Origin: Pseudomonadales bacterium
GTDB lineage: Bacteria; Pseudomonadota; Gammaproteobacteria; Pseudomonadales; Azotimanducaceae
DNA length: 64,000 nt
NCBI GenBank assembly: GCA_023300545.1
Contig: JALZVT010000034.1
Coordinates: forward strand, 1 to 64,000
Direction: 5' to 3'
Of the stretch, positions 1-64,000 are shown piece by piece. Position 1 is the stretch's first letter. Every line of letters begins with the position of its first letter. The notes beneath the pieces are model-generated. The model searched no databases. It was not told the DNA's origin and saw only the letters and a list, made by a program, of their open reading frames with translations. Both the position numbers and the translations under genes were made by a program.

Positions 1-87
1 GGGATTTGTGCCACCTTATTACGGCATTGGCTGACAGGAATCAGAGCAGTTCCCCCCTTATCTCCAGATGCGACAATGTCGAGCAAA

Positions 88-147
88 TGCCGCTTAACTC
101 CCAATATACGCCTACCAGCCGCAATCCAAACCCGGCGGTTAGGCGCA
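88..147. repeat. attC-like imperfect palindrome
   Basis: GCTTAAC at 92-98 fits the R'' consensus RYYYAAC and GTTAGGC at 138-144 fits R' GTTRRRY. With flanking bases, TGC plus GCTTAAC can pair with GTTAGGC plus GCA, leaving one bulged C and one G-T pair, which resembles the extrahelical-base pattern of folded attC sites. CGCC at 110-113 can also pair with GGCG at 134-137. The roughly 60-base length is at the short end of known attC sites. The inner arms are weak, so this could be a degenerate site or coincidence. Confidence 0.4.
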
Positions 148-190
148 ATATCTCAGCCCCTCCCTTTCAACCCCTTGAAGCTGAGAAAAA

Positions 191-233
191 ACGACTGTCG
201 GCCGTAGTTACTCTAGGGCATAAGACGACTGTC
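191..233. repeat. Pair of 9-base direct repeats upstream of intI
   Basis: ACGACTGTC occurs at 191-199 and 225-233, about 90-130 bases before the integrase start. Direct repeats DR1 and DR2 upstream of the core site are part of attI in class 1 integrons, so these are candidates for integrase-binding repeats. Nine-base repeats can arise by chance, and no core site is clearly placed beside them. Confidence 0.25.
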
Positions 234-322
234 ATCGACTTACCTGAAAATCAGCGTTATCCCACTTATTTTCAAGTCTCTCTCACCTGCCCCAAGCTCA
301 ACATCTTCGTCATTATCCTTGC

Positions 323-1324
323 ATGTCTACCGATTCCAGCCCTCCCAAGCTACTCGTACAAGTACGCGATGCTATTCGTACCAAGCATTACTCCTTGCGC
401 ACAGAACGGGCCTACCTCGCCTGGATTCGGCGCTTCATTCTCTTTCACAACAAGCGGCATCCTCGTGATCTCGGCTCAAAGCACGTCACCGAGTTTCTGA
501 CCTTTCTTGCCATGAAGCGCCGCGTGTCCGCCTCCACTCAAGACCAGGCGCTATCTGCCCTGCTCTTTCTCTATAAGGAAGTCATACACCATCCCCTGCA
601 ACTCGGTCCCGTCTCCCGGCCCAAAAAACCTGAAACCCTGCCCACGGTTCTAACCACTCAGGAGGTCGCCAGGCTCTTACAAGCGCTACGGGGGCACCAC
701 TGGTTAATGGCGTCACTAATGTACGGCTCGGGTTTGCGCGTTATGGAGTGCATGCGTTTGCGCATTAAAGACTTCGATTTTGGCATGCGCTGCATCACCG
801 TCCGCGGCGGCAAGGGCGCTAAAGACCGCGTTGTCACTCTGGCAGACTCACTGGTTCCGTACATTCGCACGCACATGGAGCGCGTTCGCTTCGTTTACGA
901 AGAAGACAAAGCCAATGGCGAGGCTAACGTTTGGATGCCTTACGCATTGGCGCGAAAGTATCCGGGGGCACCGGCAGAGTGGGTATGGCAGTTTCTCTTT
1001 CCAAGCGATCGCGTCTCTATCGATCCACGTTCAAGCGAAACGCGCAGGCACCATGTGCACGAACGAACAATACAAAAAGCCATCCGAGTAGCGGCACAGG
1101 TGGCTGGGCTAGAGAAACGGGTCAGCTGCCACACGCTGCGGCACTCTTTTGCCACTCATCTGCTAATGAGTGGCTCAGACATACGCACTATTCAGGAACA
1201 GCTCGGCCACAGCGACCTAAAAACCACCCAACTCTATACGCATCTCATCGACCACGGCGCGGCCGGGGTCAGAAGCCCACTGGAACAGATATTTTCTATC
1301 GCAAATGGGCTAGAGATAACCTAA
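323..1324 (+). CDS. intI: Integron integrase (tyrosine recombinase, IntI type)
   Basis: Site-specific tyrosine recombinase of 333 residues, close to the usual IntI length. The catalytic set is present: R139 in YGSGLR, H270 and R273 in HTLRH, H296 in LGHSD and nucleophile Y305 in QLYTHL. The stretch at about residues 203-227, with ALARKYPGAPAEWVWQFLF, is the extra helix found in IntI proteins and absent from XerC/D; this separates it from ordinary Xer recombinases. The N-terminal SAM-like domain (about 8-95) binds core sites. The ATG start has no obvious Shine-Dalgarno sequence. The stop codon overlaps that of the convergent phosphofructokinase gene. The frame is intact, so the protein is likely functional. 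Confidence 0.93.
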   Translation: MSTDSSPPKLLVQVRDAIRTKHYSLRTERAYLAWIRRFILFHNKRHPRDLGSKHVTEFLTFLAMKRRVSASTQDQALSALLFLYKEVIHHPLQLGPVSRPKKPETLPTVLTTQEVARLLQALRGHHWLMASLMYGSGLRVMECMRLRIKDFDFGMRCITVRGGKGAKDRVVTLADSLVPYIRTHMERVRFVYEEDKANGEANVWMPYALARKYPGAPAEWVWQFLFPSDRVSIDPRSSETRRHHVHERTIQKAIRVAAQVAGLEKRVSCHTLRHSFATHLLMSGSDIRTIQEQLGHSDLKTTQLYTHLIDHGAAGVRSPLEQIFSIANGLEIT

Positions 1325-2610
1325 AGAATCTCAAACTCCGGCAACTTCTTACCCACCAGAATATTCTTCAACCGCACATACTTTGGCATGCCGGCTTTAT
1401 AAGCGGGGTAGTCTTCGCCCTGAATCAACGGCGCGAGATAACGACGACCTGCAGGCGTAATACCGTAGCCGTCTTTTGAGATGTATTTCTTCGGCATCGG
1501 CTTTTCAACGTTAGCCACTTTCGACAGCGCCACTTCACCAATCTTCCACCGATACGGCGCATCTGAGGTGCGCACAATGGTGGGCATAATCGCGTTCTTG
1601 CCAGCAATGGCAAACTTCACCGCAGCCTCACCAACCGCGTAGGCCTGCTTAACGTCGGTGCCGCTCGCAATGTGTCGACCGGCTCGCTGCAAATAGTCCG
1701 CAACCGCCCAGTGATACTTGTAGCCGTGCTTAGCCTTCACCATATTGGCGATGACCGGCGCCACGCCACCAAGCTGAGTGTGCCCAAACGCATCCTTACC
1801 ACCCGCGTCGGCAACAAATCGACCATCCGCGTAGTGCGCGCCTTCGCTAACAACAATCACGCAGTAGCCGCATTTCTCAACAACGGTTTTCACCCGCGCC
1901 AGAAATTTCTTTTCGTCAAAATTCACTTCCGGCAACAGCACAATGTGGGGCGCATCACCGGGTTCTTCCTGTGCAAGGCAACTCGCAGCAGCGATCCAAC
2001 CGGCGTGCCGGCCCATCACTTCAAGAATAAATACTTTGGTAGAGGTTTCGCACATCGACGCCACATCAAGTGCCGCCTCTTTGGTCGCAACCGCCACATA
2101 CTTGGCCACCGAACCAAAGCCGGGGCAGGTGTCGGTGTAGGGCAAATCGTTGTCTACGGTTTTGGGAATACCAATGCACGTAATGGGGTAGCCCATGCGC
2201 TTGCCAATTTGCGACACCTTGTGCGCCGTGTCCTGGGAGTCGCCGCCGCCGTTGTAGAAGAAGTAGCCAATGTCGTGGGCCCGAAACACCTCAATCAAGC
2301 GCTCATACTCGCGTCGATTCTCTTCGAGCGAGCGCAGCTTGTACCGGCACGAGCCAAAGGCCCCGCTGGGCGTAGATCGTAGCCCGGCGATGGTGGCAGC
2401 CGATTCTTTTGAGGTATCGATCAGCTCTTCTGACAACGCTCCCAAAATACCGTTGCGGCCGGCATACACCTTGCCAATTTTTTTGGGGTATTTGCGCGCG
2501 GTCTCTATCACCCCGCAGGCGCTGGCGTTTATCACGGCAGTCACACCACCCGACTGGGCATAGAAGGCGTTCTGCGGCTTGGCAGCAGCAGCTTTGGAAC
2601 GAGAGGCCAT
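1321..2610 (-). CDS. pfp: Pyrophosphate-dependent 6-phosphofructokinase
   Basis: Phosphorylates fructose 6-phosphate in glycolysis; PPi-type enzymes use pyrophosphate and work reversibly. The 429-residue protein has the PFK fold: N-terminal QSGGVTAVINA, GGGDSQDT at 121-128, PKTVDND at 149-155 and MGRHAGW at 199-205. The donor-specificity positions read Asp (in GGGDS) and Lys150 (PKTVDND), the pair typical of PPi-dependent enzymes, whereas ATP enzymes have Gly at both. The third G of GGGDS replaces the usual D of GGDDS, a variant I recall from methylotroph-type PPi-PFKs. It is a single gene, convergent with intI and sharing overlapping stop codons. Confidence 0.88.
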   Translation of the reverse strand: MASRSKAAAAKPQNAFYAQSGGVTAVINASACGVIETARKYPKKIGKVYAGRNGILGALSEELIDTSKESAATIAGLRSTPSGAFGSCRYKLRSLEENRREYERLIEVFRAHDIGYFFYNGGGDSQDTAHKVSQIGKRMGYPITCIGIPKTVDNDLPYTDTCPGFGSVAKYVAVATKEAALDVASMCETSTKVFILEVMGRHAGWIAAASCLAQEEPGDAPHIVLLPEVNFDEKKFLARVKTVVEKCGYCVIVVSEGAHYADGRFVADAGGKDAFGHTQLGGVAPVIANMVKAKHGYKYHWAVADYLQRAGRHIASGTDVKQAYAVGEAAVKFAIAGKNAIMPTIVRTSDAPYRWKIGEVALSKVANVEKPMPKKYISKDGYGITPAGRRYLAPLIQGEDYPAYKAGMPKYVRLKNILVGKKLPEFEIL

Positions 2611-2736
2611 ACAACGAAATCCTTAGTCGTTAGAGAGGGTCTATGAGGACAGCAGGGCGAGTATCACCACACAATCACAACCGGCAATCTGTGCGACAAT
2701 TTTGGCGCACAACTCATCAGATTACCCGCACGAATT

Positions 2737-3237
2737 ATGCTGCTCCTCGTCTCATTGTTCTGGAACATTTGTCTCATGCGCGAAGGCCCAGAGCGGGTTC
2801 CGACGTCACAAGTGCTCCCTGCCGCCATCGTAATAGGCAAGATAGTTTTACTCCTGCTCATTGGCGACGCTTTGGCCAGCAATCCAACCCTACTGGCGGT
2901 CATCACCAGCGTGGTCGTTTGGACCACCGCCATGGGTGCCTGCGTGTTCTACGCGCTGTTTCTGGGCAACAAGCTAAACCGGTTTTCGGCCACGTTCACC
3001 GCCATTCTCGGCATCGACCTGATCCTCAGCACCATCTTTGGTATTGCCCTGGTGGCTCAGCAAACCTTTGCCTTTGACGTCTCACAAAGTGTCGCCATGA
3101 TTTTCCAGTTGTGGCATGTGGCGATCATCGGCTTCATCATGCACCGGGCGTTGAATATCAATCTCGGCTTCGGCATCGGAGTCGGCCTTCTCATCGCCCT
3201 TTTTTGCGTCACTCTCTCCGAGGTAGCCACTCTCTAA
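2737..3237 (+). CDS. Integral membrane protein of unknown function upstream of mpl
   Basis: A 166-residue protein with about four to five hydrophobic segments, and a short motif REGPERVPTS after the first that recurs, as I recall, in gammaproteobacterial membrane proteins of unknown function. Its TAA stop abuts the ATG of mpl directly, so the two are almost certainly co-transcribed and possibly translationally coupled. No catalytic motif is visible. The start is the first in-frame ATG; I found no strong alternative upstream. A link to cell-envelope recycling is suggested only by position. Confidence 0.75.
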   Translation: MLLLVSLFWNICLMREGPERVPTSQVLPAAIVIGKIVLLLLIGDALASNPTLLAVITSVVVWTTAMGACVFYALFLGNKLNRFSATFTAILGIDLILSTIFGIALVAQQTFAFDVSQSVAMIFQLWHVAIIGFIMHRALNINLGFGIGVGLLIALFCVTLSEVATL

Positions 3238-4647
3238 ATGAGCAGATCTCTCTATTTTATGGGCATCGGCGGCACCCTGATGGGCAGCCTGGCCATTCTC
3301 GCCAAAGAGGCGGGTTACACCGTCACCGGTAGCGACACCAAACTCTATCCACCCATGAGCGACCTGCTGGCTGATGCGCGTATAGAAGTGTTCGAAGGCT
3401 TCGATCCGGCCCAGCTCAAACCCGCGCCCGACCTTGTAATTCTGGGCAATGCCGGCTTACCCCGGGGGCATCCCGGTGTTGAATACGTACTCGAGCACGG
3501 GCTGCCGTTTAGCTCTGGTGCTGAATGGCTCGGCAGTGAGATTCTCTCGAACCGCTGGGTCATTGCGGCCTCTGGAACCCACGGCAAAACCACCACGGCC
3601 AGCATGATCGCCTGGATACTGGAGTACGCGGGCATGCAGCCGGGCTTCCTGATCGGCGGCGCACCAAACAACTTTGAAGTGTCTGCTCGGCTTGGCGACT
3701 CACCGTTCTTTGTGGTCGAAGCCGACGAGTACGACACCAGCTACTTCGATCGGCGCTCAAAATTTGTGCATTACCACCCGCGCACGCTCATCATCAACAA
3801 CCTCGAATTTGACCACGCTGACATCTTTGACGATCTGGCGGCGATTCAATCTCAGTTTCATTTGCTGATGCGCACCATTCCAGGTAACGGCCTGGTGATC
3901 GCACCAGAGCTCGACGAGGGGGTAAATCAGGTGCTTCGGCAGGGTTGCTGGACACCGGTGAGTCGCATCAACATGACCCGACGCGAAGTCACCCAGCGCA
4001 AACGCATCGACGCAGAAACCGGCGAAACCTGGCACGTAGAGAACGCAGCGAGTGACGGCAGCCAGTTCGACATTTGCCTGAACGAGCAAAATTTTGGCAC
4101 CGTCAACTGGAGCTCACTCGGCACCCACAACGTCAACAACGCACTGGCGGCCACGGCTGCTGCACGCCACGCGGGGGTCCCGGCGCAAACCGCCGTAGAG
4201 GCACTGTGTGAGTTTGGCGGCGTCAAACGCCGCATGGAGCTGATCGCCACCGTTGGCGAAACGCGCATTTACGACGATTTTGCACATCACCCCACGGCCA
4301 TTCGCACCACCTTGCAGGGGCTACGCAACGCGGTCGGCGGCGAGGAAGTGATTGCCGTTATCGAGCCACGCACCCACACCATGTCGTTGGGCGCCCTGCA
4401 GGACGAACTCAAAACCTGCGCAGCGCCGGCAGACCACGTAATGTGGTTTCGCGGCGCCAATATCAAATGGGACATCTTCGACGTCGCCACCAACTGTGTC
4501 GTCCCCGCAACGGTCGACGACAATCTCGACGCCCTGATCGACCGCATCAGCAAACTGCCGCCTAAGCCACGCCACATCGTGATCATGAGCAATGGCGCGT
4601 TTGAGGGCATTTACCAACGCCTGCCCGAGCGTCTGCGTAACGCCTGA
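3238..4647 (+). CDS. mpl: UDP-N-acetylmuramate:L-Ala-gamma-D-Glu-meso-DAP ligase
   Basis: Cytoplasmic murein-recycling ligase that joins the recovered tripeptide L-Ala-D-Glu-mesoDAP to UDP-MurNAc, bypassing MurC, MurD and MurE. The 469-residue length and domain order fit: N-terminal nucleotide-binding GIGGT at 9-13, ATP loop SGTHGKTTTA around 112-121, EADEYDT at 161-167 and a C-terminal ligase domain with DDFAHHPTAI. EADEYDTSYFD with VHYHPRTLIINNLEFDHAD distinguishes Mpl from MurC. It starts immediately after the upstream membrane-protein gene. The recycled substrate implies meso-DAP peptidoglycan, as expected in a Gram-negative cell. Confidence 0.95.
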   Translation: MSRSLYFMGIGGTLMGSLAILAKEAGYTVTGSDTKLYPPMSDLLADARIEVFEGFDPAQLKPAPDLVILGNAGLPRGHPGVEYVLEHGLPFSSGAEWLGSEILSNRWVIAASGTHGKTTTASMIAWILEYAGMQPGFLIGGAPNNFEVSARLGDSPFFVVEADEYDTSYFDRRSKFVHYHPRTLIINNLEFDHADIFDDLAAIQSQFHLLMRTIPGNGLVIAPELDEGVNQVLRQGCWTPVSRINMTRREVTQRKRIDAETGETWHVENAASDGSQFDICLNEQNFGTVNWSSLGTHNVNNALAATAAARHAGVPAQTAVEALCEFGGVKRRMELIATVGETRIYDDFAHHPTAIRTTLQGLRNAVGGEEVIAVIEPRTHTMSLGALQDELKTCAAPADHVMWFRGANIKWDIFDVATNCVVPATVDDNLDALIDRISKLPPKPRHIVIMSNGAFEGIYQRLPERLRNA

Positions 4648-4743
4648 GTTCTACCCAAAACTCCGCCCCAAAATTGCACTTTTCGACCTCAACGTGGTCG
4701 GACTTGGTATAAGAGAGGACGACTATCTCTAGGGGAACTCAAA

Positions 4744-5769
4744 ATGCCACACAAGCGACAATCCCAGGCGCGATTCGCAGCCGCTAAACCAGCAATCCGC
4801 AAAACAACCATTCAAGGCGCATTTGGCGCCTTCGCGCTCAGCGCAACGCTTGCGCTGCCAGCACTGGCTGACGATCACAGCTGGCACCCGTCAAAATACG
4901 GCCCAGACGATGAGCTGGGTTCGCTGAATCTACTGTCGCCCGACAAGGTGAAACAGGCCGCGCGTTTGATCAAAACCGGCAAAACCTACTCTCTGGGCGT
5001 GGTCACTGGCAGCAAGTCACCGGCCTACCCACCCCGTCAATACTCCATGACTATTCTGCAACTCGATGACGGCATGGGCACACCACTGGGCACCAACCGC
5101 GCAACCGGCAACGACGACCTGATGAACATCTGGATGGGCATCGGTAGCCAGATCGACGGACTCGGCCATATGGGCATCGACCACGTTTACTACAACGGCA
5201 ACAAAGCCTCTGATTTTGTCCACCCAACGGGTCTCAAAAAAATGGGCACCCACAAACTCCCGCCCATGGTGACCCGCGGCGTGCTGCTCGACATGACCCA
5301 ACAATTCAGCGACCTGCCGGGCGTAACAGAAACCGGCATGCTGCCGGCTGGCACCGCCTTTAACAGTGCTGAGATCAAAGCCGCCGTAAAAGCTCAGGGC
5401 GTAACAATCGGCTCAGGCGACGTTGTGCTGTTTCATACCGGCTGGCTAGCAAAAGCAGATACCGCGCCACAAGATTTTATGGCGGGCGAACCTGGCCTTG
5501 GCATTGACGGCGCCAAATACCTGGCAAGCCTCGATGTAATGGCTGTTGGCGCAGACAGCTGGGCCGTCGAAGTATTGCCCGGCGAAATCGAAGGCGAACT
5601 GTTTCCGGTGCACCCTGAGTTGCTGGCCAAAAATGGCATCTACATTCTCGAAAACATGAACACCCACGAACTGCAGGCGGATGCCGCCTGGGAATTTATG
5701 TTTGTACTCGGACAACCCAAGTTCGAAGGCGCCGTTCAGGCGGTTATTAACCCGGTTGCGATTCGTTAA
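4744..5769 (+). CDS. Exported cyclase-family (kynurenine formamidase-like) protein
   Basis: Putative metal-dependent hydrolase of the cyclase superfamily (PF04199). The first 42 residues look like a signal peptide: a basic start, the hydrophobic stretch AFGAFALSATLALPALA and a likely cut before DDHSWHP. The metal motif is divergent, reading GLGHMGIDH (H142, D146, H147) rather than the common HxGTHxDxP, so substrate and activity are uncertain. An AGGGGA Shine-Dalgarno-like run precedes the ATG. Only two bases separate it from the kinase-like gene downstream, placing it in the same operon as a nucleoside hydrolase. The periplasmic location contrasts with the cytoplasmic proteins that follow. 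Confidence 0.75.
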   Translation: MPHKRQSQARFAAAKPAIRKTTIQGAFGAFALSATLALPALADDHSWHPSKYGPDDELGSLNLLSPDKVKQAARLIKTGKTYSLGVVTGSKSPAYPPRQYSMTILQLDDGMGTPLGTNRATGNDDLMNIWMGIGSQIDGLGHMGIDHVYYNGNKASDFVHPTGLKKMGTHKLPPMVTRGVLLDMTQQFSDLPGVTETGMLPAGTAFNSAEIKAAVKAQGVTIGSGDVVLFHTGWLAKADTAPQDFMAGEPGLGIDGAKYLASLDVMAVGADSWAVEVLPGEIEGELFPVHPELLAKNGIYILENMNTHELQADAAWEFMFVLGQPKFEGAVQAVINPVAIR

Positions 5770-5771
5770 CT

Positions 5772-6800
5772 ATGCTCGAACTATTGCCTGTAAACCTGCA
5801 AGCCATCCAGTCGCACCTGCAAGGGTTAGGCTGGATAGAAGCCGACACTCAACTTGCAAACCCGCGTCCGCCTGGCGACGGCAACATGAATCGAACCTTG
5901 CGGTTCGACTGTGAGGGGCCGAAGGCCAAGCACAGCAGCATTGTCCTCAAACAGGCCCTGCCCTTTGTTGCGAAATACCCCGACATTCCGGCCCCTATTG
6001 AACGCGGCGCCGCCGAGGCTGCGTTTTACCGGGCCACCGAAAACCACCCGACACTCTCGGCTCGATTACCGCGCCTGCTGGGCGCAGACCAGCCCAACCA
6101 TCTGCTCGCCTTCGAAGATTTAGGCACCACCGTTGATCTGAGCGCGGCCTATTCAACACCCGACATTGCTAACCAGCTCCCACAGCTGTTACCAACACTA
6201 ATGGGCTGGCTGTCCGAGTTACACGCCATAACCCCACCCAAAAGGCTTGCCAACCTGTGCATGCGCGAACTCAACCACACGCATATTTTTGATCTGCCGC
6301 TGCAATCCGACAACGGCCTGGAGATGGGTGAGCTGGCAGAGATTGCCAACGAATTTGCCAACGACACCGCGCTTAAAACAGCCGCCAGCGAGTTAGGCAA
6401 AATATACGTTGGGATGCGCGGCCATCGCTCCGAACCCGTACTGTTACACGGCGACTTCTACCCGGGGTCCTGGCTCGCAGAGCTTTCCGGCACCGCACCC
6501 ATTGTCAACGTTATCGATCCTGAGTTTGCCTTTGTTGGTCCTGCCGAATTTGACGTTGGGGTCTGTCTTGCTCACTTGCAATTTGCTGGCATGTCGCCAG
6601 AACAGGCAAAAACCAGCATCGCCAATTACGCACCCGGAAAAAACTTCGACGCCGCACTCGCTGATGGCTTTGCCGGCATCGAACTCATTCGCCGGCTGCT
6701 GGGGGTAGCCCAATTGCCGTTACCCGCAAGCACTACCACCGCCACCAAAACCCAGTGGCTCACCCAGGCGCGCGCACTGGTTCTCGCCAGCCCGCCTTAA
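5772..6800 (+). CDS. Methylthioribose-kinase-like phosphotransferase
   Basis: A 342-residue small-molecule kinase of the aminoglycoside-phosphotransferase fold. The closest match I recognise is methylthioribose kinase (MtnK): GDGNMN at 35-40, LKQALPFV at 59-66, HGDFYPGS at 226-233 with catalytic-base D228, and IDPEFAFVGPAEFDVG at 248-263 with metal-binding D249. These MtnK-type motifs differ from generic APH proteins. MtnK phosphorylates 5-methylthioribose in the methionine salvage pathway. The adjacent nucleoside hydrolase could supply a free (thio)ribose, and mtnA lies about 48 kb away in the same window. The real substrate could be another pentose or sugar. Confidence 0.75.
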   Translation: MLELLPVNLQAIQSHLQGLGWIEADTQLANPRPPGDGNMNRTLRFDCEGPKAKHSSIVLKQALPFVAKYPDIPAPIERGAAEAAFYRATENHPTLSARLPRLLGADQPNHLLAFEDLGTTVDLSAAYSTPDIANQLPQLLPTLMGWLSELHAITPPKRLANLCMRELNHTHIFDLPLQSDNGLEMGELAEIANEFANDTALKTAASELGKIYVGMRGHRSEPVLLHGDFYPGSWLAELSGTAPIVNVIDPEFAFVGPAEFDVGVCLAHLQFAGMSPEQAKTSIANYAPGKNFDAALADGFAGIELIRRLLGVAQLPLPASTTTATKTQWLTQARALVLASPP

Positions 6801-6830
6801 ACCGCCAACAACCACCAAGGCCTTAGCCCT

Positions 6831-7718
6831 ATGAGCCGCATCCCACTAATCATCGACACCGACGTTGCGCTGGGCGCATGGCACGAAGGGCGACCCAGAG
6901 ACATCGACGATGGCTTTGCGATCGTCGAGGCATTAAACGTCGATCGCATCGACCTGCTGGGCATCACGACGGTGTTTGGCAATGCGCCCCACACCGACGT
7001 CTTCCGCATCGCCAACGAACTGGTTGAGCTGAAAGGCGCAAGTGTGCCGGTGTATGCCGGTGCGAGTTCAAACCAGCCCGGCACAGGCATTCTTCCGGCC
7101 GTACAGTTTCTGGCGGATGCTCTGCAACAACAACGGCTCGACATCGCAGCCATCGGCCCGCTCACCAACATCGCGCAGCTGGTCGAGCACTTCCCACAAG
7201 TGCTGGGCAACATCAACAGCCTGATCATTGTTGCGGGTCGCACACCCGGCAATCGGTTCTTTATTGGCGACACCGGTCCAGTGCGCGATTTCAATTTTGA
7301 AAACGACGTCCCCGCGATGGCAACACTGCTGGGGGCCGACCTGCCGTTAGTGCTGGCCGGCTTCGAACTCACCAGCACCGTTGAAGTCACCGAAACCGAC
7401 CTTGCAACCATCCGCACTCGCAACAATCCCACCGCTGAATACTTCTACAAGAATTCCCTCGACTGGGTGCACCACTGGACCACCACCTTCCCCCAGGATG
7501 GCGGCTTCCACCCCTGGGACTCCGCGGCCATTAGCTATCTATTACACCCCGAATACTTTGTTGCCGAACAGCGCTACGCCTGCATCGACGAGCTTGACGG
7601 CAAACCAGCACTGTCCTGCGGCCCTGAATCGACCGGTGTGCCGGTCACTTACCTGTCAGGCTTTCGCAATGACGGCAAAGCGAACTTTGTGCGCGACGTG
7701 GTCAGCACCGTGTATTAA
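6831..7718 (+). CDS. Inosine/uridine-preferring nucleoside hydrolase family protein
   Basis: Cleaves the N-glycosidic bond of nucleosides to base and pentose. The 295-residue protein has DTD at 9-11 and DIDD at 24-27, DFNFEND at 153-159 for ribose binding, and HPWDSAA with H227 and D230 near the catalytic site. The first signature is odd: canonical DTDPGIDDA is split by about a dozen extra residues, giving DTDVALGAWHEGRPRDIDD. The calcium-binding aspartates remain. It follows the MtnK-like kinase by 30 bases and precedes an SDR by about 33, all on one strand. Cytoplasmic, no signal peptide. Confidence 0.85.
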   Translation: MSRIPLIIDTDVALGAWHEGRPRDIDDGFAIVEALNVDRIDLLGITTVFGNAPHTDVFRIANELVELKGASVPVYAGASSNQPGTGILPAVQFLADALQQQRLDIAAIGPLTNIAQLVEHFPQVLGNINSLIIVAGRTPGNRFFIGDTGPVRDFNFENDVPAMATLLGADLPLVLAGFELTSTVEVTETDLATIRTRNNPTAEYFYKNSLDWVHHWTTTFPQDGGFHPWDSAAISYLLHPEYFVAEQRYACIDELDGKPALSCGPESTGVPVTYLSGFRNDGKANFVRDVVSTVY

Positions 7719-7751
7719 ATTGCTTCTCTAACCAGACAAGCAGACAGCACT

Positions 7752-8534
7752 ATGACTCGACTCACGAACAAGCGCCTGATCATCACCGGTGCCGGCAGCG
7801 GCATTGGCCGAGCCACCGCGCAACTGGCAGCCAGCGAAGGCGCTAGTGTGGTAGCTGTCGATCTGAGCGACGCAGTCACCGACACTGTCCAAAGCATTAC
7901 CGCAGCCGGCGGCAAGGCAGTGGCTGTGGTTGGCGATGCGGCCACCGAAGAGGGCGCCGCCAACTACGTGGCCGCCTGCATCGACGCCTTTGGCGGCATA
8001 GACGGTGTGTACGCCAATGCGGGCATCGGCGGTGGCGGCAAGCCCGTTCTTGAGCTTGACGTTGCCGACTGGGAACGCACCTTGCGGGTCAATACCATTG
8101 GCCCGTTTTTGGCCGTCAAACACGTGGCCCCCTTACTCATCAAACAGGGCGGCGGTGCAATTCTAATGACCGCATCGGTTGCCGGTCTGCGCGCCAACGC
8201 CGGCGGCAGCGACTACAGCGCCAGCAAAGCGGGCGTGATCAGCCTCGCCCAAACCGTGGCCTATCAACTCTACGACACCGGCGTACGCATCAACGCGGTG
8301 TGCCCTGGCCTGATCGAAACCGGCATGACCCAGCCTATTTTTGATCGCGCCAGATCCCGCGGCACCCAAGACCGCATTGGTCGCATCAACCCAACCGCGC
8401 GCAACGGCGAACCCGCCGAAATCGCCCAGATGGCCTGCTTCCTGCTGAGCGATGCCGCCTCCTACGTCAACGGCCAGGCCATTCCCGTCGACGGCGGGCT
8501 GTCGGCTTCGCATCCCTGGGTTTACCCTCAATAA
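7752..8534 (+). CDS. Short-chain dehydrogenase/reductase
   Basis: NAD(P)-dependent oxidoreductase of the classical SDR family, 260 residues. Visible are the dinucleotide motif TGAGSGIG at 12-19, the NAG motif at 89-91, catalytic S142, Y155 and K159 (YSASK), and a C-terminal GQAIPVDGG. D37 at the end of the second strand favours NAD over NADP. Substrate unknown; the nearby nucleoside hydrolase and kinase suggest a sugar or sugar alcohol. The last four codons and stop lie inside the first unit of a three-copy 19-base tandem repeat that runs on to the lipoprotein gene. Confidence 0.88.
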   Translation: MTRLTNKRLIITGAGSGIGRATAQLAASEGASVVAVDLSDAVTDTVQSITAAGGKAVAVVGDAATEEGAANYVAACIDAFGGIDGVYANAGIGGGGKPVLELDVADWERTLRVNTIGPFLAVKHVAPLLIKQGGGAILMTASVAGLRANAGGSDYSASKAGVISLAQTVAYQLYDTGVRINAVCPGLIETGMTQPIFDRARSRGTQDRIGRINPTARNGEPAEIAQMACFLLSDAASYVNGQAIPVDGGLSASHPWVYPQ

Positions 8535-8577
8535 AGAGGTTTACCCTCAATAAAGAGGTCTTTCCGCAATAAAGAGG
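8521..8577 (+). repeat. Three tandem 19-bp repeats carrying Shine-Dalgarno-like cores
   Basis: Units occupy 8521-8539, 8540-8558 and 8559-8577. The first two are identical (TTTACCCTCAATAAAGAGG); the third differs in its first half but keeps CAATAAAGAGG. The first unit encodes the end of the SDR, including its stop. The third puts AAGAGG eight bases before the lipoprotein ATG at 8586. The array looks like slippage duplication of a gene end plus a ribosome-binding site, and copy number could alter translation of the next gene. Confidence 0.9.
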
Positions 8578-8585
8578 TTTTTCCT

Positions 8586-9239
8586 ATGACCGTAACAATC
8601 CACCGCACGGCCCTCCTCCTTCTCACCGGACTGGTCACACTGGCTGGCTGCTCAGACACACCCAACACCACTGAGCAATCTGTCGAGGGCGCAACCCGGG
8701 CGGCCACACCGCCAGCCACCGAAGAAACCCTGTTGCTGCAAGCGCCACCGGCTTGGCTGCGCGTCGAAGAGCAGTCCAGTGAAGCCTTTCGGCTGGCAGA
8801 GTACGTTCCGGCCGGTCAAAGCAAAGACGCCTGGAACGATCGAATCTTTATCGAAGCCAACGCACTCAAGCCTCTACCTGATCCCATCTCCTTTCTCGAG
8901 ACCATGGGCGCAGAGCTCAAAACCGAATGCACTGACTCCAACCACAACAACATTCACTCGGGTCTGGAGAACGGTTACCCGACATCGGTGCGCTTGCTGA
9001 TTTGCAACAAGAGCAACCTCTCAGCCCGCAGCGAGGTATCACTGATCAAGGCCATTCAGGGTAAAGATTTCTTCTACGTGGTATCCAGAGCACGCCGTTC
9101 TGACGTGCTGCAAAACGACGAGCCGCCGTTATCACAAAAAGAGATGGGCGAGTGGTCGCTCTATATGCGCTCCATCAAAGTCTGCGACCCGCGCAGCGAC
9201 GCCCACCCTTGCCCAGCTGATCTACAGAGCGGCACATAA
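8586..9239 (+). CDS. Putative lipoprotein of unknown function
   Basis: A 217-residue protein with a clear lipoprotein signal: a short basic start, hydrophobic ALLLLTGLVTLAG and lipobox LAGC with the cysteine near residue 22. The mature part is rich in polar residues and shows no motif I recognise. It is predicted to be membrane-anchored and periplasm-facing. Its ribosome-binding site AAGAGG is provided by the third copy of the tandem repeat. It is the last gene of the plus-strand run that starts with the cyclase-family gene and is convergent with the acyl-CoA dehydrogenase. Confidence 0.8.
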   Translation: MTVTIHRTALLLLTGLVTLAGCSDTPNTTEQSVEGATRAATPPATEETLLLQAPPAWLRVEEQSSEAFRLAEYVPAGQSKDAWNDRIFIEANALKPLPDPISFLETMGAELKTECTDSNHNNIHSGLENGYPTSVRLLICNKSNLSARSEVSLIKAIQGKDFFYVVSRARRSDVLQNDEPPLSQKEMGEWSLYMRSIKVCDPRSDAHPCPADLQSGT

Positions 9240-9262
9240 CCTTCAACCATTCAAAACCGCAC

Positions 9263-11023
9263 TCAGAACGCGTCGTTAGGAAGATCCATAACGGCGCTGG
9301 CATCCGCATCAATCGACGCGGCGAGCGACAGGTGACGGGGCAACACCCGCGCAAAGAAATACTTGGCGGTGTGGCGCTTATTGTCACCAAACTCATCCGC
9401 TGGCGCACTGGCGGCCATACGGGCCCAGAGCCAGGCGTAGAGCACCAGTCCAAACAGCTCTAAATAGTCGACAGAAACCGCACCCGCCAATGCCGGGTCG
9501 TCTTTACTTCGAGCCAACACCGACTCAGTGGCCTGGGCCAAGGAATCAATTGCCGCGCTAAGCCCTGCCGCAAATTCTGCAGGCGCCTGGGTCTCACGCA
9601 TCTCAGCCACAAGCGCCATTGCGGTTACCCCGCCATCGCGCAGCATCTTTCGTCCAATCAAATCCAGGGCCTGCACACCGTTGGCGCCTTCGTAAATTTG
9701 CGCAATGCGCGCATCGCGCACGATCTGTTCCATGCCCCACTCGCCAATGTAGCCGTGGCCACCCAAAACCTGCTGCGCCAGCACCGTGCAATCAAAGCCG
9801 CGGTCTGACAAATACGCTTTGGCGATAGGTGTCAACAATTCAACCTTACTCTGCGCAGCGGCGCGGTCTTCGGCACTCTCGGCGTACTTCGCCTGATCAA
9901 GTTGCTGCCCAACATAAAGGGCAAAGGCACGTCCGGCTTCGTTATAGGCACGCACGGTCAGCAACATACGTCGAACATCGGGGTGCACCAGCAATGAGTC
10001 TGCCGGGCCATTGGGGTTCTGTGCACCGGTTGGTGAACGCCCCTGCAATCGGTCCCGCGCGTAGGTGACCGCGTTCTGATAGGCGAGCTCTGACAAGCCC
10101 AGCCCTTGAATACCAATCGACAACCGTTCGTAGTTCATCATTGTGAACATACCGGCCAGGCCGCGGTGGGGTTCACCCAGCAAAAAGCCGGTAGCGCCGT
10201 CGTAGTTGATGACGCAGGTGGCACTACCGCGAATACCCATCTTGTGTTCGATAGAGCCTGCTGCAAACGAGTTTCGTTCACCGCAGTCATTGTCGCTGGT
10301 GGGCAAAAACTTCGGCACGATAAACAGCGAGATGCCTTTGCTGCCAGCAGGCGCATCGGGCAAGCGGGCGAGCACCAGGTGAACAATGTTGTCCGCCATG
10401 TCGTGGTCGCCGCTAGAAATAAATATCTTGGTGCCGGTGATGGCGTAAGCGCCTTCAACTGCTGCGTCGTTGATGGGTTCGGCTCGCGTGCGCATGATGC
10501 CCAGATCGGTACCGGCGTGGGCTTCGGTCAGCGCCATCGCGCCCGTCCATTCACCCGAGTAAAGCTTTGGCAAATAGTCGCGTTTTTGCGTCTCGCTGCC
10601 GTGGGCATCAATACACATCGCCGCGCCAACGGTGAGCGTGCCATACAGATACAGCGACGAGTTGCTGCCGTAGAACATCTCTTCAAGCACGCACGACAGT
10701 GTTTTGGGCATGCCTTGGCCACCAAACTCTGGGTTACCAGACAAGCTCAGCCAACCGCCCTGGGCAAGCTCGCCAAATGCCGCCCCAAAGCCTTTGGGTA
10801 CTGAGACGGCACCATTGTCGATATGGCAACCTTCTTCGTCGCCGCTCTGATTCAGAGGCGCCAGCACTTCGCTGGCAATGCGCCCACCTTCGTTGACAAC
10901 TGCCCGCGCAAGGTCAGCGTTGATGTCAGTCAGCGCCGGCGTATTGGCCCAGGTCGATTCCATGCCAAAAAGGTCAAATAGCAGAAACTCGATGTCTCGT
11001 TGAGGTGCGGCAAACGCGACCAT
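9263..11023 (-). CDS. Acyl-CoA dehydrogenase (long form, DmdC/FadE-like)
   Basis: FAD enzyme oxidising acyl-CoA to 2-enoyl-CoA. At 586 residues it belongs to the longer subgroup with an extra C-terminal domain, which includes 3-methylmercaptopropionyl-CoA dehydrogenase (DmdC) and related fatty acyl-CoA dehydrogenases. Motifs: MALTEAHAGTDLG around 163-175 (flavin binding), ITGTKIFISSGDHD at 195-208, VLGGHGYIGEWGMEQIVRDARI at about 419-440, and QIYEGANGVQ with likely catalytic base E445. Start: ATG at 11023. It stands alone, with a roughly 290-base gap upstream. DmdC function cannot be told from sequence alone. Confidence 0.88.
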   Translation of the reverse strand: MVAFAAPQRDIEFLLFDLFGMESTWANTPALTDINADLARAVVNEGGRIASEVLAPLNQSGDEEGCHIDNGAVSVPKGFGAAFGELAQGGWLSLSGNPEFGGQGMPKTLSCVLEEMFYGSNSSLYLYGTLTVGAAMCIDAHGSETQKRDYLPKLYSGEWTGAMALTEAHAGTDLGIMRTRAEPINDAAVEGAYAITGTKIFISSGDHDMADNIVHLVLARLPDAPAGSKGISLFIVPKFLPTSDNDCGERNSFAAGSIEHKMGIRGSATCVINYDGATGFLLGEPHRGLAGMFTMMNYERLSIGIQGLGLSELAYQNAVTYARDRLQGRSPTGAQNPNGPADSLLVHPDVRRMLLTVRAYNEAGRAFALYVGQQLDQAKYAESAEDRAAAQSKVELLTPIAKAYLSDRGFDCTVLAQQVLGGHGYIGEWGMEQIVRDARIAQIYEGANGVQALDLIGRKMLRDGGVTAMALVAEMRETQAPAEFAAGLSAAIDSLAQATESVLARSKDDPALAGAVSVDYLELFGLVLYAWLWARMAASAPADEFGDNKRHTAKYFFARVLPRHLSLAASIDADASAVMDLPNDAF

Positions 11024-11316
11024 GAATGTGCTCCGAACTGGGTCTATAACTGTGGCAAAACTGGCGTCTTATACGGCGAGAGCAAGGCTTGCGCACGGCT
11101 TGTGTAGGGCACTTGCATGGCTGCTGAAAGGACATAGATCAGACGCCAAAGTCCACGTTAAACAGGGCGGGTAAGACTGTCAAAACAGTCTTTGTAATTT
11201 TGTCGCCACAATCTTTGTAAGTATTTGGAAAGCACCAACATAGCGCATGTTTAAGACCTCACACTCACAGTTATCACATAAATGTTTTCTCGAATTTCGA
11301 ATTTTTCGGATCGGTA
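11024..11316. other. Divergent intergenic region between acyl-CoA dehydrogenase and comF
   Basis: About 290 bases that must hold the promoters of both diverging genes. A 7-bp hairpin, AGACTGT-CAAA-ACAGTCT, lies at 11174-11191. It is followed on the plus strand by a T-rich run but ends no visible gene, so it could be an operator rather than a terminator. The comF-proximal 100 bases are AT-rich relative to the surroundings, with short repeats of TCGAATTT and of CTTTGTAA. I could not place a -35/-10 pair with confidence. Confidence 0.4.
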
Positions 11317-12222
11317 ATGAATGCACGTCCACCTTGGGCTTATGCTCGATCGCTAATAAAAACACTGGGCTGGGCGGTTTTCCCAGGGCAGTGTGTGCTG
11401 TGCCTGATGCCCAGTCATCGACAACGAGACCTGTGTTGCTATTGCGAGAACGACTTGCCGTGGCTGGAAAACTGTTGCGAAATCTGCGGCTTTTCAGAAC
11501 ACAAAAAAACTCAAAAAATGCCGCAGAAATTGGGGGTTTCTACGAAATCTGCGGTAAATATTTCTGGTACAGGTATCACAAATATTTCTGATACCTGTAC
11601 CAGAAACCCCCAACAACGCACGGCAACTTTGTGCAGCCAATGCGCGCGCTCCGCGAGTGCTGGCCGCCGCTCGCCCATCACAACCGTCATCGCTCCGCTC
11701 GCTTATGCCCACTGCGCAGCGGTTCTGGTACAACAACAAAAACAGCGCAAAGGTGCGGTGGCAGCACGAGTGCTGGCAGAGCTTCTCGGCGACGCGGTGC
11801 TCGCCCGCTATGGCACCGATCACACCCAATGCATGCCCAGCCTGCTGATACCGGTTCCACTGCACTGGCGCCGCGAGTGGCAGCGTGGCCACAACCAGAG
11901 CGCACTGCTTGCAACCCATCTCAGCAACCGCCTGCAACTGCCAATGAGCCCTACCATCGCCCAGCGCACGCGTGCCACCCGCAGCCAGCAGACCCTCAAT
12001 ATCAGCGCCCGTGCTGCCAATATGCGCAACGCCTTTTCCATCCCAACCAGCCCACACCCACAATTGCGCAATGCCCGAGTCGCCATTGTTGATGACGTTG
12101 TCACCACCGGCGCCACGGCTCGTGAGCTTGCCACCGCGCTCTGCGCCGCCGGCGCCGCTGAGGTTCATTTATGGAGCCCAACCCGTGCGATACTCTCCGG
12201 CAATCGGGGCCAATCACCCTAA
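11317..12222 (+). CDS. comF: ComF-family phosphoribosyltransferase-like protein
   Basis: ComF proteins have an N-terminal zinc finger and a C-terminal phosphoribosyltransferase fold and are needed for DNA uptake in competent bacteria (also called GntX or YhgH). Here cysteines CVLC (26, 29), CCYC (40-43), CCEIC (53-57) and CSQC (106-109) form the zinc module, and the PRPP-type loop VDDVVTTGAT lies at 258-267. Between CCEICGF and CSQC there is an unusual low-complexity insertion at about residues 60-105, encoded by a nested palindrome. The frame stays open, giving 301 residues, whereas typical ComF proteins are about 230-250. Function may be retained because the insertion lies between zinc ligands. 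Confidence 0.88.
   Translation: MNARPPWAYARSLIKTLGWAVFPGQCVLCLMPSHRQRDLCCYCENDLPWLENCCEICGFSEHKKTQKMPQKLGVSTKSAVNISGTGITNISDTCTRNPQQRTATLCSQCARSASAGRRSPITTVIAPLAYAHCAAVLVQQQKQRKGAVAARVLAELLGDAVLARYGTDHTQCMPSLLIPVPLHWRREWQRGHNQSALLATHLSNRLQLPMSPTIAQRTRATRSQQTLNISARAANMRNAFSIPTSPHPQLRNARVAIVDDVVTTGATARELATALCAAGAAEVHLWSPTRAILSGNRGQSP
11478..11613. repeat. Nested palindromic element inside comF
   Basis: A perfect 17-bp inverted repeat has arms 11561-11577 (TTTCTGGTACAGGTATC) and 11590-11606, with a 12-base loop. The right arm continues into AGAAACCCCCAA (11602-11613), which is also a perfect complement of TTGGGGGTTTCT at 11530-11541, so the right side can pair with either left arm. A 12-base direct repeat, CGAAATCTGCGG, sits at 11478-11489 and 11543-11554, the first copy in conserved comF sequence. 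An inverted CCGCAG at 11521-11526 completes the set. The structure resembles a small mobile palindromic element or a rearranged hairpin hot spot. Confidence 0.85.
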
Positions 12223-12264
12223 GCCACCCAAACACACACCCAGACACAAATAGAGAAAGAGCCA

Positions 12265-13509
12265 GTGACTCAACAACAACCACCCTCTGACTCTGATGTC
12301 CCAGACGACACTTCTGACGACACTTCTGACGACAACCGCGGCAACACGCTGGGCAGCGCCGACCCACTAGCCGACCCACTGCCCGACAACTGGGGTAATA
12401 GCGCCTTACCCGACGACAACCTTGGCAATTCCTGGGGCGACACAGAACTACCCGCCGAACCCGTCTCCGGCAATCTAGCGCACCCCCAAGAAGCCGCGAC
12501 CAACGCCCCCCTTCCCACCGGCAGCCCTGTGGAAAGTTCAGCAACGCCCTATAGCGCGCTGAACCCAGACGTTATTCTTGATGCACTGGAAAGCGCGGGC
12601 TTCGAACCCAACGGCAGCCTGGTTGCGCTCAACAGTTTCGAAAACCGCGTGTATCAGGTTGGCTTGCACGACGAGAGCTTTGTGGTCACAAAGTTCTATC
12701 GCCCCGGCCGCTGGAACTCAGAACAAATTCACGAAGAGCACGCCTTTACCCAAGAACTGCTCGACGCGGAACTGTCGGTGGTGGCGCCCACCCGTATCAA
12801 CAACACCAGTCTGTTCGAATACAACGACTTTCAGTTTGCAGTGTTTCCTCGCCAGGGCGGTCACCCGCCCGAAATCGAATCAGAGCACAACCTGGCCATA
12901 ATGGGCCGAACACTCGGTCGCATGCACGCCACCGGCCAAGCAGCAGAACACCAAACCCGGCCCTCCCTCGACTGGCGACGCATGGCCGAAGAGTCCCGCA
13001 ACTGGTTATTGGCCAGCAATTTCATACCCAAAGAACTGTTACCCGCTTACGAAAGCACCACCGGCCACCTGCTCACGGGCATCGAAGCAGCGATGGCCAC
13101 CCCGACGCAGAACATTCGGCTGCACGGCGACTGTCATTTAGGCAACGTACTGTGGCGCGACGACGTCCCGCACTTTGTCGACTTCGATGACACCGTTAGC
13201 GGACCGGCCATTCAAGATCTGTGGATGCTGCTGTCGGGTGACAACGACGACCGCGCCCGCCAATTACACGTGCTCATCGAAGCCTACGAAACGTTCATCA
13301 GTTTTGACCCCGCGCAACTCGCGATGATCGAGGCTCTGCGCACCATGCGCATGATGTACCACGCCGCCTGGATCGGCCGACGCTGGAACGACCCCGCGTT
13401 TCCACCCGCTTTTCCCTGGTTCAACGGTGGCCGCTATTGGGCCGATCACATTCTGGCATTACGCGAGCAACTGTCCGCCCTCGACGACGAGCCGCTGGCC
13501 CTCAAATAA
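12265..13509 (+). CDS. srkA: SrkA/YihE-type stress-response Ser/Thr kinase with N-terminal extension
   Basis: Protein kinase of the APH-like YihE/RdoA family, which in E. coli counters stress-induced death. The kinase part begins near residue 98 (LNPDVILDALESAGF) and carries ALNSFENRVYQVG (121-133), the catalytic loop LHGDCHLGN with D289 and N294, and metal site DFDD at 306-309. The preceding 95 residues are extra relative to E. coli SrkA: an acidic repeat (DDTSDDTSDD) and quasi-repeated LPDNWGNS / LPDDNLGNSWGD, probably disordered. The start is GTG at 12265 behind AGAGAAAGAG; an internal start nearer the kinase domain is possible. Confidence 0.85.
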   Translation: MTQQQPPSDSDVPDDTSDDTSDDNRGNTLGSADPLADPLPDNWGNSALPDDNLGNSWGDTELPAEPVSGNLAHPQEAATNAPLPTGSPVESSATPYSALNPDVILDALESAGFEPNGSLVALNSFENRVYQVGLHDESFVVTKFYRPGRWNSEQIHEEHAFTQELLDAELSVVAPTRINNTSLFEYNDFQFAVFPRQGGHPPEIESEHNLAIMGRTLGRMHATGQAAEHQTRPSLDWRRMAEESRNWLLASNFIPKELLPAYESTTGHLLTGIEAAMATPTQNIRLHGDCHLGNVLWRDDVPHFVDFDDTVSGPAIQDLWMLLSGDNDDRARQLHVLIEAYETFISFDPAQLAMIEALRTMRMMYHAAWIGRRWNDPAFPPAFPWFNGGRYWADHILALREQLSALDDEPLALK

Positions 13510-13521
13510 GCGCCATTCCCG

Positions 13522-14274
13522 CTAGGCCATCAACAACCAGACCGACCGCACCGTGATGACCGCCCCCATAACCGTCAGCAGTCCAAAGGCCCAGCGCCGC
13601 AGTTGCTCGGGTTCAATACGCCCAACGTACTTGCCGCCCAACCAGGTACCCAGTGCCACCATCGGAATGGAGGCGGCTGCAAGCCGAAAAATCTCGCCGT
13701 TGAAGTCGCCGTTAAACCCGACAATCAAGGTTCGCACCGACGTTGTGACACCAAAGCAGGCAAGCAGTGTGGCCCGAACCACCTCAACAGGCAGCGGCTG
13801 GCGATAAAAAAACCAACCCATGACCGGGCCAGACGCAGAGAACATACCGCCACACAGACCACCAAAAACACCGGCGACTACCCGCACCGGCTTTGCGCTT
13901 AGGTGCTCAATCACCGGGTTTTTGCGCATCATGCTCAGGCTACCACCCAGCACAAACACACCCAGCAGCAACTGCAATATAAGCGCGGCGTCGTCGTTCA
14001 ACAGCAGCATAAGGGCATAGCCAATGCCAATGGCTGGCACTTGCCCCAGGGTCACCAACAACCAAAACCCCATATGTACATTTTGGTATTGGCGGCTCAG
14101 CGCCATGCCAACGTTAACCAGCGACAGAATACTGGCCGTGGCGGTGAGCACCGGAATGCTAACCAGTTGCAGGCCAGCTGCGAGCGCAATCAAAATCATG
14201 CCCAGCGCAAACCCGGTGACGGTCTGGACAAACGCGCCCAACAGCGCCACAAGCAAGAAAACAACAAAGGTCAT
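13522..14274 (-). CDS. TSUP-family transporter (TauE/SafE)
   Basis: Inner-membrane permease of the sulfite/organosulfonate exporter family, about 250 residues with eight or so hydrophobic helices. Typical features are the N-terminal GAFVQTVTGFALG and the repeat-2 segment GVFGGLCGGMFSASGPVMGWFFYR. I chose ATG at 14274 (MTFVVFLL); reading further upstream would run a non-membrane leader into the start of the divergent SDR gene. The substrate cannot be deduced. About 50 bases separate it from that divergent gene, so their promoters must overlap. Confidence 0.85.
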   Translation of the reverse strand: MTFVVFLLVALLGAFVQTVTGFALGMILIALAAGLQLVSIPVLTATASILSLVNVGMALSRQYQNVHMGFWLLVTLGQVPAIGIGYALMLLLNDDAALILQLLLGVFVLGGSLSMMRKNPVIEHLSAKPVRVVAGVFGGLCGGMFSASGPVMGWFFYRQPLPVEVVRATLLACFGVTTSVRTLIVGFNGDFNGEIFRLAAASIPMVALGTWLGGKYVGRIEPEQLRRWAFGLLTVMGAVITVRSVWLLMA

Positions 14275-14327
14275 GAGCAGGTTAGTATAGCGACTTGTAT
14301 CACTGCACAGCCGACTAATCACACCCA

Positions 14328-15143
14328 ATGGACCTGCAACTCAACGGCAAAACCGCACTCGTCACCGGCGCTCACCGCGGCACCGGACATATCATCGCGC
14401 ACCACCTGGCCGCTGAAGGCGCACGGGTTGTGCTGCACGGCTTTACCCCGGAACAAGCACAAGCCGCTGTGGCCACGCTACGTGACAACGCGACCTCAGC
14501 AGGCACCACGGTCGATGTTCACCCCATTGCCGGCGACATCAATACCGACGCCGGTGCCCAGTCGGTGCTTGCCGCACTCGATGCAGATGCAACTATGCAG
14601 CCCGATATTCTGGTCAACAATTACGGCACCGCTGATCGCGGCAACTGGGATGACGCCAACACCGAGGCGTGGCTAGACGCTTACCAAAAGAATGTACTCA
14701 GCGCCCAGCGTCTCATTCGCGGGCTACTACCCGGCATGCGCCAGCGCGACTTTGGCCGCATCATCAACCTCGGCACGGTGGGCTCAACTCGACCCAATGC
14801 GATCATGCCGCACTACTACGCCGCCAAAGGCGCTCTGGCGACCTTAACGGTTGGGCTCGCCAAAGAAGTGGCCGGTACCGGCATTCGCGTAAACCTGGTG
14901 TCGCCCGGGCTCATTCTTACACCCGAAGTTGAAACGGCTTATCTGGCTCGCGGCAAAGCCAAAGGCTGGGGCGACACCTGGGAAGAAGTCGAGCCGCACG
15001 TTGCCAAAGATATTCCTATCGGCCGCATTGTGCGCCGCGAAGAAGTGGCCGACCTGGTGTGTTTTCTGGCCAGCCCCAAAGCCGACGCTCTACATTCTCA
15101 AAACATTAGAATCGACGGCGGCGCACTGGATATCGTGTCCTGA
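14328..15143 (+). CDS. Short-chain dehydrogenase/reductase
   Basis: SDR of 271 residues. The cofactor motif TGAHRGTG (14-21) is a variant of TGxxxGxG, and NNYG replaces the usual NNAG. An active-site YxxxK is present in HYYAAKGAL. NLGTVGS stands where the catalytic serine is normally found, leaving its identity unclear. The closest general resemblance is to 3-oxoacyl-ACP reductase-like SDRs. It opens a four-gene plus-strand cluster in which each gene abuts or overlaps the next: SDR, small membrane protein, second SDR, DUF2628 protein. Substrate unknown. Confidence 0.83.
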   Translation: MDLQLNGKTALVTGAHRGTGHIIAHHLAAEGARVVLHGFTPEQAQAAVATLRDNATSAGTTVDVHPIAGDINTDAGAQSVLAALDADATMQPDILVNNYGTADRGNWDDANTEAWLDAYQKNVLSAQRLIRGLLPGMRQRDFGRIINLGTVGSTRPNAIMPHYYAAKGALATLTVGLAKEVAGTGIRVNLVSPGLILTPEVETAYLARGKAKGWGDTWEEVEPHVAKDIPIGRIVRREEVADLVCFLASPKADALHSQNIRIDGGALDIVS

Positions 15144-15155
15144 GTGTGGCGGTCT

Positions 15156-15512
15156 ATGAGTGACTCTTTAGCAACAACCCACCCGGCCAGACGACTCGCA
15201 GGTATTGCTGCGTTGCTGACCTGCGCATTGGTATTCGATCCCACAGGCGTCCTTCCCGACGTCTACTCAATCTCAGAACTAAATCTGCAAATCGTCTGGC
15301 GCGCTGTTGTCATACCAATACTTGCCGCTATCGGGCTGTGGCTCGTGCTGCCCAACCCACTGGTACTCGCCATTTGCACAGCAATGCTAAGCATCGCCCA
15401 CACCAGCATTGGCAGTGACGATCTGTTTAGCGGTTACCTTTATCCTCTAATTGCGCTGGCAGCCGGCGGGGTTGGAGTACACCGGCTATTTTTCAGGTCT
15501 CCTCCACAATGA
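15156..15512 (+). CDS. Small membrane protein of unknown function
   Basis: About 118 residues with three to four hydrophobic segments (RLAGIAALLTCALVF, AVVIPILAAIGLWLVLP, LVLAICTAMLSIAHTS, YPLIALAAGGVGVHRLFF). An in-frame GTG at 15144 directly after the upstream stop would add four residues. I prefer ATG at 15156, which has GGCGG a few bases before it. Its end overlaps the start of the next SDR gene by 4 bases. No family recognised. Confidence 0.7.
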   Translation: MSDSLATTHPARRLAGIAALLTCALVFDPTGVLPDVYSISELNLQIVWRAVVIPILAAIGLWLVLPNPLVLAICTAMLSIAHTSIGSDDLFSGYLYPLIALAAGGVGVHRLFFRSPPQ

Positions 15513-16366
15513 CGCGTATTGTTATCACCGGGTGCACCAACGGCATCGGCCGCTCGATGGCAGAAACGTTAGCGGCAAGCGACAACCACCTGATCATGGC
15601 AGTGCGCGATGTGAAGCGCGGTCACGAATTGCGGCACACCCTTACCCGAGCCAACCCAGCGGCTCAAATCGATGTTGTCGAATGCAACCTCGCCAGCCGC
15701 GGCAGTGTCGACACCTGCGCCGACCGCATACTGCGACGCTTTGGCACACTCGACGTACTGGTCAATAACGCAGGCACAATGCTGCGCCAGCCGCGCCTCG
15801 CAGAAAGCGGTTATGAGCTCACCTTTGCCACCAACCATCTGGGGCCCTTCCAACTCACCAACCGCCTGTTGCCAGCCCTCACTCACGACAACACCGCACG
15901 TATAGTCGTGGTTGCCTCTACTACGCACTATCAAGCCGACATGGATTTCAGCAACCTCACCAACGTCGACAACTACTCCATGATGCGCGCGTACTCACGA
16001 TCAAAATTGGCCAACGTGATGTTTGCCAATGCTCTGGCACGACGGTGCGCCGATACCAACGTGCGGGTTAACAGCCTGCATCCAGGCAGTATTGCCACTA
16101 ATATTCTGCCGAGCAAAAGTCTACTGTGGCGCACAATCGGTCGAACAGCGGCACTGCTTGGTATTATGAAGCCGGCTCACTTGGGCGCAGCAACCCCACT
16201 GTATTTGGCATTAGATGACCACGCTGCCGACTTGCAGGGCGCCTATCTCGACGAACATCAAATACCCCAGACCTGTGCCGCGCAGGCAAGCTCAGTGAAA
16301 CTGCAGGAACGGCTGTGGGATTTATCCGCGACGGCAACTGGCAGTTCAGAGGAACCCAATGGATAA
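15509..16366 (+). CDS. SDR, retinol-dehydrogenase/WWOX-like subgroup
   Basis: SDR of 285 residues with TGCTNGIG near the N-terminus, an R at the end of the second strand (AVRD) that favours NADP, NNAGTM, VVVASTTHY with the catalytic serine region, and a YSRSKLAN active site. The last motif and VNSLHPGSIATNI are characteristic of the retinol-dehydrogenase-like subgroup, whose bacterial members have broad carbonyl substrates. It overlaps the upstream membrane-protein gene by ATGA and the downstream DUF2628 gene by 8 bases, indicating translational coupling. Confidence 0.85.
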   Translation: MTRIVITGCTNGIGRSMAETLAASDNHLIMAVRDVKRGHELRHTLTRANPAAQIDVVECNLASRGSVDTCADRILRRFGTLDVLVNNAGTMLRQPRLAESGYELTFATNHLGPFQLTNRLLPALTHDNTARIVVVASTTHYQADMDFSNLTNVDNYSMMRAYSRSKLANVMFANALARRCADTNVRVNSLHPGSIATNILPSKSLLWRTIGRTAALLGIMKPAHLGAATPLYLALDDHAADLQGAYLDEHQIPQTCAAQASSVKLQERLWDLSATATGSSEEPNG

Positions 16367-16865
16367 GGTTGCCGCCTACAAAACCTTGATTGGTCCGACC
16401 CATCAAGACTACTACCTCAGCTACTTTCGCCGTGCAGAAGAGCGCGGCTACGCACCGGTCAGCTGGCACTGGCCCGTGTTCTTTGCGGGGGTATTCTGGC
16501 TACTGTGGCGCCGCCAGTACTACTGGGCGCTACTGTCTGTTGCCATTGTCTTCGCATCACAAGCGCTTGGCGGCAGTGTTGCCACGGCATTCGACTCCCA
16601 GCGGCTAGGCGCACTGGTTAACATGTTTATTACCGGGGGCTTTGGCCTTATTTATCTGCCAATGAAAGCCAACGCCATTTATTACAACTGGGCCAAGGCT
16701 GCTTTTCAGAAAATTCAGACCGAGGTACCGGCTCAGGCCGACAAGCAGTTAGAGGCGCTCACCCGCATGGGCGGCACCAACAACAACATTCCACTCGCCC
16801 TGGTGGTGTTCGTCTTTATTATGGCCATGCTGGCGGGGCCGCCTCCGGAACTCGCCAATCAATGA
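16359..16865 (+). CDS. DUF2628-type membrane protein
   Basis: A 168-residue protein with three hydrophobic stretches. The motif SWHWPVFFAGVFWLLWRRQY near residue 34 is the signature of DUF2628 proteins, small membrane proteins of unknown role found in many proteobacteria. The N-terminal about 30 residues are soluble and charged. Last gene of the SDR/membrane cluster; convergent with the TonB/TPR gene, about 30 bases apart, with no clear terminator between. Confidence 0.8.
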   Translation: MDKVAAYKTLIGPTHQDYYLSYFRRAEERGYAPVSWHWPVFFAGVFWLLWRRQYYWALLSVAIVFASQALGGSVATAFDSQRLGALVNMFITGGFGLIYLPMKANAIYYNWAKAAFQKIQTEVPAQADKQLEALTRMGGTNNNIPLALVVFVFIMAMLAGPPPELANQ

Positions 16866-16894
16866 GCGTTTAAACAACGAACAAGAACTACAGG

Positions 16895-18106
16895 TTACTG
16901 CCTGAAACTGAAGCGAACACCGCTACGTATCGGCATGGCGATTCCGTTTTCGCGATACGGTGCAAACTGCCACTTGCGAATGGCACCTAACGCCGAGCTT
17001 TCAAAAATCGCATCACTCGAGCTAACCACCTCAGCGTCAAAGACCCCACCAAGGGAGTCGATGCGGAAGTTCAGCTCAACCCAGCCTTCTTGCTGTGACG
17101 CTTCAGCGCGCCGCGGGAAGGTTGGCGCCACACTGCGCTCAACGGTCAGGTCAGACACACTAAAGATTCGATCAACACCTAGGGCTCCACCAACCGATGT
17201 CGATGATTCTGCAGCCAGCTGTTCAGCAATCGCCTGCTCTCTCACGCCCTCTTCCACCAACGCCGCTTTTTCCTGCGTTAGCTTTGCGAACTGATCGGTC
17301 ATCTTTGCAGCCTGATCCAGGCTACCCAGATTAGGCGCAATGCCTCTGGCTTGTTTCATGTATTTAGCAGACGCATCAAAGTCACCATCAAAGGCTGCTG
17401 CCTGTGATTTTGCGACAAGTCGCTGAGCGATGGTTTGAATGCCTACTGCGGCCTCTGCATTACCTGGATCAAGTCGGTTGATCCGTCGATAAGAAGACAG
17501 TGCGTTATCACCACGCGGTGACAACAACCGATCGGTCGCCAGTTGATTCACAGCACGCTGAGATAACTCCTCGAGCTTCTCAAACTTTTCAGTGCGAACC
17601 AATACACTTTGCGCGCCTGAATGCTCGGGAATCAGCACCAGAATGCTCTCTGCCGCCCGTCGCGCCTGCGCCCAGTCACTTTCGTACACAGCAGTTTCAG
17701 CATCACTTATAACGTAGCTGACCACCTTATCGAGACCTTCGCGCGCACGTTCGTCTGCAGAGTTAACCAGCACCGCTTGATGAAAGTAATATAGTGCATT
17801 GTCTGTAACTGGCTCGGTAACTCGGCCGGACGCAAAAGCGCGATCAGCAAGATCAATCCAGCTTTCAGCGCCCGCACCAGAGGCGCCTTCCGTCAACCAG
17901 ATCGCCGTTGGCATCGCTGGCAAGTCGAGTGCCGACTCGGTTTGTTCTGAGGTCAACAAAAACCCGCTAATTACCACACCCGCAACAACCAGCATGCTGG
18001 CTACGCCAAAGTTGTGCAGCAGACTGTTCGGGTTACCGGCAGCAACTGCTTCCGCATCACCGTCCAGGTTGGTTATTGATTCAATTGTTGTATCTGAATA
18101 AGTCAT
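16895..18106 (-). CDS. TPR-repeat protein with TonB C-terminal domain
   Basis: About 403 residues: a cytoplasmic N-terminus, one transmembrane helix (MLVVAGVVISGFLLT), a long helical TPR-like periplasmic region (about 70-270) and a C-terminal TonB domain (about 310-403) with the typical features AEASQQEGWVELNFRI and IRKWQFAPY. Unlike classic TonB it lacks a proline-rich spacer. It may transmit force or bind a partner in the periplasm. It is the third gene of a histidine-kinase/receiver operon. A GTG at 18115 overlaps the receiver gene stop; ATG at 18106, one base after that stop and behind GGTGAG, is the better start. Confidence 0.8.
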   Translation of the reverse strand: MTYSDTTIESITNLDGDAEAVAAGNPNSLLHNFGVASMLVVAGVVISGFLLTSEQTESALDLPAMPTAIWLTEGASGAGAESWIDLADRAFASGRVTEPVTDNALYYFHQAVLVNSADERAREGLDKVVSYVISDAETAVYESDWAQARRAAESILVLIPEHSGAQSVLVRTEKFEKLEELSQRAVNQLATDRLLSPRGDNALSSYRRINRLDPGNAEAAVGIQTIAQRLVAKSQAAAFDGDFDASAKYMKQARGIAPNLGSLDQAAKMTDQFAKLTQEKAALVEEGVREQAIAEQLAAESSTSVGGALGVDRIFSVSDLTVERSVAPTFPRRAEASQQEGWVELNFRIDSLGGVFDAEVVSSSDAIFESSALGAIRKWQFAPYRENGIAMPIRSGVRFSFRQ

Positions 18107-18107
18107 A

Positions 18108-19403
18108 TCACTCACCGCGAAGTCCTGTCAGGCCAGTTACTAGTGAAGAGGCAAAACGTTCTTTAATAGTTTTAATGCGAGCACGCACGTTGGCAAACAG
18201 GCCGCTGTTGCTCGCTTCCACGTCGGCATTTCGAGCAACGGTATAGCGCAACCGTTCACTGGAGCTGGCACACAGCTCGGCGTACTTGGCCATCGCCGAG
18301 TTCAGCCAAATTCTGGTCTGCGCGATTTGCAATGGTTTCAGCAAAAAGCGGAATATTTGTCCGTGGTTAATCAAACCAATTAACAGTGCAGCGTCGGAAC
18401 GCTCGCTGGCAATAATGGTCACCAGCTCAGGCACTTCGTGCTTGAGCGTACGAGTCAGAGCATCAATTTCTTCCTGATTCACTGCCGTGTCGGTGATGAG
18501 CACGCCAATAGGGTACTCCGACAACATCCGCAAGGCAGAATCGATTGAGTCAGCTTCGCGCACCGCATACTGTGGGCCAATCGCAAGGCTAACGCCTTCA
18601 AGCAAATCAGCATCCTGAGTCAATACCAGCACTTCCGGGTCGACCGTCGGTTTGTCGACAGGTTGCGCATCGCCAACCGTCCCATCCAATTCATCAACTA
18701 ATTTACTTTCAGAGGCTTGGGCTATGGGGTTAGTCAAATCAACAACGGCCATCTCTTGGTTCACGCTTGCAGAGTACGGCGCCGCCTCAATAGCTGAGCT
18801 ATCCGCTTTTGCGCTTACCTCTGCTTTTGCCTCTGTCTCGGCGTCCGCAGACTCATAGACCGGCTGCAGTTCAACAATCTCAGCCACTTCAAGCACCGGT
18901 ACCTCAACAGCGTCTTCAACAACGTCCATCAGTTCGATCGATTCCAGCTGTTCTTCCGGCACCGCCGCAAGTTCATTGACGCCGGCCATTTCAGACACCC
19001 GCGCCGCCTGCACCGCAAGACGAACCGCATCTCTCAGTTCGTCGGTTGGGCAGGGCTTCATCAGATAGCGGAAGACTTCACTTTCATTTATGGATGCTTC
19101 TACAGCATCCAGGTCGGCATAACCTGTGAGCAAAATTCGCATACTGCTGGGGTATTCTTCTTTCACGGTTGCCAGCAGCTCTACACCGGTCATCTCGGGC
19201 ATGCGCTGGTCAGAAACCACTACGTGCACGTCTCGCTCGGCGAGTATTTCAATGGCTTCATCGCCAGAGTTTGCCAGCAGCACTTCGTATTCGCGGCGAA
19301 ACATGGCGCGCATGGAAGTGAGAACGCGGCGTTCGTCATCGACGAACAGCAGCGCAGGGCGAACCTTGGCCTCGACACTTGGGGGAGCTGCTTCAGTTAA
19401 CAT
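18108..19403 (-). CDS. Dual-receiver response regulator without DNA-binding domain
   Basis: A 431-residue protein. The first receiver (about 16-135) is complete: acidic pair in VDDE 21-24, phospho-acceptor D65 in VVSDQRMPEMTG, T93 and K116 in LMKPCP. An acidic linker (about 150-265) leads to a second, degenerate receiver (about 270-390) that keeps an Asp in LITD and Lys in LLKPLQ but lacks the MPxxxG loop and a clear acid pair. No HTH, GGDEF, EAL or HD domain is present, so output is probably by protein contact. ATG at 19403 lies one base after the histidine-kinase stop. It is the obvious partner of that kinase. Confidence 0.85.
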   Translation of the reverse strand: MLTEAAPPSVEAKVRPALLFVDDERRVLTSMRAMFRREYEVLLANSGDEAIEILAERDVHVVVSDQRMPEMTGVELLATVKEEYPSSMRILLTGYADLDAVEASINESEVFRYLMKPCPTDELRDAVRLAVQAARVSEMAGVNELAAVPEEQLESIELMDVVEDAVEVPVLEVAEIVELQPVYESADAETEAKAEVSAKADSSAIEAAPYSASVNQEMAVVDLTNPIAQASESKLVDELDGTVGDAQPVDKPTVDPEVLVLTQDADLLEGVSLAIGPQYAVREADSIDSALRMLSEYPIGVLITDTAVNQEEIDALTRTLKHEVPELVTIIASERSDAALLIGLINHGQIFRFLLKPLQIAQTRIWLNSAMAKYAELCASSSERLRYTVARNADVEASNSGLFANVRARIKTIKERFASSLVTGLTGLRGE

Positions 19404-19404
19404 G

Positions 19405-21408
19405 TTACGCCGCCACCTCTTCGCTGCCTTGAGCGTCCGTTGCATCCGCTGCGTCCGAACCATTAGCGATAACCGCGTCACTGAAAGACGCCTGCTCTAG
19501 CAACTCAGACCCTTCTACAAGATCTGCAGCGCTAGCACCTACGATACTGACGCTTTTCTTTTCGCTGGTGTCTGCGCTTTTCGACGCGCTGCGACGAACC
19601 GGGAAGCCAAGCGTAAAACGAGTACCAACACCTTCTTTCGAATCAACCAGCAACTGGCCTTCGTGCTCTTCCACAATCTGGTGCACGATCGACAGACCAA
19701 GCCCTGTGCCTTTACCGACTGGCTTGGTTGTAAAGAACGGATCCATAATCTTCGTAAGGTTTTCTTCAGGAATACCGCAACCCGTATCTTGTACGGTCAC
19801 TTCCACCCAGTCACCACGAGCGCTGGTAGAAATATTCAGCTTGCCTTTACCGTCCATCGCCTGCACCGCGTTGGTAATCAGGTTAATGAAAACCTGGTTA
19901 AGGCGCGAAGGCGAACAATAAATGTCTGGCACATCTTGGAAGTCTTTTTCAACTTCAATACCGTACTTCCAAAGGTTTTTCGTAATAACCAGAGTCTTCT
20001 GAATGCCATCGACCACGTTAAAGCGATCTTCGGCAGCGCGATCCAAACGCGAGAAGTCTTTCAAGCTCTGCACCAGCTCACTGATCTGGTGCAGACCATC
20101 AACACTGTCTTTCGACAGCTCAGAAATCTCCTGTGCGTTCTCTGTAATAATTTCAGGGTCTAGCAGATGTCGTTTGTTCTCTAGGTGCTTGAGCGCTCGC
20201 TTTACATCAACTTCGCTCTGGGCCTCTACCAACGGCATCGTTGCCTCTAGATAAACTTCCATTTCAGTAACCGCTTCTGCGGTCATACTGGTGTTGTTAA
20301 GTACATAAAGCAGCGGCGTGTTGATCTCGTGCATCACGCCGGCAACCAACTGACCCAGCGAAGACATCTTCTCCGCCTGCACTAACTGTACCTGTGATTC
20401 TGTAAGGTCATTCATCGCAAGCTCGAGATCTTTAGTGCGATCATGCACCCGGTCTTCCAGCTCATCATGCGATTCGTTGAGTTCCTTGTGCGAATGCCCA
20501 AGACGTACGCCAAAGTAACCAAGCACCAGTAACAACATCACGGTGTACACGTTAAGCAACACACGAGCGTCGTTGACTGCAAACAAGCCCTGAACGTAAG
20601 CCGCCGCCAGAATTTCTTGCAGTTGTACGCGGGTCGCAGCAAATTCTTCCAAGCCCATACCTTGAGCGTCCTGCACCATGCCCGCACGCCACTCACTGGC
20701 ATTTTCTGCCGCGTTAGCAAATTCGGTCAAGGCGGTGCGATCGGTTTTGGTCGTGCTGTAACCCGGAGATCGGATGTCGCTCACCAACGCCCCAATCGTC
20801 GCCAGCTCGTCCTGGTTGCGACCGCCCAGTCGTTCAACTACAGATTGCTCTGCACTGAACAACAGATCAGCAAACTCGTCATTACCGCGACTGCGAAGCG
20901 TAGAGACCAGCTCTCGACCGGTGCGCTTCAACTTGTCCATGGAATCAACCAGATGAGACTGGTTAGCCCCAAAGTTACGTAAGCTGGCGGCAAGCTGTTC
21001 GCTTTGCGCCGTCAACTCAGAAAACAATTGCAGCGCCGCCTCGCCCTGAGGTTTATGACCGCGAGAGAAACCGCCAAACCAGCTACTCATTCCGCTGCGC
21101 CATTCAGCCATCGCACCAGAGGGCGCGTACACCCGAGCCACATCATTGCCAAGGCGTTGCAAAATAAATTCGTAGCGATCAGCCAACTCATAGAGCGTGC
21201 CTTTGGTGTCCGCCTTGCCAGCCCAGGTGGCTTCGATGGTTTCACCAAGCAGAGCGTCAAGATCTTTGAGATATCGCATCTCTGTCTCTATGCCGCGCTG
21301 TGCCGTTTGATTTGGGTTTCCGGACATTAGCAACAGAGCTGCAAGCAAACTGCCTGCGACAACAATGCTAAGTCCCGAGAGACCGTTTCGAAATACTGTC
21401 GAGATCAA
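19405..21408 (-). CDS. Membrane-bound sensor histidine kinase
   Basis: A 667-residue kinase. Two transmembrane helices (about 10-29 and 286-303) flank a roughly 255-residue periplasmic helical sensor. Then come a coiled coil without a recognisable HAMP, the dimerisation/phosphoacceptor box VAGVMHEINTPL with H360, and an ATPase domain with N513 (NLITNAVQAM), DTGCGIP 541-547 and GTGLGLS 567-573. The C-terminal about 60 residues are low complexity. HEINTP kinases of this group autophosphorylate the histidine and pass phosphate to a receiver. The start is TTG at 21408 with GGAAG upstream. First gene of the three-gene operon. Confidence 0.88.
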   Translation of the reverse strand: MISTVFRNGLSGLSIVVAGSLLAALLLMSGNPNQTAQRGIETEMRYLKDLDALLGETIEATWAGKADTKGTLYELADRYEFILQRLGNDVARVYAPSGAMAEWRSGMSSWFGGFSRGHKPQGEAALQLFSELTAQSEQLAASLRNFGANQSHLVDSMDKLKRTGRELVSTLRSRGNDEFADLLFSAEQSVVERLGGRNQDELATIGALVSDIRSPGYSTTKTDRTALTEFANAAENASEWRAGMVQDAQGMGLEEFAATRVQLQEILAAAYVQGLFAVNDARVLLNVYTVMLLLVLGYFGVRLGHSHKELNESHDELEDRVHDRTKDLELAMNDLTESQVQLVQAEKMSSLGQLVAGVMHEINTPLLYVLNNTSMTAEAVTEMEVYLEATMPLVEAQSEVDVKRALKHLENKRHLLDPEIITENAQEISELSKDSVDGLHQISELVQSLKDFSRLDRAAEDRFNVVDGIQKTLVITKNLWKYGIEVEKDFQDVPDIYCSPSRLNQVFINLITNAVQAMDGKGKLNISTSARGDWVEVTVQDTGCGIPEENLTKIMDPFFTTKPVGKGTGLGLSIVHQIVEEHEGQLLVDSKEGVGTRFTLGFPVRRSASKSADTSEKKSVSIVGASAADLVEGSELLEQASFSDAVIANGSDAADATDAQGSEEVAA

Positions 21409-21712
21409 TCGATTATCTTCCCGTCCGCGGCCATGCGGACTTAGATCACTAAATGAATGACCAGACTAGTCAGTTGCGTGCCGGCAAAACGTGCACAGTT
21501 CCCGAATGAGTGAGACACGGCGCAAGTTTCGGCCACAAAAGTGGCGCATCCGGCGTCTCAAACCGTAAAAACGGCGCAATCTGGGCGCAGACACCGTTTT
21601 TTCGGCGCACTAACCCGACATATCGGCTATCCCACTTACACCCAGCTACAGAGGCCAAATGCACCTCAAACCGGGCCAAGAGTGACCACCCCACCCACTT
21701 ACCCGCAGAACC

Positions 21713-21736
21713 GGGGTCAGAATTCATTCTGACCCC
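21713..21736. repeat. REP-like palindrome GGGGTCAGAAT / ATTCTGACCCC
   Basis: An 11-bp perfect inverted repeat with a 2-base centre. GGGGTCAGA...TCTGACCCC palindromes are a recurring interspersed motif in gammaproteobacteria, often near REP-associated (TnpA-like) transposases. Only this copy is seen in the window, and no transposase is adjacent. There is no T-tract, so it is not a standard terminator. Confidence 0.6.
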
Positions 21737-21819
21737 GCCTCCACCAACCCACACCAAATCGGCACATCCACCGAATAATAATACCTACAGCGTAAGTGAC
21801 CACTCACACCACTCCTATC

Positions 21820-21831
21820 AACAATATTGTT
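21820..21831. promoter_or_regulatory. Candidate operator: 12-base perfect palindrome
   Basis: AACAATATTGTT is self-complementary and lies about 90 bases before the chosen P450 start. Palindromes of this size often bind dimeric regulators, but no regulator gene is adjacent and AT-rich palindromes also arise by chance. Confidence 0.3.
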
Positions 21832-21922
21832 AACTAAGTCGTTGCGCGGGAATTCTGCCTTCGCCACAATGCGGGACACGATTCGACCATCAGATGTGAC
21901 AACTAACGGAAAGCAACGACCC

Positions 21923-23167
21923 ATGAACAACCCAGTACACAAAGACCCGCAAAGCGTCTGGCAGCTCGACCTTGCTGATATCAACATCGCTGACGGCAGC
22001 CTGTTTGAGACTGAGCGTCACTGGGAATACTTCGAACGTCTGCGCAAAGAAGCCCCCGTTCACTACTGCAAAGAAAGTGAGTTTGGTCCCTACTGGTCCA
22101 TTACCCGTTTCGACGACATCAAGTGGGTCGACAAAAATCACGAACTGTTCTCTTCCGAAGGTGGCATCACTGTCGATGACGGCGCTGAAGATTTTCCACT
22201 GCCTATGTTCATCGCCATGGATCCACCCAAGCACGACCAGCAACGCGCTGTGGTCAGCCCCACTGTTGCTCCACGCAACCTGGCAGAGCTTGAAGGTACG
22301 ATCCGCGAACGCGTCTGCAACATTCTAGATTCGCTGCCTGTTGGTGAAGAGTTCGACTGGGTAGACAAGGTGAGCATTGAGCTCACCACTCAAATGCTCG
22401 CCACACTCTTTGATTTCCCGTGGGAAGATCGCCGCAAGCTCACCTGGTGGTCAGACGTTGTCACCGGCGGTCAGGTGAACAACCTGGTCGCAAGCGAAGA
22501 AGAGTGGAAAGCCGAAATGATGGAGTGCCTCGGCTACTTCATGAATTTATGGCAAGAGCGACTAAAGCAGCCGCCCGGCAATGATTTTATTTCGATGATG
22601 GTGCACGGCGCCGCCACCAAAGACATGCCGCCAGAAGAATACCTCGGCAACCTTATTCTGCTGATTGTGGGTGGCAACGACACCACCCGCAACTCGATTA
22701 CCGGCGGCATCGTCGCGCTGAATCAAAACCCCGAACAGTACGACAAGCTACGCACAAGCCCTGAGCTCATTCCAAACATGGTAAGCGAAATCATTCGCTG
22801 GCAAACCCCACTCGCACACATGCGTCGAATCGCCACCCAAGACGTTGAACTGCACGGCAAGACGATCAAGAAGGGCGAAAAAGTAATCATGTGGTACATC
22901 TCGGGCAACCGTGACGAAACCGCCTTCGAAAACCCAGACGATTTTGTCATCGACCGCAAGAACGCTCGCGCCCACGTTAGCTTTGGCTTCGGCGTGCATC
23001 GCTGCATGGGCAATCGCCTGGCAGAAATGCAGCTACGCGTACTGTGGGAAGAAATTCTCAAACGGTTCGAAAAAGTTGAAATGGTCGGTGACCCCGAGCG
23101 CAACAACTCGTCTTTCGTAAAGGGTTACCAAAAGATGATGGTACGACTGATTCCTAAGGCGGGCTAA
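21923..23167 (+). CDS. Cytochrome P450, CYP153-like (alkane/fatty-acid terminal hydroxylase group)
   Basis: A 414-residue soluble heme monooxygenase. The heme motif FGFGVHRCMGNR has ligand C361, the I-helix reads LIVGGNDTTRN (250-255), and ExxR is EIIR at 289-292. APVHYCKESEFGPYWSITRFDDI, MFIAMDPPKHDQQR and ELIPNMVSEIIRWQTPLAHMRRIA closely match what I recall of CYP153 enzymes, which hydroxylate n-alkanes and related chains at the terminal carbon. ATG at 21923 gives the expected N-terminus. No ferredoxin or ferredoxin reductase lies beside it, so electrons must come from proteins encoded elsewhere. A DoxX-like gene follows by about 24 bases. Confidence 0.9.
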   Translation: MNNPVHKDPQSVWQLDLADINIADGSLFETERHWEYFERLRKEAPVHYCKESEFGPYWSITRFDDIKWVDKNHELFSSEGGITVDDGAEDFPLPMFIAMDPPKHDQQRAVVSPTVAPRNLAELEGTIRERVCNILDSLPVGEEFDWVDKVSIELTTQMLATLFDFPWEDRRKLTWWSDVVTGGQVNNLVASEEEWKAEMMECLGYFMNLWQERLKQPPGNDFISMMVHGAATKDMPPEEYLGNLILLIVGGNDTTRNSITGGIVALNQNPEQYDKLRTSPELIPNMVSEIIRWQTPLAHMRRIATQDVELHGKTIKKGEKVIMWYISGNRDETAFENPDDFVIDRKNARAHVSFGFGVHRCMGNRLAEMQLRVLWEEILKRFEKVEMVGDPERNNSSFVKGYQKMMVRLIPKAG

Positions 23168-23191
23168 ACGCCCCAATCCCAAGGAATCGAA

Positions 23192-23593
23192 ATGCTAAAA
23201 GTAGCAAGCTACATCGGCTTGGCCATCGTCTTCGTTTGGTTTTTTGTTGGCGGCATCAGTCACTTCACCCAACCGGAATTTTTTCTGGCCATCATGCCAC
23301 CGTATATTCCTTGGCACCTGCCCATTGTTTACGTCAGTGGCGCGCTTGAAGTCGTGTTTGCGCTGGCGTTACTACCCCCCGCTAGCCGGCAGATGGCGGG
23401 CAACCTGCTCATCGCGCTCACCATCGCCGTCACACCCGCCAATATTTATATGTGGCTTAACCCCGAACGGTTTCCAGACGTAGAGCCCGCACTGCTCAGT
23501 GTGCGGTTGGTTATTCAGGTGCTGTTACTGGCGTTGATCTGGTGGTGCACGCGCAACGCGCGCTGGCGTTCAACCACCGGCCAAGTCGAATAA
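23192..23593 (+). CDS. DoxX-like membrane protein
   Basis: A 133-residue protein with four hydrophobic helices, in the DoxX/MauE-like group: FVGGISHFTQPEFFLAIMPPYIP, YVSGALEVVFALALL, LLIALTIAVTPANIYM and a final helix at VRLVIQVLLLALIWW. The role of these proteins is poorly known; relatives act near redox enzymes. It follows the P450 gene closely on the same strand and is probably co-transcribed, which hints at a redox or substrate-related task. Confidence 0.82.
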   Translation: MLKVASYIGLAIVFVWFFVGGISHFTQPEFFLAIMPPYIPWHLPIVYVSGALEVVFALALLPPASRQMAGNLLIALTIAVTPANIYMWLNPERFPDVEPALLSVRLVIQVLLLALIWWCTRNARWRSTTGQVE

Positions 23594-23617
23594 GTCGGAT
23601 AAGTTGACTAAGCGGCG

Positions 23618-24583
23618 CTAATAACCAGCAACCTTGTCGATCAACCCTTCGAGCTCAGAACCCTCACCCAGGGCGACTAAGTTGCGAACAAATCGATCCA
23701 GATTTCGCTGGGCCCGGAACTGACTCGCGCCCGCCGTGTGCGGCGTCATCATCACATTGGGCAGGCTCCATAGTTTGCTGTCAGCAGGCAAAGGTTCGCG
23801 TGGTGCAACATCCAACGCCGCGCCTGCCAGCTGACCACTCTCAAGCGCTGCAACCAGATCATCCTCCACCATCACCTCGCCGCGGGTCACATTCATCAGC
23901 CAGGCACCGCGCTTCATACGACTAAAAAAATCCGCATTCAACAATCCACGCGTCGCAGGCGTCAGGGGCGTACAGATCGACAGCACGTCACTCTGGGCCA
24001 GCAACTCATCAAGCTGTGCAGAACCCAGCACACGGTCGACTTCAGCACTGCCCGGCACCGCATCACAATCGAGCGCCACGTTTGTCATGCCAAACGCAGC
24101 GGCTCTGCGCGCCATAGCCCGCCCCGTGCCACCAAAACCCAGCAGCCCCATGGTCATGCCCGTCAGCTCAACCTCCTGATAGCGCATCTCGGGGCGATGG
24201 TTCCAACTGTCCGGGCCATGCCGAAGCGCTGCCCCTAACTGCCGAGTAAGCATCAACAGCAAACCAAAACCCGTATCCGCCAGGTGCTCTCCTACCAGGC
24301 CTTTTTCCGACGTCAGCTGCACCGAGCTATTGATAAATTCCGGATACAAAAACATATCAACGCCAGACGCGATGGCATGCACCCAACGCAACTTCGGCGC
24401 AGCACCAAACAGCGTTTGCGGAACCAGCCCCAGAATGACATCAACCTCCTGGGCTAAGGCCGGCGCCTCGCGCTGTGTACAAACCACAACCTCAGCACCT
24501 TCCCCTGCCGCCAGCCTAATGCGCTCGAGATTCTCTTCGCTAACTTCGGGCAAAGTCAGCCCCGGTATGACCATTACTTTCAT
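23618..24583 (-). CDS. D-2-hydroxyacid dehydrogenase (NAD-binding)
   Basis: A 321-residue cytoplasmic oxidoreductase. The nucleotide fold is seen in GLLGFGGTGRAMARRAAAFGM, followed by NVTRGEVMVEDDLVAAL (the catalytic-Arg region) and PREPLPADSKLWSLPNVMMTPHTAG with the catalytic His. It would interconvert a 2-keto and a D-2-hydroxy acid. The upstream gene encodes a 2-keto-4-pentenoate hydratase-like protein about 10 bases away, so the two probably act on related carboxylic acids. The precise substrate is not evident. Confidence 0.85.
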   Translation of the reverse strand: MKVMVIPGLTLPEVSEENLERIRLAAGEGAEVVVCTQREAPALAQEVDVILGLVPQTLFGAAPKLRWVHAIASGVDMFLYPEFINSSVQLTSEKGLVGEHLADTGFGLLLMLTRQLGAALRHGPDSWNHRPEMRYQEVELTGMTMGLLGFGGTGRAMARRAAAFGMTNVALDCDAVPGSAEVDRVLGSAQLDELLAQSDVLSICTPLTPATRGLLNADFFSRMKRGAWLMNVTRGEVMVEDDLVAALESGQLAGAALDVAPREPLPADSKLWSLPNVMMTPHTAGASQFRAQRNLDRFVRNLVALGEGSELEGLIDKVAGY

Positions 24584-24592
24584 TGCAGCTTC

Positions 24593-25333
24593 CTAGCGCT
24601 CAATTCTCAAGTGCACGCGCCCAAGCGCGCCGAAGTCGCCACTCCAAAGGCCGTGCTTAGGTTCACGCGCGCGACCGAAAGCACCTGTAATCACTTTCTG
24701 CCCGGCTTCAAGCCGCCGGCCAAACCGCAACAGTCGATTGCTGAGCCGCGCGATGGACACAAAGTGATCATCAATGTGGTCCTCGGCCCTCACCGTCTCC
24801 ACACCGTCAGCGTTGTGCAGCAAACTCACTTTCAATTGTTGTTGTGACCAGTCTGCAGGCACAGCCATCATCTCCCCGACCACAATGCCCCAGTTCGACA
24901 GGTTATCGACCAGTCGCTCTTCGTTACTGGCGGCCGTATCGATTCTGATCTGATTCACTTCGAACGCCGGCGCTAAGCCTTTCAAAGTTTCGCGCACGCT
25001 CTCAGGAGTAACGAGCTCGGTGATGGTTTCGCCAATTTCGAAGCACACCTCGTTTTCGATCGACCCGGTCGCTACGGTGCTGTCCCACCACAGTGTGCTG
25101 CCAGAGCGCCGTATCCGTGACGCCAGCACAAATCCAAAGGGTCGAAAGCCAGCGCCGAACGCATCACGACTCGCACCCGAGGTCATCCCAAGCTTCCAAC
25201 CACCCACCGTTTCACCGTCGGCCTCGTTCGCCTGCAACACCTCAAGCTGGCTCTGCTGCGCCGCATCGAGTGCTGCCCAACGCGGGTCCTGCACATCCAC
25301 ATGTGCCTGTTCTTTTAGGTTATCGGTTGTCAT
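24593..25333 (-). CDS. 2-keto-4-pentenoate hydratase-like (FAH superfamily) protein
   Basis: About 246 residues, related to MhpD/DmpE hydratases and oxaloacetate-type decarboxylases of the fumarylacetoacetase superfamily. Motifs: GGWKLGMTS, FGFVLASRI, ENEVCFEIG with metal-binding acids, FEVNQIRI and VITGAFGR. Family members hydrate 2-hydroxypenta-2,4-dienoate in aromatic meta-cleavage pathways. No other aromatic genes are near, so the substrate may differ. ATG at 25333 is chosen because GGAGG lies five bases before it; a GTG 12 bases earlier has no such site. Co-directional with the hydroxyacid dehydrogenase. Confidence 0.8.
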   Translation of the reverse strand: MTTDNLKEQAHVDVQDPRWAALDAAQQSQLEVLQANEADGETVGGWKLGMTSGASRDAFGAGFRPFGFVLASRIRRSGSTLWWDSTVATGSIENEVCFEIGETITELVTPESVRETLKGLAPAFEVNQIRIDTAASNEERLVDNLSNWGIVVGEMMAVPADWSQQQLKVSLLHNADGVETVRAEDHIDDHFVSIARLSNRLLRFGRRLEAGQKVITGAFGRAREPKHGLWSGDFGALGRVHLRIER

Positions 25334-25345
25334 CACGTCCTCCAC
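25334..25345 (-). promoter_or_regulatory. Strong Shine-Dalgarno for the hydratase-like gene
   Basis: On the minus strand GTGGAGGACGTG immediately precedes ATG at 25333. GGAGG with 5-base spacing favours that ATG over the GTG at 25345 as the start. Confidence 0.7.
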
Positions 25346-25553
25346 TTAGGGTCGCTCGCGGGTTTGAAACCGACCACGGTTAACTAACAGTTGGCCAAAC
25401 ACGCCACCGGACGACAGCACCGGCTCTATGCCCTCAAGCACAGATTATTGATGATTTTCAGGTGCTTAGCGAATCTGCTGCAGTTGGCACGAATCATGAA
25501 ACCCCTAACGAAGAGCCGAGTGAAGCGCTTAACGAAAGGAAGCACGAGACCGC

Positions 25554-28500
25554 ATGATTAGACTACTCGCAGAACACCGCGTCGCCGCTAACCTGCTCAT
25601 GACCATGATGGTGCTTGCGGGCCTCTTCACCATGAAGAGCATTCCCAGCCAACTCGACCCGCCATCAAGCTTCCCACTAATTTGGGTTGAAGTGGAATGG
25701 CGCGGCGCCGCTGCAGAAGACATCGAAGAACTGATCACCACCCCCATCGAATCCCAGCTGCGCACCTTGAACGATCTCCACGAACTGCGCTCCAGCACCT
25801 CCAACGGTTACGTTCGTGTCAACGCGATCTTCAATCACGACGCTGACATGACCCTTGCCCTCGACGCCGTAAAGCAACGCGTCGACAATCTGCGCAACCT
25901 GCCGCCCACCATCGAACCCCCAAAGGTACGGCGCTACATCGACCTCGAACCCGTCGCGAGCCTTCTGGTGCATGGCGGCAGTAACGTTAGCGAACTGATT
26001 CCTTTGGTGCGCGAATTTGAAAATGACCTCATGCAACGCGGCATCGAAGGCGTGTGGTACGACGGCCTTCCAACAGAAGAAATTGCGATTCTGGTTGGCG
26101 GCGATGCCTTACAGCAAATGAACCTGACACTCGATGAACTGGCAAGCGAGATCGCCCGTGCATCACAGAACGTACCTGCCGGCAGTGTGGGTCGCGGCCA
26201 AGGCGAGCGCCAATTGCGCAGCCTTGACCAACGTCGCAACCCGCGTGGTTTCGAAGGGCTACTGCTCGAAACCTCAGATCAACTGGTGCGCCTCGGCGAT
26301 TTCGCAAACATTGTCCGCCGGCCACAAGACGGCCAACCGCTGGTGCGCAAAGACGGCAAGCCCGCCATCGAAATGATCCTCTGGCGCGACACCGGCTCCG
26401 ACGCCATGCTCGCCGCCAAGGTCGTACAAACCTGGCTGGCAGACATTCAGCCCAACCTGCCCGAGGGGGTCGTGGTCGAGCAGCACGCTGACATCTGGCA
26501 CCTGCTGGAAGCGCAGATCAGCATGATTGGTAAAAACGCCGCGGGCGGTTTGTTTTTAGTGATCTTCACGTTGCTGCTGTTCTTGAATGGCCGCGTTGGT
26601 TTTTGGGTAATGCTGGGCATTCCGGTCAGCTTCTTGCTGGCATTGGCGTTGTTTTACTACGGCTTCGGCTACGGCATTTCTATCATCGGCATGATTGGCT
26701 TCATTATGGCGTTGGGCATAGTGGTCGACGACGCCATTGTTGTGGGCGAAGACGCCATGACCCACTTCGAAAACGGCGCAAGCCCCGAAGACGCAGCCGT
26801 GATGGGCGCCCAGCGCATGTGGGTACCGGTGGTCACCAGTTCACTCACTACGTTGGCAGCGTTTATCCCACTGCTACTCATCGGCGGCACCATGGGCGAC
26901 GTCATACTGATTCTTCCCACCATTTTGTTTTGCGTCATTATCGCAAGCCTCATCGAGTGCTTCTGCGTTTTGCCCGGGCACCTAAAGCGCAGCCTTGCAA
27001 AAGTAAAACCCACTCCACCCGACAGCTTCCGCGGTCGCTTCGATACCGCCTTTGCAACATTTCGGGAACAAAAATTCATGCCGCTGGTACACCGGTCGCT
27101 GGCTTATCCGGGCGTGACCGTCTGCACGGCACTCGGCGGCGTAGTCTGCGCCTTTGCCCTGGTCGCCTCCCAGCATGTCGGTTTCAACATGGTCACGGGC
27201 TTCAATTTCGAATCACTCGAAGCACACACCCAGTTCAGCTCTGAAGCCACCGACGCGGACAAGGAAGATTTTGTGCAACACCTGCAACAAACACTGCAGC
27301 AGGTGCACAAAAAGTACGACAGCCAAAACCTGGTGGGCTGGCTTGCCAAAGACAACCTCGCCAAGTTCGACGACGAACGCCAAACCGGCGCGCAGTTCGC
27401 CAGTATCTCGGCGTTCTACGCCTTCGAAGAAGATCGCACGGTTGCCCCCCAACGCTTTGCCAACGAATGGCGTGACTTGGTGACACAGCCCCCTTGGGTA
27501 GAGCGCCTGTACCTGGGCGTAGACGGCGGCGCCAACGGCGGTGAACCCACCCTGTCGATGGTGTTGCGCGGCGACAACCTCGACAACCTTAAGAGTGGCG
27601 CTGAAGAACTGGCCGGTGTTCTTGCCAGCTACCCCGGGGTTTCAAACGTCAGCGACAACCTGCCCTACGGTAAAGAACAACTGATTTTCACAATGACACC
27701 CACCGGCAAGAGTCTGGGCTTAACCCCGGAGGCGATTGGCCGCCAACTGCGCGCAGGCTACGCCGGCCAACGGGTGCAGATTTTCAACGAAAACAATTCA
27801 GAACTCGAAGTGCGGGTGCTCGCACCCGACGCCGAACGCGACAATCTGGCGTATCTCGCGCAGTACCCGATAAAAACACCAGCCAGCGCACAGAACACCG
27901 CTGGCGACAACGGCTGGGTGCCACTCGGCTCTGTTGCAACCCTCACACCCCGCCGTGGTATCGACCTGATTCGTCACCACAACGGCGAACTGGCCATTCG
28001 TATCAGCGCTGACGTCGACAGCAAAGTAAACAACGCGCTCACGATTATTGAAGACATCAAATCCAATCACATCGAAACCATTCTTGGCAGCAAAGGCCTC
28101 ACCTTTGGGCTGGCTGGTCAGTCAGCCGAAGACGCCATGATGCTCGAAACCATGGCGCTGGGTGGTTTGCTCACGCTGGTTCTGATCTATCTCATCCTCG
28201 CTTGGGTGTTTGCCAGTTACCTGTGGCCGCTCGCCATTATGCTGGCAATACCCTTTGGCCTTACCGGCGCCATCGTTGGCCACTGGGTGCTCGGCATGGA
28301 CCTGGGCGCCATGAGTATTCTCGCGTTCTTTTCCCTCACGGGCATTGTGGTTAATGACTCGATTGTACTGATCAGTTTCTTCAAAGATTCTTATCTACAA
28401 GACGGCGAACAACAGAGTTTCGACAAAGCACACTTACGCGCCACACTGGCAAATGCGGTGAACGCCCGATTCCGTGCGGTATTGCTGACCTCGCTCACCA

Positions 28501-28802
28501 CCATCGCGGGCCTTGTTGCGCTGATCTTTGAAACCAGCACCTTGCAAATGTACGTCGCCCCCATCGCGGTCACGCTCTGCTTTGGCCTGGCCTTCGCAAC
28601 GGCACTGGTTCTGCTTGTGATTCCCGCCATGGTGTTGCTGCTCGAAGACGGCAAACACCAACTGTTAGCACTCGTGCACAGCACAACCGCTCGTTTGCGC
28701 GCGCCAACAGAAGTCACCCCCACACACAGCCACAGCCACAGCCACACCCCCACACCCACCCCCACCCCCACTCATGTTGTAACTGGAGAAACCTCGTTAT
28801 GA
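25554..28802 (+). CDS. RND-family efflux permease (AcrB/HAE1-like)
   Basis: Proton-driven inner-membrane transporter, 1082 residues, with the RND layout of 12 helices and two large periplasmic loops. Key segments: the N-terminal helix AANLLMTMMVLAGLF, GIVVDDAIVVGEDAM in helix 4 with the proton-relay aspartates, and LTGIVVNDSIVLISFF in helix 10. The C-terminus is peculiar: about 20 residues of His-Ser and Pro-Thr repeats (THSHSHSHTPTPTPTPTH) after the last helix. The permease precedes its adaptor gene, reversing the common adaptor-permease order, and overlaps it by ATGA. No outer-membrane factor is adjacent. Substrate unknown. Confidence 0.92.
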   Translation: MIRLLAEHRVAANLLMTMMVLAGLFTMKSIPSQLDPPSSFPLIWVEVEWRGAAAEDIEELITTPIESQLRTLNDLHELRSSTSNGYVRVNAIFNHDADMTLALDAVKQRVDNLRNLPPTIEPPKVRRYIDLEPVASLLVHGGSNVSELIPLVREFENDLMQRGIEGVWYDGLPTEEIAILVGGDALQQMNLTLDELASEIARASQNVPAGSVGRGQGERQLRSLDQRRNPRGFEGLLLETSDQLVRLGDFANIVRRPQDGQPLVRKDGKPAIEMILWRDTGSDAMLAAKVVQTWLADIQPNLPEGVVVEQHADIWHLLEAQISMIGKNAAGGLFLVIFTLLLFLNGRVGFWVMLGIPVSFLLALALFYYGFGYGISIIGMIGFIMALGIVVDDAIVVGEDAMTHFENGASPEDAAVMGAQRMWVPVVTSSLTTLAAFIPLLLIGGTMGDVILILPTILFCVIIASLIECFCVLPGHLKRSLAKVKPTPPDSFRGRFDTAFATFREQKFMPLVHRSLAYPGVTVCTALGGVVCAFALVASQHVGFNMVTGFNFESLEAHTQFSSEATDADKEDFVQHLQQTLQQVHKKYDSQNLVGWLAKDNLAKFDDERQTGAQFASISAFYAFEEDRTVAPQRFANEWRDLVTQPPWVERLYLGVDGGANGGEPTLSMVLRGDNLDNLKSGAEELAGVLASYPGVSNVSDNLPYGKEQLIFTMTPTGKSLGLTPEAIGRQLRAGYAGQRVQIFNENNSELEVRVLAPDAERDNLAYLAQYPIKTPASAQNTAGDNGWVPLGSVATLTPRRGIDLIRHHNGELAIRISADVDSKVNNALTIIEDIKSNHIETILGSKGLTFGLAGQSAEDAMMLETMALGGLLTLVLIYLILAWVFASYLWPLAIMLAIPFGLTGAIVGHWVLGMDLGAMSILAFFSLTGIVVNDSIVLISFFKDSYLQDGEQQSFDKAHLRATLANAVNARFRAVLLTSLTTIAGLVALIFETSTLQMYVAPIAVTLCFGLAFATALVLLVIPAMVLLLEDGKHQLLALVHSTTARLRAPTEVTPTHSHSHSHTPTPTPTPTHVVTGETSL
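28717..28774 (+). repeat. CA/CCA-rich low-complexity tract encoding a His/Pro-Thr tail
   Basis: The last coding bases of the RND permease are runs of CACAGC and CCCACA-type units. Such tracts are prone to slippage, so length may vary between strains. The encoded His-Ser repeats could bind metal on the cytoplasmic side, but this is inference. Confidence 0.7.
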
Positions 28803-30220
28803 GTAGCGCCACACCTACCATCGCCCCCAAGCCAGACACCGACAGCGAACCCGACCCCAAAGCTCGCTCGGCGCCAGTAATTCGGCGCGCGATGCTTGCC
28901 GGTGGCGTGCTGCTGGGTGCCGCCGCGCTAACAACGCTCATCATGGCCACTGGCCCCGACGGTTCGCCAGCAGAGCAAGTCGAAAAGGCCTGGCCGGTTA
29001 CGGTCATGCGCGCTGCACCCAGCGAAATGCACCCTATGTTTGCAACCTACGGTCGCGTCGAGGCTCGCACCGAAGCCAAGTTGCGAACCAACATTCAAGC
29101 CGAAGTTCAGCAGGTGTATGTGCAGGATGGCGAATGGGCTCGCGAAGGTGAGCTATTGATTCAACTGCGCGCTGACGAAATTGAACTGCGCTTGCGCGAA
29201 GCCAACGCAGAGGCCGAGCAAGAGGCGGCCGCGCTGAGTTCAACTCAAATCGAACAGAAGATGATGCTCAGCACCACCAGTCACTACGAACAGATGTACC
29301 GCATCTCGCAGCAAAAACTAACCCGGCAAAAAGAGCTGGCCGAAAAACGCATGATCCCACAGGCGTTGCTCGACAATGCCGTCCAACAGGCCAGCCGCGA
29401 CACCATCGAATACCAAAACCACAAGCGCGCAGTGGCCGACTTTCCAAGCCGGCTAGCGCAACGCAAAGCGGCAGTGACCATCGCGCAAGCAAAAGCAGAA
29501 CGCGCGCAACTCGATCTAAAAAAAACTCAGGTGCTCGCGCCCTTCACAGGACCGGTGCTAGACGTAGCCGTTGGTCCCGGCGATCGCACCAACGCAGCCA
29601 TTGTGCTGATCACGATGGCAGACGCCAGTTCGTTTGAAGTACGCGCCTCCATCCCAAACCTTTACGCCAATCGCGTGCGTTATGCACTCGACAACAACCT
29701 GACTATTTCTGCAGACGTCACTCAGGGCGACCAACCGACGACACAACTGCAGCTCGCGCGGGTCGCCCACAACGTCCGCCCAGGCCAGAGCGGTCTCGAC
29801 GCCTGGTTCAGTTTTCCGCTTACACAGATCGACTCAGCGCGCCTGCCAGCCCTTGGCCGAGTCATTAATTTGAACGCGCGCCTACCGAGTGAGCCCGGTC
29901 TGGTCGCCTTGCCGGCTCAGGCTATTTACGAAAACGATAGAATCTATGTCGTGACCAACAACCGGCTGCAAGCAACAACCATTGAACGCATCGGCGAATT
30001 CAAAGCTGCCAATGGCGCTGATCAAGTCTTGGTGCGCGGCGATAGTTTAGGCGTTGGCGCCGACGTGATGACAACGGCTCTGCCAAAGGCAATTTCCGGT
30101 CTGCTCGTCGACCCCATCCGGGCCAATCCAATAACGGAAGCCTCCGCCATCGCCAACGGCGAAACCCGCCAAACCAGTACTAGGCCGCAACAACCTCCTG
30201 CACCAAGACCCACGGCCTAA
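28799..30220 (+). CDS. RND periplasmic adaptor (membrane-fusion) protein
   Basis: A 473-residue HlyD/AcrA-type adaptor linking an RND pump to the outer membrane. One N-terminal membrane anchor (AMLAGGVLLGAAALTTLIM, about 31-49) is followed by a lipoyl half-motif (YGRVEARTEAKLRTNIQAEVQQVYVQDGEWAREGELLIQL), a long alpha-hairpin and the second half-motif (KTQVLAPFTGPVLDVAVGPGD). Its start overlaps the permease stop, so the two are co-translated. The 3' end overlaps the convergent DUF2288 gene by 41 bases. Confidence 0.88.
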   Translation: MSSATPTIAPKPDTDSEPDPKARSAPVIRRAMLAGGVLLGAAALTTLIMATGPDGSPAEQVEKAWPVTVMRAAPSEMHPMFATYGRVEARTEAKLRTNIQAEVQQVYVQDGEWAREGELLIQLRADEIELRLREANAEAEQEAAALSSTQIEQKMMLSTTSHYEQMYRISQQKLTRQKELAEKRMIPQALLDNAVQQASRDTIEYQNHKRAVADFPSRLAQRKAAVTIAQAKAERAQLDLKKTQVLAPFTGPVLDVAVGPGDRTNAAIVLITMADASSFEVRASIPNLYANRVRYALDNNLTISADVTQGDQPTTQLQLARVAHNVRPGQSGLDAWFSFPLTQIDSARLPALGRVINLNARLPSEPGLVALPAQAIYENDRIYVVTNNRLQATTIERIGEFKAANGADQVLVRGDSLGVGADVMTTALPKAISGLLVDPIRANPITEASAIANGETRQTSTRPQQPPAPRPTA

Positions 30221-30611
30221 CCACAACGGTCCACAAGGTCGCATCCGCCTCACTCCAAGCCAAGGCCTGAGCATCACTCACCGGCCCTGCTTGCTCAGCC
30301 TGCAACCAGGCTGCAAACGCGTCGCGGTCGTCGTTGGCCAACGCCACCGCCACATCAATCATGTCGATGCCCTGCGCCGCCATCAGCAAGGTGCCCTGGG
30401 CAAAAAATCGTTGCAGCTCATGCCAGGGTGCACGCGCCGTTTCGCCCACCAGTTTTGCTCGCAGCAAATCGCCCGTTTCCTGCTCCACCTTATTCTTCTG
30501 CAACAACACCTCTAACTCTGCCGAGCTCTCATTCCCCGTCAGAGCATTAGCCAGAGAGTCGTTAGCCCCGGACGAGCCGTAGTCTGATGGTGGGATCTTG
30601 TTGGTGCTCAT
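30180..30611 (-). CDS. DUF2288 protein
   Basis: A 143-residue soluble protein. The core KLVGETARAPWHELQRFFAQGTLL, followed by VAVALANDD and LWTVVVRPWVLVQE, is the DUF2288 signature found in gammaproteobacteria and cyanobacteria. The first about 45 residues are an extra acidic, probably disordered leader. Function unknown. The gene is convergent with the RND adaptor and overlaps its end. Confidence 0.85.
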   Translation of the reverse strand: MSTNKIPPSDYGSSGANDSLANALTGNESSAELEVLLQKNKVEQETGDLLRAKLVGETARAPWHELQRFFAQGTLLMAAQGIDMIDVAVALANDDRDAFAAWLQAEQAGPVSDAQALAWSEADATLWTVVVRPWVLVQEVVAA

Positions 30612-30746
30612 CGTATGCTGCGAACTCGAAACGGTTGAGTGCAGTATAAGCGCAGGAGTGGAGCCACGCTTGGGTCAGCATAAAGACATAGCCCACAGTC
30701 CACAGTCCACACACGACCCACACCCCCCCTAGATGAGGCAATACTC

Positions 30747-31169
30747 ATGAGCTTTGATGGCGGCTGCCTGTGCGGCGCGGTGCGTTACCGCATCAATCGC
30801 AAACACCTGAACGCCATGCATTGTCATTGCAGCATGTGCCAGCGGGTGCACGGCGGCGCCTATTCAACCCACGTTGTCGTGCGTCCCGAGCAACTGCAGT
30901 GGCTTGCCGGCCGCGCAGACCTTATCGCCTACGAGTCGTCAACAGAGGCCTACCGTGAGTTTTGCCCAGCCTGTGGCTCCCAGATACTGATACACGGTCA
31001 GACCGACGATGGCGCGCTGTCGGTACCCGCCGGCACCCTGGACGGCGATCCGCCGCTCACCCAGCTCGGTCACATATTCGCAACCGACGCGGTGCACTGG
31101 GCACAGCCCCCCGAAGATTTACCCCGCCACCCAGGTTGGCCACCCGGCTTTGGTCCCCAAGATCCTTGA
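30747..31169 (+). CDS. GFA/CENP-V-family zinc protein
   Basis: A 140-residue protein of the glutathione-dependent formaldehyde-activating (GFA) family. Zinc-binding cysteines are placed as expected: GGCLCGAVRY at 5-14, CHCSMCQR around 27-34 and FCPACGSQ around 73-80. Most members have no proven activity; the founding enzyme was proposed to form S-hydroxymethylglutathione. It is a single gene with intergenic DNA on both sides. Confidence 0.88.
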   Translation: MSFDGGCLCGAVRYRINRKHLNAMHCHCSMCQRVHGGAYSTHVVVRPEQLQWLAGRADLIAYESSTEAYREFCPACGSQILIHGQTDDGALSVPAGTLDGDPPLTQLGHIFATDAVHWAQPPEDLPRHPGWPPGFGPQDP

Positions 31170-31218
31170 CCAGCAATTGGCAAAACTCGCCACTAACTCA
31201 CTACTATTAGCACCTGAG

Positions 31219-31253
31219 AATAATCTATAGGCTATTGTTTTATATAGATTATT
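31219..31253. repeat. AT-rich 11-bp inverted repeat
   Basis: AATAATCTATA (31219-31229) and TATAGATTATT (31243-31253) are perfect complements with a 13-base loop. The tract stands out from the GC-rich surroundings and lies between the GFA gene and the next small membrane-protein gene. It may be an operator or a weak terminator. TATAAT at 31254-31259 abuts it and could serve as a -10 box for the genes from 31318 on. Confidence 0.55.
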
Positions 31254-31259
31254 TATAAT
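31254..31259 (+). promoter_or_regulatory. Candidate -10 box TATAAT
   Basis: A consensus TATAAT lies about 60 bases before the TTG start at 31318. No good -35 is seen at 17 bases, although the adjacent inverted repeat could be where a regulator binds. Position and AT-richness are the only support. Confidence 0.35.
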
Positions 31260-31317
31260 ATCCTGCTGGCATCAAGCTTGCATCTCCCGTGTATAGACTC
31301 ACTGACAGGAGACGCTC

Positions 31318-31536
31318 TTGAATAATGTCGGACAAGGATCGGCAGGCAACGTGCTGGCGGCGCTGGCAAGTATTTTCATCCCCGGCTTTGGCCAACTGCT
31401 GCAAGGCAGGTGGTTACTGGGTTTGTTTCAGTTTCTGCTCGCAGCGATCCTGTGGACCGTACTGATGGGCTGGGTAGTGCATCTGTGGTCCGTGATCAAT
31501 GCAGCGCGCTACTCACCGCCGTACTATTACTCCTGA
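31318..31536 (+). CDS. Small membrane protein with PGFGQ motif
   Basis: A 72-residue inner-membrane protein with two hydrophobic segments. AALASIFIPGFGQLLQGRWLLGL and VVHLWSVINAARY are typical of a widespread small-protein type of unknown function. The start is TTG at 31318; AGGAG lies about six bases upstream and no ATG fits. It is followed by the DUF1439 gene after 18 bases, so the two are likely co-transcribed. Confidence 0.75.
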   Translation: MNNVGQGSAGNVLAALASIFIPGFGQLLQGRWLLGLFQFLLAAILWTVLMGWVVHLWSVINAARYSPPYYYS

Positions 31537-31554
31537 CCCCCAGAGCAACCGTGC

Positions 31555-32199
31555 ATGAGCCCATCCTCGCAAGACCACCCACCCAGGCTGCGCGCCCCAC
31601 AAGGCAAAGCCACGGTCTGGATCATTCTGCTCGCCTTACTACTGGCCATCGGCGGTGCCTGGTATTACTTCAGCAGCGGTCTGCTGCGCATCAACATCAG
31701 TGAGGCAGAAATTCTCGAGCGGTTGAACGAAAAGCTGCCCATCACCAAAACCTACCTCTACGTGTTCAAGATCACCTTCGAATCCCCTCGCGTCACTCTG
31801 CAGGCTGACACAAAACGCATCAATGCAGGTCTCGATCTGGCACTTGAGATCACGCTGCTGAACGACCCAGAACCCTTGCGCGGCAGCCTCGACGCCTCAG
31901 CCGGCGTCCGCTATTCACCCAAAGACTCAGCCTTCTATCTGCAAGACCCAGAGATTGTTGCCCTGCGTGTCGATAATTTGGACGCCTCGATGGTCGAGCG
32001 CACTCGCGGGGTGCTCGAACAGGCTATCGACAGCTATTTCAAAACCCAACCCATCTACCGGTTGAGCGAACGTCAGACTCACGCCGCAGCCAAAGCGGTG
32101 TTGCGCAAAGTGGACATCGGTGACGGCCAACTGACCTTGCACCTAGGGCCCGAAGAACCCGGCGCCGGCGTACTGCCCGATGAGGCAAACGACCACTGA
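31555..32199 (+). CDS. DUF1439 (YceB-like) membrane-anchored protein
   Basis: A 214-residue protein with one N-terminal membrane helix (WIILLALLLAIGGAWYYF) and an exported domain resembling DUF1439: ISEAEILERLNEKLPITKTY, FKITFESPRVTLQ and YSPKDSAFYLQDPEI. E. coli YceB, a lipoprotein of this family, has a lipid-binding-like tubular fold; here the anchor is a helix, with no lipobox. The stop overlaps the ATG of the Nudix gene by one base. Confidence 0.8.
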   Translation: MSPSSQDHPPRLRAPQGKATVWIILLALLLAIGGAWYYFSSGLLRINISEAEILERLNEKLPITKTYLYVFKITFESPRVTLQADTKRINAGLDLALEITLLNDPEPLRGSLDASAGVRYSPKDSAFYLQDPEIVALRVDNLDASMVERTRGVLEQAIDSYFKTQPIYRLSERQTHAAAKAVLRKVDIGDGQLTLHLGPEEPGAGVLPDEANDH

Positions 32200-32645
32200 T
32201 GCGCAAAAAATACAAAACCGCGCGCTGCATTTTGCATCGCGACGGCCGCTACCTACTGGCCGACCACAGTCCTACTCGTCGTCACGGCCGGGGCAGCAAA
32301 CGCGCCGGCACCAAAACGCCCATTCGCTGGGGATTGCCTGGCGGTCATGTGGAATGGCGCGAAGACCCTCTGGAAGCCGCCCGCCGGGAACTGTTTGAAG
32401 AGCTAAACATCCGACTCGTTACGCTCACGCCCGTTGGCGACTACGTGTACAAGCAGCGGTTACACGCGGTCTATGCCGCTCACAGTGAATACGAAGAATT
32501 TGATCTCGATTTTTCCGAACTGGCTGAAGTGCGCTGGTTCAGCCGCGACGAAGTCGCCCACCTGAAAAATTTCAACCAGCTCCACGCCGGCTACGAACTC
32601 GAAGCCATCTATGCATTAGAAGCATTGGAGGCGCTGCAACCCTAA
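32199..32645 (+). CDS. Nudix hydrolase
   Basis: Mg-dependent hydrolase of nucleoside-diphosphate derivatives, 148 residues. The Nudix box is complete: GGHVEWREDPLEAARRELFEEL at about residues 47-68, matching Gx5Ex7REUxEExGU except for the last Gly. The N-terminal part has a basic patch (TRRHGRGSKRAGTKTP). Substrate not predictable. Translationally coupled to the DUF1439 gene upstream. Confidence 0.88.
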   Translation: MRKKYKTARCILHRDGRYLLADHSPTRRHGRGSKRAGTKTPIRWGLPGGHVEWREDPLEAARRELFEELNIRLVTLTPVGDYVYKQRLHAVYAAHSEYEEFDLDFSELAEVRWFSRDEVAHLKNFNQLHAGYELEAIYALEALEALQP

Positions 32646-32687
32646 AACAGGTTTCGCGGCAATCGCCGCAAGTGTATCGTTGCGCCA

Positions 32688-33179
32688 ATGGAAATATGGG
32701 TAGACGCGGACGCCGCTCCGAACGTAATCAAAGAAGTTGTCTTCCGCGCAGCCGAACGCCTGAAAATTCCCACAACCCTTGTCGCTAACCAATACATTCG
32801 CACCCCGCCATCAACCCTCATCAAGGCCATTGTGGTGCCTGCTGGTTTTGACGTCGCTGATGATGCCATTGTTGAAAAACTGTCACCGGGCGATCTGGTC
32901 ATCACCGCCGATATCCCCCTGGCCGACGAGGTCATCAGCAAAGGCGGCTCGGCGCTCAACCCGCGCGGCATGCTGTACACCAAAGAAAACATTAAAGATC
33001 GCCTGTCGCGCCGCGACATGATGGAAGAACTGCGCAGCACCGGCCCATTTATGGACGGTGTGAGCGGTGGCCCCCGGCCACTCGACAAACGCGACGTGCA
33101 GAGTTTTGCAAACGCGCTAGATCGCTTCCTTGCCCGAGCCAACACTGCTCCACCACCACCGCCTGCGCCCTCCGCGTGA
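32688..33179 (+). CDS. yaiI: YaiI/YqxD-family protein (DUF188)
   Basis: A 163-residue protein of the UPF0178 family with a PIN-like fold. It begins [17 protein letters not shown] and continues [15 protein letters not shown] in the form typical of the family (here [10 protein letters not shown]), plus the [18 protein letters not shown] segment. Function is unknown; a nuclease-like role has been proposed from the fold. The tail is proline-rich. Its stop TGA overlaps the GTG start of the GrpB-family gene. Confidence 0.92.
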
Positions 33180-33733
33180 CCACCGAACTCCTCCACCCTG
33201 ACGTACGCGCAAGCGCCCCAATAGTGGTTCGCCCCTGGAATCCGCAGTGGGCTGTGCGCTTTACGGCTGAGGCCGATCGACTTCGCCGCACACTAGGCAC
33301 CACCGGCCGGGGTGGTGCCATGGACATACAGCACATCGGCAGCACCGCTGTGCAGACGCTTGCCGGCACTGACACCATCGATATGTTGCTGATTACCCCA
33401 GACCTGGCAACCTTTGATCCGCGCCGTTCAATGCTCACTCAACTGGGCTACCGCAGCCTCGGCGACGGTGGCCTGAGTAGCCAGCGAAAACTCCTGCTCG
33501 GACCTGACCATGACTTAAAAGTCGCACTGCACGTCTATCAACCGGGTAATACTACGGCCCTGCACCATCTATTGGTGCGCGACTTACTGCGCAGCCGTCC
33601 CGATGAGCGAATAAGTTACAGCACCTTGAAACAACAACTTGCTGCCCGCCAGCCGGCCGACGTCGACGCCTACACAAACGGCAAACGCCAACGCCTCACC
33701 CAGTTACTCGATCGGGCCACCGGTCGCCGCTAA
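33176..33733 (+). CDS. GrpB-family protein (UPF0157)
   Basis: A 185-residue protein with a nucleotidyltransferase-like fold. The family signature [21 protein letters not shown] and [20 protein letters not shown] is visible, though the usual PGL after HIGSTAV reads QTL here. The function of GrpB proteins is largely unknown. The start is GTG at 33176, sharing GTGA with the YaiI stop, so it is co-translated with that gene. Confidence 0.85.
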
Positions 33734-33814
33734 AAAGCCAACAAAACAACAGCGGCTTTGTTTGCTATCTTTGCCCTTAGGTTTACCCCCCCTTCGTCCG
33801 TCGAGGAGTACCCC

Positions 33815-34159
33815 ATGTGTCATCGCGCTTCACCCTTGCTTGTCTTGCTCCTAACAACCCTCTGTCTTTCCGGCTGCGGCAACGGCGACAATAAATCCAC
33901 GCTCGATCTCGGATCGGTGTCTATCGGCGCCCAGCTCATCGATCTCAAAAAAGCCCGGGACGCTGGTGCCATCTCCGGTAAAGAATATCGAACCCTTAAA
34001 GCCAACATGCTGGCACTCGTGAATGACGCAGCCACCCTGAATGACAACCGCGAACCAAGCGATGACGCGCAAAGCAGCGATAGCGATGGCGATGGCGATG
34101 GCGATGACGACAACCCCCACGAACAACACGAAGACGACGACTCCGGGTTTTTGTTTTAA
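33815..34159 (+). CDS. Small lipoprotein with SHOCT-like helix pair and acidic tail
   Basis: A 114-residue lipoprotein. Signal peptide LLVLLLTTLCLSGCG contains a lipobox with Cys near 21. Residues about 43-70 (LIDLKKARDAGAISGKEYRTLKANML) resemble a SHOCT-type oligomerisation motif. The tail is strongly acidic, encoded by tandem GATGGC units near 34080-34110. ATG at 33815 is preceded by GAGGAG at good spacing. Probably membrane-anchored; role unknown. Confidence 0.75.
   Translation: MCHRASPLLVLLLTTLCLSGCGNGDNKSTLDLGSVSIGAQLIDLKKARDAGAISGKEYRTLKANMLALVNDAATLNDNREPSDDAQSSDSDGDGDGDDDNPHEQHEDDDSGFLF
34080..34112 (+). repeat. GATGGC hexanucleotide microsatellite
   Basis: About four GATGGC/GATGAC-type units in frame encode Asp-Gly repeats in the lipoprotein tail. 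Length changes would stay in frame because the unit is six bases. Confidence 0.75.
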
Positions 34160-34161
34160 CC

Positions 34162-34593
34162 GTGGCTGCCAACAAAAGCCCCGCAACGGCCGTATCGCTT
34201 GCCGAACTTGACGGCACTTACAGTATCCACCGACTGGCACCCATACCCAACGACCACACGGCTGCGCTCATCGCGCGCGCACTGGGTCAGAAAACCACCC
34301 TGTTTGCCTTACTGCAGAGCGCTGACGAACTATCGCTGGTGTGCGATGAACAACTGCCGGTTGAGGCCGACAAGAGCAGCGGGCCCTGGCGCGCTATGCG
34401 CGTTGTCGGCGAACTCGACTTTGCACTTACCGGAATTTTGGCAAGCCTGACCGCCCCACTCGCAGCCGCGGGCATTTCGGTTTTTGCCATTTCAAGCTAC
34501 GACACCGACTATCTTTTGGTCACGGCTGACCACGTCGAGTCGGCTCGAAACACCCTGATCGCAGCAGGCTTTCCTGTTGCCTCAAATGCCTGA
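34162..34593 (+). CDS. ACT-domain protein
   Basis: A 143-residue protein built of two ACT-like units. The diagnostic segment VVGELDFALTGILASLTAPLAAAGISVFAISSYDTDYLLV (read from about residue 88) matches the family of short stand-alone ACT proteins of unknown role, thought to bind amino acids. The start is GTG at 34162, two bases after the lipoprotein stop. Cytoplasmic. Confidence 0.82.
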   Translation: MAANKSPATAVSLAELDGTYSIHRLAPIPNDHTAALIARALGQKTTLFALLQSADELSLVCDEQLPVEADKSSGPWRAMRVVGELDFALTGILASLTAPLAAAGISVFAISSYDTDYLLVTADHVESARNTLIAAGFPVASNA

Positions 34594-34604
34594 GTTCTGC
34601 ATTC

Positions 34605-35033
34605 ATGTCGGGTGATGTTTTCCTGGTGCTGTGGTTGGTGTATTTCGGCTTTCAGCTGGCATCACTGGTGATTTCCAGCCTGCTAAAGCTGTGGCAAGTA
34701 TTTAACGGCAAGCATAAGCGCTACGGCACCGCCCTGTTGGCCGAGGAAATCATTGGCGGTCTACTGAACGTGCTGGCGCTGATCGGGCTCTGGGGCTTCA
34801 TTCACAGCATTCGTTACAACCACATATTGGGTGCACAGGAGTTCTGGCTGTTAGTCTTCTGGTGCTTTGGGGCACTTCTGCTGATTCAACCAATGCTGCC
34901 AAAATCGAAATTGATCTACTCCAAAGGCGGTACCAATCCAACCTTGCTGACCTGGTTGTTTACGTTGCTATGGACCATGCCACTGTTGTGGGCTTTATGG
35001 GTTTACGCTTATTCTTTACCGGCAATCACTTAA
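34605..35033 (+). CDS. Membrane protein of unknown function
   Basis: A 142-residue protein with four predicted helices (LVLWLVYFGFQLASLVISSLL, EIIGGLLNVLALIGLWGF, FWLLVFWCFGALLLIQPML, LLTWLFTLLWTMPLLWALWVY). No known motif. It starts 12 bases after the ACT gene and ends shortly before the acetyltransferase gene, consistent with one transcript. Confidence 0.7.
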   Translation: MSGDVFLVLWLVYFGFQLASLVISSLLKLWQVFNGKHKRYGTALLAEEIIGGLLNVLALIGLWGFIHSIRYNHILGAQEFWLLVFWCFGALLLIQPMLPKSKLIYSKGGTNPTLLTWLFTLLWTMPLLWALWVYAYSLPAIT

Positions 35034-35050
35034 CATCTGCAAGGTTTGCA

Positions 35051-35605
35051 ATGTCTGCTCCCACCAACGACACCACTAGCCCTTCAGGCTCAAACCCCGC
35101 GATTGAGTTGCGCCACGCGATTCCCGACGACCTCGAAGCCCTGACCAACATCTACAATCACTACGTGCGACATTCGATTGCAACCTTCGATACCACGCCC
35201 TTCAATCCCGATGCCCGACGCACCTGGCTTGCGCATTTTGCCATTGGCTCTCCCCACCAACTGTGGCTTGCCGTTCAAGGTGGAATCATTCTGGGCTACG
35301 CGAGCAGCAGTCAATACCGCCCCAAAGCGGCCTACGATACGTCCATCGAAACCAGTGTTTACCTGCACCCAGACCACCTTGGCGCGGGCATTGGCCACAC
35401 CCTGTACGCCCATCTCTTCAAACGCCTGTCCGTGTTTGACCTACATCGCGCCTACGCTGGCATTGCTCAACCAAACCCCGCATCTGTTGCCCTACATCAG
35501 TCTTTCGACTTCAATCTTGTAGGTACCTTCAGCGAAGCTGGGCAAAAATTTGGCGGTTATCACAACGTCGACTGGTACGAAAAGTGGCTCTCTCCAGCGG
35601 CATAA
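35051..35605 (+). CDS. GNAT acetyltransferase (phosphinothricin/methionine-sulfoximine type)
   Basis: A 184-residue N-acetyltransferase. IELRHAIPDDLEALTNIYNHYVRHSIATFDT and ETSVYLHPDHLGAGIGHTLYAHLF (acetyl-CoA loop) and YAGIAQPNPASVALHQSFDFNLVGTFSEAGQKFGGYHNVDWYEK follow the pattern of Pat/Bar/MnaT enzymes, which acetylate toxic glutamate analogues such as methionine sulfoximine. The start is ATG at 35051 with AAGG upstream; reading further upstream only extends into non-homologous sequence over the preceding gene. Confidence 0.85.
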   Translation: MSAPTNDTTSPSGSNPAIELRHAIPDDLEALTNIYNHYVRHSIATFDTTPFNPDARRTWLAHFAIGSPHQLWLAVQGGIILGYASSSQYRPKAAYDTSIETSVYLHPDHLGAGIGHTLYAHLFKRLSVFDLHRAYAGIAQPNPASVALHQSFDFNLVGTFSEAGQKFGGYHNVDWYEKWLSPAA

Positions 35606-35726
35606 CGCAGCCAAGACTCGAAAATTCGACAATTTCGGTGCACAGTAAGGGCACGAGGGTGATACACCCAACGCAGGCATGACCCTGCAATCACTACAAT
35701 CTCAAAAACGCCCTTAGGCGCAGACA

Positions 35727-35948
35727 ATGGCTGATAACAACCTCTACCCTTACAAGAAGCGCAGTCGGTCGAAACGGCGCCCCCGTCGCCGTAGAGGATT
35801 GCGCAGCTCGCAACGACGCCTAGGCTGGTCTATGTTCATCTGCACGCTGGTCGGTTATGGCACCGGTTTGCTCTTCAACAATGTGCCCGTCGGCATCGCC
35901 ATCGGTCTAACGATTGGCCTCGCTGTCGGCATACTGATCGCGGGCTAA
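35727..35948 (+). CDS. Small basic membrane protein
   Basis: 73 residues. The first about 33 are very basic (KKRSRSKRRPRRRRGLRSSQRR); the rest forms two hydrophobic helices (MFICTLVGYGTGLLF and VGIAIGLTIGLAVGILIAG). The basic arm could bind nucleic acid or phospholipid heads. No family recognised. Good coding appearance, but small. Confidence 0.6.
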   Translation: MADNNLYPYKKRSRSKRRPRRRRGLRSSQRRLGWSMFICTLVGYGTGLLFNNVPVGIAIGLTIGLAVGILIAG

Positions 35949-35965
35949 CTACCGTCACCAGCGGC

Positions 35966-36451
35966 TCAGCGCCCAACGTGTCGCGGTTCGTCCGCAAGTT
36001 CCCCCGCAGCAAGCTGCTGCAACAGCTCCACCAGCAACGCACCAAGGTCACCCGGCACAAACTGCTCCTGTGACTCGAGAATGCGGTCAAGCGGCCACCA
36101 CTCGGTCGCTAGAAACGTCTCTGCTTCATGGGCTTCCAGTGCCCGTTCACCAATCTCATAGCGGGGCAACTGCACCAGATAGTAGCGCTCGTCCTGATGA
36201 TAGTGGTCGCCCATAAACACAAACTTCTCGCTGCGCGTCCATACCAGCCGCGCTGGCGGCAATTCCCTAAGCCCCGTTTCCTCCAACACTTCCCGCGCCA
36301 ACACCGCCAAATCAGACTCACCAGGCTCTTTACCACCCCCCGGCGTAAACCACAGTTCAACACCCGTATCGGGCACAAGTGCCTTGATCAGTAAAATTTC
36401 CTGCCGTTCGGGGTCGAACAGCAAGGCACGCATGGCGGTTCGTCGTATCAT
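35966..36451 (-). CDS. Nudix hydrolase
   Basis: A 161-residue Nudix protein. The box GGGKEPGESDLAVLAREVLEETGL (about 38-61) matches the consensus well. The upstream part FDPERQEILLIKA and a later WWPLDRILES segment are typical of MutT-like proteins. Substrate unknown. It is a single minus-strand gene between plus-strand neighbours, the second Nudix gene in the window. Confidence 0.87.
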   Translation of the reverse strand: MIRRTAMRALLFDPERQEILLIKALVPDTGVELWFTPGGGKEPGESDLAVLAREVLEETGLRELPPARLVWTRSEKFVFMGDHYHQDERYYLVQLPRYEIGERALEAHEAETFLATEWWPLDRILESQEQFVPGDLGALLVELLQQLAAGELADEPRHVGR

Positions 36452-36562
36452 GGGCGTAGTTTAGCGCTTCAAGGGATAAATTCGGCAACCGCTCGCCGCC
36501 CAGTCCCACAGACCGTACAACGAACTAGCGCGCACGAGCGATGTCCAATTACAGAGCATTTT

Positions 36563-36856
36563 ATGCAAGCAATTACCGACGCCAGAAATCAGCTAGACCC
36601 GCTTCTTGAAGCGTTAGCGCAGCAATTGGGCGAGGAACAACAATCGACCCAGCAGGCGTTCTTCAACCGCATAAGAACGTCGATTCAGAGTGCCCAGGAC
36701 GAAGTCGATCTTGCGGGTCCGTTTATGGAGTTATCGACCACCGCGTTTGTGGGTTTTGAATTCAGCCCCAGCGCTGCGATATTGATCGACCGCATTCTCG
36801 AAAAAGCAGAAAATATTGCCGACTCTTTCACCAACACCGACGACACGTCGCACTGA
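36563..36856 (+). CDS. Small protein of unknown function
   Basis: 97 residues, soluble and mostly helical in appearance (ARNQLDPLLEALAQQLGEEQQ, FFNRIRTSIQSAQDEVDLAGPFMELS). No motif recognised. It ends four bases before the MOSC gene start and so may be co-transcribed with it and nadE. Confidence 0.65.
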   Translation: MQAITDARNQLDPLLEALAQQLGEEQQSTQQAFFNRIRTSIQSAQDEVDLAGPFMELSTTAFVGFEFSPSAAILIDRILEKAENIADSFTNTDDTSH

Positions 36857-36860
36857 TCTT

Positions 36861-37718
36861 ATGAGCTACATCAAAGAACTGCATCGCTACCCCGTTAAGA
36901 GCTTACTGGGCGAACGTTTAGCCAGCACCCCGGTTGGCGACAATGGCTTTCCCGGTGATCGCGCCTGGGCACTGCGCCACAACGGCGCAACACTAACCGG
37001 TAAAAAATTCCCGGCGTTGATGAGTGCGAGCGCTGCCTTTGACGAGCCACCCAGCAGCGACCGCAGCAGTGCTCCCGCAACCATCACGCTTCCCAATGGC
37101 GAAGCCTGCAGCACCGGTGATCAAAAAATCAACACTTGGCTGGGCGACTATCTGGATCACCCGGCAGAGCTTTGGCCACTGGTAGACCCCGCTGATCTCG
37201 AATTTTATAGGCGCAAGGCAAGCGCTGCCGCAACGCCTGAGGCAGTCGACGCAGAACTTCGCGCCGTGTTCTCGCGCCTGCCCGACGAGCCACTACCCGA
37301 CCTTGCAACCTTCCCCGCAGAGCTGTTCGAATACGACTCACCTCCCGGCACCTACTTCGATGCGTTTCCCTTGCTCATCATGTCCACCAATGCACTGGCA
37401 ACGCTTGCAAAAAACGCCAGCAACAACTTCGACCAGCGCCGCTTCCGACCCAACATTGTGCTCGATGGCCTCGAGGGTGACTTCCCCGAAAACGCGTTTG
37501 TTGGTCAGCACTGGTCTTTTGGTGAGGTCGAACTGGCAATCGAGATGCCGTGCCCGCGCTGCATCATGACCACCCATCCGTTTGCCAACGTTCCTAAAGA
37601 CCCCAGCATCATGCGTGCGCTGGTGCAGAACAATGACGGCAATCTGGGTGTATACGCACGCGTCATAACCGGCGGTGTCATTAACGAAGGCGATACGCTG
37701 CAAAGGCTCACCTCATGA
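36861..37718 (+). CDS. MOSC-domain protein (YcbX-like)
   Basis: About 285 residues. The N-terminal beta-barrel segment IKELHRYPVKSLLGERL and GFPGDRAWALR are typical of YcbX/mARC-like proteins. The MOSC core runs RFRPNIVLDGLEGDFPENAFVG to MPCPRCIMTTH, with the conserved cysteine that binds a molybdenum cofactor in relatives. YcbX detoxifies N-hydroxylated compounds. It lacks the C-terminal 2Fe-2S domain of full-length YcbX, so it would need a separate electron donor. ATG at 36861 matches homologue starts; it overlaps nadE by ATGA. Confidence 0.85.
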   Translation: MSYIKELHRYPVKSLLGERLASTPVGDNGFPGDRAWALRHNGATLTGKKFPALMSASAAFDEPPSSDRSSAPATITLPNGEACSTGDQKINTWLGDYLDHPAELWPLVDPADLEFYRRKASAAATPEAVDAELRAVFSRLPDEPLPDLATFPAELFEYDSPPGTYFDAFPLLIMSTNALATLAKNASNNFDQRRFRPNIVLDGLEGDFPENAFVGQHWSFGEVELAIEMPCPRCIMTTHPFANVPKDPSIMRALVQNNDGNLGVYARVITGGVINEGDTLQRLTS

Positions 37719-39712
37719 CTTTTAATACGCTGGGCTATTTGCGAGTAGCGGCTTGCGCTCCTCAGGTAGTTATCGGCGAACCACTGGCCAATGCCGACAG
37801 CATGATTGCCGAGCTACGCCGCTTGGCTCGCGATCAGGTGGCACTGGTTCTGTTTCCAGAACTCAGCCTTACGGGTTACACCTGCGAAGATTTGTTTTTC
37901 ACCCAGGCACTGCATACCGATTGCATAGCCGCCATCAACAAAATTGTCGCAGCCACCAAGAACATCACCGCAGTCATCGGTCTGCCCTGGCAAACCGCAA
38001 CCGGCAAACTATTGAACTGCGCACTGGTTGCCAGCAACGGCCGCGTCTGCGGCATTGTGCCCAAGCTCGTACAGCCGAATTACGGCGAGTTTTACGAGAT
38101 GCGTTGGTTCACCAGCGGTGCCGAGGTTAGCGAAGACGTAGATCACCCAGTACTCGGCCGCTTTCGCATTGATCATCGGCAAATTTTTGAACTCGACAAC
38201 ACTCGCTTTGCGATCGAAATTTGTGAAGACCTGTGGACACCACAGCCACCGGGTGCCGCCCACGCACTGGCCGGTGCAGAACTGATTCTGAACCCATCCG
38301 CCAGCAACGAACTCATTGGCAAAGCAGATTACCGTCGCGATCTGGTTCGCATGACCAGCGCCCAACGCCTGTGCGCCTACCTCTACGCCTCAAGCGGCCC
38401 AAGCGAATCAACCAAAGACGTTGTGTTTGGCGGCCACCTGCTTGCGGCCGAAAACGGCCAGCTCATCGCTGAAGGCGAGCGCTTCAAACTGCAAGGCAGC
38501 AGCATCGTGACCGAGTTCGATGCCCAGCGCCTGCGTCACGAGCGCATGCAAAACATCTCGTTTGCCTCAGCCAACCGTCCAGCCAACTACCAAACCGTAC
38601 GCTGCGACGCCAAACCTAAAACGCTCAAAAAGCTCCACCGAACCTATGTCGCGCATCCGTTTGTGCCCGACGACGGCGGCGAGTTTGACGCCCGCGCCAA
38701 AGAAATCATGGCCATTCAGGCCACCGGACTCGCGCGACGAATGCGCTCAGCACACATCGAACATCTAGTGCTTGGGCTGTCTGGCGGCCTCGACTCCACC
38801 CAGGCATTTTTAGTCGCCATCGATGCACTCGCACAGCTCGACCTGCCAAACACTCACCTGCACGCGTTTACCTTGCCGGGGCCGGGCACCTCTAAGCGCA
38901 CCAAGGGCTCTGCCCACCAACTGTGCGCGACCGCCAACGTACCCCTTGAAGAAATTTCAATCGACGCAGCGGTCACCCAACACTTGCAAGACCTTAGCCA
39001 CCCCGCAAGCGCTCGCGATGTGGTGTTCGAAAATGCCCAAGCACGCGAACGCACCCAAATTCTGTTCAACCAGGCGAACCGCCTGTCAGCACTTGTGGTT
39101 GGCACCGGCGATCTGTCAGAGCTCGCGTTAGGTTGGTGCACCTTCAACGCTGACCACATGGCCAACTACAACGTCAACGCCGGTGTTCCCAAAACAATGA
39201 TGGGCTATCTGGTGGGCTGGTACGCTGAACACCGCGCCAACCCAGAACTAGCGCCGGTTTTGCTGCGCGTACTCGACACCCCCATCTCTCCAGAACTACT
39301 GCCTCCCGCAGACGGCGAAATAACCCAGTCAACCGAGACCATCATCGGCCCCTATGAACTGCACGACTTTTTCCTATATCACTTTATGCGTAACGGCTTC
39401 GAGCCAGAGAAAATATTTCTTCTGGCGCTCGATAGTTTTGCCGGGAGTTATTCTGCAAAAGTCATCAAAACAGTGCTGCACACCTTTTTCCGGCGGTTCT
39501 ATACCCAACAGTTCAAGCGCACCACGTTGCCACCCGGGCCCAAGGTTGGTTCGGTGAGTCTGTCGCCGCGTGGCGACTGGCGCATGCCCGACGAGGCGAA
39601 TGTAACTCGCATACTCACACGCATCAGCGCAATTCGTCTGCCCGTGGCTAGCAAAAAAACCACAACACCCCCATCTAAATCCACCACAAAGAAGAAGAGG
39701 ACTCGCTCATGA
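37715..39712 (+). CDS. nadE: Glutamine-dependent NAD+ synthetase
   Basis: Final step of NAD biosynthesis: amidates nicotinate adenine dinucleotide using glutamine. At 665 residues it is the two-domain form. The N-terminal nitrilase-type glutaminase has E49 ([15 protein letters not shown]), K117 ([14 protein letters not shown]) and nucleophile C170 (EICEDLW). The C-terminal synthetase has the P-loop [11 protein letters not shown] near 347 and [14 protein letters not shown]. The lysine-rich tail ([16 protein letters not shown]) is extra. It is translationally coupled to the MOSC gene before and the MBL gene after (both ATGA). Confidence 0.95.
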
Positions 39713-40683
39713 AGTCACCACTGAGCCATCACTTCACCTCACTGGCACAGGGGCTCACTCGCTCGCTGTTTGCTTGCCTGCTGCTGGCTGGCACCACTCA
39801 AACCGCAACCGCTGCCAGTCCTGATAAAAAGGGCAATTACTGTGGCGTGGAAGGCAACTGGATACAAATTCTTGGCAGCGGCGGCGCCGAACTGGACGAT
39901 CGACGTGCCGGCACCTCTTACCTTGTGTGGATTGACGGCAAAGCCAAACTGTTGATCGACGCCGGCCCCGGCGCGGCCGTACGCTTTGACGAGGCGGGCG
40001 CCAAGCTGGAAGATCTCGACGCCATCATCTTCACGCAATTGCAGTCAGCTCACACTTCAGACCTGATCGACTTCATCACCGGTGCACAGCTCAGTCGTCG
40101 CGATCGACCGCTGCCCGTCTATGGTCCGGATGGCAACGACGTCATGCCATCGACCTCACAATTGCTCAACCGCCTCATTGGCCCAGGTGGTGCGTATCCG
40201 CTGCTCGCCGACTATCTCACTTTCAAGTCCGGCGGCTTTCGCGTCAAAGCCCACAACGTCAATGCCAGCGGCATTCGTCCCGGCACTCGCTTTACCAATG
40301 AGCACATGCGCCTTTCAACCATCCCCGTCAGTCACGGCCCCATTCCGGCCCTGGCGTGGCGCGTTCAACTGGGCGACCAGGCCATTGTCTTCACGGGCGA
40401 TTTCAACAACAGAAAAGATCGGGTACCCGACTTCGCAAAAGACAGTGACGCCCTGGTTGTGAGCCACACCATTCCGGAGGTTGCCCGCGGTGCCGCTCGC
40501 GATCTGCACCTGCTGCCCAGTCAAATCGGTCGCATCGCCAAACAGGCTGGCGTGCGTATGGTCATTCTCGGACAGCGCATGAACCGCACCCGGGGTCGTG
40601 AATCCCAAACCCGGGAAGCCATCAACCGTAACTACGAAGGCGCTTTAATCTATTCGAACGAGCTGGAATGCTGGGGATTGTAG
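39709..40683 (+). CDS. Exported metallo-beta-lactamase-fold protein with degenerate metal motif
   Basis: A 324-residue protein with an N-terminal signal peptide (LFACLLLAGTTQTATAA). The fold is recognisable: ILGSGGAELDDRRAGTSYLV, LLIDAGPGAAVRFDEAG, VSHGPIPALAW, IVFTGDF and VVSHTIPE. In the expected HxHxDH position, however, the sequence reads TQLQSAHTSDL, so both first histidines and the aspartate are replaced and only the last His remains. One metal site is probably lost; the protein may bind a single metal or be non-catalytic. It overlaps nadE by ATGA and the AlkD-like gene by 16 bases. Confidence 0.82.
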   Translation: MKSPLSHHFTSLAQGLTRSLFACLLLAGTTQTATAASPDKKGNYCGVEGNWIQILGSGGAELDDRRAGTSYLVWIDGKAKLLIDAGPGAAVRFDEAGAKLEDLDAIIFTQLQSAHTSDLIDFITGAQLSRRDRPLPVYGPDGNDVMPSTSQLLNRLIGPGGAYPLLADYLTFKSGGFRVKAHNVNASGIRPGTRFTNEHMRLSTIPVSHGPIPALAWRVQLGDQAIVFTGDFNNRKDRVPDFAKDSDALVVSHTIPEVARGAARDLHLLPSQIGRIAKQAGVRMVILGQRMNRTRGRESQTREAINRNYEGALIYSNELECWGL

Positions 40684-41396
40684 GGCCGTCCCCCTTACAA
40701 TCCGCCCTCACACACACCCTGACCACCCAGGCGAATCCCAGCCGCGCGGCACAACAACGCGCCTACATGAAAACCACTCAGCCGTTTGCTGGGCTCACGG
40801 CCCCCGAGTTGCGTGCAGCCCTTAAGGTAATTTTCAAAGCGCATTTACCGGCAACCGAGTCGGCCTGGCGCCAGGAAGTGCTCTCCCTATGGCGAACCGC
40901 ACCGGTGCGAGAACAGCAGCACGCCGCCATCGCTCTGGCCTTCCACAAACCCTGCCGTAGCTGGCTCACCAGCAACCACTGGGACATGCTCGACGAACTG
41001 ATTGTGAGTGGCGCCTGGTGGGATTTCATCGACGCACTCGCACCAAATCATCACGCCTGGCTATTGGCAAACGAGCCTGACGTCATCAAACCCTTACTGC
41101 GGGCCTACGCCTTGGACGACAATATGTGGCGGCGGCGCGTCGCTATTCTGTGTCAGTTAAAAACCAAAGCCGCAACCGACGAGGCGCTGCTGGTTGACTG
41201 TATTACGCCATCGCTCGACCACAAAGAATTTTTTGTTCGCAAAGCTATTGGCTGGGCATTGCGCGCGCACTCACGCACCAACCCTCAGGTTGTCATCGCG
41301 TTTATCGAACAGCACGCCGAGCGCCTCAGCCCACTGAGCAAACGCGAAGGGCTCAAGCTGCTACTGAAATCAGGCACCGTCAGCGCTATTCCCTGA
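40668..41396 (+). CDS. AlkD-like DNA alkylation repair protein
   Basis: A 242-residue all-helical HEAT-like repeat protein of the AlkC/AlkD family, DNA glycosylases that excise positively charged N3/N7-alkylated purines without base flipping. Signature parts: AYMKTTQPFAGLTAPELR, SGAWWDFIDALAPN with the W and D of the active cleft, and EFFVRKAIGWALRAHSRTNP with basic residues facing DNA. ATG at 40668 lies within the end of the MBL gene; homologues usually include the SRAAQQRAYMK region, so a start near here is required. Confidence 0.85.
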   Translation: MLGIVGPSPLQSALTHTLTTQANPSRAAQQRAYMKTTQPFAGLTAPELRAALKVIFKAHLPATESAWRQEVLSLWRTAPVREQQHAAIALAFHKPCRSWLTSNHWDMLDELIVSGAWWDFIDALAPNHHAWLLANEPDVIKPLLRAYALDDNMWRRRVAILCQLKTKAATDEALLVDCITPSLDHKEFFVRKAIGWALRAHSRTNPQVVIAFIEQHAERLSPLSKREGLKLLLKSGTVSAIP

Positions 41397-41432
41397 GCCT
41401 GATGTAGAAGCTCGTTCGTCACCCTCAGCCGG

Positions 41433-42782
41433 CTAGTGACTGGCCATATAGTCTACGGCCAGTCCGGCCATTGCTTTCACCGCCGGCAGCAACGCATCTT
41501 CATCCACAAAAAATAACGGCGAATGATTTGGGATGGCCTTGTCAGCCCCAACGCCGGGTGGTCGTGCACCGATGAAGAAGAAAAATCCCGGCACCTGTTC
41601 CTGATAGAACGAAAAATCTTCTGCGCCGGTTATCCGCGGGGCAATACCGACGTTGCGCTCACCATACACTCGTCGCAGTGTCGGCAGGCTCTGTTCAGTA
41701 AGGTCTGCGTCGTTAAAGGTGACCGGCACGCCGGGATCAATAACAACCACAGCCTTGGCGTCCATCGCATCAGCAATCTGCACGGAGAGCTTAGTAATAC
41801 GCCGATGAATATCAGCGCGCACGTCGGGGTCGAACGTGCGAATAGTGCCTGACAGCGAGGCCGTGTCTGGAACAATGTTGTTGCGCACGCCCGCGTTAAA
41901 CTGGCCCACGGTAATCACCGCTGGGTTGCTAGTGATGTCGACATTGCGACTCACAATGCTCTGCAACGCTGTCACAATTTCAGCGCCAACCAAAATAGGA
42001 TCCACACCAGCCCAAGGCCGGGCCGCGTGGGTTTGTCGACCCGTAATCTCAATATCAAAGCGCTGGGCACTCGCCATCATGCCGCGCGAGCGATACGACA
42101 CCCGGCCCGTGGGGTCGCCTTGGGAAATGTGCAAGCCAAACACCGCTTCAACATCCGGCTTTTTCAACACGCCTTCCCGTACCATCAAGCCAGCACCACC
42201 CTCTTCGCCTTTGGGTGCGCCCTCTTCAGCGGGCTGAAAAATAAATTTCACGGTGCCCGGCAGCTCGGCTTTCATACCGGCAAGCAACTCAGCCACACCC
42301 ATCAAAATGGCGACGTGATTGTCATGCCCACAGGCGTGCATGACGCCCACATCATTGCCCTCATAGGTGTCTCGCGCTGTTGAGGCGTAGGGCAGGTTGG
42401 TGCGTTCAACCACCGGCAGGCCATCCATGTCAGCTCGCAACGCAACCACTGGGCCCGGCTTGCCACCACGCAACACACCAACAACGCCGGTGTGTGCCAC
42501 TTCCGTGGTCACGCTCATGCCAAGACCGCGCAGGTGCGCCGCTACCAGCTTGGCGGTGCGAAACTCTCGATTAGACAGCTCGGGATGCTCGTGAATATCC
42601 CGCCGCCAGGCAATCACTTTCTGTTCCAGGCGAGTAGCCGCCTTATCGATACTCGAGTGCACGGCACTCATCTGCGCATCGTTAACCGCAGCAGTCGCAG
42701 CAATCACAGGACCGGATAGAACAAAAAAAGCAGCACCCAAAGACAGCAGGCGCGCGGCAGCACGAATTTGCAAAGCAGACAT
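41433..42782 (-). CDS. Exported M20-family amidohydrolase (hippurate-hydrolase-like)
   Basis: A 449-residue zinc peptidase/amidohydrolase. Signal peptide LLSLGAAFFVLSGPVIAA is followed by the M20D pattern: RRDIHEHPELSNREFRTAKLV, VVALRADMDGLPV, MHACGHDNHVAILMG with metal ligands, FIFQPAEEG and a C-terminal GAEDFSFYQEQVPGFFFFIG. Relatives cleave N-acyl amino acids such as hippurate or auxin conjugates. ATG at 42782 places the signal sequence at the N-terminus; the preceding frame is non-homologous. The upstream VanZ-like gene is co-directional, about 75 bases away. Confidence 0.88.
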   Translation of the reverse strand: MSALQIRAAARLLSLGAAFFVLSGPVIAATAAVNDAQMSAVHSSIDKAATRLEQKVIAWRRDIHEHPELSNREFRTAKLVAAHLRGLGMSVTTEVAHTGVVGVLRGGKPGPVVALRADMDGLPVVERTNLPYASTARDTYEGNDVGVMHACGHDNHVAILMGVAELLAGMKAELPGTVKFIFQPAEEGAPKGEEGGAGLMVREGVLKKPDVEAVFGLHISQGDPTGRVSYRSRGMMASAQRFDIEITGRQTHAARPWAGVDPILVGAEIVTALQSIVSRNVDITSNPAVITVGQFNAGVRNNIVPDTASLSGTIRTFDPDVRADIHRRITKLSVQIADAMDAKAVVVIDPGVPVTFNDADLTEQSLPTLRRVYGERNVGIAPRITGAEDFSFYQEQVPGFFFFIGARPPGVGADKAIPNHSPLFFVDEDALLPAVKAMAGLAVDYMASH

Positions 42783-42856
42783 GAACAGGCAACCAATAGA
42801 TTGTGAGTCGCGAAAAGTAGTATCAAATGCTGCCGGATACAACCCGGCACCCACAC

Positions 42857-43807
42857 CTACTGCATGCGAATCGCACCAATCAGCACCGCACGGCCCGCGT
42901 GTTCCGCCGTCGTGTACACCAGCAGATCTTCGACTCGCAGCGCGGTGGCCTCGTCGGGTAGAAACTTGACGCGGGGAATGCGCAACAGATTCTCACCCGG
43001 CACAAGCATCGATTCATAATAAGCCGAGGTGCCATCGCTGCCTTCGTAACGCACAGCGAGGGTTAACGGCAACGGCTTACCATCCAGCACAAACACATCA
43101 ACGGCAAGCTCCTCATACAAGGCCCAGCGCTGCATCAACTCGCTGACATACAGCGTCGGATACTCGCTTGCGCCAAACTCCAGCCGCAAAACGGGTTGCC
43201 CCTGATAGCGCGGCCATTGTTCAGTCGCGTGACCCGTGCGAAACCAGCTGTCATCATTGGTTTGCAAAAACTGCGCGGTTTGCGCATCTGCAAAATCGAC
43301 AATCACCGGTGCAAGCTCTGCCCGGTAGCGACGCAATTCCAGCGCCTGCCAAGGCGGCAAGGCGGCATAGATCACCACTGCCAGCACGGCCATAGCGCCA
43401 ACCCCTAGCGCCAGCGGGGTGAAACGAAAACTGGAGCTGCCGGCAACCGGCGCAGACCCCCGCAGCAAGGCGCTGGCAAAGATCAAACCGAGCACGCCAC
43501 CCACTAGATTGCGCCGCAAATCACCCATGCTTGCCGATCGGTCTTCGATATACAGCTGAGCAAACTCTGTGCCCGCTGCCAGCAGCGTACCCAACAGGGC
43601 AACAGCCAGCAGGCGTAAAGGCCATGCAAGCCCACGCAACCACCAACAAAGTACAACCACCACCGCAAAGAACCAGGGGGCATGCATTGCATCTTGAGCC
43701 GCACGCATCACGGCAGAACCACCGGGCAAACTAAACAACTGCTGAGCCGCGACAAGAACAACCAGAACAACCAGCACCAGCAGCGTTTGAGGTAAGCTGG
43801 TTTTCAC
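42857..43807 (-). CDS. VanZ-like membrane protein with C-terminal domain
   Basis: A 316-residue protein. The N-terminal half has four helices and the VanZ hallmark LLAAGTEFAQLYIEDRSASMGDLRRNLVGGVLG. After a fifth helix (GVGAMAVLAVVIYAALP) comes a soluble domain of about 160 residues with a carbohydrate-binding-like beta appearance (LRLEFGASEYPTLYVSEL). Function unknown; VanZ proteins influence teicoplanin tolerance in Gram-positives. The GTG start at 43807 lies about 30 bases from the divergent nitroreductase gene. Confidence 0.78.
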   Translation of the reverse strand: MKTSLPQTLLVLVVLVVLVAAQQLFSLPGGSAVMRAAQDAMHAPWFFAVVVVLCWWLRGLAWPLRLLAVALLGTLLAAGTEFAQLYIEDRSASMGDLRRNLVGGVLGLIFASALLRGSAPVAGSSSFRFTPLALGVGAMAVLAVVIYAALPPWQALELRRYRAELAPVIVDFADAQTAQFLQTNDDSWFRTGHATEQWPRYQGQPVLRLEFGASEYPTLYVSELMQRWALYEELAVDVFVLDGKPLPLTLAVRYEGSDGTSAYYESMLVPGENLLRIPRVKFLPDEATALRVEDLLVYTTAEHAGRAVLIGAIRMQ

Positions 43808-43837
43808 GATAACGGGATCTGCAAGAGAGGGGACACC

Positions 43838-44479
43838 ATGGAATTTGACCTAAGCATAACTGACGAACTACTCGCAACGACACGCGCGGTGCGCAAACGA
43901 CTCGACCTGAACAAGCCAGTGCCGAGAGAAATTATTAACGAGTGCCTGGAACTCGCAGTGCAAGCCCCAACGGGCTCCAACTCCCAAGGCTGGCGCTGGA
44001 TAGTAATAGACGACCCTGAAAAGAAGAAAGCCCTGGCCGAACTCTATGCCAAGGCGGGCGGCGGTTATCTGAGCGCCGCCGGCGAAGAAGCAAAGAAAAG
44101 TGGCGATGGCCAACAAACCCGAGTGTTCTCCTCAGCACAGTATCTGCTAGAGCATCTGCACGAGGTTCCCGTGCACGTCATTCCCTGTATTCAGGGTCGG
44201 CCGGGTGGCGATGTGCCCGCCGCCATGAGCGCAGGCCTCTACGGTTCAATCTTTCCCGCGGTCTGGAGCTTTCAACTGGCGCTGCGCGCCCGTGGTCTGG
44301 GCTCAACACTCACTACGCTGCACCTGGCCTTCGAAAAAGAAGCCGCTGAGCTGTTGGGCGTTCCGGATGACATGCATCAGGTTGCGCTGCTGCCCGTTGG
44401 CTATACCGTTGGCACCGACTTCAAACGAGCCACACGGCCACCGGTTAGTACCATCACCCACTGGAACCAGTGGCAGTAA
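43838..44479 (+). CDS. Nitroreductase-family FMN oxidoreductase
   Basis: A 213-residue FMN protein. Hallmarks are TRAVRKRLDLNKPVPREIINECLELAVQAPTGSNSQGWRW at the N-terminus (the FMN-binding R..R and Q-A-P-(T/S)-GSNSQ) and SFQLALRARGLGSTLTT, followed by a VALLPVGYTVGTDFKRA C-terminus. Members reduce nitro groups, quinones or act as dehalogenases. Substrate not predictable. It is a single gene, divergent from the VanZ-like gene and convergent with a TonB-like gene. Confidence 0.88.
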   Translation: MEFDLSITDELLATTRAVRKRLDLNKPVPREIINECLELAVQAPTGSNSQGWRWIVIDDPEKKKALAELYAKAGGGYLSAAGEEAKKSGDGQQTRVFSSAQYLLEHLHEVPVHVIPCIQGRPGGDVPAAMSAGLYGSIFPAVWSFQLALRARGLGSTLTTLHLAFEKEAAELLGVPDDMHQVALLPVGYTVGTDFKRATRPPVSTITHWNQWQ

Positions 44480-44492
44480 AGTGCCAATAGTT

Positions 44493-44512
44493 GGGCCGAC
44501 CTAGATCGGCCC
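44493..44512. terminator. Possible bidirectional hairpin between convergent genes
   Basis: GGGCCGA and TCGGCCC (44493-44499, 44506-44512) form a perfect 7-bp GC-rich stem with a 6-base loop in the short gap between the nitroreductase and TonB-like genes. There is no T-tract on either side, so classical Rho-independent termination is doubtful. Confidence 0.35.
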
Positions 44513-44529
44513 CGCGAACTCCTGCGGTG

Positions 44530-44895
44530 TCAGCGCGCTGGATAGCCATCGCTTTCGCCAAACCTGAATTCGATGGTACTCACCATGCCGTCGAACCGAC
44601 TTTCTTCACCCTTCTTGCGGCCGGGGCGAAACCGCCAACCCCGCACCGCCATGAGTGCCGCCTCATCAAACACACCCGGTGGGCTCGCATCGACCACGCG
44701 CGCGTTGAGCACGCGCCCATCAGGGGTGACGTCATAACGAACATCAACAGAACCCTGCAACCCTTGGGCCCGAGCCGCATCCGGGTACTCTAGCGCATCG
44801 CCCCGCAGCAACACCGGGGGTTGATTCGGATTTGTCAGACAGCCGCTCAACAGGCTCAACATTAATATCAGAGGCAGGTAATTACGGTAGCTCAT
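44530..44895 (-). CDS. Small lipoprotein with TonB C-terminal domain
   Basis: 121 residues. The signal peptide LPLILMLSLLSGC carries a lipobox. The rest is a complete TonB-type C-terminal domain: YPDAARAQGLQGSVDVRYDVTPDGRVLNARVV and AALMAVRGWRFRPG. A lipid-anchored TonB domain without an inner-membrane helix cannot couple to ExbBD in the usual way; such proteins may act in outer-membrane assembly. ATG at 44895 is preferred over an upstream TTG. It is the second TonB-domain protein in the window. Confidence 0.82.
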   Translation of the reverse strand: MSYRNYLPLILMLSLLSGCLTNPNQPPVLLRGDALEYPDAARAQGLQGSVDVRYDVTPDGRVLNARVVDASPPGVFDEAALMAVRGWRFRPGRKKGEESRFDGMVSTIEFRFGESDGYPAR

Positions 44896-45006
44896 TATCA
44901 GCACCAAAAAGACAGACTGTCCGTTAGCTTAACCACTGCTCCGTCTAGCTGCCAATCACGGGACCAGTCGGTGTTAAAAAAACCATGACAGGCATACCAT
45001 GGCGGC

Positions 45007-45240
45007 ATGGAAAACAGCAGCAAAGACCAGTCAGAAGAACAAGAACGTGAAGGCATCAGCGGCTTGCAGGTGCTACAGAGCACGCTTGCCGCCGCACTAG
45101 GTGTGCAGTCGAGAAAAAATCGGGAGCGCGACTTTCAGGAAGGCAAAGCCTCGCAGTTTATTATTGCCGGCATTCTATTCACGTTGATCTTTGTCGGCGT
45201 GATGATCGCTATTGTCCGTACCGTGCTAAGTGGCACCTGA
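45007..45240 (+). CDS. DUF2970 small membrane protein
   Basis: 77 residues. GLQVLQSTLAAALGVQSRKNRERDFQEG followed by one helix, FIIAGILFTLIFVGVMIAIVRTVL, is the DUF2970 pattern, common in gamma- and betaproteobacteria. Function unknown. The first about 17 residues are charged (KDQSEEQERE). It is a single-gene unit, convergent with the kinase gene downstream. Confidence 0.87.
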   Translation: MENSSKDQSEEQEREGISGLQVLQSTLAAALGVQSRKNRERDFQEGKASQFIIAGILFTLIFVGVMIAIVRTVLSGT

Positions 45241-45258
45241 CACGCCAGCCCTGGCATT

Positions 45259-46425
45259 TCACAGAAAATGCCGCAGCACGTCACGCATAAAACCCTGCGT
45301 ATCGTCGCTTTCGAGAGTTTTCAACAACCGAAACTGACGCTCCGCGCGCACAAGATTATCGCCACGCTGCTCCACGTTAAAATAACGGTCACCCCGCAGG
45401 TGATCTGTCAAAAAACGGACACACAGCATATAGGTCATATGTGCCGGCGCGCGCAACGCAGCCGTTAGATCAAACGCCCTGAGGCCAACGCTACCCTTGC
45501 TCCCGGCACGACCCTTAAAAAAACCTTCTGCCAACGCAGGATAAAACTCGCGCTGAAATTCGCCAGCGTCGGTGCAGGTCGCTGATCGAACCAGATCACC
45601 AAAATCGAGCCACCAGGGACCACGCATTAGTGTATCGAGATCAAGAATCGCAACGACCCGCTCAGCGTCTTCGTCGAATAACAAATTATTCACCTTGCAG
45701 TCGCCGTGAATAACCCCACTGCCCAGCTCGCCAGACTGCCCTTCTAAGGGCTGCTGGGGCGGCAAATAATCACGCTCCCGCAGGTCCAACAACAAGGACC
45801 GCTCTCTTGCGGCAAACGCGCTAGCGCCCGGTTTCACCCCCAACGAAACCTGGTGCAGCGTCGCCACATACCTCTCAATCTGATGAAACCCGGGAATTAC
45901 CTCAACAAGTGGCGCCCGCACAAGCGGCTCGAGCCAATGTTGAAACTCACCAAACGCCCGACCCGCGGCTTCCGCCTGCTGCGTATCAGACAACAGTTGC
46001 AACGTTTTCGATTGTTCAATAAAAGCCGCAAGCCGCCATTGAGTGTCCACAACGCTACCGTCAGCCAACCTTTGGGTTCCTGCACTCACCAAAGAAGCCC
46101 CAGACAGAGCAGACAGTGGTTGGGGCAGTTGGTAGTTGAGAGACACTGCCGGCTCGCCAGCCGCTTTCCCCACAACGCTCCCGGCCCCATCACCCACAAA
46201 CAACTGCTGCAGATTTGCCATCAACTCTGCCGGCTGCGCAAAAACGGCTGGGTTAATTTTCTGCAGCACATATTGCCGTTGCTCAGAACCAGGGTGCGCC
46301 GGCATCACAACTCGCCAGGTACTGTGGATATGCCCCTCGCCCATCGGGCGCAGGTCAAACGGTTCGTCGCTGAACCAACCGCGCAACGCCTGCCGAGCAG
46401 TGGTCGCCGCGTTCGAATCACTCAT
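45259..46425 (-). CDS. nahK: N-acetylhexosamine 1-kinase-like phosphotransferase
   Basis: A 388-residue APH-fold sugar kinase. GEGHIHSTWRV at 29-39, YVLQKINPAVFAQPAELMANL at 52-72, catalytic loop VIHGDCKVNNLLF with D242 and N246, and LDLDTLMRGPWWLDFGD at 261-276 are characteristic of NahK, which phosphorylates N-acetylhexosamines at C1. The upstream gene, overlapping by ATGA, encodes a GH20 beta-N-acetylhexosaminidase, which would release GlcNAc or GalNAc, the NahK substrate type. This neighbourhood strengthens the assignment. Last gene of the minus-strand operon. Confidence 0.82.
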   Translation of the reverse strand: MSDSNAATTARQALRGWFSDEPFDLRPMGEGHIHSTWRVVMPAHPGSEQRQYVLQKINPAVFAQPAELMANLQQLFVGDGAGSVVGKAAGEPAVSLNYQLPQPLSALSGASLVSAGTQRLADGSVVDTQWRLAAFIEQSKTLQLLSDTQQAEAAGRAFGEFQHWLEPLVRAPLVEVIPGFHQIERYVATLHQVSLGVKPGASAFAARERSLLLDLRERDYLPPQQPLEGQSGELGSGVIHGDCKVNNLLFDEDAERVVAILDLDTLMRGPWWLDFGDLVRSATCTDAGEFQREFYPALAEGFFKGRAGSKGSVGLRAFDLTAALRAPAHMTYMLCVRFLTDHLRGDRYFNVEQRGDNLVRAERQFRLLKTLESDDTQGFMRDVLRHFL

Positions 46426-48617
46426 TGCGCAGACTCAGCAAGTTGCACATCATTCGCCACAAGCTTAAGCAATGGCGCAACAACCGCCAGCATCAGCTCA
46501 TCAACCGGCTCCAGCCATTCGCGCAGCTGCGCAACATCCACCTGGGCCTGAACGACGGTAGAACCCTTTAGGGCGAAACCCCTCGCATCATTCACAAGTT
46601 GTCCAAGCAGGCCGGCAAACATCGCGAGCCTGTCTGCTAGCGGCGCCAGTTTTTGGTAGTGCACATCCTCCAGCTCAAGTTCGGCCAACGCCGCCGGCTG
46701 GGCGCCCCAATCGACAACCCATTGCCGCAACACGCGCTCGTCATCAGCGGTCAATGGCGCATCAAACCAGCGCTGCAGCAGTTGGCCAAACTGGGCCGTT
46801 CGATAACTTTGCGGGCTGAGCACGTCAGCAACATCGCGTAACGGACTGCCCAGATGGTACGGCCGCGCCTGGGGCATTTCACTGCCCTGCAACCGCGCCG
46901 CCAATGCCTGTGCACCGAGCAGCCGCGCGTACCACTTAACGGGCTCAACCACGGTAAGCAATTCGGCAACCTGTTCGGTTATGCCGGTTGGCGCCAGCAA
47001 ATCCAGTTGATCCACAGAGACCGAACCACACAGTGCCGCCACAAGGTCTGGACCACCGCAAAATCGCCAACTGGTTAGCGAGTGCACTAACCGCGTGTAG
47101 TCCTGGGTGTTGGGCTGGTTCGACCAGAAGAGTTCCGCCAGCAAAGGCAACCTCGACCAGAGCCGAACATCCAGCAGTTCATTGTCGACCAGCTCACTCC
47201 ACAGACAGGCCTCAGCCCCAATAACCCGGCCACCGGCAGAACTTTGATCCGCGTCGTCCCGCGAGCGCCACTGCTTGGTCCACTCCAACCCACCAGCCAC
47301 ATGCGCCAAACGCTCATCAGCCAACATGGCATCTTCAGCGACAATGGCCTCCGCCAGTGGCAACAGCGGCGCAAATGCTGTGTGCAGATCAGCCGGATAA
47401 AACAGATCAAGATAGTAAGGCGCTGACACGATACAGTTGTAGCCAGCATCCAGCGCCGCGTCGCGCGCGGTCATACCGCGCCAGGCCTGCACCAGAGTAT
47501 TGGTTGGCAATTGCTTATGCACAGCCTCATCCCACGCCAGGGTTTGCTTACCACGCTCCGTGAGCAACTCACCAACGCGCGTATTGAAATACGCCTGTAA
47601 GTCGCGCGGCTCGGCAAAGCCCTGCGCTTGCATAAACGCTTGCGTACCGGCGTGCTCACGCCACCAGCGCGGATGCACCTCATCACCCCCGGTGTGCACG
47701 TAGTCGTCTGTAAACACCTCGGCAAACTCATCAAGCAGCGTGCCAATCACGTCGTAGGTTTGCTCACTGCAAGCATCAAGACACGCCGGGTGTACGCCAA
47801 AGCGCGTGGTGGCCTCAACCGGAAACAACGACCATTGTGGATAGGCCGCCAACCAGCAGGTCACATGCCCTGGCATATCGAGCTCAGGCACAACCCGAAT
47901 ACCCAGACTGGCCGCATGGGCAACCACCAGCTCTAGCTCTTCGCGAAGATACGCCGGCCGACCCGCATTAAGTGCCGGAAACGCCCGACTGGGAAACCGA
48001 AAGGCCTGATCGTCCGTGAGGTGCAAATGCAACACGTTAAGCTTGTGATGCGCCATCCCATCAAGGGTACGCAGCAGCGCCGGCAACTCGATAAAGTGGC
48101 GTGCAACATCAATCAACAAACCGCGCCATTGCTGCTCTGGTGCATCGTCGATCCGCACACACGGCAGCGAATTCACGCCGGCCAACAGACTCTGAGTCAG
48201 CAATTGCGCAAGCGTCTGCTGCGCACGCTGCATACCGACCCAGGTGATCGCCTGAAGCCGAATTTCGTCAGCTAACACATCGATGCGATAGTGTTCTTCT
48301 GCCCCCGCGATCACCGTCGACAGATCTGTCGACACCACCCCGTCACCTGTACTCACCGCACGCTCTATAACGGCGCGAACAGGTATCTCGGCAAGTGCTG
48401 CACTCGGTTCGTGAAAAGTCATCGCCAAGTTTTTAGGCGCCTGCGAAAACTGCGACAACATGGTACCCAGCGCCTGATGCGCAGACGCACTCCATGCGCC
48501 CTCGACCTGTAAGAAAAACGCGCGCTCGGCAAATCGCAGCTCACCGGTCAGTGGCAGAACCTGCCGGGGTTGAGGCATCAACCTCGCGCACAACTCTATC
48601 GGCGCGATTGAGGTCAT
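46422..48617 (-). CDS. GH20 beta-N-acetylhexosaminidase
   Basis: A 731-residue glycoside hydrolase removing terminal N-acetylhexosamine from oligosaccharides. The catalytic pair D312-E313 lies in HTGGDEVHPRWW; LHLHLTDDQAFRFPS (196-210) and RVVPELDMPGHVTCW (241-255) are GH20 signatures. An N-terminal zincin-like GH20b domain (about 1-155) precedes the barrel, and about 220 extra residues follow. No signal peptide is visible, so it is probably cytoplasmic and acts on imported chito-oligosaccharides or recycled glycans. It overlaps both neighbours by ATGA. Confidence 0.9.
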   Translation of the reverse strand: MTSIAPIELCARLMPQPRQVLPLTGELRFAERAFFLQVEGAWSASAHQALGTMLSQFSQAPKNLAMTFHEPSAALAEIPVRAVIERAVSTGDGVVSTDLSTVIAGAEEHYRIDVLADEIRLQAITWVGMQRAQQTLAQLLTQSLLAGVNSLPCVRIDDAPEQQWRGLLIDVARHFIELPALLRTLDGMAHHKLNVLHLHLTDDQAFRFPSRAFPALNAGRPAYLREELELVVAHAASLGIRVVPELDMPGHVTCWLAAYPQWSLFPVEATTRFGVHPACLDACSEQTYDVIGTLLDEFAEVFTDDYVHTGGDEVHPRWWREHAGTQAFMQAQGFAEPRDLQAYFNTRVGELLTERGKQTLAWDEAVHKQLPTNTLVQAWRGMTARDAALDAGYNCIVSAPYYLDLFYPADLHTAFAPLLPLAEAIVAEDAMLADERLAHVAGGLEWTKQWRSRDDADQSSAGGRVIGAEACLWSELVDNELLDVRLWSRLPLLAELFWSNQPNTQDYTRLVHSLTSWRFCGGPDLVAALCGSVSVDQLDLLAPTGITEQVAELLTVVEPVKWYARLLGAQALAARLQGSEMPQARPYHLGSPLRDVADVLSPQSYRTAQFGQLLQRWFDAPLTADDERVLRQWVVDWGAQPAALAELELEDVHYQKLAPLADRLAMFAGLLGQLVNDARGFALKGSTVVQAQVDVAQLREWLEPVDELMLAVVAPLLKLVANDVQLAESAQ

Positions 48618-49072
48618 TCAGCTGTGAGCTCAAAGTTCAGGCGCACAAACCCAGGCGTACTTGCTGCAGGTTGTTGCTCTGGTGCAGACCGCACAAAACC
48701 ATAACGCTCAACCACATCAATCACTCGCGTGTTGTCTGCGCAAACTTCCAGCTGAACATCGCGCCCGGCTTTCGATTCGGCAAGACCCAATGCGTGTCCT
48801 AACAGTCGCCTGCCCAGCAACTGATGCTCATGTTCGGTAACCACCGACAGGCTCAGTAGTTCAAAGCAGGTTTCGCTAAGTGCGCGCATCGAGTAGATGC
48901 CTAGCGTTGTGCCCTCGTCGAGCAGACAGACAATTCGGGTGTAATCGAGATCAACCAGTTCCCGTAGCTGCTCAAGCTCATGCCGAGCGGAACCGGCCGC
49001 AATCAACTCCCAGGGCAACTCCTGTGGCAGCGGGCGATAAAATTCGGTGTTACGCAACGTAATCAGGGTCAT
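48614..49072 (-). CDS. GNAT-family acetyltransferase
   Basis: About 152 residues with the GNAT core: YTRIVCLLDEGTTLGIYSMRAL, LLSLSVVTEHEHQLLGRRLLGHALGLAESKAG for acetyl-CoA binding, and LEVCADNTRVIDVVERYGF near the end. Acceptor unknown. Its place between a transsulfuration enzyme and a hexosaminidase, with ATGA overlaps on both sides, ties it to that operon; amino-sugar acetylation is possible but unproven. ATG at 49072 is preferred over an upstream TTG. Confidence 0.75.
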   Translation of the reverse strand: MTLITLRNTEFYRPLPQELPWELIAAGSARHELEQLRELVDLDYTRIVCLLDEGTTLGIYSMRALSETCFELLSLSVVTEHEHQLLGRRLLGHALGLAESKAGRDVQLEVCADNTRVIDVVERYGFVRSAPEQQPAASTPGFVRLNFELTAE

Positions 49073-49580
49073 CGCCAAAACGTCCAGCGACCGGGGCGTT
49101 TTGTCTCATCGTTTGCCGCTGCCGTTTTGGCCGCATGGCCGTTGAACGCATACAACGCTCGAGTCAACACTGGCGCCAACAGATCGTAATTGCTCCAACT
49201 GTCTTCTACCCCATAGATGTCAGCACCAAACACGCTCGCCCAGTCGGCCGCGTAGCCGGGGTAATAGTCGCGAGTAAACGCCGCTCCCTGGGCCGTCAGC
49301 CAGTTGTAGTGCAACCGGCCGCCGCAACTAACCAACAGCTCAACACCTGAGCCTTCGCCATAGTTAAGCCGCAACACAGCAACATCGTGCTCCGTTTTAA
49401 ACGCCTGGGTGACCAAACCAAGGCGAACACACCAGCCAAGATACATACCAGGCAGCAACGCCGCTCGATCGATACCGCCCGACGCGGCCATGTGCTCATC
49501 GAGACTGTCTACCAGAATATTCGCAGACGCTTGCGCGGCTGATCCCCGTCCTGCAGTGCCGCCCGTTTCGAACCCATCAC

Positions 49581-49584
<4 letters not shown>
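49069..49584 (-). CDS. Protein of unknown function
   Basis: 171 residues, soluble, no signal peptide. The core ILVDSLDEHMAASGGIDRAALLPGMYLGWCVRLGLV and the later YYPGYAADWASVFGADIYGVEDSWSNYDLLAPVLTRAL look like a small uncharacterised family, and I am not certain of its name. Both ends overlap neighbours by ATGA, so it is translated with the transsulfuration enzyme and the GNAT protein. Cys and aromatic residues are frequent, but no catalytic pattern is evident. Confidence 0.65.
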
Positions 49585-50738
<1,154 letters not shown>

Positions 50739-50781
50739 GGTAATCCTCGATAGCAGGGAAATATTGTACCGTGCGCGCGAC

Positions 50782-52725
50782 TCAGGCCAAATCGCCACGT
50801 AGCGCCACTACGCGTGCGCGGAGGTCACTCGCTCGAACGTCTTCGGCGGGCACCGGCGTAGTCGCTGCGACACAGATTTTGCTAAATGGTCGCATCTTGC
50901 CTTTAAACAACCCTTTGTCAGGGCTAAACCAGCTCCCCCACAAACCACGTAGCGCCATAGGCACCACGGGTACTGGGGTGGTGGCAATGATCTTCTCTAC
51001 ACCCGCCTTAAACTCATCCACCTCACCGTCTTGAGTGAGCTTGCCTTCTGGGAAAATGCACAACAAATCACCAGCCTCAAGCGCCGCAGCAATCTGCCGA
51101 AAGGCATCGTCGTAGGCCTCGGGATCGTCGTCGCGTTTGTTGATCGGGATCGCCCCACCGGTACGAAACACAAAGTTAAGCACAGGGATGTCATAGATCG
51201 GCTTGAACATGATGAATCGTATTGGTCGGCGTACAGCCCCCGCTAACACCAATGCATCCACATAACTCACATGATTGCTAACGAGCAGCGCACCGCCTTC
51301 GATGGGAATGAAATCCAGGTTTTCGTGTTGCACTCGATACAGCGAATGCCCCAACGCCCACACAAGAAACCGCATGATAAATACGGGAACCTGCTTAAAG
51401 ATAAACGTCGTGACCGCGACGTGCATAATTATCACGGTGAGCAACAAAATGGGTATGCCGCTGTCAGCACCCTTAAGCATCGAAATTGCAAACACGCTAC
51501 CCAGCACCATCATCACCGCATTTAGAATGTTGTTAACGGCAATGATGCGCGCGCGCCGGTCATCAGGGGTGTTCGCCTGAATGAACGCATACAGCGGCAC
51601 AATAAACATACCGCCAAAGAAACCAATGAGCGCAAAGTCGATGAGCAGCCGCAAGCTACCCGCTGCGCCGAGAAAGCTGAGCCAGTCACGATGCGGCAAA
51701 CCCTGCGACAACACGGCTACGTTTTCGATCGAGAAATACATGTGCAGGCCCGCAAGCGCAATCCCCAGCGCGCCAAACGGCACCAGGCCAATCTCAATGT
51801 GCTGGCCCGAAAGTTTTTCACAAGCAAGGCTACCCACCGCGATCGACAACGTGAACACGCAAAGAATTAGGGTCACAACGGTGGTGTCGCCTAACAGAAC
51901 GCGCTCAGTCAACGCAGGGAACTGCGCCAGCAAGATCGAGCCGATTAACCAAAACCAGGAAATACCCAGAATCGACAACATGATGGATTGCTTCTCCATC
52001 GCCATGCCCATGAGGTTTTTGGTCTCACTGAAGAAATTCCAGTTGATAACAAGATCGGGGTCTGACGCTGGCGCGTGTGGAATGAACCGACACGCAAAAT
52101 AGCCAGCCACAGCCACACTCACAATTAACAGGGTCAGCAACACGCCCGAGTCAGCCTGCCCCGCAATCACACCACCAACCAATGTGCCCAACAAAATCGA
52201 CACGAAGGTGCCCATTTCGATCTGCGCGTTACCGCCGACTAACTCCGACTCGTGCAGATGCTGGGGCAATATGGAGAATTTTAAGGGGCCAAAAAATGTG
52301 GACTGCAGTCCAAGCAAAAACAGCACCGTCAGCATCAACCCAACGCTGCCAGAAAAAACAGCAACCGCCCCAAACGCCGCGATCACAATTTCAAAAATTT
52401 TGATGCGCCGAATCAGAAATTCTTTGGGGTATTTATCGGCAAGCTGCCCCGCAAGGGCAGAAAATAGAAAGAACGGCAGAATAAACAGCGCCGCAGCCAG
52501 GTTGACCACAATGTCCTGACTCTCAAGCGCCACCAGGCCGCCATAGACAAACAGCAGGCTAAGCGCACTCTTAAACACATTGTCGTTAAAGGCTCCCAGA
52601 AACTGAGTGAGAAACAGCGGCAGAAACTTGCGCTGTCCCAGCAAAGAAAACTGCCCACCGTCGGCCGACGGTCCAACATCGCCATCACCGTCCAGGTTGC
52701 TGTTATCGAGTTGCGAGCGTGTCAT
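50782..52725 (-). CDS. MFS-type flippase fused to 1-acylglycerol-phosphate acyltransferase
   Basis: About 647 residues. The N-terminal about 420 form an LplT-like major-facilitator domain (FLGAFNDNVFKSALSLLFVYG is the LplT/Aas signature). The C-terminal about 220 are a PlsC acyltransferase with NHVSYVD (HX4D motif), PINKRDDD and FPEGKLT. Related triple fusions also carry an acyl-ACP synthetase; here that domain is missing. It probably flips lysophospholipid inward and re-acylates it. The ATG at 52725 is preferred over an in-frame TTG at 52740. Followed by the transsulfuration gene after about 43 bases. Confidence 0.87.
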   Translation of the reverse strand: MTRSQLDNSNLDGDGDVGPSADGGQFSLLGQRKFLPLFLTQFLGAFNDNVFKSALSLLFVYGGLVALESQDIVVNLAAALFILPFFLFSALAGQLADKYPKEFLIRRIKIFEIVIAAFGAVAVFSGSVGLMLTVLFLLGLQSTFFGPLKFSILPQHLHESELVGGNAQIEMGTFVSILLGTLVGGVIAGQADSGVLLTLLIVSVAVAGYFACRFIPHAPASDPDLVINWNFFSETKNLMGMAMEKQSIMLSILGISWFWLIGSILLAQFPALTERVLLGDTTVVTLILCVFTLSIAVGSLACEKLSGQHIEIGLVPFGALGIALAGLHMYFSIENVAVLSQGLPHRDWLSFLGAAGSLRLLIDFALIGFFGGMFIVPLYAFIQANTPDDRRARIIAVNNILNAVMMVLGSVFAISMLKGADSGIPILLLTVIIMHVAVTTFIFKQVPVFIMRFLVWALGHSLYRVQHENLDFIPIEGGALLVSNHVSYVDALVLAGAVRRPIRFIMFKPIYDIPVLNFVFRTGGAIPINKRDDDPEAYDDAFRQIAAALEAGDLLCIFPEGKLTQDGEVDEFKAGVEKIIATTPVPVVPMALRGLWGSWFSPDKGLFKGKMRPFSKICVAATTPVPAEDVRASDLRARVVALRGDLA

Positions 52726-52774
52726 AGGATTGCGATCCAACCTCGTGGTTCAGAAGTCTCTAACTTAGCCCGTA

Positions 52775-53596
52775 TTAAACAGGCGCGGGCCCACGGACAG
52801 TCAGGCGATGCAGCTTGCGATGCTGCGGAAAAAAGTCGTTAACGGGCTTGTGCAGTGTCACCGCATTATCCCATACCACCACCATGTCTTCCTGCCAATC
52901 AAGTCGCACCGTCAGCTCATCCGCTACACATAGCCCGTGCAGCAAATCGAGCAGTGCAGCGCTTTCATCCGCCTGCAATTCCACAATACGGGTAGTGAAA
53001 AGCGGATTGACATAGATCGCTCGCCGACCACTGCCGGGGTGAGTTCGAACCAGCGGGTGAATGACGGGCGGATTGGCGTCGAGAGCACTCTGCAGTCGCT
53101 CGCGCCCGCCCGGCTCGGCCAGGCTTTCACGGAAGCCATGGGCAAAGTCATGCTCGGCCGTCAGCTCTGACAAAAATGCCTGCATCGCCGGCGATAACGC
53201 ATCATAGGCGGCCGCTGCGGAGCTCCACAGCGTATCGCCACCATACGGAGGAATCGTTTTACCGTGCACTATAGTCAAGAGCGGCGGCGTTTGGCTGAAC
53301 GTCATATCCGAGTGCCACAGCTCAATCTTCGACGGCGCCTCGGGTGTGCTCGCAAGCACCTGAACCGCTGTGTTGTTTACCTTCGGGTAAGCCGGATGAT
53401 CTTCCAGCTCGCCAAATCCACGAGCAAACGCCTCTAGCGCCTCGGCGCTGATGCTCTGGCGCGGAAAAAACAGCACCTGCCAGTCATGCAGCGCCGCCTG
53501 AATCTCATCGTGTAATGCCGTGTTAGCGCCCGCATCTGCAAGATCCAGATCCTGCACAAAAGCGCCCAAAGCGCCCGCTGCACGTGTGCACTTCAC
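52775..53596 (-). CDS. TauD/TfdA-family 2-oxoglutarate dioxygenase
   Basis: A 273-residue Fe(II)/2-oxoglutarate dioxygenase. The iron facial triad is H95 and D97 (WHSDMTF) plus a C-terminal His in VTLHKPVNDF; RLTVRG provides the 2-oxoglutarate Arg. YVNPLFTTRIVEL is a family segment near the substrate pocket. TauD releases sulfite from taurine; related enzymes act on other sulfonates, sulfates or phenoxyacetates. No taurine transporter is beside it. The start appears to be GTG at 53596. It is divergent from the class II aldolase-like gene. Confidence 0.85.
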   Translation of the reverse strand: MKCTRAAGALGAFVQDLDLADAGANTALHDEIQAALHDWQVLFFPRQSISAEALEAFARGFGELEDHPAYPKVNNTAVQVLASTPEAPSKIELWHSDMTFSQTPPLLTIVHGKTIPPYGGDTLWSSAAAAYDALSPAMQAFLSELTAEHDFAHGFRESLAEPGGRERLQSALDANPPVIHPLVRTHPGSGRRAIYVNPLFTTRIVELQADESAALLDLLHGLCVADELTVRLDWQEDMVVVWDNAVTLHKPVNDFFPQHRKLHRLTVRGPAPV

Positions 53597-53681
53597 TCGA
53601 TCACCTGCTGGATCATCTTCTGGTCTCCACCGACTCGTTCACATACCCCTAATTCTACCCCAGTAGCGCTAAACTGGGCCC

Positions 53682-54386
53682 ATGCCAGACACCACCGACA
53701 TTCCAACAAACGACGCGCAAAACTCAACCGCGCAATTTGCCTACGGCCTTAGCCCGGAACCCGGCGCGCCGTTGAACCCCGAGCTGCTGGCATGGCGCGA
53801 AGTGCTCATGCGCCAAGACCTGCTGGGCAGGGATCCGTTGCGTTACAACGGCCAGGCCTATGGCAATATCAGCACGCGCTTAGCGGCGACCCAACCGGGC
53901 TCCCGAGCCACCTCAACAGCAAAAAACGGTCTCTTCATTATCTCTGCCAGCCAGGCTGAACACCGCGACCACCAAGACCCGGCCACCTGGACCACCATCG
54001 ATACCGTGAATCTGGGTCGCTTTTGGGCGGAAGCCAGAGGCACACTGCCGCCGTCCCGCCACACCATGACCCACGCGGCGATCTACGCCGCAGAACCCAA
54101 CGCGCAGTTTGTCTTCCACGTGCATTGCCCCGAAATCTGGCGCAACGCTGAAGCGCTGCTACTACCCGGTATACCCGCCAGCGTGCCAGCCGCCTCACCC
54201 GCCATGATTCAAGCCGTAATCGATCTACTGGCGGCCAACATGTCCAGGCCACTGGTGTTCACCACGCTCAGCGACCCCGACTCGGTGTTCGCTCTCGGGC
54301 CAACCGCCCGGGACGCCGGCGGCCTGCTGACCAGCTACCTCGCCCGCGCACTGACACTCGACGCCATTTCACTCCCTTCTTTGTAG
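53682..54386 (+). CDS. Class II aldolase/adducin-family protein with altered active site
   Basis: A 234-residue protein with the class II aldolase fold: YGNISTRL near 61-68, NGLFIISAS, PPSRHTMTHAAIY and FVFHVHCPEIW (the HxH zinc ligands). Two key positions look substituted: the catalytic Glu of the usual SSExxxH reads His (SRHTMTH), and the third zinc His before VxAxG reads Asp (SDPDSVFALG). It lies 23 bases before mtnA. MtnB dehydratase and Ald2-type aldolases of MTA salvage share this fold, so a salvage role is plausible, but the chemistry may differ. Confidence 0.72.
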   Translation: MPDTTDIPTNDAQNSTAQFAYGLSPEPGAPLNPELLAWREVLMRQDLLGRDPLRYNGQAYGNISTRLAATQPGSRATSTAKNGLFIISASQAEHRDHQDPATWTTIDTVNLGRFWAEARGTLPPSRHTMTHAAIYAAEPNAQFVFHVHCPEIWRNAEALLLPGIPASVPAASPAMIQAVIDLLAANMSRPLVFTTLSDPDSVFALGPTARDAGGLLTSYLARALTLDAISLPSL

Positions 54387-54409
54387 CCAATCTCCCGAGA
54401 GCTTTTGAC

Positions 54410-55462
54410 ATGAGCAGTACCTCCGCCCAGGCAACCCACAAATCGCCACCTCCGGCCATCAAGTGGGACGGTAAAAATCTGCAGTTGCTGGATCAGACTC
54501 GCCTGCCCGACACCGTGGTGTATGAACCTCAGACCAACATCGAAAAAACCTGGGCTGCCATCAAGGCACTGAAGGTCCGTGGCGCACCCGCCATCGGCAT
54601 CGCCACCGCTTACGGTTTGGTAGTCGCTATGCAACCCCACGATGGCGCGGCACCCGAAGATTTTCGACGCGCGTTGAAAAATGCAGCCGACTATCTGATC
54701 AGCGCACGCCCCACCGCTGTCAATCTGGAGTGGGCGGCCAAACAGATGTGCGAAGTCGCCAAGAGTACACCAACCGTTGCCGCACTAACGCGCCACGCCG
54801 AGCAGATTCACGAAGACGATATTGCGATGTGCACCGCCATTGGTGAACACGGCGTTCACCTCATTACCGAGGGCAGCACAGTGCTAACCCACTGCAATGC
54901 CGGAGCCTTGGCGGTTTCTGCATTGGGCACCGCCACCGCGCCGATGTACCTTGCTCACAAGCAAGGCGTTCGGTTTAGCGTATTTGCTGACGAAACCCGG
55001 CCCTTGCTGCAAGGCGCGAGACTCACCTCCTGGGAATTGGCACAGGCCGGCATCGACGTGAGCCTGCTGTGTGACAACATGGCTGCTTCTCTAATGCAGG
55101 CCGGCAAGGTGGATCTGGTGATTGTTGGCACCGACCGTGTGGCCGCCAACGGCGACGTTGTTAATAAAATTGGCACCTTGGGTGTCGCCGTACTCGCCAA
55201 GCACTTTGGTGTGCCGTTTTACGTGGCCTGCCCCGCATCAACCTACGACCTCGATACCGCCACCGGAGCTGACGTGCCCATCGAGCAACGTGACGCTGAT
55301 GAAGTTCGTGCGCCTTGGGCACTGCCAGGCGTCAAGGTGCACAACCCAGCTTTTGACGTCACCCCAAAAGATCTGGTCACCGGCTACATCACCAATGTCG
55401 GACTCATCAGCACCGATCAGCTCAACGTTCTGGCTGACGCCAATATTAATCTGCGCCCGTGA
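54410..55462 (+). CDS. mtnA: S-methyl-5-thioribose-1-phosphate isomerase
   Basis: Isomerises methylthioribose 1-phosphate to methylthioribulose 1-phosphate in methionine salvage. The 350-residue length and motifs fit: KVRGAPAIGIATAYG near the N-terminus, LTHCNAGALAV with the active-site Cys, and VGTDRVAANGDVVNKIGT with the catalytic Asp, then PFYVACPASTYDLDT. These separate it from eIF2B-like regulators. The class II aldolase-like gene precedes it and greB overlaps its stop (GTGA). The kinase-like gene at 5772 could supply its substrate from a distance. Confidence 0.93.
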   Translation: MSSTSAQATHKSPPPAIKWDGKNLQLLDQTRLPDTVVYEPQTNIEKTWAAIKALKVRGAPAIGIATAYGLVVAMQPHDGAAPEDFRRALKNAADYLISARPTAVNLEWAAKQMCEVAKSTPTVAALTRHAEQIHEDDIAMCTAIGEHGVHLITEGSTVLTHCNAGALAVSALGTATAPMYLAHKQGVRFSVFADETRPLLQGARLTSWELAQAGIDVSLLCDNMAASLMQAGKVDLVIVGTDRVAANGDVVNKIGTLGVAVLAKHFGVPFYVACPASTYDLDTATGADVPIEQRDADEVRAPWALPGVKVHNPAFDVTPKDLVTGYITNVGLISTDQLNVLADANINLRP

Positions 55463-55962
55463 TTCGCTACCGCCCACCTCGACCGCCCTCGTCGCCACAC
55501 ATGACTCAGCAGAGCCACGACACTCTGCAGGCTGAGCTCACTTATCTGTGGAAAGAGAAGCGTCCGGAGGTGACGGCCAAGGTGTCGGAGGCAGCGGCGC
55601 AAGGTGATCGCTCGGAAAACGCAGAATACATTTACGGCAAAAAACAACTGCGCGAGATAGACGGGCGGATTCGCTACCTGAGCAAACGCCTCGACTACGC
55701 CGAAATCATTACCCGACTACCCAACGACCGCGACCGGGTATTTTTTGGTGCTTGGGTGACGGTTATCAGCGAAGACGATACCCAGCAAAAACTACGGCTG
55801 GTAGGCACCGACGAAGCTGGCACCAAGCCAGGCCACATCAGCATCGACTCGCCTATGGCGCGAGCCGCTCTGGGCAAGCGCACAGGCGATGAGATAGAAG
55901 TGCGAGGCCCAGAAGGCGTAGGCTACTACGAAATTGGCGATATCGAATATTTAGAGCCATAG
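55459..55962 (+). CDS. greB: Transcription elongation factor GreB
   Basis: Binds RNA polymerase and stimulates cleavage of backtracked transcripts. 167 residues: an N-terminal coiled coil with the acidic tip GDRSENAEYIYGKKQLREID, and a C-terminal FKBP-like domain (ISIDSPMARAALGKRTGDEIEV). YLWKEKRPEVT and YIYGKKQLREID favour GreB over GreA. GTG at 55459, overlapping the mtnA stop, is chosen because the leading RYRPPRPPSSP is typical of GreB proteins; an internal ATG at 55501 would remove it. Confidence 0.9.
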   Translation: MIRYRPPRPPSSPHMTQQSHDTLQAELTYLWKEKRPEVTAKVSEAAAQGDRSENAEYIYGKKQLREIDGRIRYLSKRLDYAEIITRLPNDRDRVFFGAWVTVISEDDTQQKLRLVGTDEAGTKPGHISIDSPMARAALGKRTGDEIEVRGPEGVGYYEIGDIEYLEP

Positions 55963-56035
55963 GCAGGTTGCGACAGGTTTTGTCCGCTGTTGCGTATACA
56001 TGAGCAGGAACCCTCAACCACTGGAGACTCAGCAG

Positions 56036-56725
56036 ATGAAAACCCTCGCACAATCAGGCTCAACACACTCCACCAAGCCAGGTATCGCCCGCGCCACCTC
56101 GGCACTGGCAGCCCTTGCACTACCCGTCGTTATCGCAGGTACAGCGTGGTTCGCCCCACAGGCGCTGGCGGCAAGCGATTCAACTGGCGACAACCTGTCA
56201 CGCAGCATCGACCTCAGCGAACTTGAAGCGCGCAGCCTCGACCGCTTCAGCGAACTGGACACCAACAACAACGGCCTGATCGACACCGCGGAGTACGCTA
56301 CCGATACCAAAGCAGGCGGAAGACGTCATAAGCGCGGCCACCGAGACGACCACCGCAAGCGACATCAACTCGACCCAGCCGAGCGGGCCGAACAACAGAC
56401 CGCGCACAAGGCCGAGCTTTTTGCCCGACTCGACACTGACAACAACGGCGTGCTGTCAAACGACGAGTTTGCACAGACCCGGGAGGTCCACAAAGCTCTG
56501 CGCAAAGAGCGGCACCTGCAGCACCGCTTCGAAAAACTCGATGACAACGGCGACACACAGTTATCACTCGCTGAATTTCAGCAGCGCTTAGAAAAAATGC
56601 GCGCACTGGACACCAACAATGACGGCACGCTAACTCGCTCCGAACTGCACGCCGGTAAGCAGGCACATCGTTTGAAGCACAGACAACGCTCGCAAGACGC
56701 GGACGGCGAGAGCAGTCAGGGTTAG
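56036..56725 (+). CDS. Exported EF-hand calcium-binding protein
   Basis: About 229 residues. After a long signal-like N-terminus with ATSALAALALPVVIAGTAWFAPQALAA come four EF-hand-like loops: DTNNNGLIDTAE, DTDNNGVLSNDE, DDNGDTQLSLAE and DTNNDGTLTRSE. The middle carries a His/Arg/Lys-rich stretch (GGRRHKRGHRDDHRKRHQ) that might bind other metals or anions. Periplasmic calcium sensing or buffering is likely. It precedes an ECF sigma factor gene by about 50 bases, on the same strand. The ATG at 56036 has GGAG upstream; an ATG at 56000 is possible. Confidence 0.82.
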   Translation: MKTLAQSGSTHSTKPGIARATSALAALALPVVIAGTAWFAPQALAASDSTGDNLSRSIDLSELEARSLDRFSELDTNNNGLIDTAEYATDTKAGGRRHKRGHRDDHRKRHQLDPAERAEQQTAHKAELFARLDTDNNGVLSNDEFAQTREVHKALRKERHLQHRFEKLDDNGDTQLSLAEFQQRLEKMRALDTNNDGTLTRSELHAGKQAHRLKHRQRSQDADGESSQG

Positions 56726-56778
56726 TCGTTCTAGTCGCTCTTTAACAAACCGCATAGCAATCCGTTTGGTAGTTCATA

Positions 56779-57417
56779 GTGCAATCAAACCTGCAACATA
56801 GTGACGAGGCAACAGCATCAGCGAACGACAAGTCCGCTGATGCTGCTTTGCTGCGCGCTATTGCAAGCGGCGATGAAAGTGCGTTTGCCAAATTCCTCGA
56901 TGCCCACATCAACCAGGTGCATCACTTTGTATTGCGCACCACCAATCGGCCGAATGACGCTGATGATCTGGTGCAGGAAGTCTTTTTGCAGGTATGGCGC
57001 AAAGCCGGACAATTCTCCGACGCACGCGCAGGCGTTACCACCTGGTTGCTGAGCATTGCCCGCAACCTGTGCATTGATCAACATCGCCGCAGCAAGGCGC
57101 GCCCCACCGGACACAGCGTGCCCGATGGACAGCCCATGATCGACGCGTTGACCAACGACTCCGACACCAACAACGACCAGCACATCGATCAGCACATCGA
57201 TAAAACTCGGCAGCTAAACCTGCTGCGCGCAGCCATTGCTGATCTGCCAGAACGCCAACGTACCGCTATCACGCTGTGCCAACTGCAAGGCCACAGCAAC
57301 GCTCATGCCGCCGCGATCTTAAACATCAAAATTGCTGCCGTGGAGTCGCTACTTGCGCGCGCACGACGAGCATTACGCGACGCCCTCACAGCATCCGAAC
57401 CGGTTACATCATCATGA
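56779..57417 (+). CDS. ECF-type RNA polymerase sigma factor
   Basis: A 212-residue sigma-70 family protein with only regions 2 and 4. Region 2: ADDLVQEVFLQVWRKAGQF and TWLLSIARNLCIDQHRR. Region 4: LPERQRTAITLCQLQGHSNAHAAAILNIKIAAVESLLARARRAL, the HTH that reads the -35. The linker contains an Asp/His/Asn-rich tract (NDSDTNNDQHIDQHIDK). The start is GTG at 56779. The downstream membrane protein, overlapping by ATGA, has the position expected of its anti-sigma factor. Confidence 0.9.
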   Translation: MQSNLQHSDEATASANDKSADAALLRAIASGDESAFAKFLDAHINQVHHFVLRTTNRPNDADDLVQEVFLQVWRKAGQFSDARAGVTTWLLSIARNLCIDQHRRSKARPTGHSVPDGQPMIDALTNDSDTNNDQHIDQHIDKTRQLNLLRAAIADLPERQRTAITLCQLQGHSNAHAAAILNIKIAAVESLLARARRALRDALTASEPVTSS

Positions 57418-57887
57418 AATCAGATCATCCCGAAGGGCCCCTACACCTAGCCGAAGGTTCTCTCGATGAGCTCCTCGACGAACTGAGCTATGAGCCTGCT
57501 GGGGCGCTCGCGGTCAGCCATCAGGCACCCGCCGGTTTGCGCCAGCGTATTTTGCTCGCGCAACAGGCAACAACAGGCAAGCCCCAGCAACCCGAAAGCA
57601 AATTCATCCAGTGGTTGCGTTCGCCCTGGCGGGCGATTGCCGCGTCAGCTGCGCCACTGTTACTCGGCATACTGCTGGGCAGTAATACCTCGGCTGCAGA
57701 ATTTTACGAAGCAAACATCGACCCACAGAGCTACCCCGATAACGACCAGCTGTTGGTTATCGCAAGCCTCGACAGTGATTTCACCGCAACACTCGGACAA
57801 GAGTTGTTACTAGACTGGCCTCAAGACGGCGAGACCAATCTGACCACACCAGCTGCCCCAGCATTACCAGGAGTCACCTCGCCATGA
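57414..57887 (+). CDS. Putative membrane anti-sigma factor
   Basis: 157 residues. A cytoplasmic N-terminus of about 60 residues (LAEGSLDELLDELSYEPAGAL) could hold the sigma factor. One membrane helix (AIAASAAPLLLGILLGS) leads to a roughly 65-residue periplasmic tail. It lacks a zinc HxxxCxxC motif. The assignment rests on position: it overlaps the ECF gene at its start and the CnrX/Spy-like gene at its end. CnrY, the anti-sigma factor of the cobalt-nickel system, is similarly small. Confidence 0.65.
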   Translation: MKSDHPEGPLHLAEGSLDELLDELSYEPAGALAVSHQAPAGLRQRILLAQQATTGKPQQPESKFIQWLRSPWRAIAASAAPLLLGILLGSNTSAAEFYEANIDPQSYPDNDQLLVIASLDSDFTATLGQELLLDWPQDGETNLTTPAAPALPGVTSP

Positions 57888-58414
57888 CCGCAATAACGCC
57901 AAAGCAGCAAACCCCGAGAAAAGGGTTAGTGATAGCACTGTGCGTCTCTCTGGCCATCAACCTGCTGATCGTCGGCATTGTCATAGGAGCGCGCGTGAAC
58001 GGCGGGCCACCGCACTCTGCAATGATGAACAATGCATCATTCTCGGTCGGCCGCGCCATTCGCCAGTTTGATGAACAACGTCGCACGCAACTGTGGCCTA
58101 TTGCGCGCCCACACTTCAAAGGCTTGCGTCCAGAAATGCATAAGTTGCGCGATGCGCAGAAAAACTGGGAGCGCAGCTTCACTAGCGAACCCGTTGATAT
58201 CAGCGCACTCGACCGCTCCTACGCGGCCCTGCATGAACGCATTACGACCATTCAGCAGATGAACTACAACGCGATTCGTGCGTTGGCCAGCGAACTGTCA
58301 CCCAAAGAACGTAAACAGTTGATGCGAGCCCTGCGCGAGCCGCGACCACCGCGAACATCCCACGGCAATCGCCACCAGAACCCAGCTTCAAAGCCATCAA
58401 CGACCGACAAATGA
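57884..58414 (+). CDS. Periplasmic metal-sensor-like protein (Spy/CnrX family)
   Basis: A 176-residue membrane-anchored periplasmic protein. One N-terminal helix (GLVIALCVSLAINLLIVGIVIGA) is followed by a four-helix Spy/CpxP-like domain: RRTQLWPIARPHFKGLRPEMHKLRDAQKNWERSFT and IRALASELSPKERKQLMRAL. The HxxxMHKLR area could supply metal ligands. Members of this heavy-metal-resistance family include CnrX, which controls the CnrY-CnrH pair. Translationally coupled to the putative anti-sigma factor and to syd. Confidence 0.8.
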   Translation: MTAITPKQQTPRKGLVIALCVSLAINLLIVGIVIGARVNGGPPHSAMMNNASFSVGRAIRQFDEQRRTQLWPIARPHFKGLRPEMHKLRDAQKNWERSFTSEPVDISALDRSYAALHERITTIQQMNYNAIRALASELSPKERKQLMRALREPRPPRTSHGNRHQNPASKPSTTDK

Positions 58415-59073
58415 CAGACACTACTTTCCCAAAGAGTTCACCAAAGACTCCGCCCAGCACAGCACATGAACTGGCACGCCTCGTTGCGGCCATAAGCTCT
58501 GCCTGGCCTGATATTGCAGATCCGTTTGACCCGGAGTGGCGCTCGGCCTGCGAAACCGCTGAACCTCGACTCGCACCCAGCGGCGAGTTGGAAGTGCCCT
58601 GGCAACCCCTGGCCCGCACCGACGCCGAGCGCTTTGAGCTGTTTGCACCACTCGAACGCGCACTTGAAGTCACCATTCACGACGACATCAAAACGTATTA
58701 CGGCAGCTATTACGCCGGTGGACTCGAAACTGACGGTGCTGAAGGTCCTGTCAGCCTGCTGCAACTCTGGAACGACAGCGATGCTGAGCGACTGATTGAA
58801 AATCTACTGGGGCATGCTCTTGCCAAACAGCGTGCCAAAGCGCCCTACAGCGTGTTTTTTGCCTGCACCGAGATCAACTCCGAGCTGTTCCTTGCCATTG
58901 AAAATCACACGGGGCACGTGTTGCTGGAACGACCCGGTTACAAACCCGAACGCACCGTTGCGGGCAGCCTCGCCGAATTTCTGAGTGAGCTGACTCCCGC
59001 ACCGCCAGAACGCCATCCAGAGCGTGCCGCATTTTTGGCCGCAAAAAACCTGCTGTCTACAAATCTACACTAG
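58411..59073 (+). CDS. syd: SecY-interacting protein Syd
   Basis: A 220-residue cytoplasmic protein that binds the SecY translocon face. The Syd core is seen in FAPLERALEVTIHDDIKTYYGSYYAGGLE, VSLLQLWNDSDAERLIENLLGHALAKQRAK, TVFFAC-like YSVFFACTEI and AGSLAEFLSEL. The N-terminus is about 30 residues longer than E. coli Syd. It overlaps the CnrX-like gene by ATGA, although Syd has no known link to sigma regulation. Confidence 0.85.
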   Translation: MTDTTFPKSSPKTPPSTAHELARLVAAISSAWPDIADPFDPEWRSACETAEPRLAPSGELEVPWQPLARTDAERFELFAPLERALEVTIHDDIKTYYGSYYAGGLETDGAEGPVSLLQLWNDSDAERLIENLLGHALAKQRAKAPYSVFFACTEINSELFLAIENHTGHVLLERPGYKPERTVAGSLAEFLSELTPAPPERHPERAAFLAAKNLLSTNLH

Positions 59074-59114
59074 TGAAACCACAACCGGCCATACCGCTTC
59101 CTATAAGAGGTAAC

Positions 59115-59165
59115 ATGCCCGTTCCACATGCAGCTCCCAATTCCCATGCCCCATGCAAACGCTAG
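59115..59165 (+). CDS. Possible 16-codon upstream reading frame before aroA
   Basis: ATG at 59115 lies four bases after AAGAGG (59105-59110), the only good Shine-Dalgarno sequence before aroA, and opens a 16-residue frame ending TAG at 59165. It overlaps the aroA start out of frame. It could couple translation to aroA, or the SD may serve the ATG at 59128 at poor spacing. No conserved leader-peptide character is visible. Confidence 0.3.
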   Translation: MPVPHAAPNSHAPCKR

Positions 59166-60486
59166 CCAATCAATCACGCTGAATCGACTCGATGAGGTTG
59201 GCGGCACGGTGCTGTTGCCGGGCAGCAAAAGCATCACCAATCGCGCTCTGCTCTTGGCTGCCCTAGCAAAGGGCACCAGCACACTGCACAACTTGCTACA
59301 CAGCGACGACACCCGCTACATGCGCAACGCACTCGATAGCCTGGGCATCGCTTCCTCACACCCAGAACACGCGCCAACCACCACGCGCACAGTGGTGGGC
59401 GCAAATGGCCCGCTCGCCAAAGACCAGGCAGCAAACCACAGCAGCGATTCGCCACTGCAACTGCAGCTCGGTATGGCCGGCACCGCCTATCGGCCGCTCA
59501 CTGCGGCCCTGTGTCTCGGCGCTGGCTGCTTCGACTTACTGGGCAATGCGCGCATGAGCGAACGGCCTATCGGTCACTTGGTTGATGCCCTGCGTCAGCT
59601 TGGTGCTGATATCAGCTACCTCGGCAACGATAATTTTCCGCCGCTACGGGTCACCGGCACCGGCTTACGCGGCGGCGAAGTCAGCATTCGTGGCGATATT
59701 TCGAGCCAGTTCCTGACGTCACTGCTGCTGAGCGCGCCACTGGCTGATGGCCCAGTCACCATCAACATCGATGGCGAACTCGTCTCCAAGCCCTATCTCG
59801 ACATTACCCTTGCGCTCATGCGTCGGTTTGGCGCAGAAGCAAGCCATGACAACCATCGGGTGTTTCACACCGCACCCGGCGGCTACACCGCAGTAGACAA
59901 CTACCTGATTGAAGGCGACGCCTCTAACGCCACCTATTTTCTGGCCGCCGGCGCCATAACGGGTTCGGGCGTAACGGTGCGGGGCATTGGCAAAGACAGC
60001 GTGCAGGGTGATCTGGCATTCACAGACGTGCTCACCGCGATGGGCGCGAACGTCGACATCGGCGAACAGACCGTAAGCGTCACGCCGGGCAAACTACATG
60101 CGATCGACATGGACCTGAACCATATTCCAGATGCCGCAATGACTGCGGCCGTACTGGCTCTGTTTGCTGAGGGTACCACCCACCTGCGCAATCTCTACAA
60201 TCTGCGCGTAAAAGAAACCGATCGCCTCGCAGCTCTCGCCACAGAGCTCACAAAACTCGGCGCCGAGGTGATCGAAGGCAACGACTTTTTGAGCATCACG
60301 CCACCACAGCAACTGCGCCACGCCAGCATCGACACCTACGACGACCACCGCATGGCCATGTGCTTCTCACTGGTCGCCCTCGCCGGCATACCGATCACCA
60401 TCAACGACCCAGGCTGCGTCGCCAAAACCTTCCCCGATTTCTTTGATGTTTTTGCCCAGATGGCCGCACAGGCCATTCCTGAGTAA
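59128..60486 (+). CDS. aroA: 3-phosphoshikimate 1-carboxyvinyltransferase (EPSP synthase)
   Basis: Sixth step of the shikimate pathway: transfers enolpyruvyl from PEP to shikimate 3-phosphate. 452 residues. LPGSKSITNRALLLAALAKG at about 30-49 holds the conserved Lys and Arg. Next come the LQLGMAGTAYRPLTAAL PEP-loop region, RGDISSQFLTSLLLSAPL, YLIEGDASNATYFLAAGAI and the C-terminal TYDDHRMAMCF. The loop reading NxGTAxRPL is the glyphosate-sensitive class I type. The start is uncertain: ATG at 59128 or 59146, with the nearest SD better placed for an upstream mini-frame. Confidence 0.94.
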   Translation: MQLPIPMPHANASQSITLNRLDEVGGTVLLPGSKSITNRALLLAALAKGTSTLHNLLHSDDTRYMRNALDSLGIASSHPEHAPTTTRTVVGANGPLAKDQAANHSSDSPLQLQLGMAGTAYRPLTAALCLGAGCFDLLGNARMSERPIGHLVDALRQLGADISYLGNDNFPPLRVTGTGLRGGEVSIRGDISSQFLTSLLLSAPLADGPVTINIDGELVSKPYLDITLALMRRFGAEASHDNHRVFHTAPGGYTAVDNYLIEGDASNATYFLAAGAITGSGVTVRGIGKDSVQGDLAFTDVLTAMGANVDIGEQTVSVTPGKLHAIDMDLNHIPDAAMTAAVLALFAEGTTHLRNLYNLRVKETDRLAALATELTKLGAEVIEGNDFLSITPPQQLRHASIDTYDDHRMAMCFSLVALAGIPITINDPGCVAKTFPDFFDVFAQMAAQAIPE

Positions 60487-60515
60487 AGAGTGGCCGCACA
60501 GGCCACGCCCTAGCC

Positions 60516-61010
60516 TTAGCCAAACAGCCCAGAATTAGACGTCTCAAGGTCCAGCAAAAACCGCTTGCTGGGCAGCCCACCACCAAACCCGGTCAAACTA
60601 CCGTTAGCCCCCACCACTCGGTGACACGGAATGATGATCGGAATGGGGTTATTGCCATTGGCCGTCCCCACCGCTCGGGATGCTTTGGGATTATCGAGCG
60701 ACCGAGCTATGTCGATGTACGAACAGGTTTCGCCATAAGGAATTCGCAATAACTGCTCCAACACCTTCGCCTGAAACGGCGTCGCCGCCGGGGCCAGTTC
60801 TATGTCGAACGCCTTTCGCTTGCCCGCAAAATACTCCTCCAGCTGGCGTCGAACGCGCCGAAACGGATGATCCCAACGCTCCCACTCAGGATCAGCACCA
60901 CGGGCTTTGCTGCCGGTCGAAAAGCCGATCACCTCAAGCGCGTCATCAGTGCCAGCAAGCAACAACTCACCAACCGGCGATGGCATGTAGGTGTAGTGAC
61001 TGGCGATCAG
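60516..61010 (-). CDS. ogt: Methylated-DNA-protein cysteine methyltransferase (Ogt-like)
   Basis: About 164 residues. Suicide repair protein that takes methyl from O6-methylguanine. The acceptor Cys is in IIIPCHRVVGANGSLTGFGGGLPSKRFLL; FQAKVLEQLLRIPYGETCSYIDIA forms the DNA-binding HTH. Homologues begin a few residues before YTYxPSPVGELLLAG, which here allows no ATG, GTG or TTG close by. AAGGAG at 61015-61020 precedes CTG at 61010 and ATC at 61007, so a non-standard start is likely. It overlaps the end of the upstream Ada-AlkA gene. Confidence 0.88.
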   Translation of the reverse strand: MIASHYTYMPSPVGELLLAGTDDALEVIGFSTGSKARGADPEWERWDHPFRRVRRQLEEYFAGKRKAFDIELAPAATPFQAKVLEQLLRIPYGETCSYIDIARSLDNPKASRAVGTANGNNPIPIIIPCHRVVGANGSLTGFGGGLPSKRFLLDLETSNSGLFG

Positions 61011-62338
61011 CGCGCTCCTTGGTTTTGGTGGGTTTTGGTCGGTGTTGGCGAGTTTCCAGCAGACGACGCCTGCCAGATGTACATTAGCGCATAAGCGCGA
61101 AACGGCTGCCATGCCTGCGAGTAGCGTTCAGCCGCCACCGCAGTCAACGCCAGCTGTTTCAATATCACCCAGTCGGCACGGGGGAACGCATTGGCATCAC
61201 CCGCAATGCGCATCGACACATAACCGGCTGTCCAAGGTCCAATTCCGGGCAAAGCACACAGCGCTTTAAACTGTTCATCAGCCTGTGCCACATTCGACAG
61301 GTGCAACCGCCCGTCGAGTACCGCCGCTGCCAGCTCCCGCACCGCGCCTCCCCGTTTGCCGGGCATGCCAATGGCCGAGACGTCTGCCTCAACCAGCTCC
61401 GCAGGCGTTGGAAAGCCATCGCGGCCAAACCGCTGCATCAAATCGATCGCCAGATTACGCGCGCGAGCAACGCTCACCTGCTGTCCTAGAATGGCCCGCA
61501 CTGCCGTTTCAAACCCATCCCAGGCGCCTGGCACACGAATCCCTTCGGTAACCTGTGGGCGCAGCCACTGTTCCTTTTTCAGCAACCCATCAACAGCCTG
61601 CGGATCCGCACTGACATCAAACACAACGCCAACGCGTCCGAGCAATTCAAATCGACGAGCCCGGGACATGGGTGGCAGATCAATCAACAACTCGCCGTGC
61701 ATGTAGCGAACGGCGAGCCAAGCGTCTGTGGTTCCGCCAGAAGAGAGTTTTCGGCGATACACGCCATCCACCACCTCTTCCAGACCCGGCAGCGAGCGTT
61801 TATCAAGAAACCCAAACACCCAGTCTGCGTCATAGGGCTCACGCACTTGCAAACAAAGCCGCGAGGCGCCCTGAATGCGTCCGCGCTCTTTGGGCATTCC
61901 CACACGCAGCAAAAAATCATCGCCAAGACCAGCAACCGAGGCGCCAAACTCCAGCGCAAACAGTGCATCCAACGTCTTGGCCGAGGTACCAAGACGCTCA
62001 GCCAGTGCCCTGACACTGCCCAAAGCCAGCGCCCCTTGCTCAATCAATCGTAGCGCGTGCAGCACGCGAGTATCCGTAATGCGCCAATCAGGCAAACGCG
62101 GCGCGCGTTCGGGCACACACCGCTTACAGGGTACAAGCCCCGCGCTACGTGCCGCAGCCACGCACCCAAAGAACTGCCGTACCAACTTTGCAGGCACTCG
62201 GGTTGGGCAGCTCGGGCGACAAAAGCGCTGACCATCCCCCACAACAAACACGCCGTCATAACTGGCATTACGTTGCTTACGCGCGTCCAGGCAAATGGTG
62301 GAATCAGGTAACACGACTGATTGGGTCTCGATAGACAA
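61007..62338 (-). CDS. Ada-AlkA fusion: methyl-sensing domain with 3-methyladenine DNA glycosylase
   Basis: 443 residues. The N-terminal Ada-type zinc domain has the cysteine set FCRPSCP and VPCKRC; in Ada the first Cys accepts methyl from phosphotriesters. A short AraC-like helical segment (LALGSVRALAERLGTSAKTLDALF) follows. The C-terminal half is AlkA: RAILGQQVSVARARNLAIDLMQRFG, the helix-hairpin-helix LCALPGIGPWTAGYVSMR and catalytic Asp in FPRADWVI. It may both sense and repair alkylation damage. It is followed by the Ogt-like gene with overlapping ends. The start is ATG-equivalent at 62338, close to the divergent cupin gene. Confidence 0.88.
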   Translation of the reverse strand: MSIETQSVVLPDSTICLDARKQRNASYDGVFVVGDGQRFCRPSCPTRVPAKLVRQFFGCVAAARSAGLVPCKRCVPERAPRLPDWRITDTRVLHALRLIEQGALALGSVRALAERLGTSAKTLDALFALEFGASVAGLGDDFLLRVGMPKERGRIQGASRLCLQVREPYDADWVFGFLDKRSLPGLEEVVDGVYRRKLSSGGTTDAWLAVRYMHGELLIDLPPMSRARRFELLGRVGVVFDVSADPQAVDGLLKKEQWLRPQVTEGIRVPGAWDGFETAVRAILGQQVSVARARNLAIDLMQRFGRDGFPTPAELVEADVSAIGMPGKRGGAVRELAAAVLDGRLHLSNVAQADEQFKALCALPGIGPWTAGYVSMRIAGDANAFPRADWVILKQLALTAVAAERYSQAWQPFRAYALMYIWQASSAGNSPTPTKTHQNQGAR

Positions 62339-62426
62339 CGATAGCCACTATACTGCGCCTGTAATCGCCTGTGTAACTGGGGCCCAACTTGATCGCGTTT
62401 TCATTCAACGCCTGCCGGAAATTGCC

Positions 62427-63698
62427 ATGCTGACACTTCCTGACACCGATCAGACCCTGCGCCAGGTCTCAAACGACCCGACAGCTGGCCCTGTGCAGCA
62501 GCGCATCACATTACCCACCCCTTGGCTGACAACTGATGATGGTGCACACCAAAGCAGCGCCTTAAACTTGAGCTACCAAAACTCTACCCAGGGATGGTCA
62601 GTAACCGTCACCGCGGTGACTGGAGGCTCGGCGAGCTCACCACAGCGTATCCAACTCGACGCACCTGTCGCCCTGCAACCGGTCGCTATTGAAAAGCCCT
62701 GGGGTCAAGAGATTTGGTTTTCCGGCATTGAACAACGCGGTGAATCGAGCGTTCGCCAAGGTGATGCACAGCTGCCGCTATCGCACTATCTCGCTCTAGC
62801 ACCACAACGATTGGCACAACGCGCACCGCCTATTCTATTAAAAATACTCGCCCCAAAAGCCCAGGCCATAACTGGCAATCTTTACTTCGAGACACACGAC
62901 ACTAAACGAGAAGTGTATGTGGTGACCCACGTTGACTCGACGGCGTGGCCAGACAGCAAGGGCGCTATCCGTCTCGGTATGAATCAAACCCTTAGAGCAA
63001 GCTACAACAGCGATGAGCAGTTTCGTGCAGCTTATCTTGCTGCCGTCGAAAACTACGAGCGCATCCGCCGCAAAATAGATGACAACCACGCAAGCTCCGA
63101 AATCGACGAACTCGAAGAATCAAAGCTGCGCCAAGCCATGGAGAACTTCACCGCCGCCGTGCCCCTAGCCTGCGGTGACGTGGTGCAAGTGGCACCGGGC
63201 ATTCCACATTCGCTGCAGCACGGCGTGCGTGTATTTGAGTTTCAAACACCCACCTATGAGCGCAATATTATTTCGTTCAATCAAAAGGTGGCCACCCAAG
63301 ATCACTGGGACAGCCGCTACGCGATCGCCAACATGTCCCTTGCCGGGCCCCAGGCGCCAACACTCGAAACCATCAGCGACACCGAAGACGTACGCGTTGA
63401 GCGCATAGTCGACTTTGATGAGTTTGTTGTACTGCGGGTGATACTCGCTGCGAATACACTCTGGCCCATCCACCATCAGGACGACCATCAAGACAGCTAT
63501 GCGATGCTGGCCATTATCAGTGGCGCAGCCAGCCTAACCACCAAAGCCGGAACCGTGTCGCTAGCCGCAGACCAATCCCCCGCTGCTTTTTTGCCCGCCA
63601 GCGCCACAAATGCCCACATCAAGACCGACCAACACCCAGCCACGTTATTGCTGGCTCTTCCTAAACCCGCAACGGCTGGTACGATACCTGTCGCCTGA
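62427..63698 (+). CDS. Mannose-6-phosphate isomerase class I-like cupin protein
   Basis: About 423 residues, related to ManA. VAIEKPWGQEIWFSGIEQRGESS is the family opening, LLKILAPKAQAITGNLYFETHD corresponds to the metal site region, and ACGDVVQVAPGIPHSLQHGVRVFEFQTPTYERN holds later metal ligands and the active-site loop. A C-terminal cupin-like domain includes LWPIHHQDDHQDSYAMLAIISGAASL. The canonical QVHP reads differently here (NLYFETHD), so isomerase activity is uncertain. ATG at 62427 avoids overlap with the divergent Ada-AlkA gene; an upstream start at 62295 would add 44 unlikely residues. Confidence 0.75.
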   Translation: MLTLPDTDQTLRQVSNDPTAGPVQQRITLPTPWLTTDDGAHQSSALNLSYQNSTQGWSVTVTAVTGGSASSPQRIQLDAPVALQPVAIEKPWGQEIWFSGIEQRGESSVRQGDAQLPLSHYLALAPQRLAQRAPPILLKILAPKAQAITGNLYFETHDTKREVYVVTHVDSTAWPDSKGAIRLGMNQTLRASYNSDEQFRAAYLAAVENYERIRRKIDDNHASSEIDELEESKLRQAMENFTAAVPLACGDVVQVAPGIPHSLQHGVRVFEFQTPTYERNIISFNQKVATQDHWDSRYAIANMSLAGPQAPTLETISDTEDVRVERIVDFDEFVVLRVILAANTLWPIHHQDDHQDSYAMLAIISGAASLTTKAGTVSLAADQSPAAFLPASATNAHIKTDQHPATLLLALPKPATAGTIPVA

Positions 63699-63728
63699 CA
63701 CCGCAAACTGACTAGCAAGAGTGACCGC

Positions 63729-64000
63729 ATGAGCATTGATCAACACCAAGACGACGACCTGATTCTCGAACAGATCGAAATCGGCCCCATGCAAAACTTC
63801 ACCTATATTGTTGGCTCAAAACGAACCAGAGAAGTGGCCATCGTCGACCCAGCGTGGGACATCGACGCGCTGCTTGAACGCATCGACGAGCAGGGCTACA
63901 CCTTAACTGCAGCCCTCGCGACCCATTACCACCCTGACCATGTAGGCGGCAGCTTCGGTCGCAAAAATGTACCGGGCCTTGCCGAGCTTATGGCCAAGCG
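63729..64000 (+). CDS. Metallo-beta-lactamase-fold hydrolase (glyoxalase II-like), 3' truncated by window
   Basis: The first about 90 residues are visible. IEIGPMQNFTYIVGSKRTREVAIVDPAWDIDALL and ALATHYHPDHVGG provide the intact HxHxDH zinc motif, as in glyoxalase II and persulfide dioxygenase-like hydrolases. No signal peptide. Start: ATG at 63729, about 30 bases after the cupin gene, same strand. The reading frame runs off the end of the window, so the substrate class cannot be judged. Confidence 0.85.
   Translation, partial: MSIDQHQDDDLILEQIEIGPMQNFTYIVGSKRTREVAIVDPAWDIDALLERIDEQGYTLTAALATHYHPDHVGGSFGRKNVPGLAELMAK

Follow-up and report, generated by a model that had tools for sequence, protein, structure and literature searches.

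Response regulators mostly act on DNA, on cyclic nucleotides or on flagellar motors. Two receivers in one chain are found in FrzZ of Myxococcus xanthus, which has no DNA-binding output and a CheA-type kinase as its source, and in PleD, in which an intact first receiver is followed by a degenerate second receiver used as an adaptor and, at the end, by a GGDEF domain. We know of no TonB partner of FrzZ. The transmembrane helix of Escherichia coli TonB carries an SxxxH motif. For the membrane targeting sequence of MinD it is reported that one copy is too weak and that dimerisation gives binding (PMC8155659). GltG of the M. xanthus gliding machinery is described as a predicted transmembrane protein with an FHA and a TonB domain (PF00498, PF03544); it is tied to the AglRQS motor proteins, and TPR proteins are part of the same gliding machine (PMC3169522).

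The window analysed here, a stretch of 64,000 nucleotides from a Pseudomonadales bacterium, contains a head-to-tail trio on the minus strand which encodes a histidine kinase, then a two-receiver protein (receivers REC1 and REC2) and then a protein with a transmembrane helix (TM), a TPR region and a TonB C-terminal domain, called TPR-TonB in the following. The first-pass annotation had read the same trio, and the open reading frames and Pfam matches confirm it together with the gaps of 1 base from each stop codon to the next ATG. The features are:

21408-19405, minus strand: histidine kinase, TM - periplasmic helical sensor - TM - HisKA/HATPase_c, 667 aa, TTG start
20569..21321, minus strand: predicted periplasmic all-helical sensor, kinase residues about 30-280, TorS/McpS (helical bimodular) fold by a model with pLDDT 83.2
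20329..20331, minus strand: H360, the His of HEINTP, invariant in 32/32 aligned kinases
19403-18108, minus strand: dual receiver, REC1 - variable linker - REC2 - amphipathic tail, 431 aa
19209..19211, minus strand: D65, acceptor Asp of REC1, invariant in 37/37 relatives
18270..18641, minus strand: REC2, degenerate receiver that shares a clade with the TPR-TonB-fused receivers
18144..18203, minus strand: basic amphipathic segment at the C-terminus, residues 401-420, predicted membrane-targeting sequence
18106-16895, minus strand: TPR-TonB protein, short N-tail, one TM, TPR, TonB_C, 403 aa
17954..18010, minus strand: predicted transmembrane helix, TPR-TonB residues 33-51, from TM prediction and structure model
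16904..17128, minus strand: TonB C-terminal domain, residues 327-401, Pfam TonB_C 1.4e-14

The operon comprises just these three genes, as both flanking genes lie on the opposite strand: the 3′ neighbour (16359-16865, plus strand) is convergent and the 5′ neighbour, a P450 gene (21827-23167, plus strand), is divergent. Since a scan found promoters and terminators not clearly more often than in shuffled sequence (2 vs. 2.9; 7 vs. 5.7), it is from the spacing and the conservation that we infer transcription of the three genes as one unit.

The kinase has the HEINTP motif at residues 360–365 and a HATPase_c match in Pfam (3.6e-29). Besides H360, the residues N513, D541, G543, and G545 are invariant in all 32 aligned kinases, and the H, N, and G boxes are intact throughout. 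The large helical sensor noticed earlier is borne out by an all-helical model, which structure comparison relates to TorS (3i9y, VIA Z 17.5) and McpS (2yfb, 16.8). The six top rows of this comparison are all TorS or McpS (Z 16.1–17.5); PilJ and McpZ follow at 14.2–14.7, less than 1 above an unrelated row (13.9). Foldseek alone found no match to the model at E ≤ 0.001, and Pfam no sensor match in this region. Judging from the model, the sensor probably has the TorS/McpS-type (HBM) fold. The DAHL domain (PF19443) was also considered and rejected for the window's sensor: there is no Pfam match, and a profile comparison with the sensor of a second genus was not significant. In that second genus five kinases match DAHL, four of them above the cut-off; our literature search, outside of which most subscription journals lie, found no DAHL domain paired with a histidine kinase.

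In the dual receiver Pfam recognizes Response_reg in two stretches (5.9e-28) and no DNA-binding domain. REC1 has the full catalytic set, D22, D23, D65, T93, and K116, in 37 of 37 relatives. REC2 is degenerate: one residue of the acidic pair and the Thr are gone, the acceptor Asp and the Lys are retained, and it lacks residues for normal phospho-switching. One intact and one degenerate receiver had indeed been proposed by the first-pass annotation; its further statement that the protein has no output domain does not hold in the same way, as a predicted membrane-binding tail ends the protein. Like MinD, the protein has a basic amphipathic segment at its C-terminus by sequence, with the reservation that within a 14-residue window the hydrophobic moment, set against shuffles of the tail's own letters, has a mean z of 1.36 and is above 2 in just 5 of 37. 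With the same window length the lipid-binding discriminant is above 0.68 in 37/37 family tails compared with 45/122 control C-termini; the ORFs behind these controls were chosen on length, so that false genes may be among them. To judge from these values the tail test depends largely on charge. The MinD-like tail suggests that membrane binding may be controlled by phosphorylation.

The TPR-TonB protein is, as had been claimed, a predicted membrane-anchored TPR protein with a TonB C-terminus. In addition to the TonB_C match, Foldseek relates the TonB domain to the C-terminal domain of Pseudomonas aeruginosa TonB (6fip, E 1.2e-5; 6i97, E 3.6e-5). It shares with TonB transducers one predicted N-terminal TM, the rest of the chain being presumably periplasmic. 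In the structure model the TPR region forms a helical solenoid with pLDDT >90; the TPR_2 match of the window's copy is weak and under the cut-off (0.021), and 7 of 9 aligned relatives match TPR_2 at E ≤ 0.1. The SxxxH motif is absent from 19/19 TPR-TonB TMs seen, which is hardly informative because the ExbD-linked TonB of this genome (L005; ExbD gene L255, contig C8) lacks it too. The first-pass annotation had advised looking for ExbBD; the ExbD profile finds six matches in the genome and none on the operon's 64.8-kb contig (C34).

The order of the genes is conserved. Within the window's family the TPR-TonB gene occurs in 20 of 206 genomes and stands behind a dual receiver in all 20 (one locus is broken and one split by contig ends); the kinase is seen at 19 of these loci, and the contig of the 20th ends. 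The earlier proposal had been made dependent on such conservation and passes at all 20 family loci with a full-length TPR-TonB, a linkage that rules out a chance gene order. The surroundings vary, as no flanking gene family occurs in more than 2 of 14 neighbourhoods compared (13 fetched loci and the window, the flanks of L080-L090 left out). A gene for an RND pump lies beside the operon in two loci (the window and L042), L044 and L046 have two genes in common, and one apparent flank cluster consists of ORFs antisense to the operon. In the second genus a kinase, a dual receiver, and a TonB_C protein, whose spacer looks coiled-coil by eye, follow each other in 15 of the 15 genomes having a dual receiver. 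Further operons were found at L180, L186, L250, and L251; the TPR-TonB gene of L251 is frameshifted and its pieces align to the L186 protein at 58% and 53% identity.

A TPR-TonB gene commonly standing alone would have spoken against the proposal of the first-pass annotation. This is not the case in the family; outside of it there are 15 relatives of 333–489 aa from other lineages with no receiver in the ORF and no dual receiver alongside. Partial matches in G012, G011, G043:C77, and G000:C107 turned out to be other TonB proteins. Conversely, the order sample has 9 genomes out of 27 in which no TonB gene was seen with the dual receiver, and in the class sample one was seen in only 3 of 24 (G000, G601, G742). 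Such absences refer to 1.3–1.5 kb behind the receiver gene (only 91 bases at L220 and 430 at L232, and up to a contig end in G403). As dual receivers are often without a TonB gene, the kinase–receiver pair must have other outputs too.

Receiver and TonB_C also occur fused. In other Gammaproteobacteria 32 single ORFs fuse a receiver via a hydrophobic segment, present in 32/32, to TonB_C, and 31 of them match the TPR part as well. All were obtained with a TonB_C peptide as the key of a single scan (80 of 92 loci kept), which also re-finds family loci under public names, so that their count is not a frequency; several of the fusions are almost identical. The receiver adjoining the hydrophobic segment scores higher with the REC2 model than with the REC1 model in all 32, and the REC2 acceptor Asp is retained in 35/35 fused receivers. 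In double fusions the REC1 Asp is lost in 5 of 6, and the 19 listed fusion loci show no related kinase; the association of receiver and TonB would therefore need no phosphorylation in those fusions. Among 110 loci no ORF matches both the kinase and the TonB_C profile. One part of the first-pass reading, that the TonB-like protein is the receiver's partner, has gained strong, indirect support from the fusions and the receiver tree. Our literature search, with most subscription journals outside its reach, found no report on a receiver–TonB pair among the titles listed.

A single clade (support 100/100) unites the REC2 domains that adjoin TPR-TonB or are fused to it; its 50 rows are 31 fusions, 15 family rows, 3 operons, and a second copy of one operon. 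The three operons come from other lineages and had been predicted beforehand to fall inside this clade. Trees of 110 and then 99 rows were calculated from 124 columns, with long-branch warnings; the latter omits six near-identical REC2 rows (L080, L087, L089, L110, L126, L130), the REC1s except for 4, and the first receivers of double fusions, and the fusion L205 was too short for both. L234 is the same gene as L251 and L233 the same as L250 (both TonB-coupled); L223/L047 and L228/L246 are duplicates. When 303 genomes were searched with the receiver only, the top five matches were all coupled to TPR-TonB, three of them as fusions; the search model was built from clade members, so the rank is partly given by construction, and TonB coupling was not used in the search. 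The computation shows that the REC2 type follows TPR-TonB, that is, the two are co-inherited.

Anatomy, conserved order, fusions, and co-inheritance of REC2 and TPR-TonB are results of the computation. We suggest that the operon encodes a two-component system which is confined to the membrane and has the trans-periplasmic TonB-like protein as its effector, a reading to which we give a modestly better than even chance. The kinase would sense a periplasmic signal through its TorS/McpS-type helical domain and, considering the intact catalytic residues, would phosphorylate D65 of REC1. The C-terminal amphipathic helix predicted from the sequence would hold the dual receiver at the inner membrane, and phosphorylation of REC1 could alter receiver pairing and hence membrane binding, similar to the ATP-driven pairing of MinD. 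REC2, as the dedicated partner domain, would engage the cytoplasmic end or the TM of TPR-TonB; this step is indirectly shown, because both are one polypeptide elsewhere and the REC2 type follows TPR-TonB in the tree. The contact might control the engagement of an outer-membrane or cell-wall partner by the periplasmic TPR-TonB arm, and the signal would run inside-out. More generally, and with a chance that we put a little below even, the Gammaproteobacteria may possess an undescribed output class in which receivers directly gate a trans-periplasmic TPR-TonB arm, either as a split operon of kinase, membrane-tethered dual receiver and TPR-TonB or as a single receiver-TM-TPR-TonB protein; a cytoplasmic signalling state would then travel towards the outer membrane by mechanical means, with no transcription involved.

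The signal could also run the other way. TPR-TonB would then be a periplasmic accessory sensor reporting the state of the outer membrane, of a receptor or of the cell wall to the kinase sensor, as TorT does for TorS; the REC2 contact would serve for feedback, and the actual output would lie elsewhere. TorS-type sensors are described to use a binding protein (PMC6321045), and TonB third genes accompany all-helical periplasmic sensors (in the window's family by model, in the second genus by DAHL); in the nine genomes of the order sample in which no TonB gene was seen, the kinases have CBS (4), PDC/dCache (3) or no assigned sensor (2). Nevertheless, we consider such an input role unlikely, as TonB_C is fused to a receiver in 32 ORFs and to this kinase in none, and it is the REC2 type that tracks TPR-TonB.

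Quite improbable, in our view, is that TPR-TonB serves one particular outer-membrane receptor as an ordinary energy transducer and is co-transcribed with a two-component system. The fold of its C-terminal domain, the single N-terminal TM, the six ExbD matches in the genome, and the standalone relatives are what such a protein would lead one to expect. On the contrary, the contig is devoid of an ExbD match, TPR replaces the usual spacer, the receiver has no DNA-binding domain by Pfam, and receiver fusions exist; the absence of SxxxH counts little here, given L005. That the receiver has a separate target of its own and the TPR-TonB gene only rides along in the operon agrees with the many dual receivers with no TonB gene seen and with the TPR-TonB relatives without receivers, yet it is hardly credible in view of the 20/20 family linkage, the 32 fusions, and the REC2 clade.

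A receiver domain is thus tied to a periplasm-reaching protein with a TonB end, which under the proposed membrane-confined system would give a fast route from the kinase to the outer membrane, and the fusions make the receiver–TonB contact directly testable. The sensor resembles the helical bimodular sensors of TorS and McpS in its fold by structure comparison, whereas identity is only 10–11% and the window's operon is without a TorT-like gene. With FrzZ the dual receiver shares two receivers and the absence of a DNA-binding domain, although FrzZ is fed by a CheA-type kinase. Like PleD it has an intact REC1 preceding a degenerate REC2; PleD ends in GGDEF, whereas the dual receiver ends in a tail predicted to bind the membrane, with TPR-TonB as a separate protein or, elsewhere, as a fusion. 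The short C-terminal amphipathic helix predicted here recalls that reported for MinD (PMC8155659); MinD is an ATPase, whereas pairing would here be set by receiver phosphorylation. TPR-TonB has the single TM and the TonB-type C-terminal domain of energy transducers and differs from them in its TPR spacer, its receiver partner, and the lack of an ExbD match on the contig. GltG, as far as described (PMC3169522), combines an FHA domain with a TonB domain in one predicted transmembrane protein and shares its machine with TPR proteins; it has FHA instead of a receiver and is tied to the AglRQS motor proteins, whereas no ExbD match adjoins the window's operon.

The first-pass annotation had described a kinase, a dual-receiver protein and a TonB/TPR protein spaced one base apart, and this arrangement is borne out by the coordinates and the Pfam matches. 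We refer to the last protein, with its membrane segment, TPR repeats and TonB_C domain, as TPR-TonB.

21408-19405, minus strand: histidine kinase, ORF with HATPase_c (Pfam)
19403-18108, minus strand: dual-receiver protein, ORF with two Response_reg stretches (Pfam)
18106-16895, minus strand: TPR-TonB protein, ORF with TonB_C (Pfam)
16359-16865: neighbouring gene, convergent with the operon
21827-23167: neighbouring gene, divergent from the operon

As the flanking genes converge and diverge, the three genes have no immediate neighbour on their own strand. No ExbD match was found on the window's contig. A perfect inverted repeat lies upstream of the kinase gene (21713-21736); this 24-base sequence is present in 19 copies in the window's own genome (reversed control, 0), which marks it as a dispersed repeat rather than a site specific to the operon.

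The gene order was sought in other genomes and is kept in the window's family. Of 206 genomes, 20 have a full-length match to the TPR-TonB profile (E ≤ 1e-86); weaker matches begin at 1e-54, are partial and belong to other proteins. The dual-receiver profile matches (E ≤ 1e-69) in all of these 20 genomes except G099, and so in 19 of 206; the kinase and receiver genes of G099 are in position and are fragmented into shorter reading frames. The G034 receiver gene is divided between two contig ends. Nineteen of the 20 loci show the kinase; in the remaining one, G026, the contig stops within the receiver gene. Among the 14 neighbourhoods compared, each flanking gene family occurs in two at most. 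The proposal of one intact and one degenerate receiver also holds: the five catalytic residues are kept in the first receiver (REC1, acceptor D65) of 37/37 relatives and are not all kept in the second (REC2).

A contig scan keyed on TonB_C gave 92 loci, of which 80 were kept; their records are labelled Steroidobacteraceae, Woeseiaceae, Pseudomonadales, or unplaced Gammaproteobacteria or Proteobacteria. Among the 80, 32 single ORFs match both the receiver and the TPR-TonB profiles. In all 32 a hydrophobic segment separates receiver from TonB_C and the receiver adjoining it scores higher with the REC2 than with the REC1 model; the TPR match is present in 31 (exception L216). Five fusions have a pair of receivers; the leading one scores as REC1 in four of them, and in L169 the two models tie. 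Pfam confirms Response_reg in the fusions L169 and L177 and gives no receiver match for the single REC2-type receiver of L151. The 80 loci further include 17 units with a dual receiver beside a TPR-TonB gene (L161 included), 17 TonB ORFs that are short or of another kind and have no TPR match, and 15 TPR-TonB relatives with a receiver neither fused nor adjoining. The TonB/TPR gene is not commonly alone within the family, where the operon is kept, but elsewhere these 15 do stand without a receiver.

Receiver phylogeny was examined in two trees, each based on 124 columns and accompanied by long-branch warnings. With 110 receivers, one branch (100/98) unites 31 fused receivers and every one of the 18 REC2s from the family of the window; outside it are 37 REC1s, 19 other REC2s and the five first receivers of double fusions, which group with REC1 (99/99). 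Before a 99-row tree was computed we noted the prediction that the REC2s of L180, L186 and L251 would fall inside the clade and REC2s without TPR-TonB outside. These three do fall inside (100/100, branch 0.76), together with 31 fusions, 15 family rows and a second L251 copy, and no TPR-TonB was found among the outside rows within the flanks covered. When 303 genomes of the class were searched with the REC2 clade only, the five best matches (97-151 bits, the fifth and sixth separated by a narrow margin) were three fusions and two operons; a TonB_C gene is present in one of 27 further loci scoring at most 93.6 bits, namely the coiled-coil operon in G601.

Beyond the family, the dual receiver (E ≤ 1e-60) is found in 27 of 390 genomes of the order: three from the family, 15 from one other genus and nine elsewhere. 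In that second genus 15/15 dual receivers are followed by a TonB_C protein (259-271 aa), its spacer coiled-coil-looking by eye in place of TPR, and the kinases have DAHL matches in 5/5 scanned (four exceeding the cut-off). In the remaining nine no TonB_C gene was seen behind the dual receiver (one lies at a contig end); their kinase sensors are CBS (4), PDC/dCache (3) or not assigned (2). In the class sample 24 of 369 genomes have the dual receiver, with a TonB_C gene seen after it in three (the window's own genome G000, G601 and G742). Loci L180 and L186, from two named assemblies, likewise have kinase, dual receiver and TPR-TonB. Genome G742 carries both a two-receiver-TPR-TonB fusion (L289, G742:C18) and the three-gene operon (L251, G742:C56), the TPR-TonB frame of the latter being broken in the assembly.

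Both the fusions and the co-inheritance point to joint action of REC2 and TPR-TonB. In the fused form REC2 is placed where the TM meets the cytoplasm, and in the split form the C-terminal tail of the dual-receiver protein would bring it to that same membrane. A variable link separates REC2 from the short basic segment at the end of the protein. With a 14-residue window, 37/37 tails versus 45/122 control C-termini have a lipid-binding discriminant above 0.68, and 30/37 versus 12/122 have one above 1.34; 18-residue windows give 31/37 versus 27/122. The hydrophobic moment is only modestly raised over own-letter shuffles (mean z 1.36; >2 in 5/37). Some tails look similar to that of MinD. The MinD tail is a C-terminal amphipathic helix, of which, in PMC8155659, a single copy is reported as too weak, binding being brought by dimerisation.

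The fusions seem to have given up the input of this kinase and kept the REC2-TPR-TonB core, since D65 of REC1 is lost in 5/6 double fusions, the REC2 acceptor Asp is present in 35/35 fused receivers, and no related kinase was seen among the 19 fusion loci listed. The window's operon, unlike the fusions, seems to retain kinase control. A Ser/Thr kinase gene stands directly behind three fusions (L153:7329-8723, L159:1999-3435, L163:7311-8720), overlapping the fusion's stop in L153 and L163; the receiver match of these kinase genes varies in strength and is above the Pfam cut-off only in L153. The REC2 acceptor position differs between alignment rows (L046, L047 and L048 compared with L135 and the window): most rows of the second genus, as well as L047 and L048, have Glu there, and L135 and the family of the window have Asp; the Glu is possibly a fixed phospho-mimic.

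In TonB_C proteins of 584-615 aa (L101:412-2166, own genome, G000:C107; L070:1489-3336) a single predicted TM is preceded by some 200-260 aa; this N-domain is FHA-like by eye, reminiscent of GltG, and Pfam and NCBIfam give TonB-type matches only. Nine proteins of 690-783 aa (L002, own genome, G000:C103; L072-L079) have repeats resembling those of TPR-TonB and no TonB_C match; two of them, L002 and L072, also contain a Ser/Thr protein kinase domain.

In the structure model of TPR-TonB (mean pLDDT 82.3, pTM 0.50) helix 29-52 is the TM, and helical repeats are present along with a TonB fold which matches TonB CTDs. The modelled kinase sensor (pLDDT 83.2) compares to McpS with a VIA Z of 16.8, to PilJ with 14.7, which is near unrelated helical rows, and to TorS with 17.5 over 213 residues. 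According to PMC6321045, TorS acts jointly with the binding protein TorT; this pairing keeps alive the less probable alternative that TPR-TonB is a periplasmic accessory sensor reporting to the helical sensor of the kinase, as TorT does for TorS.
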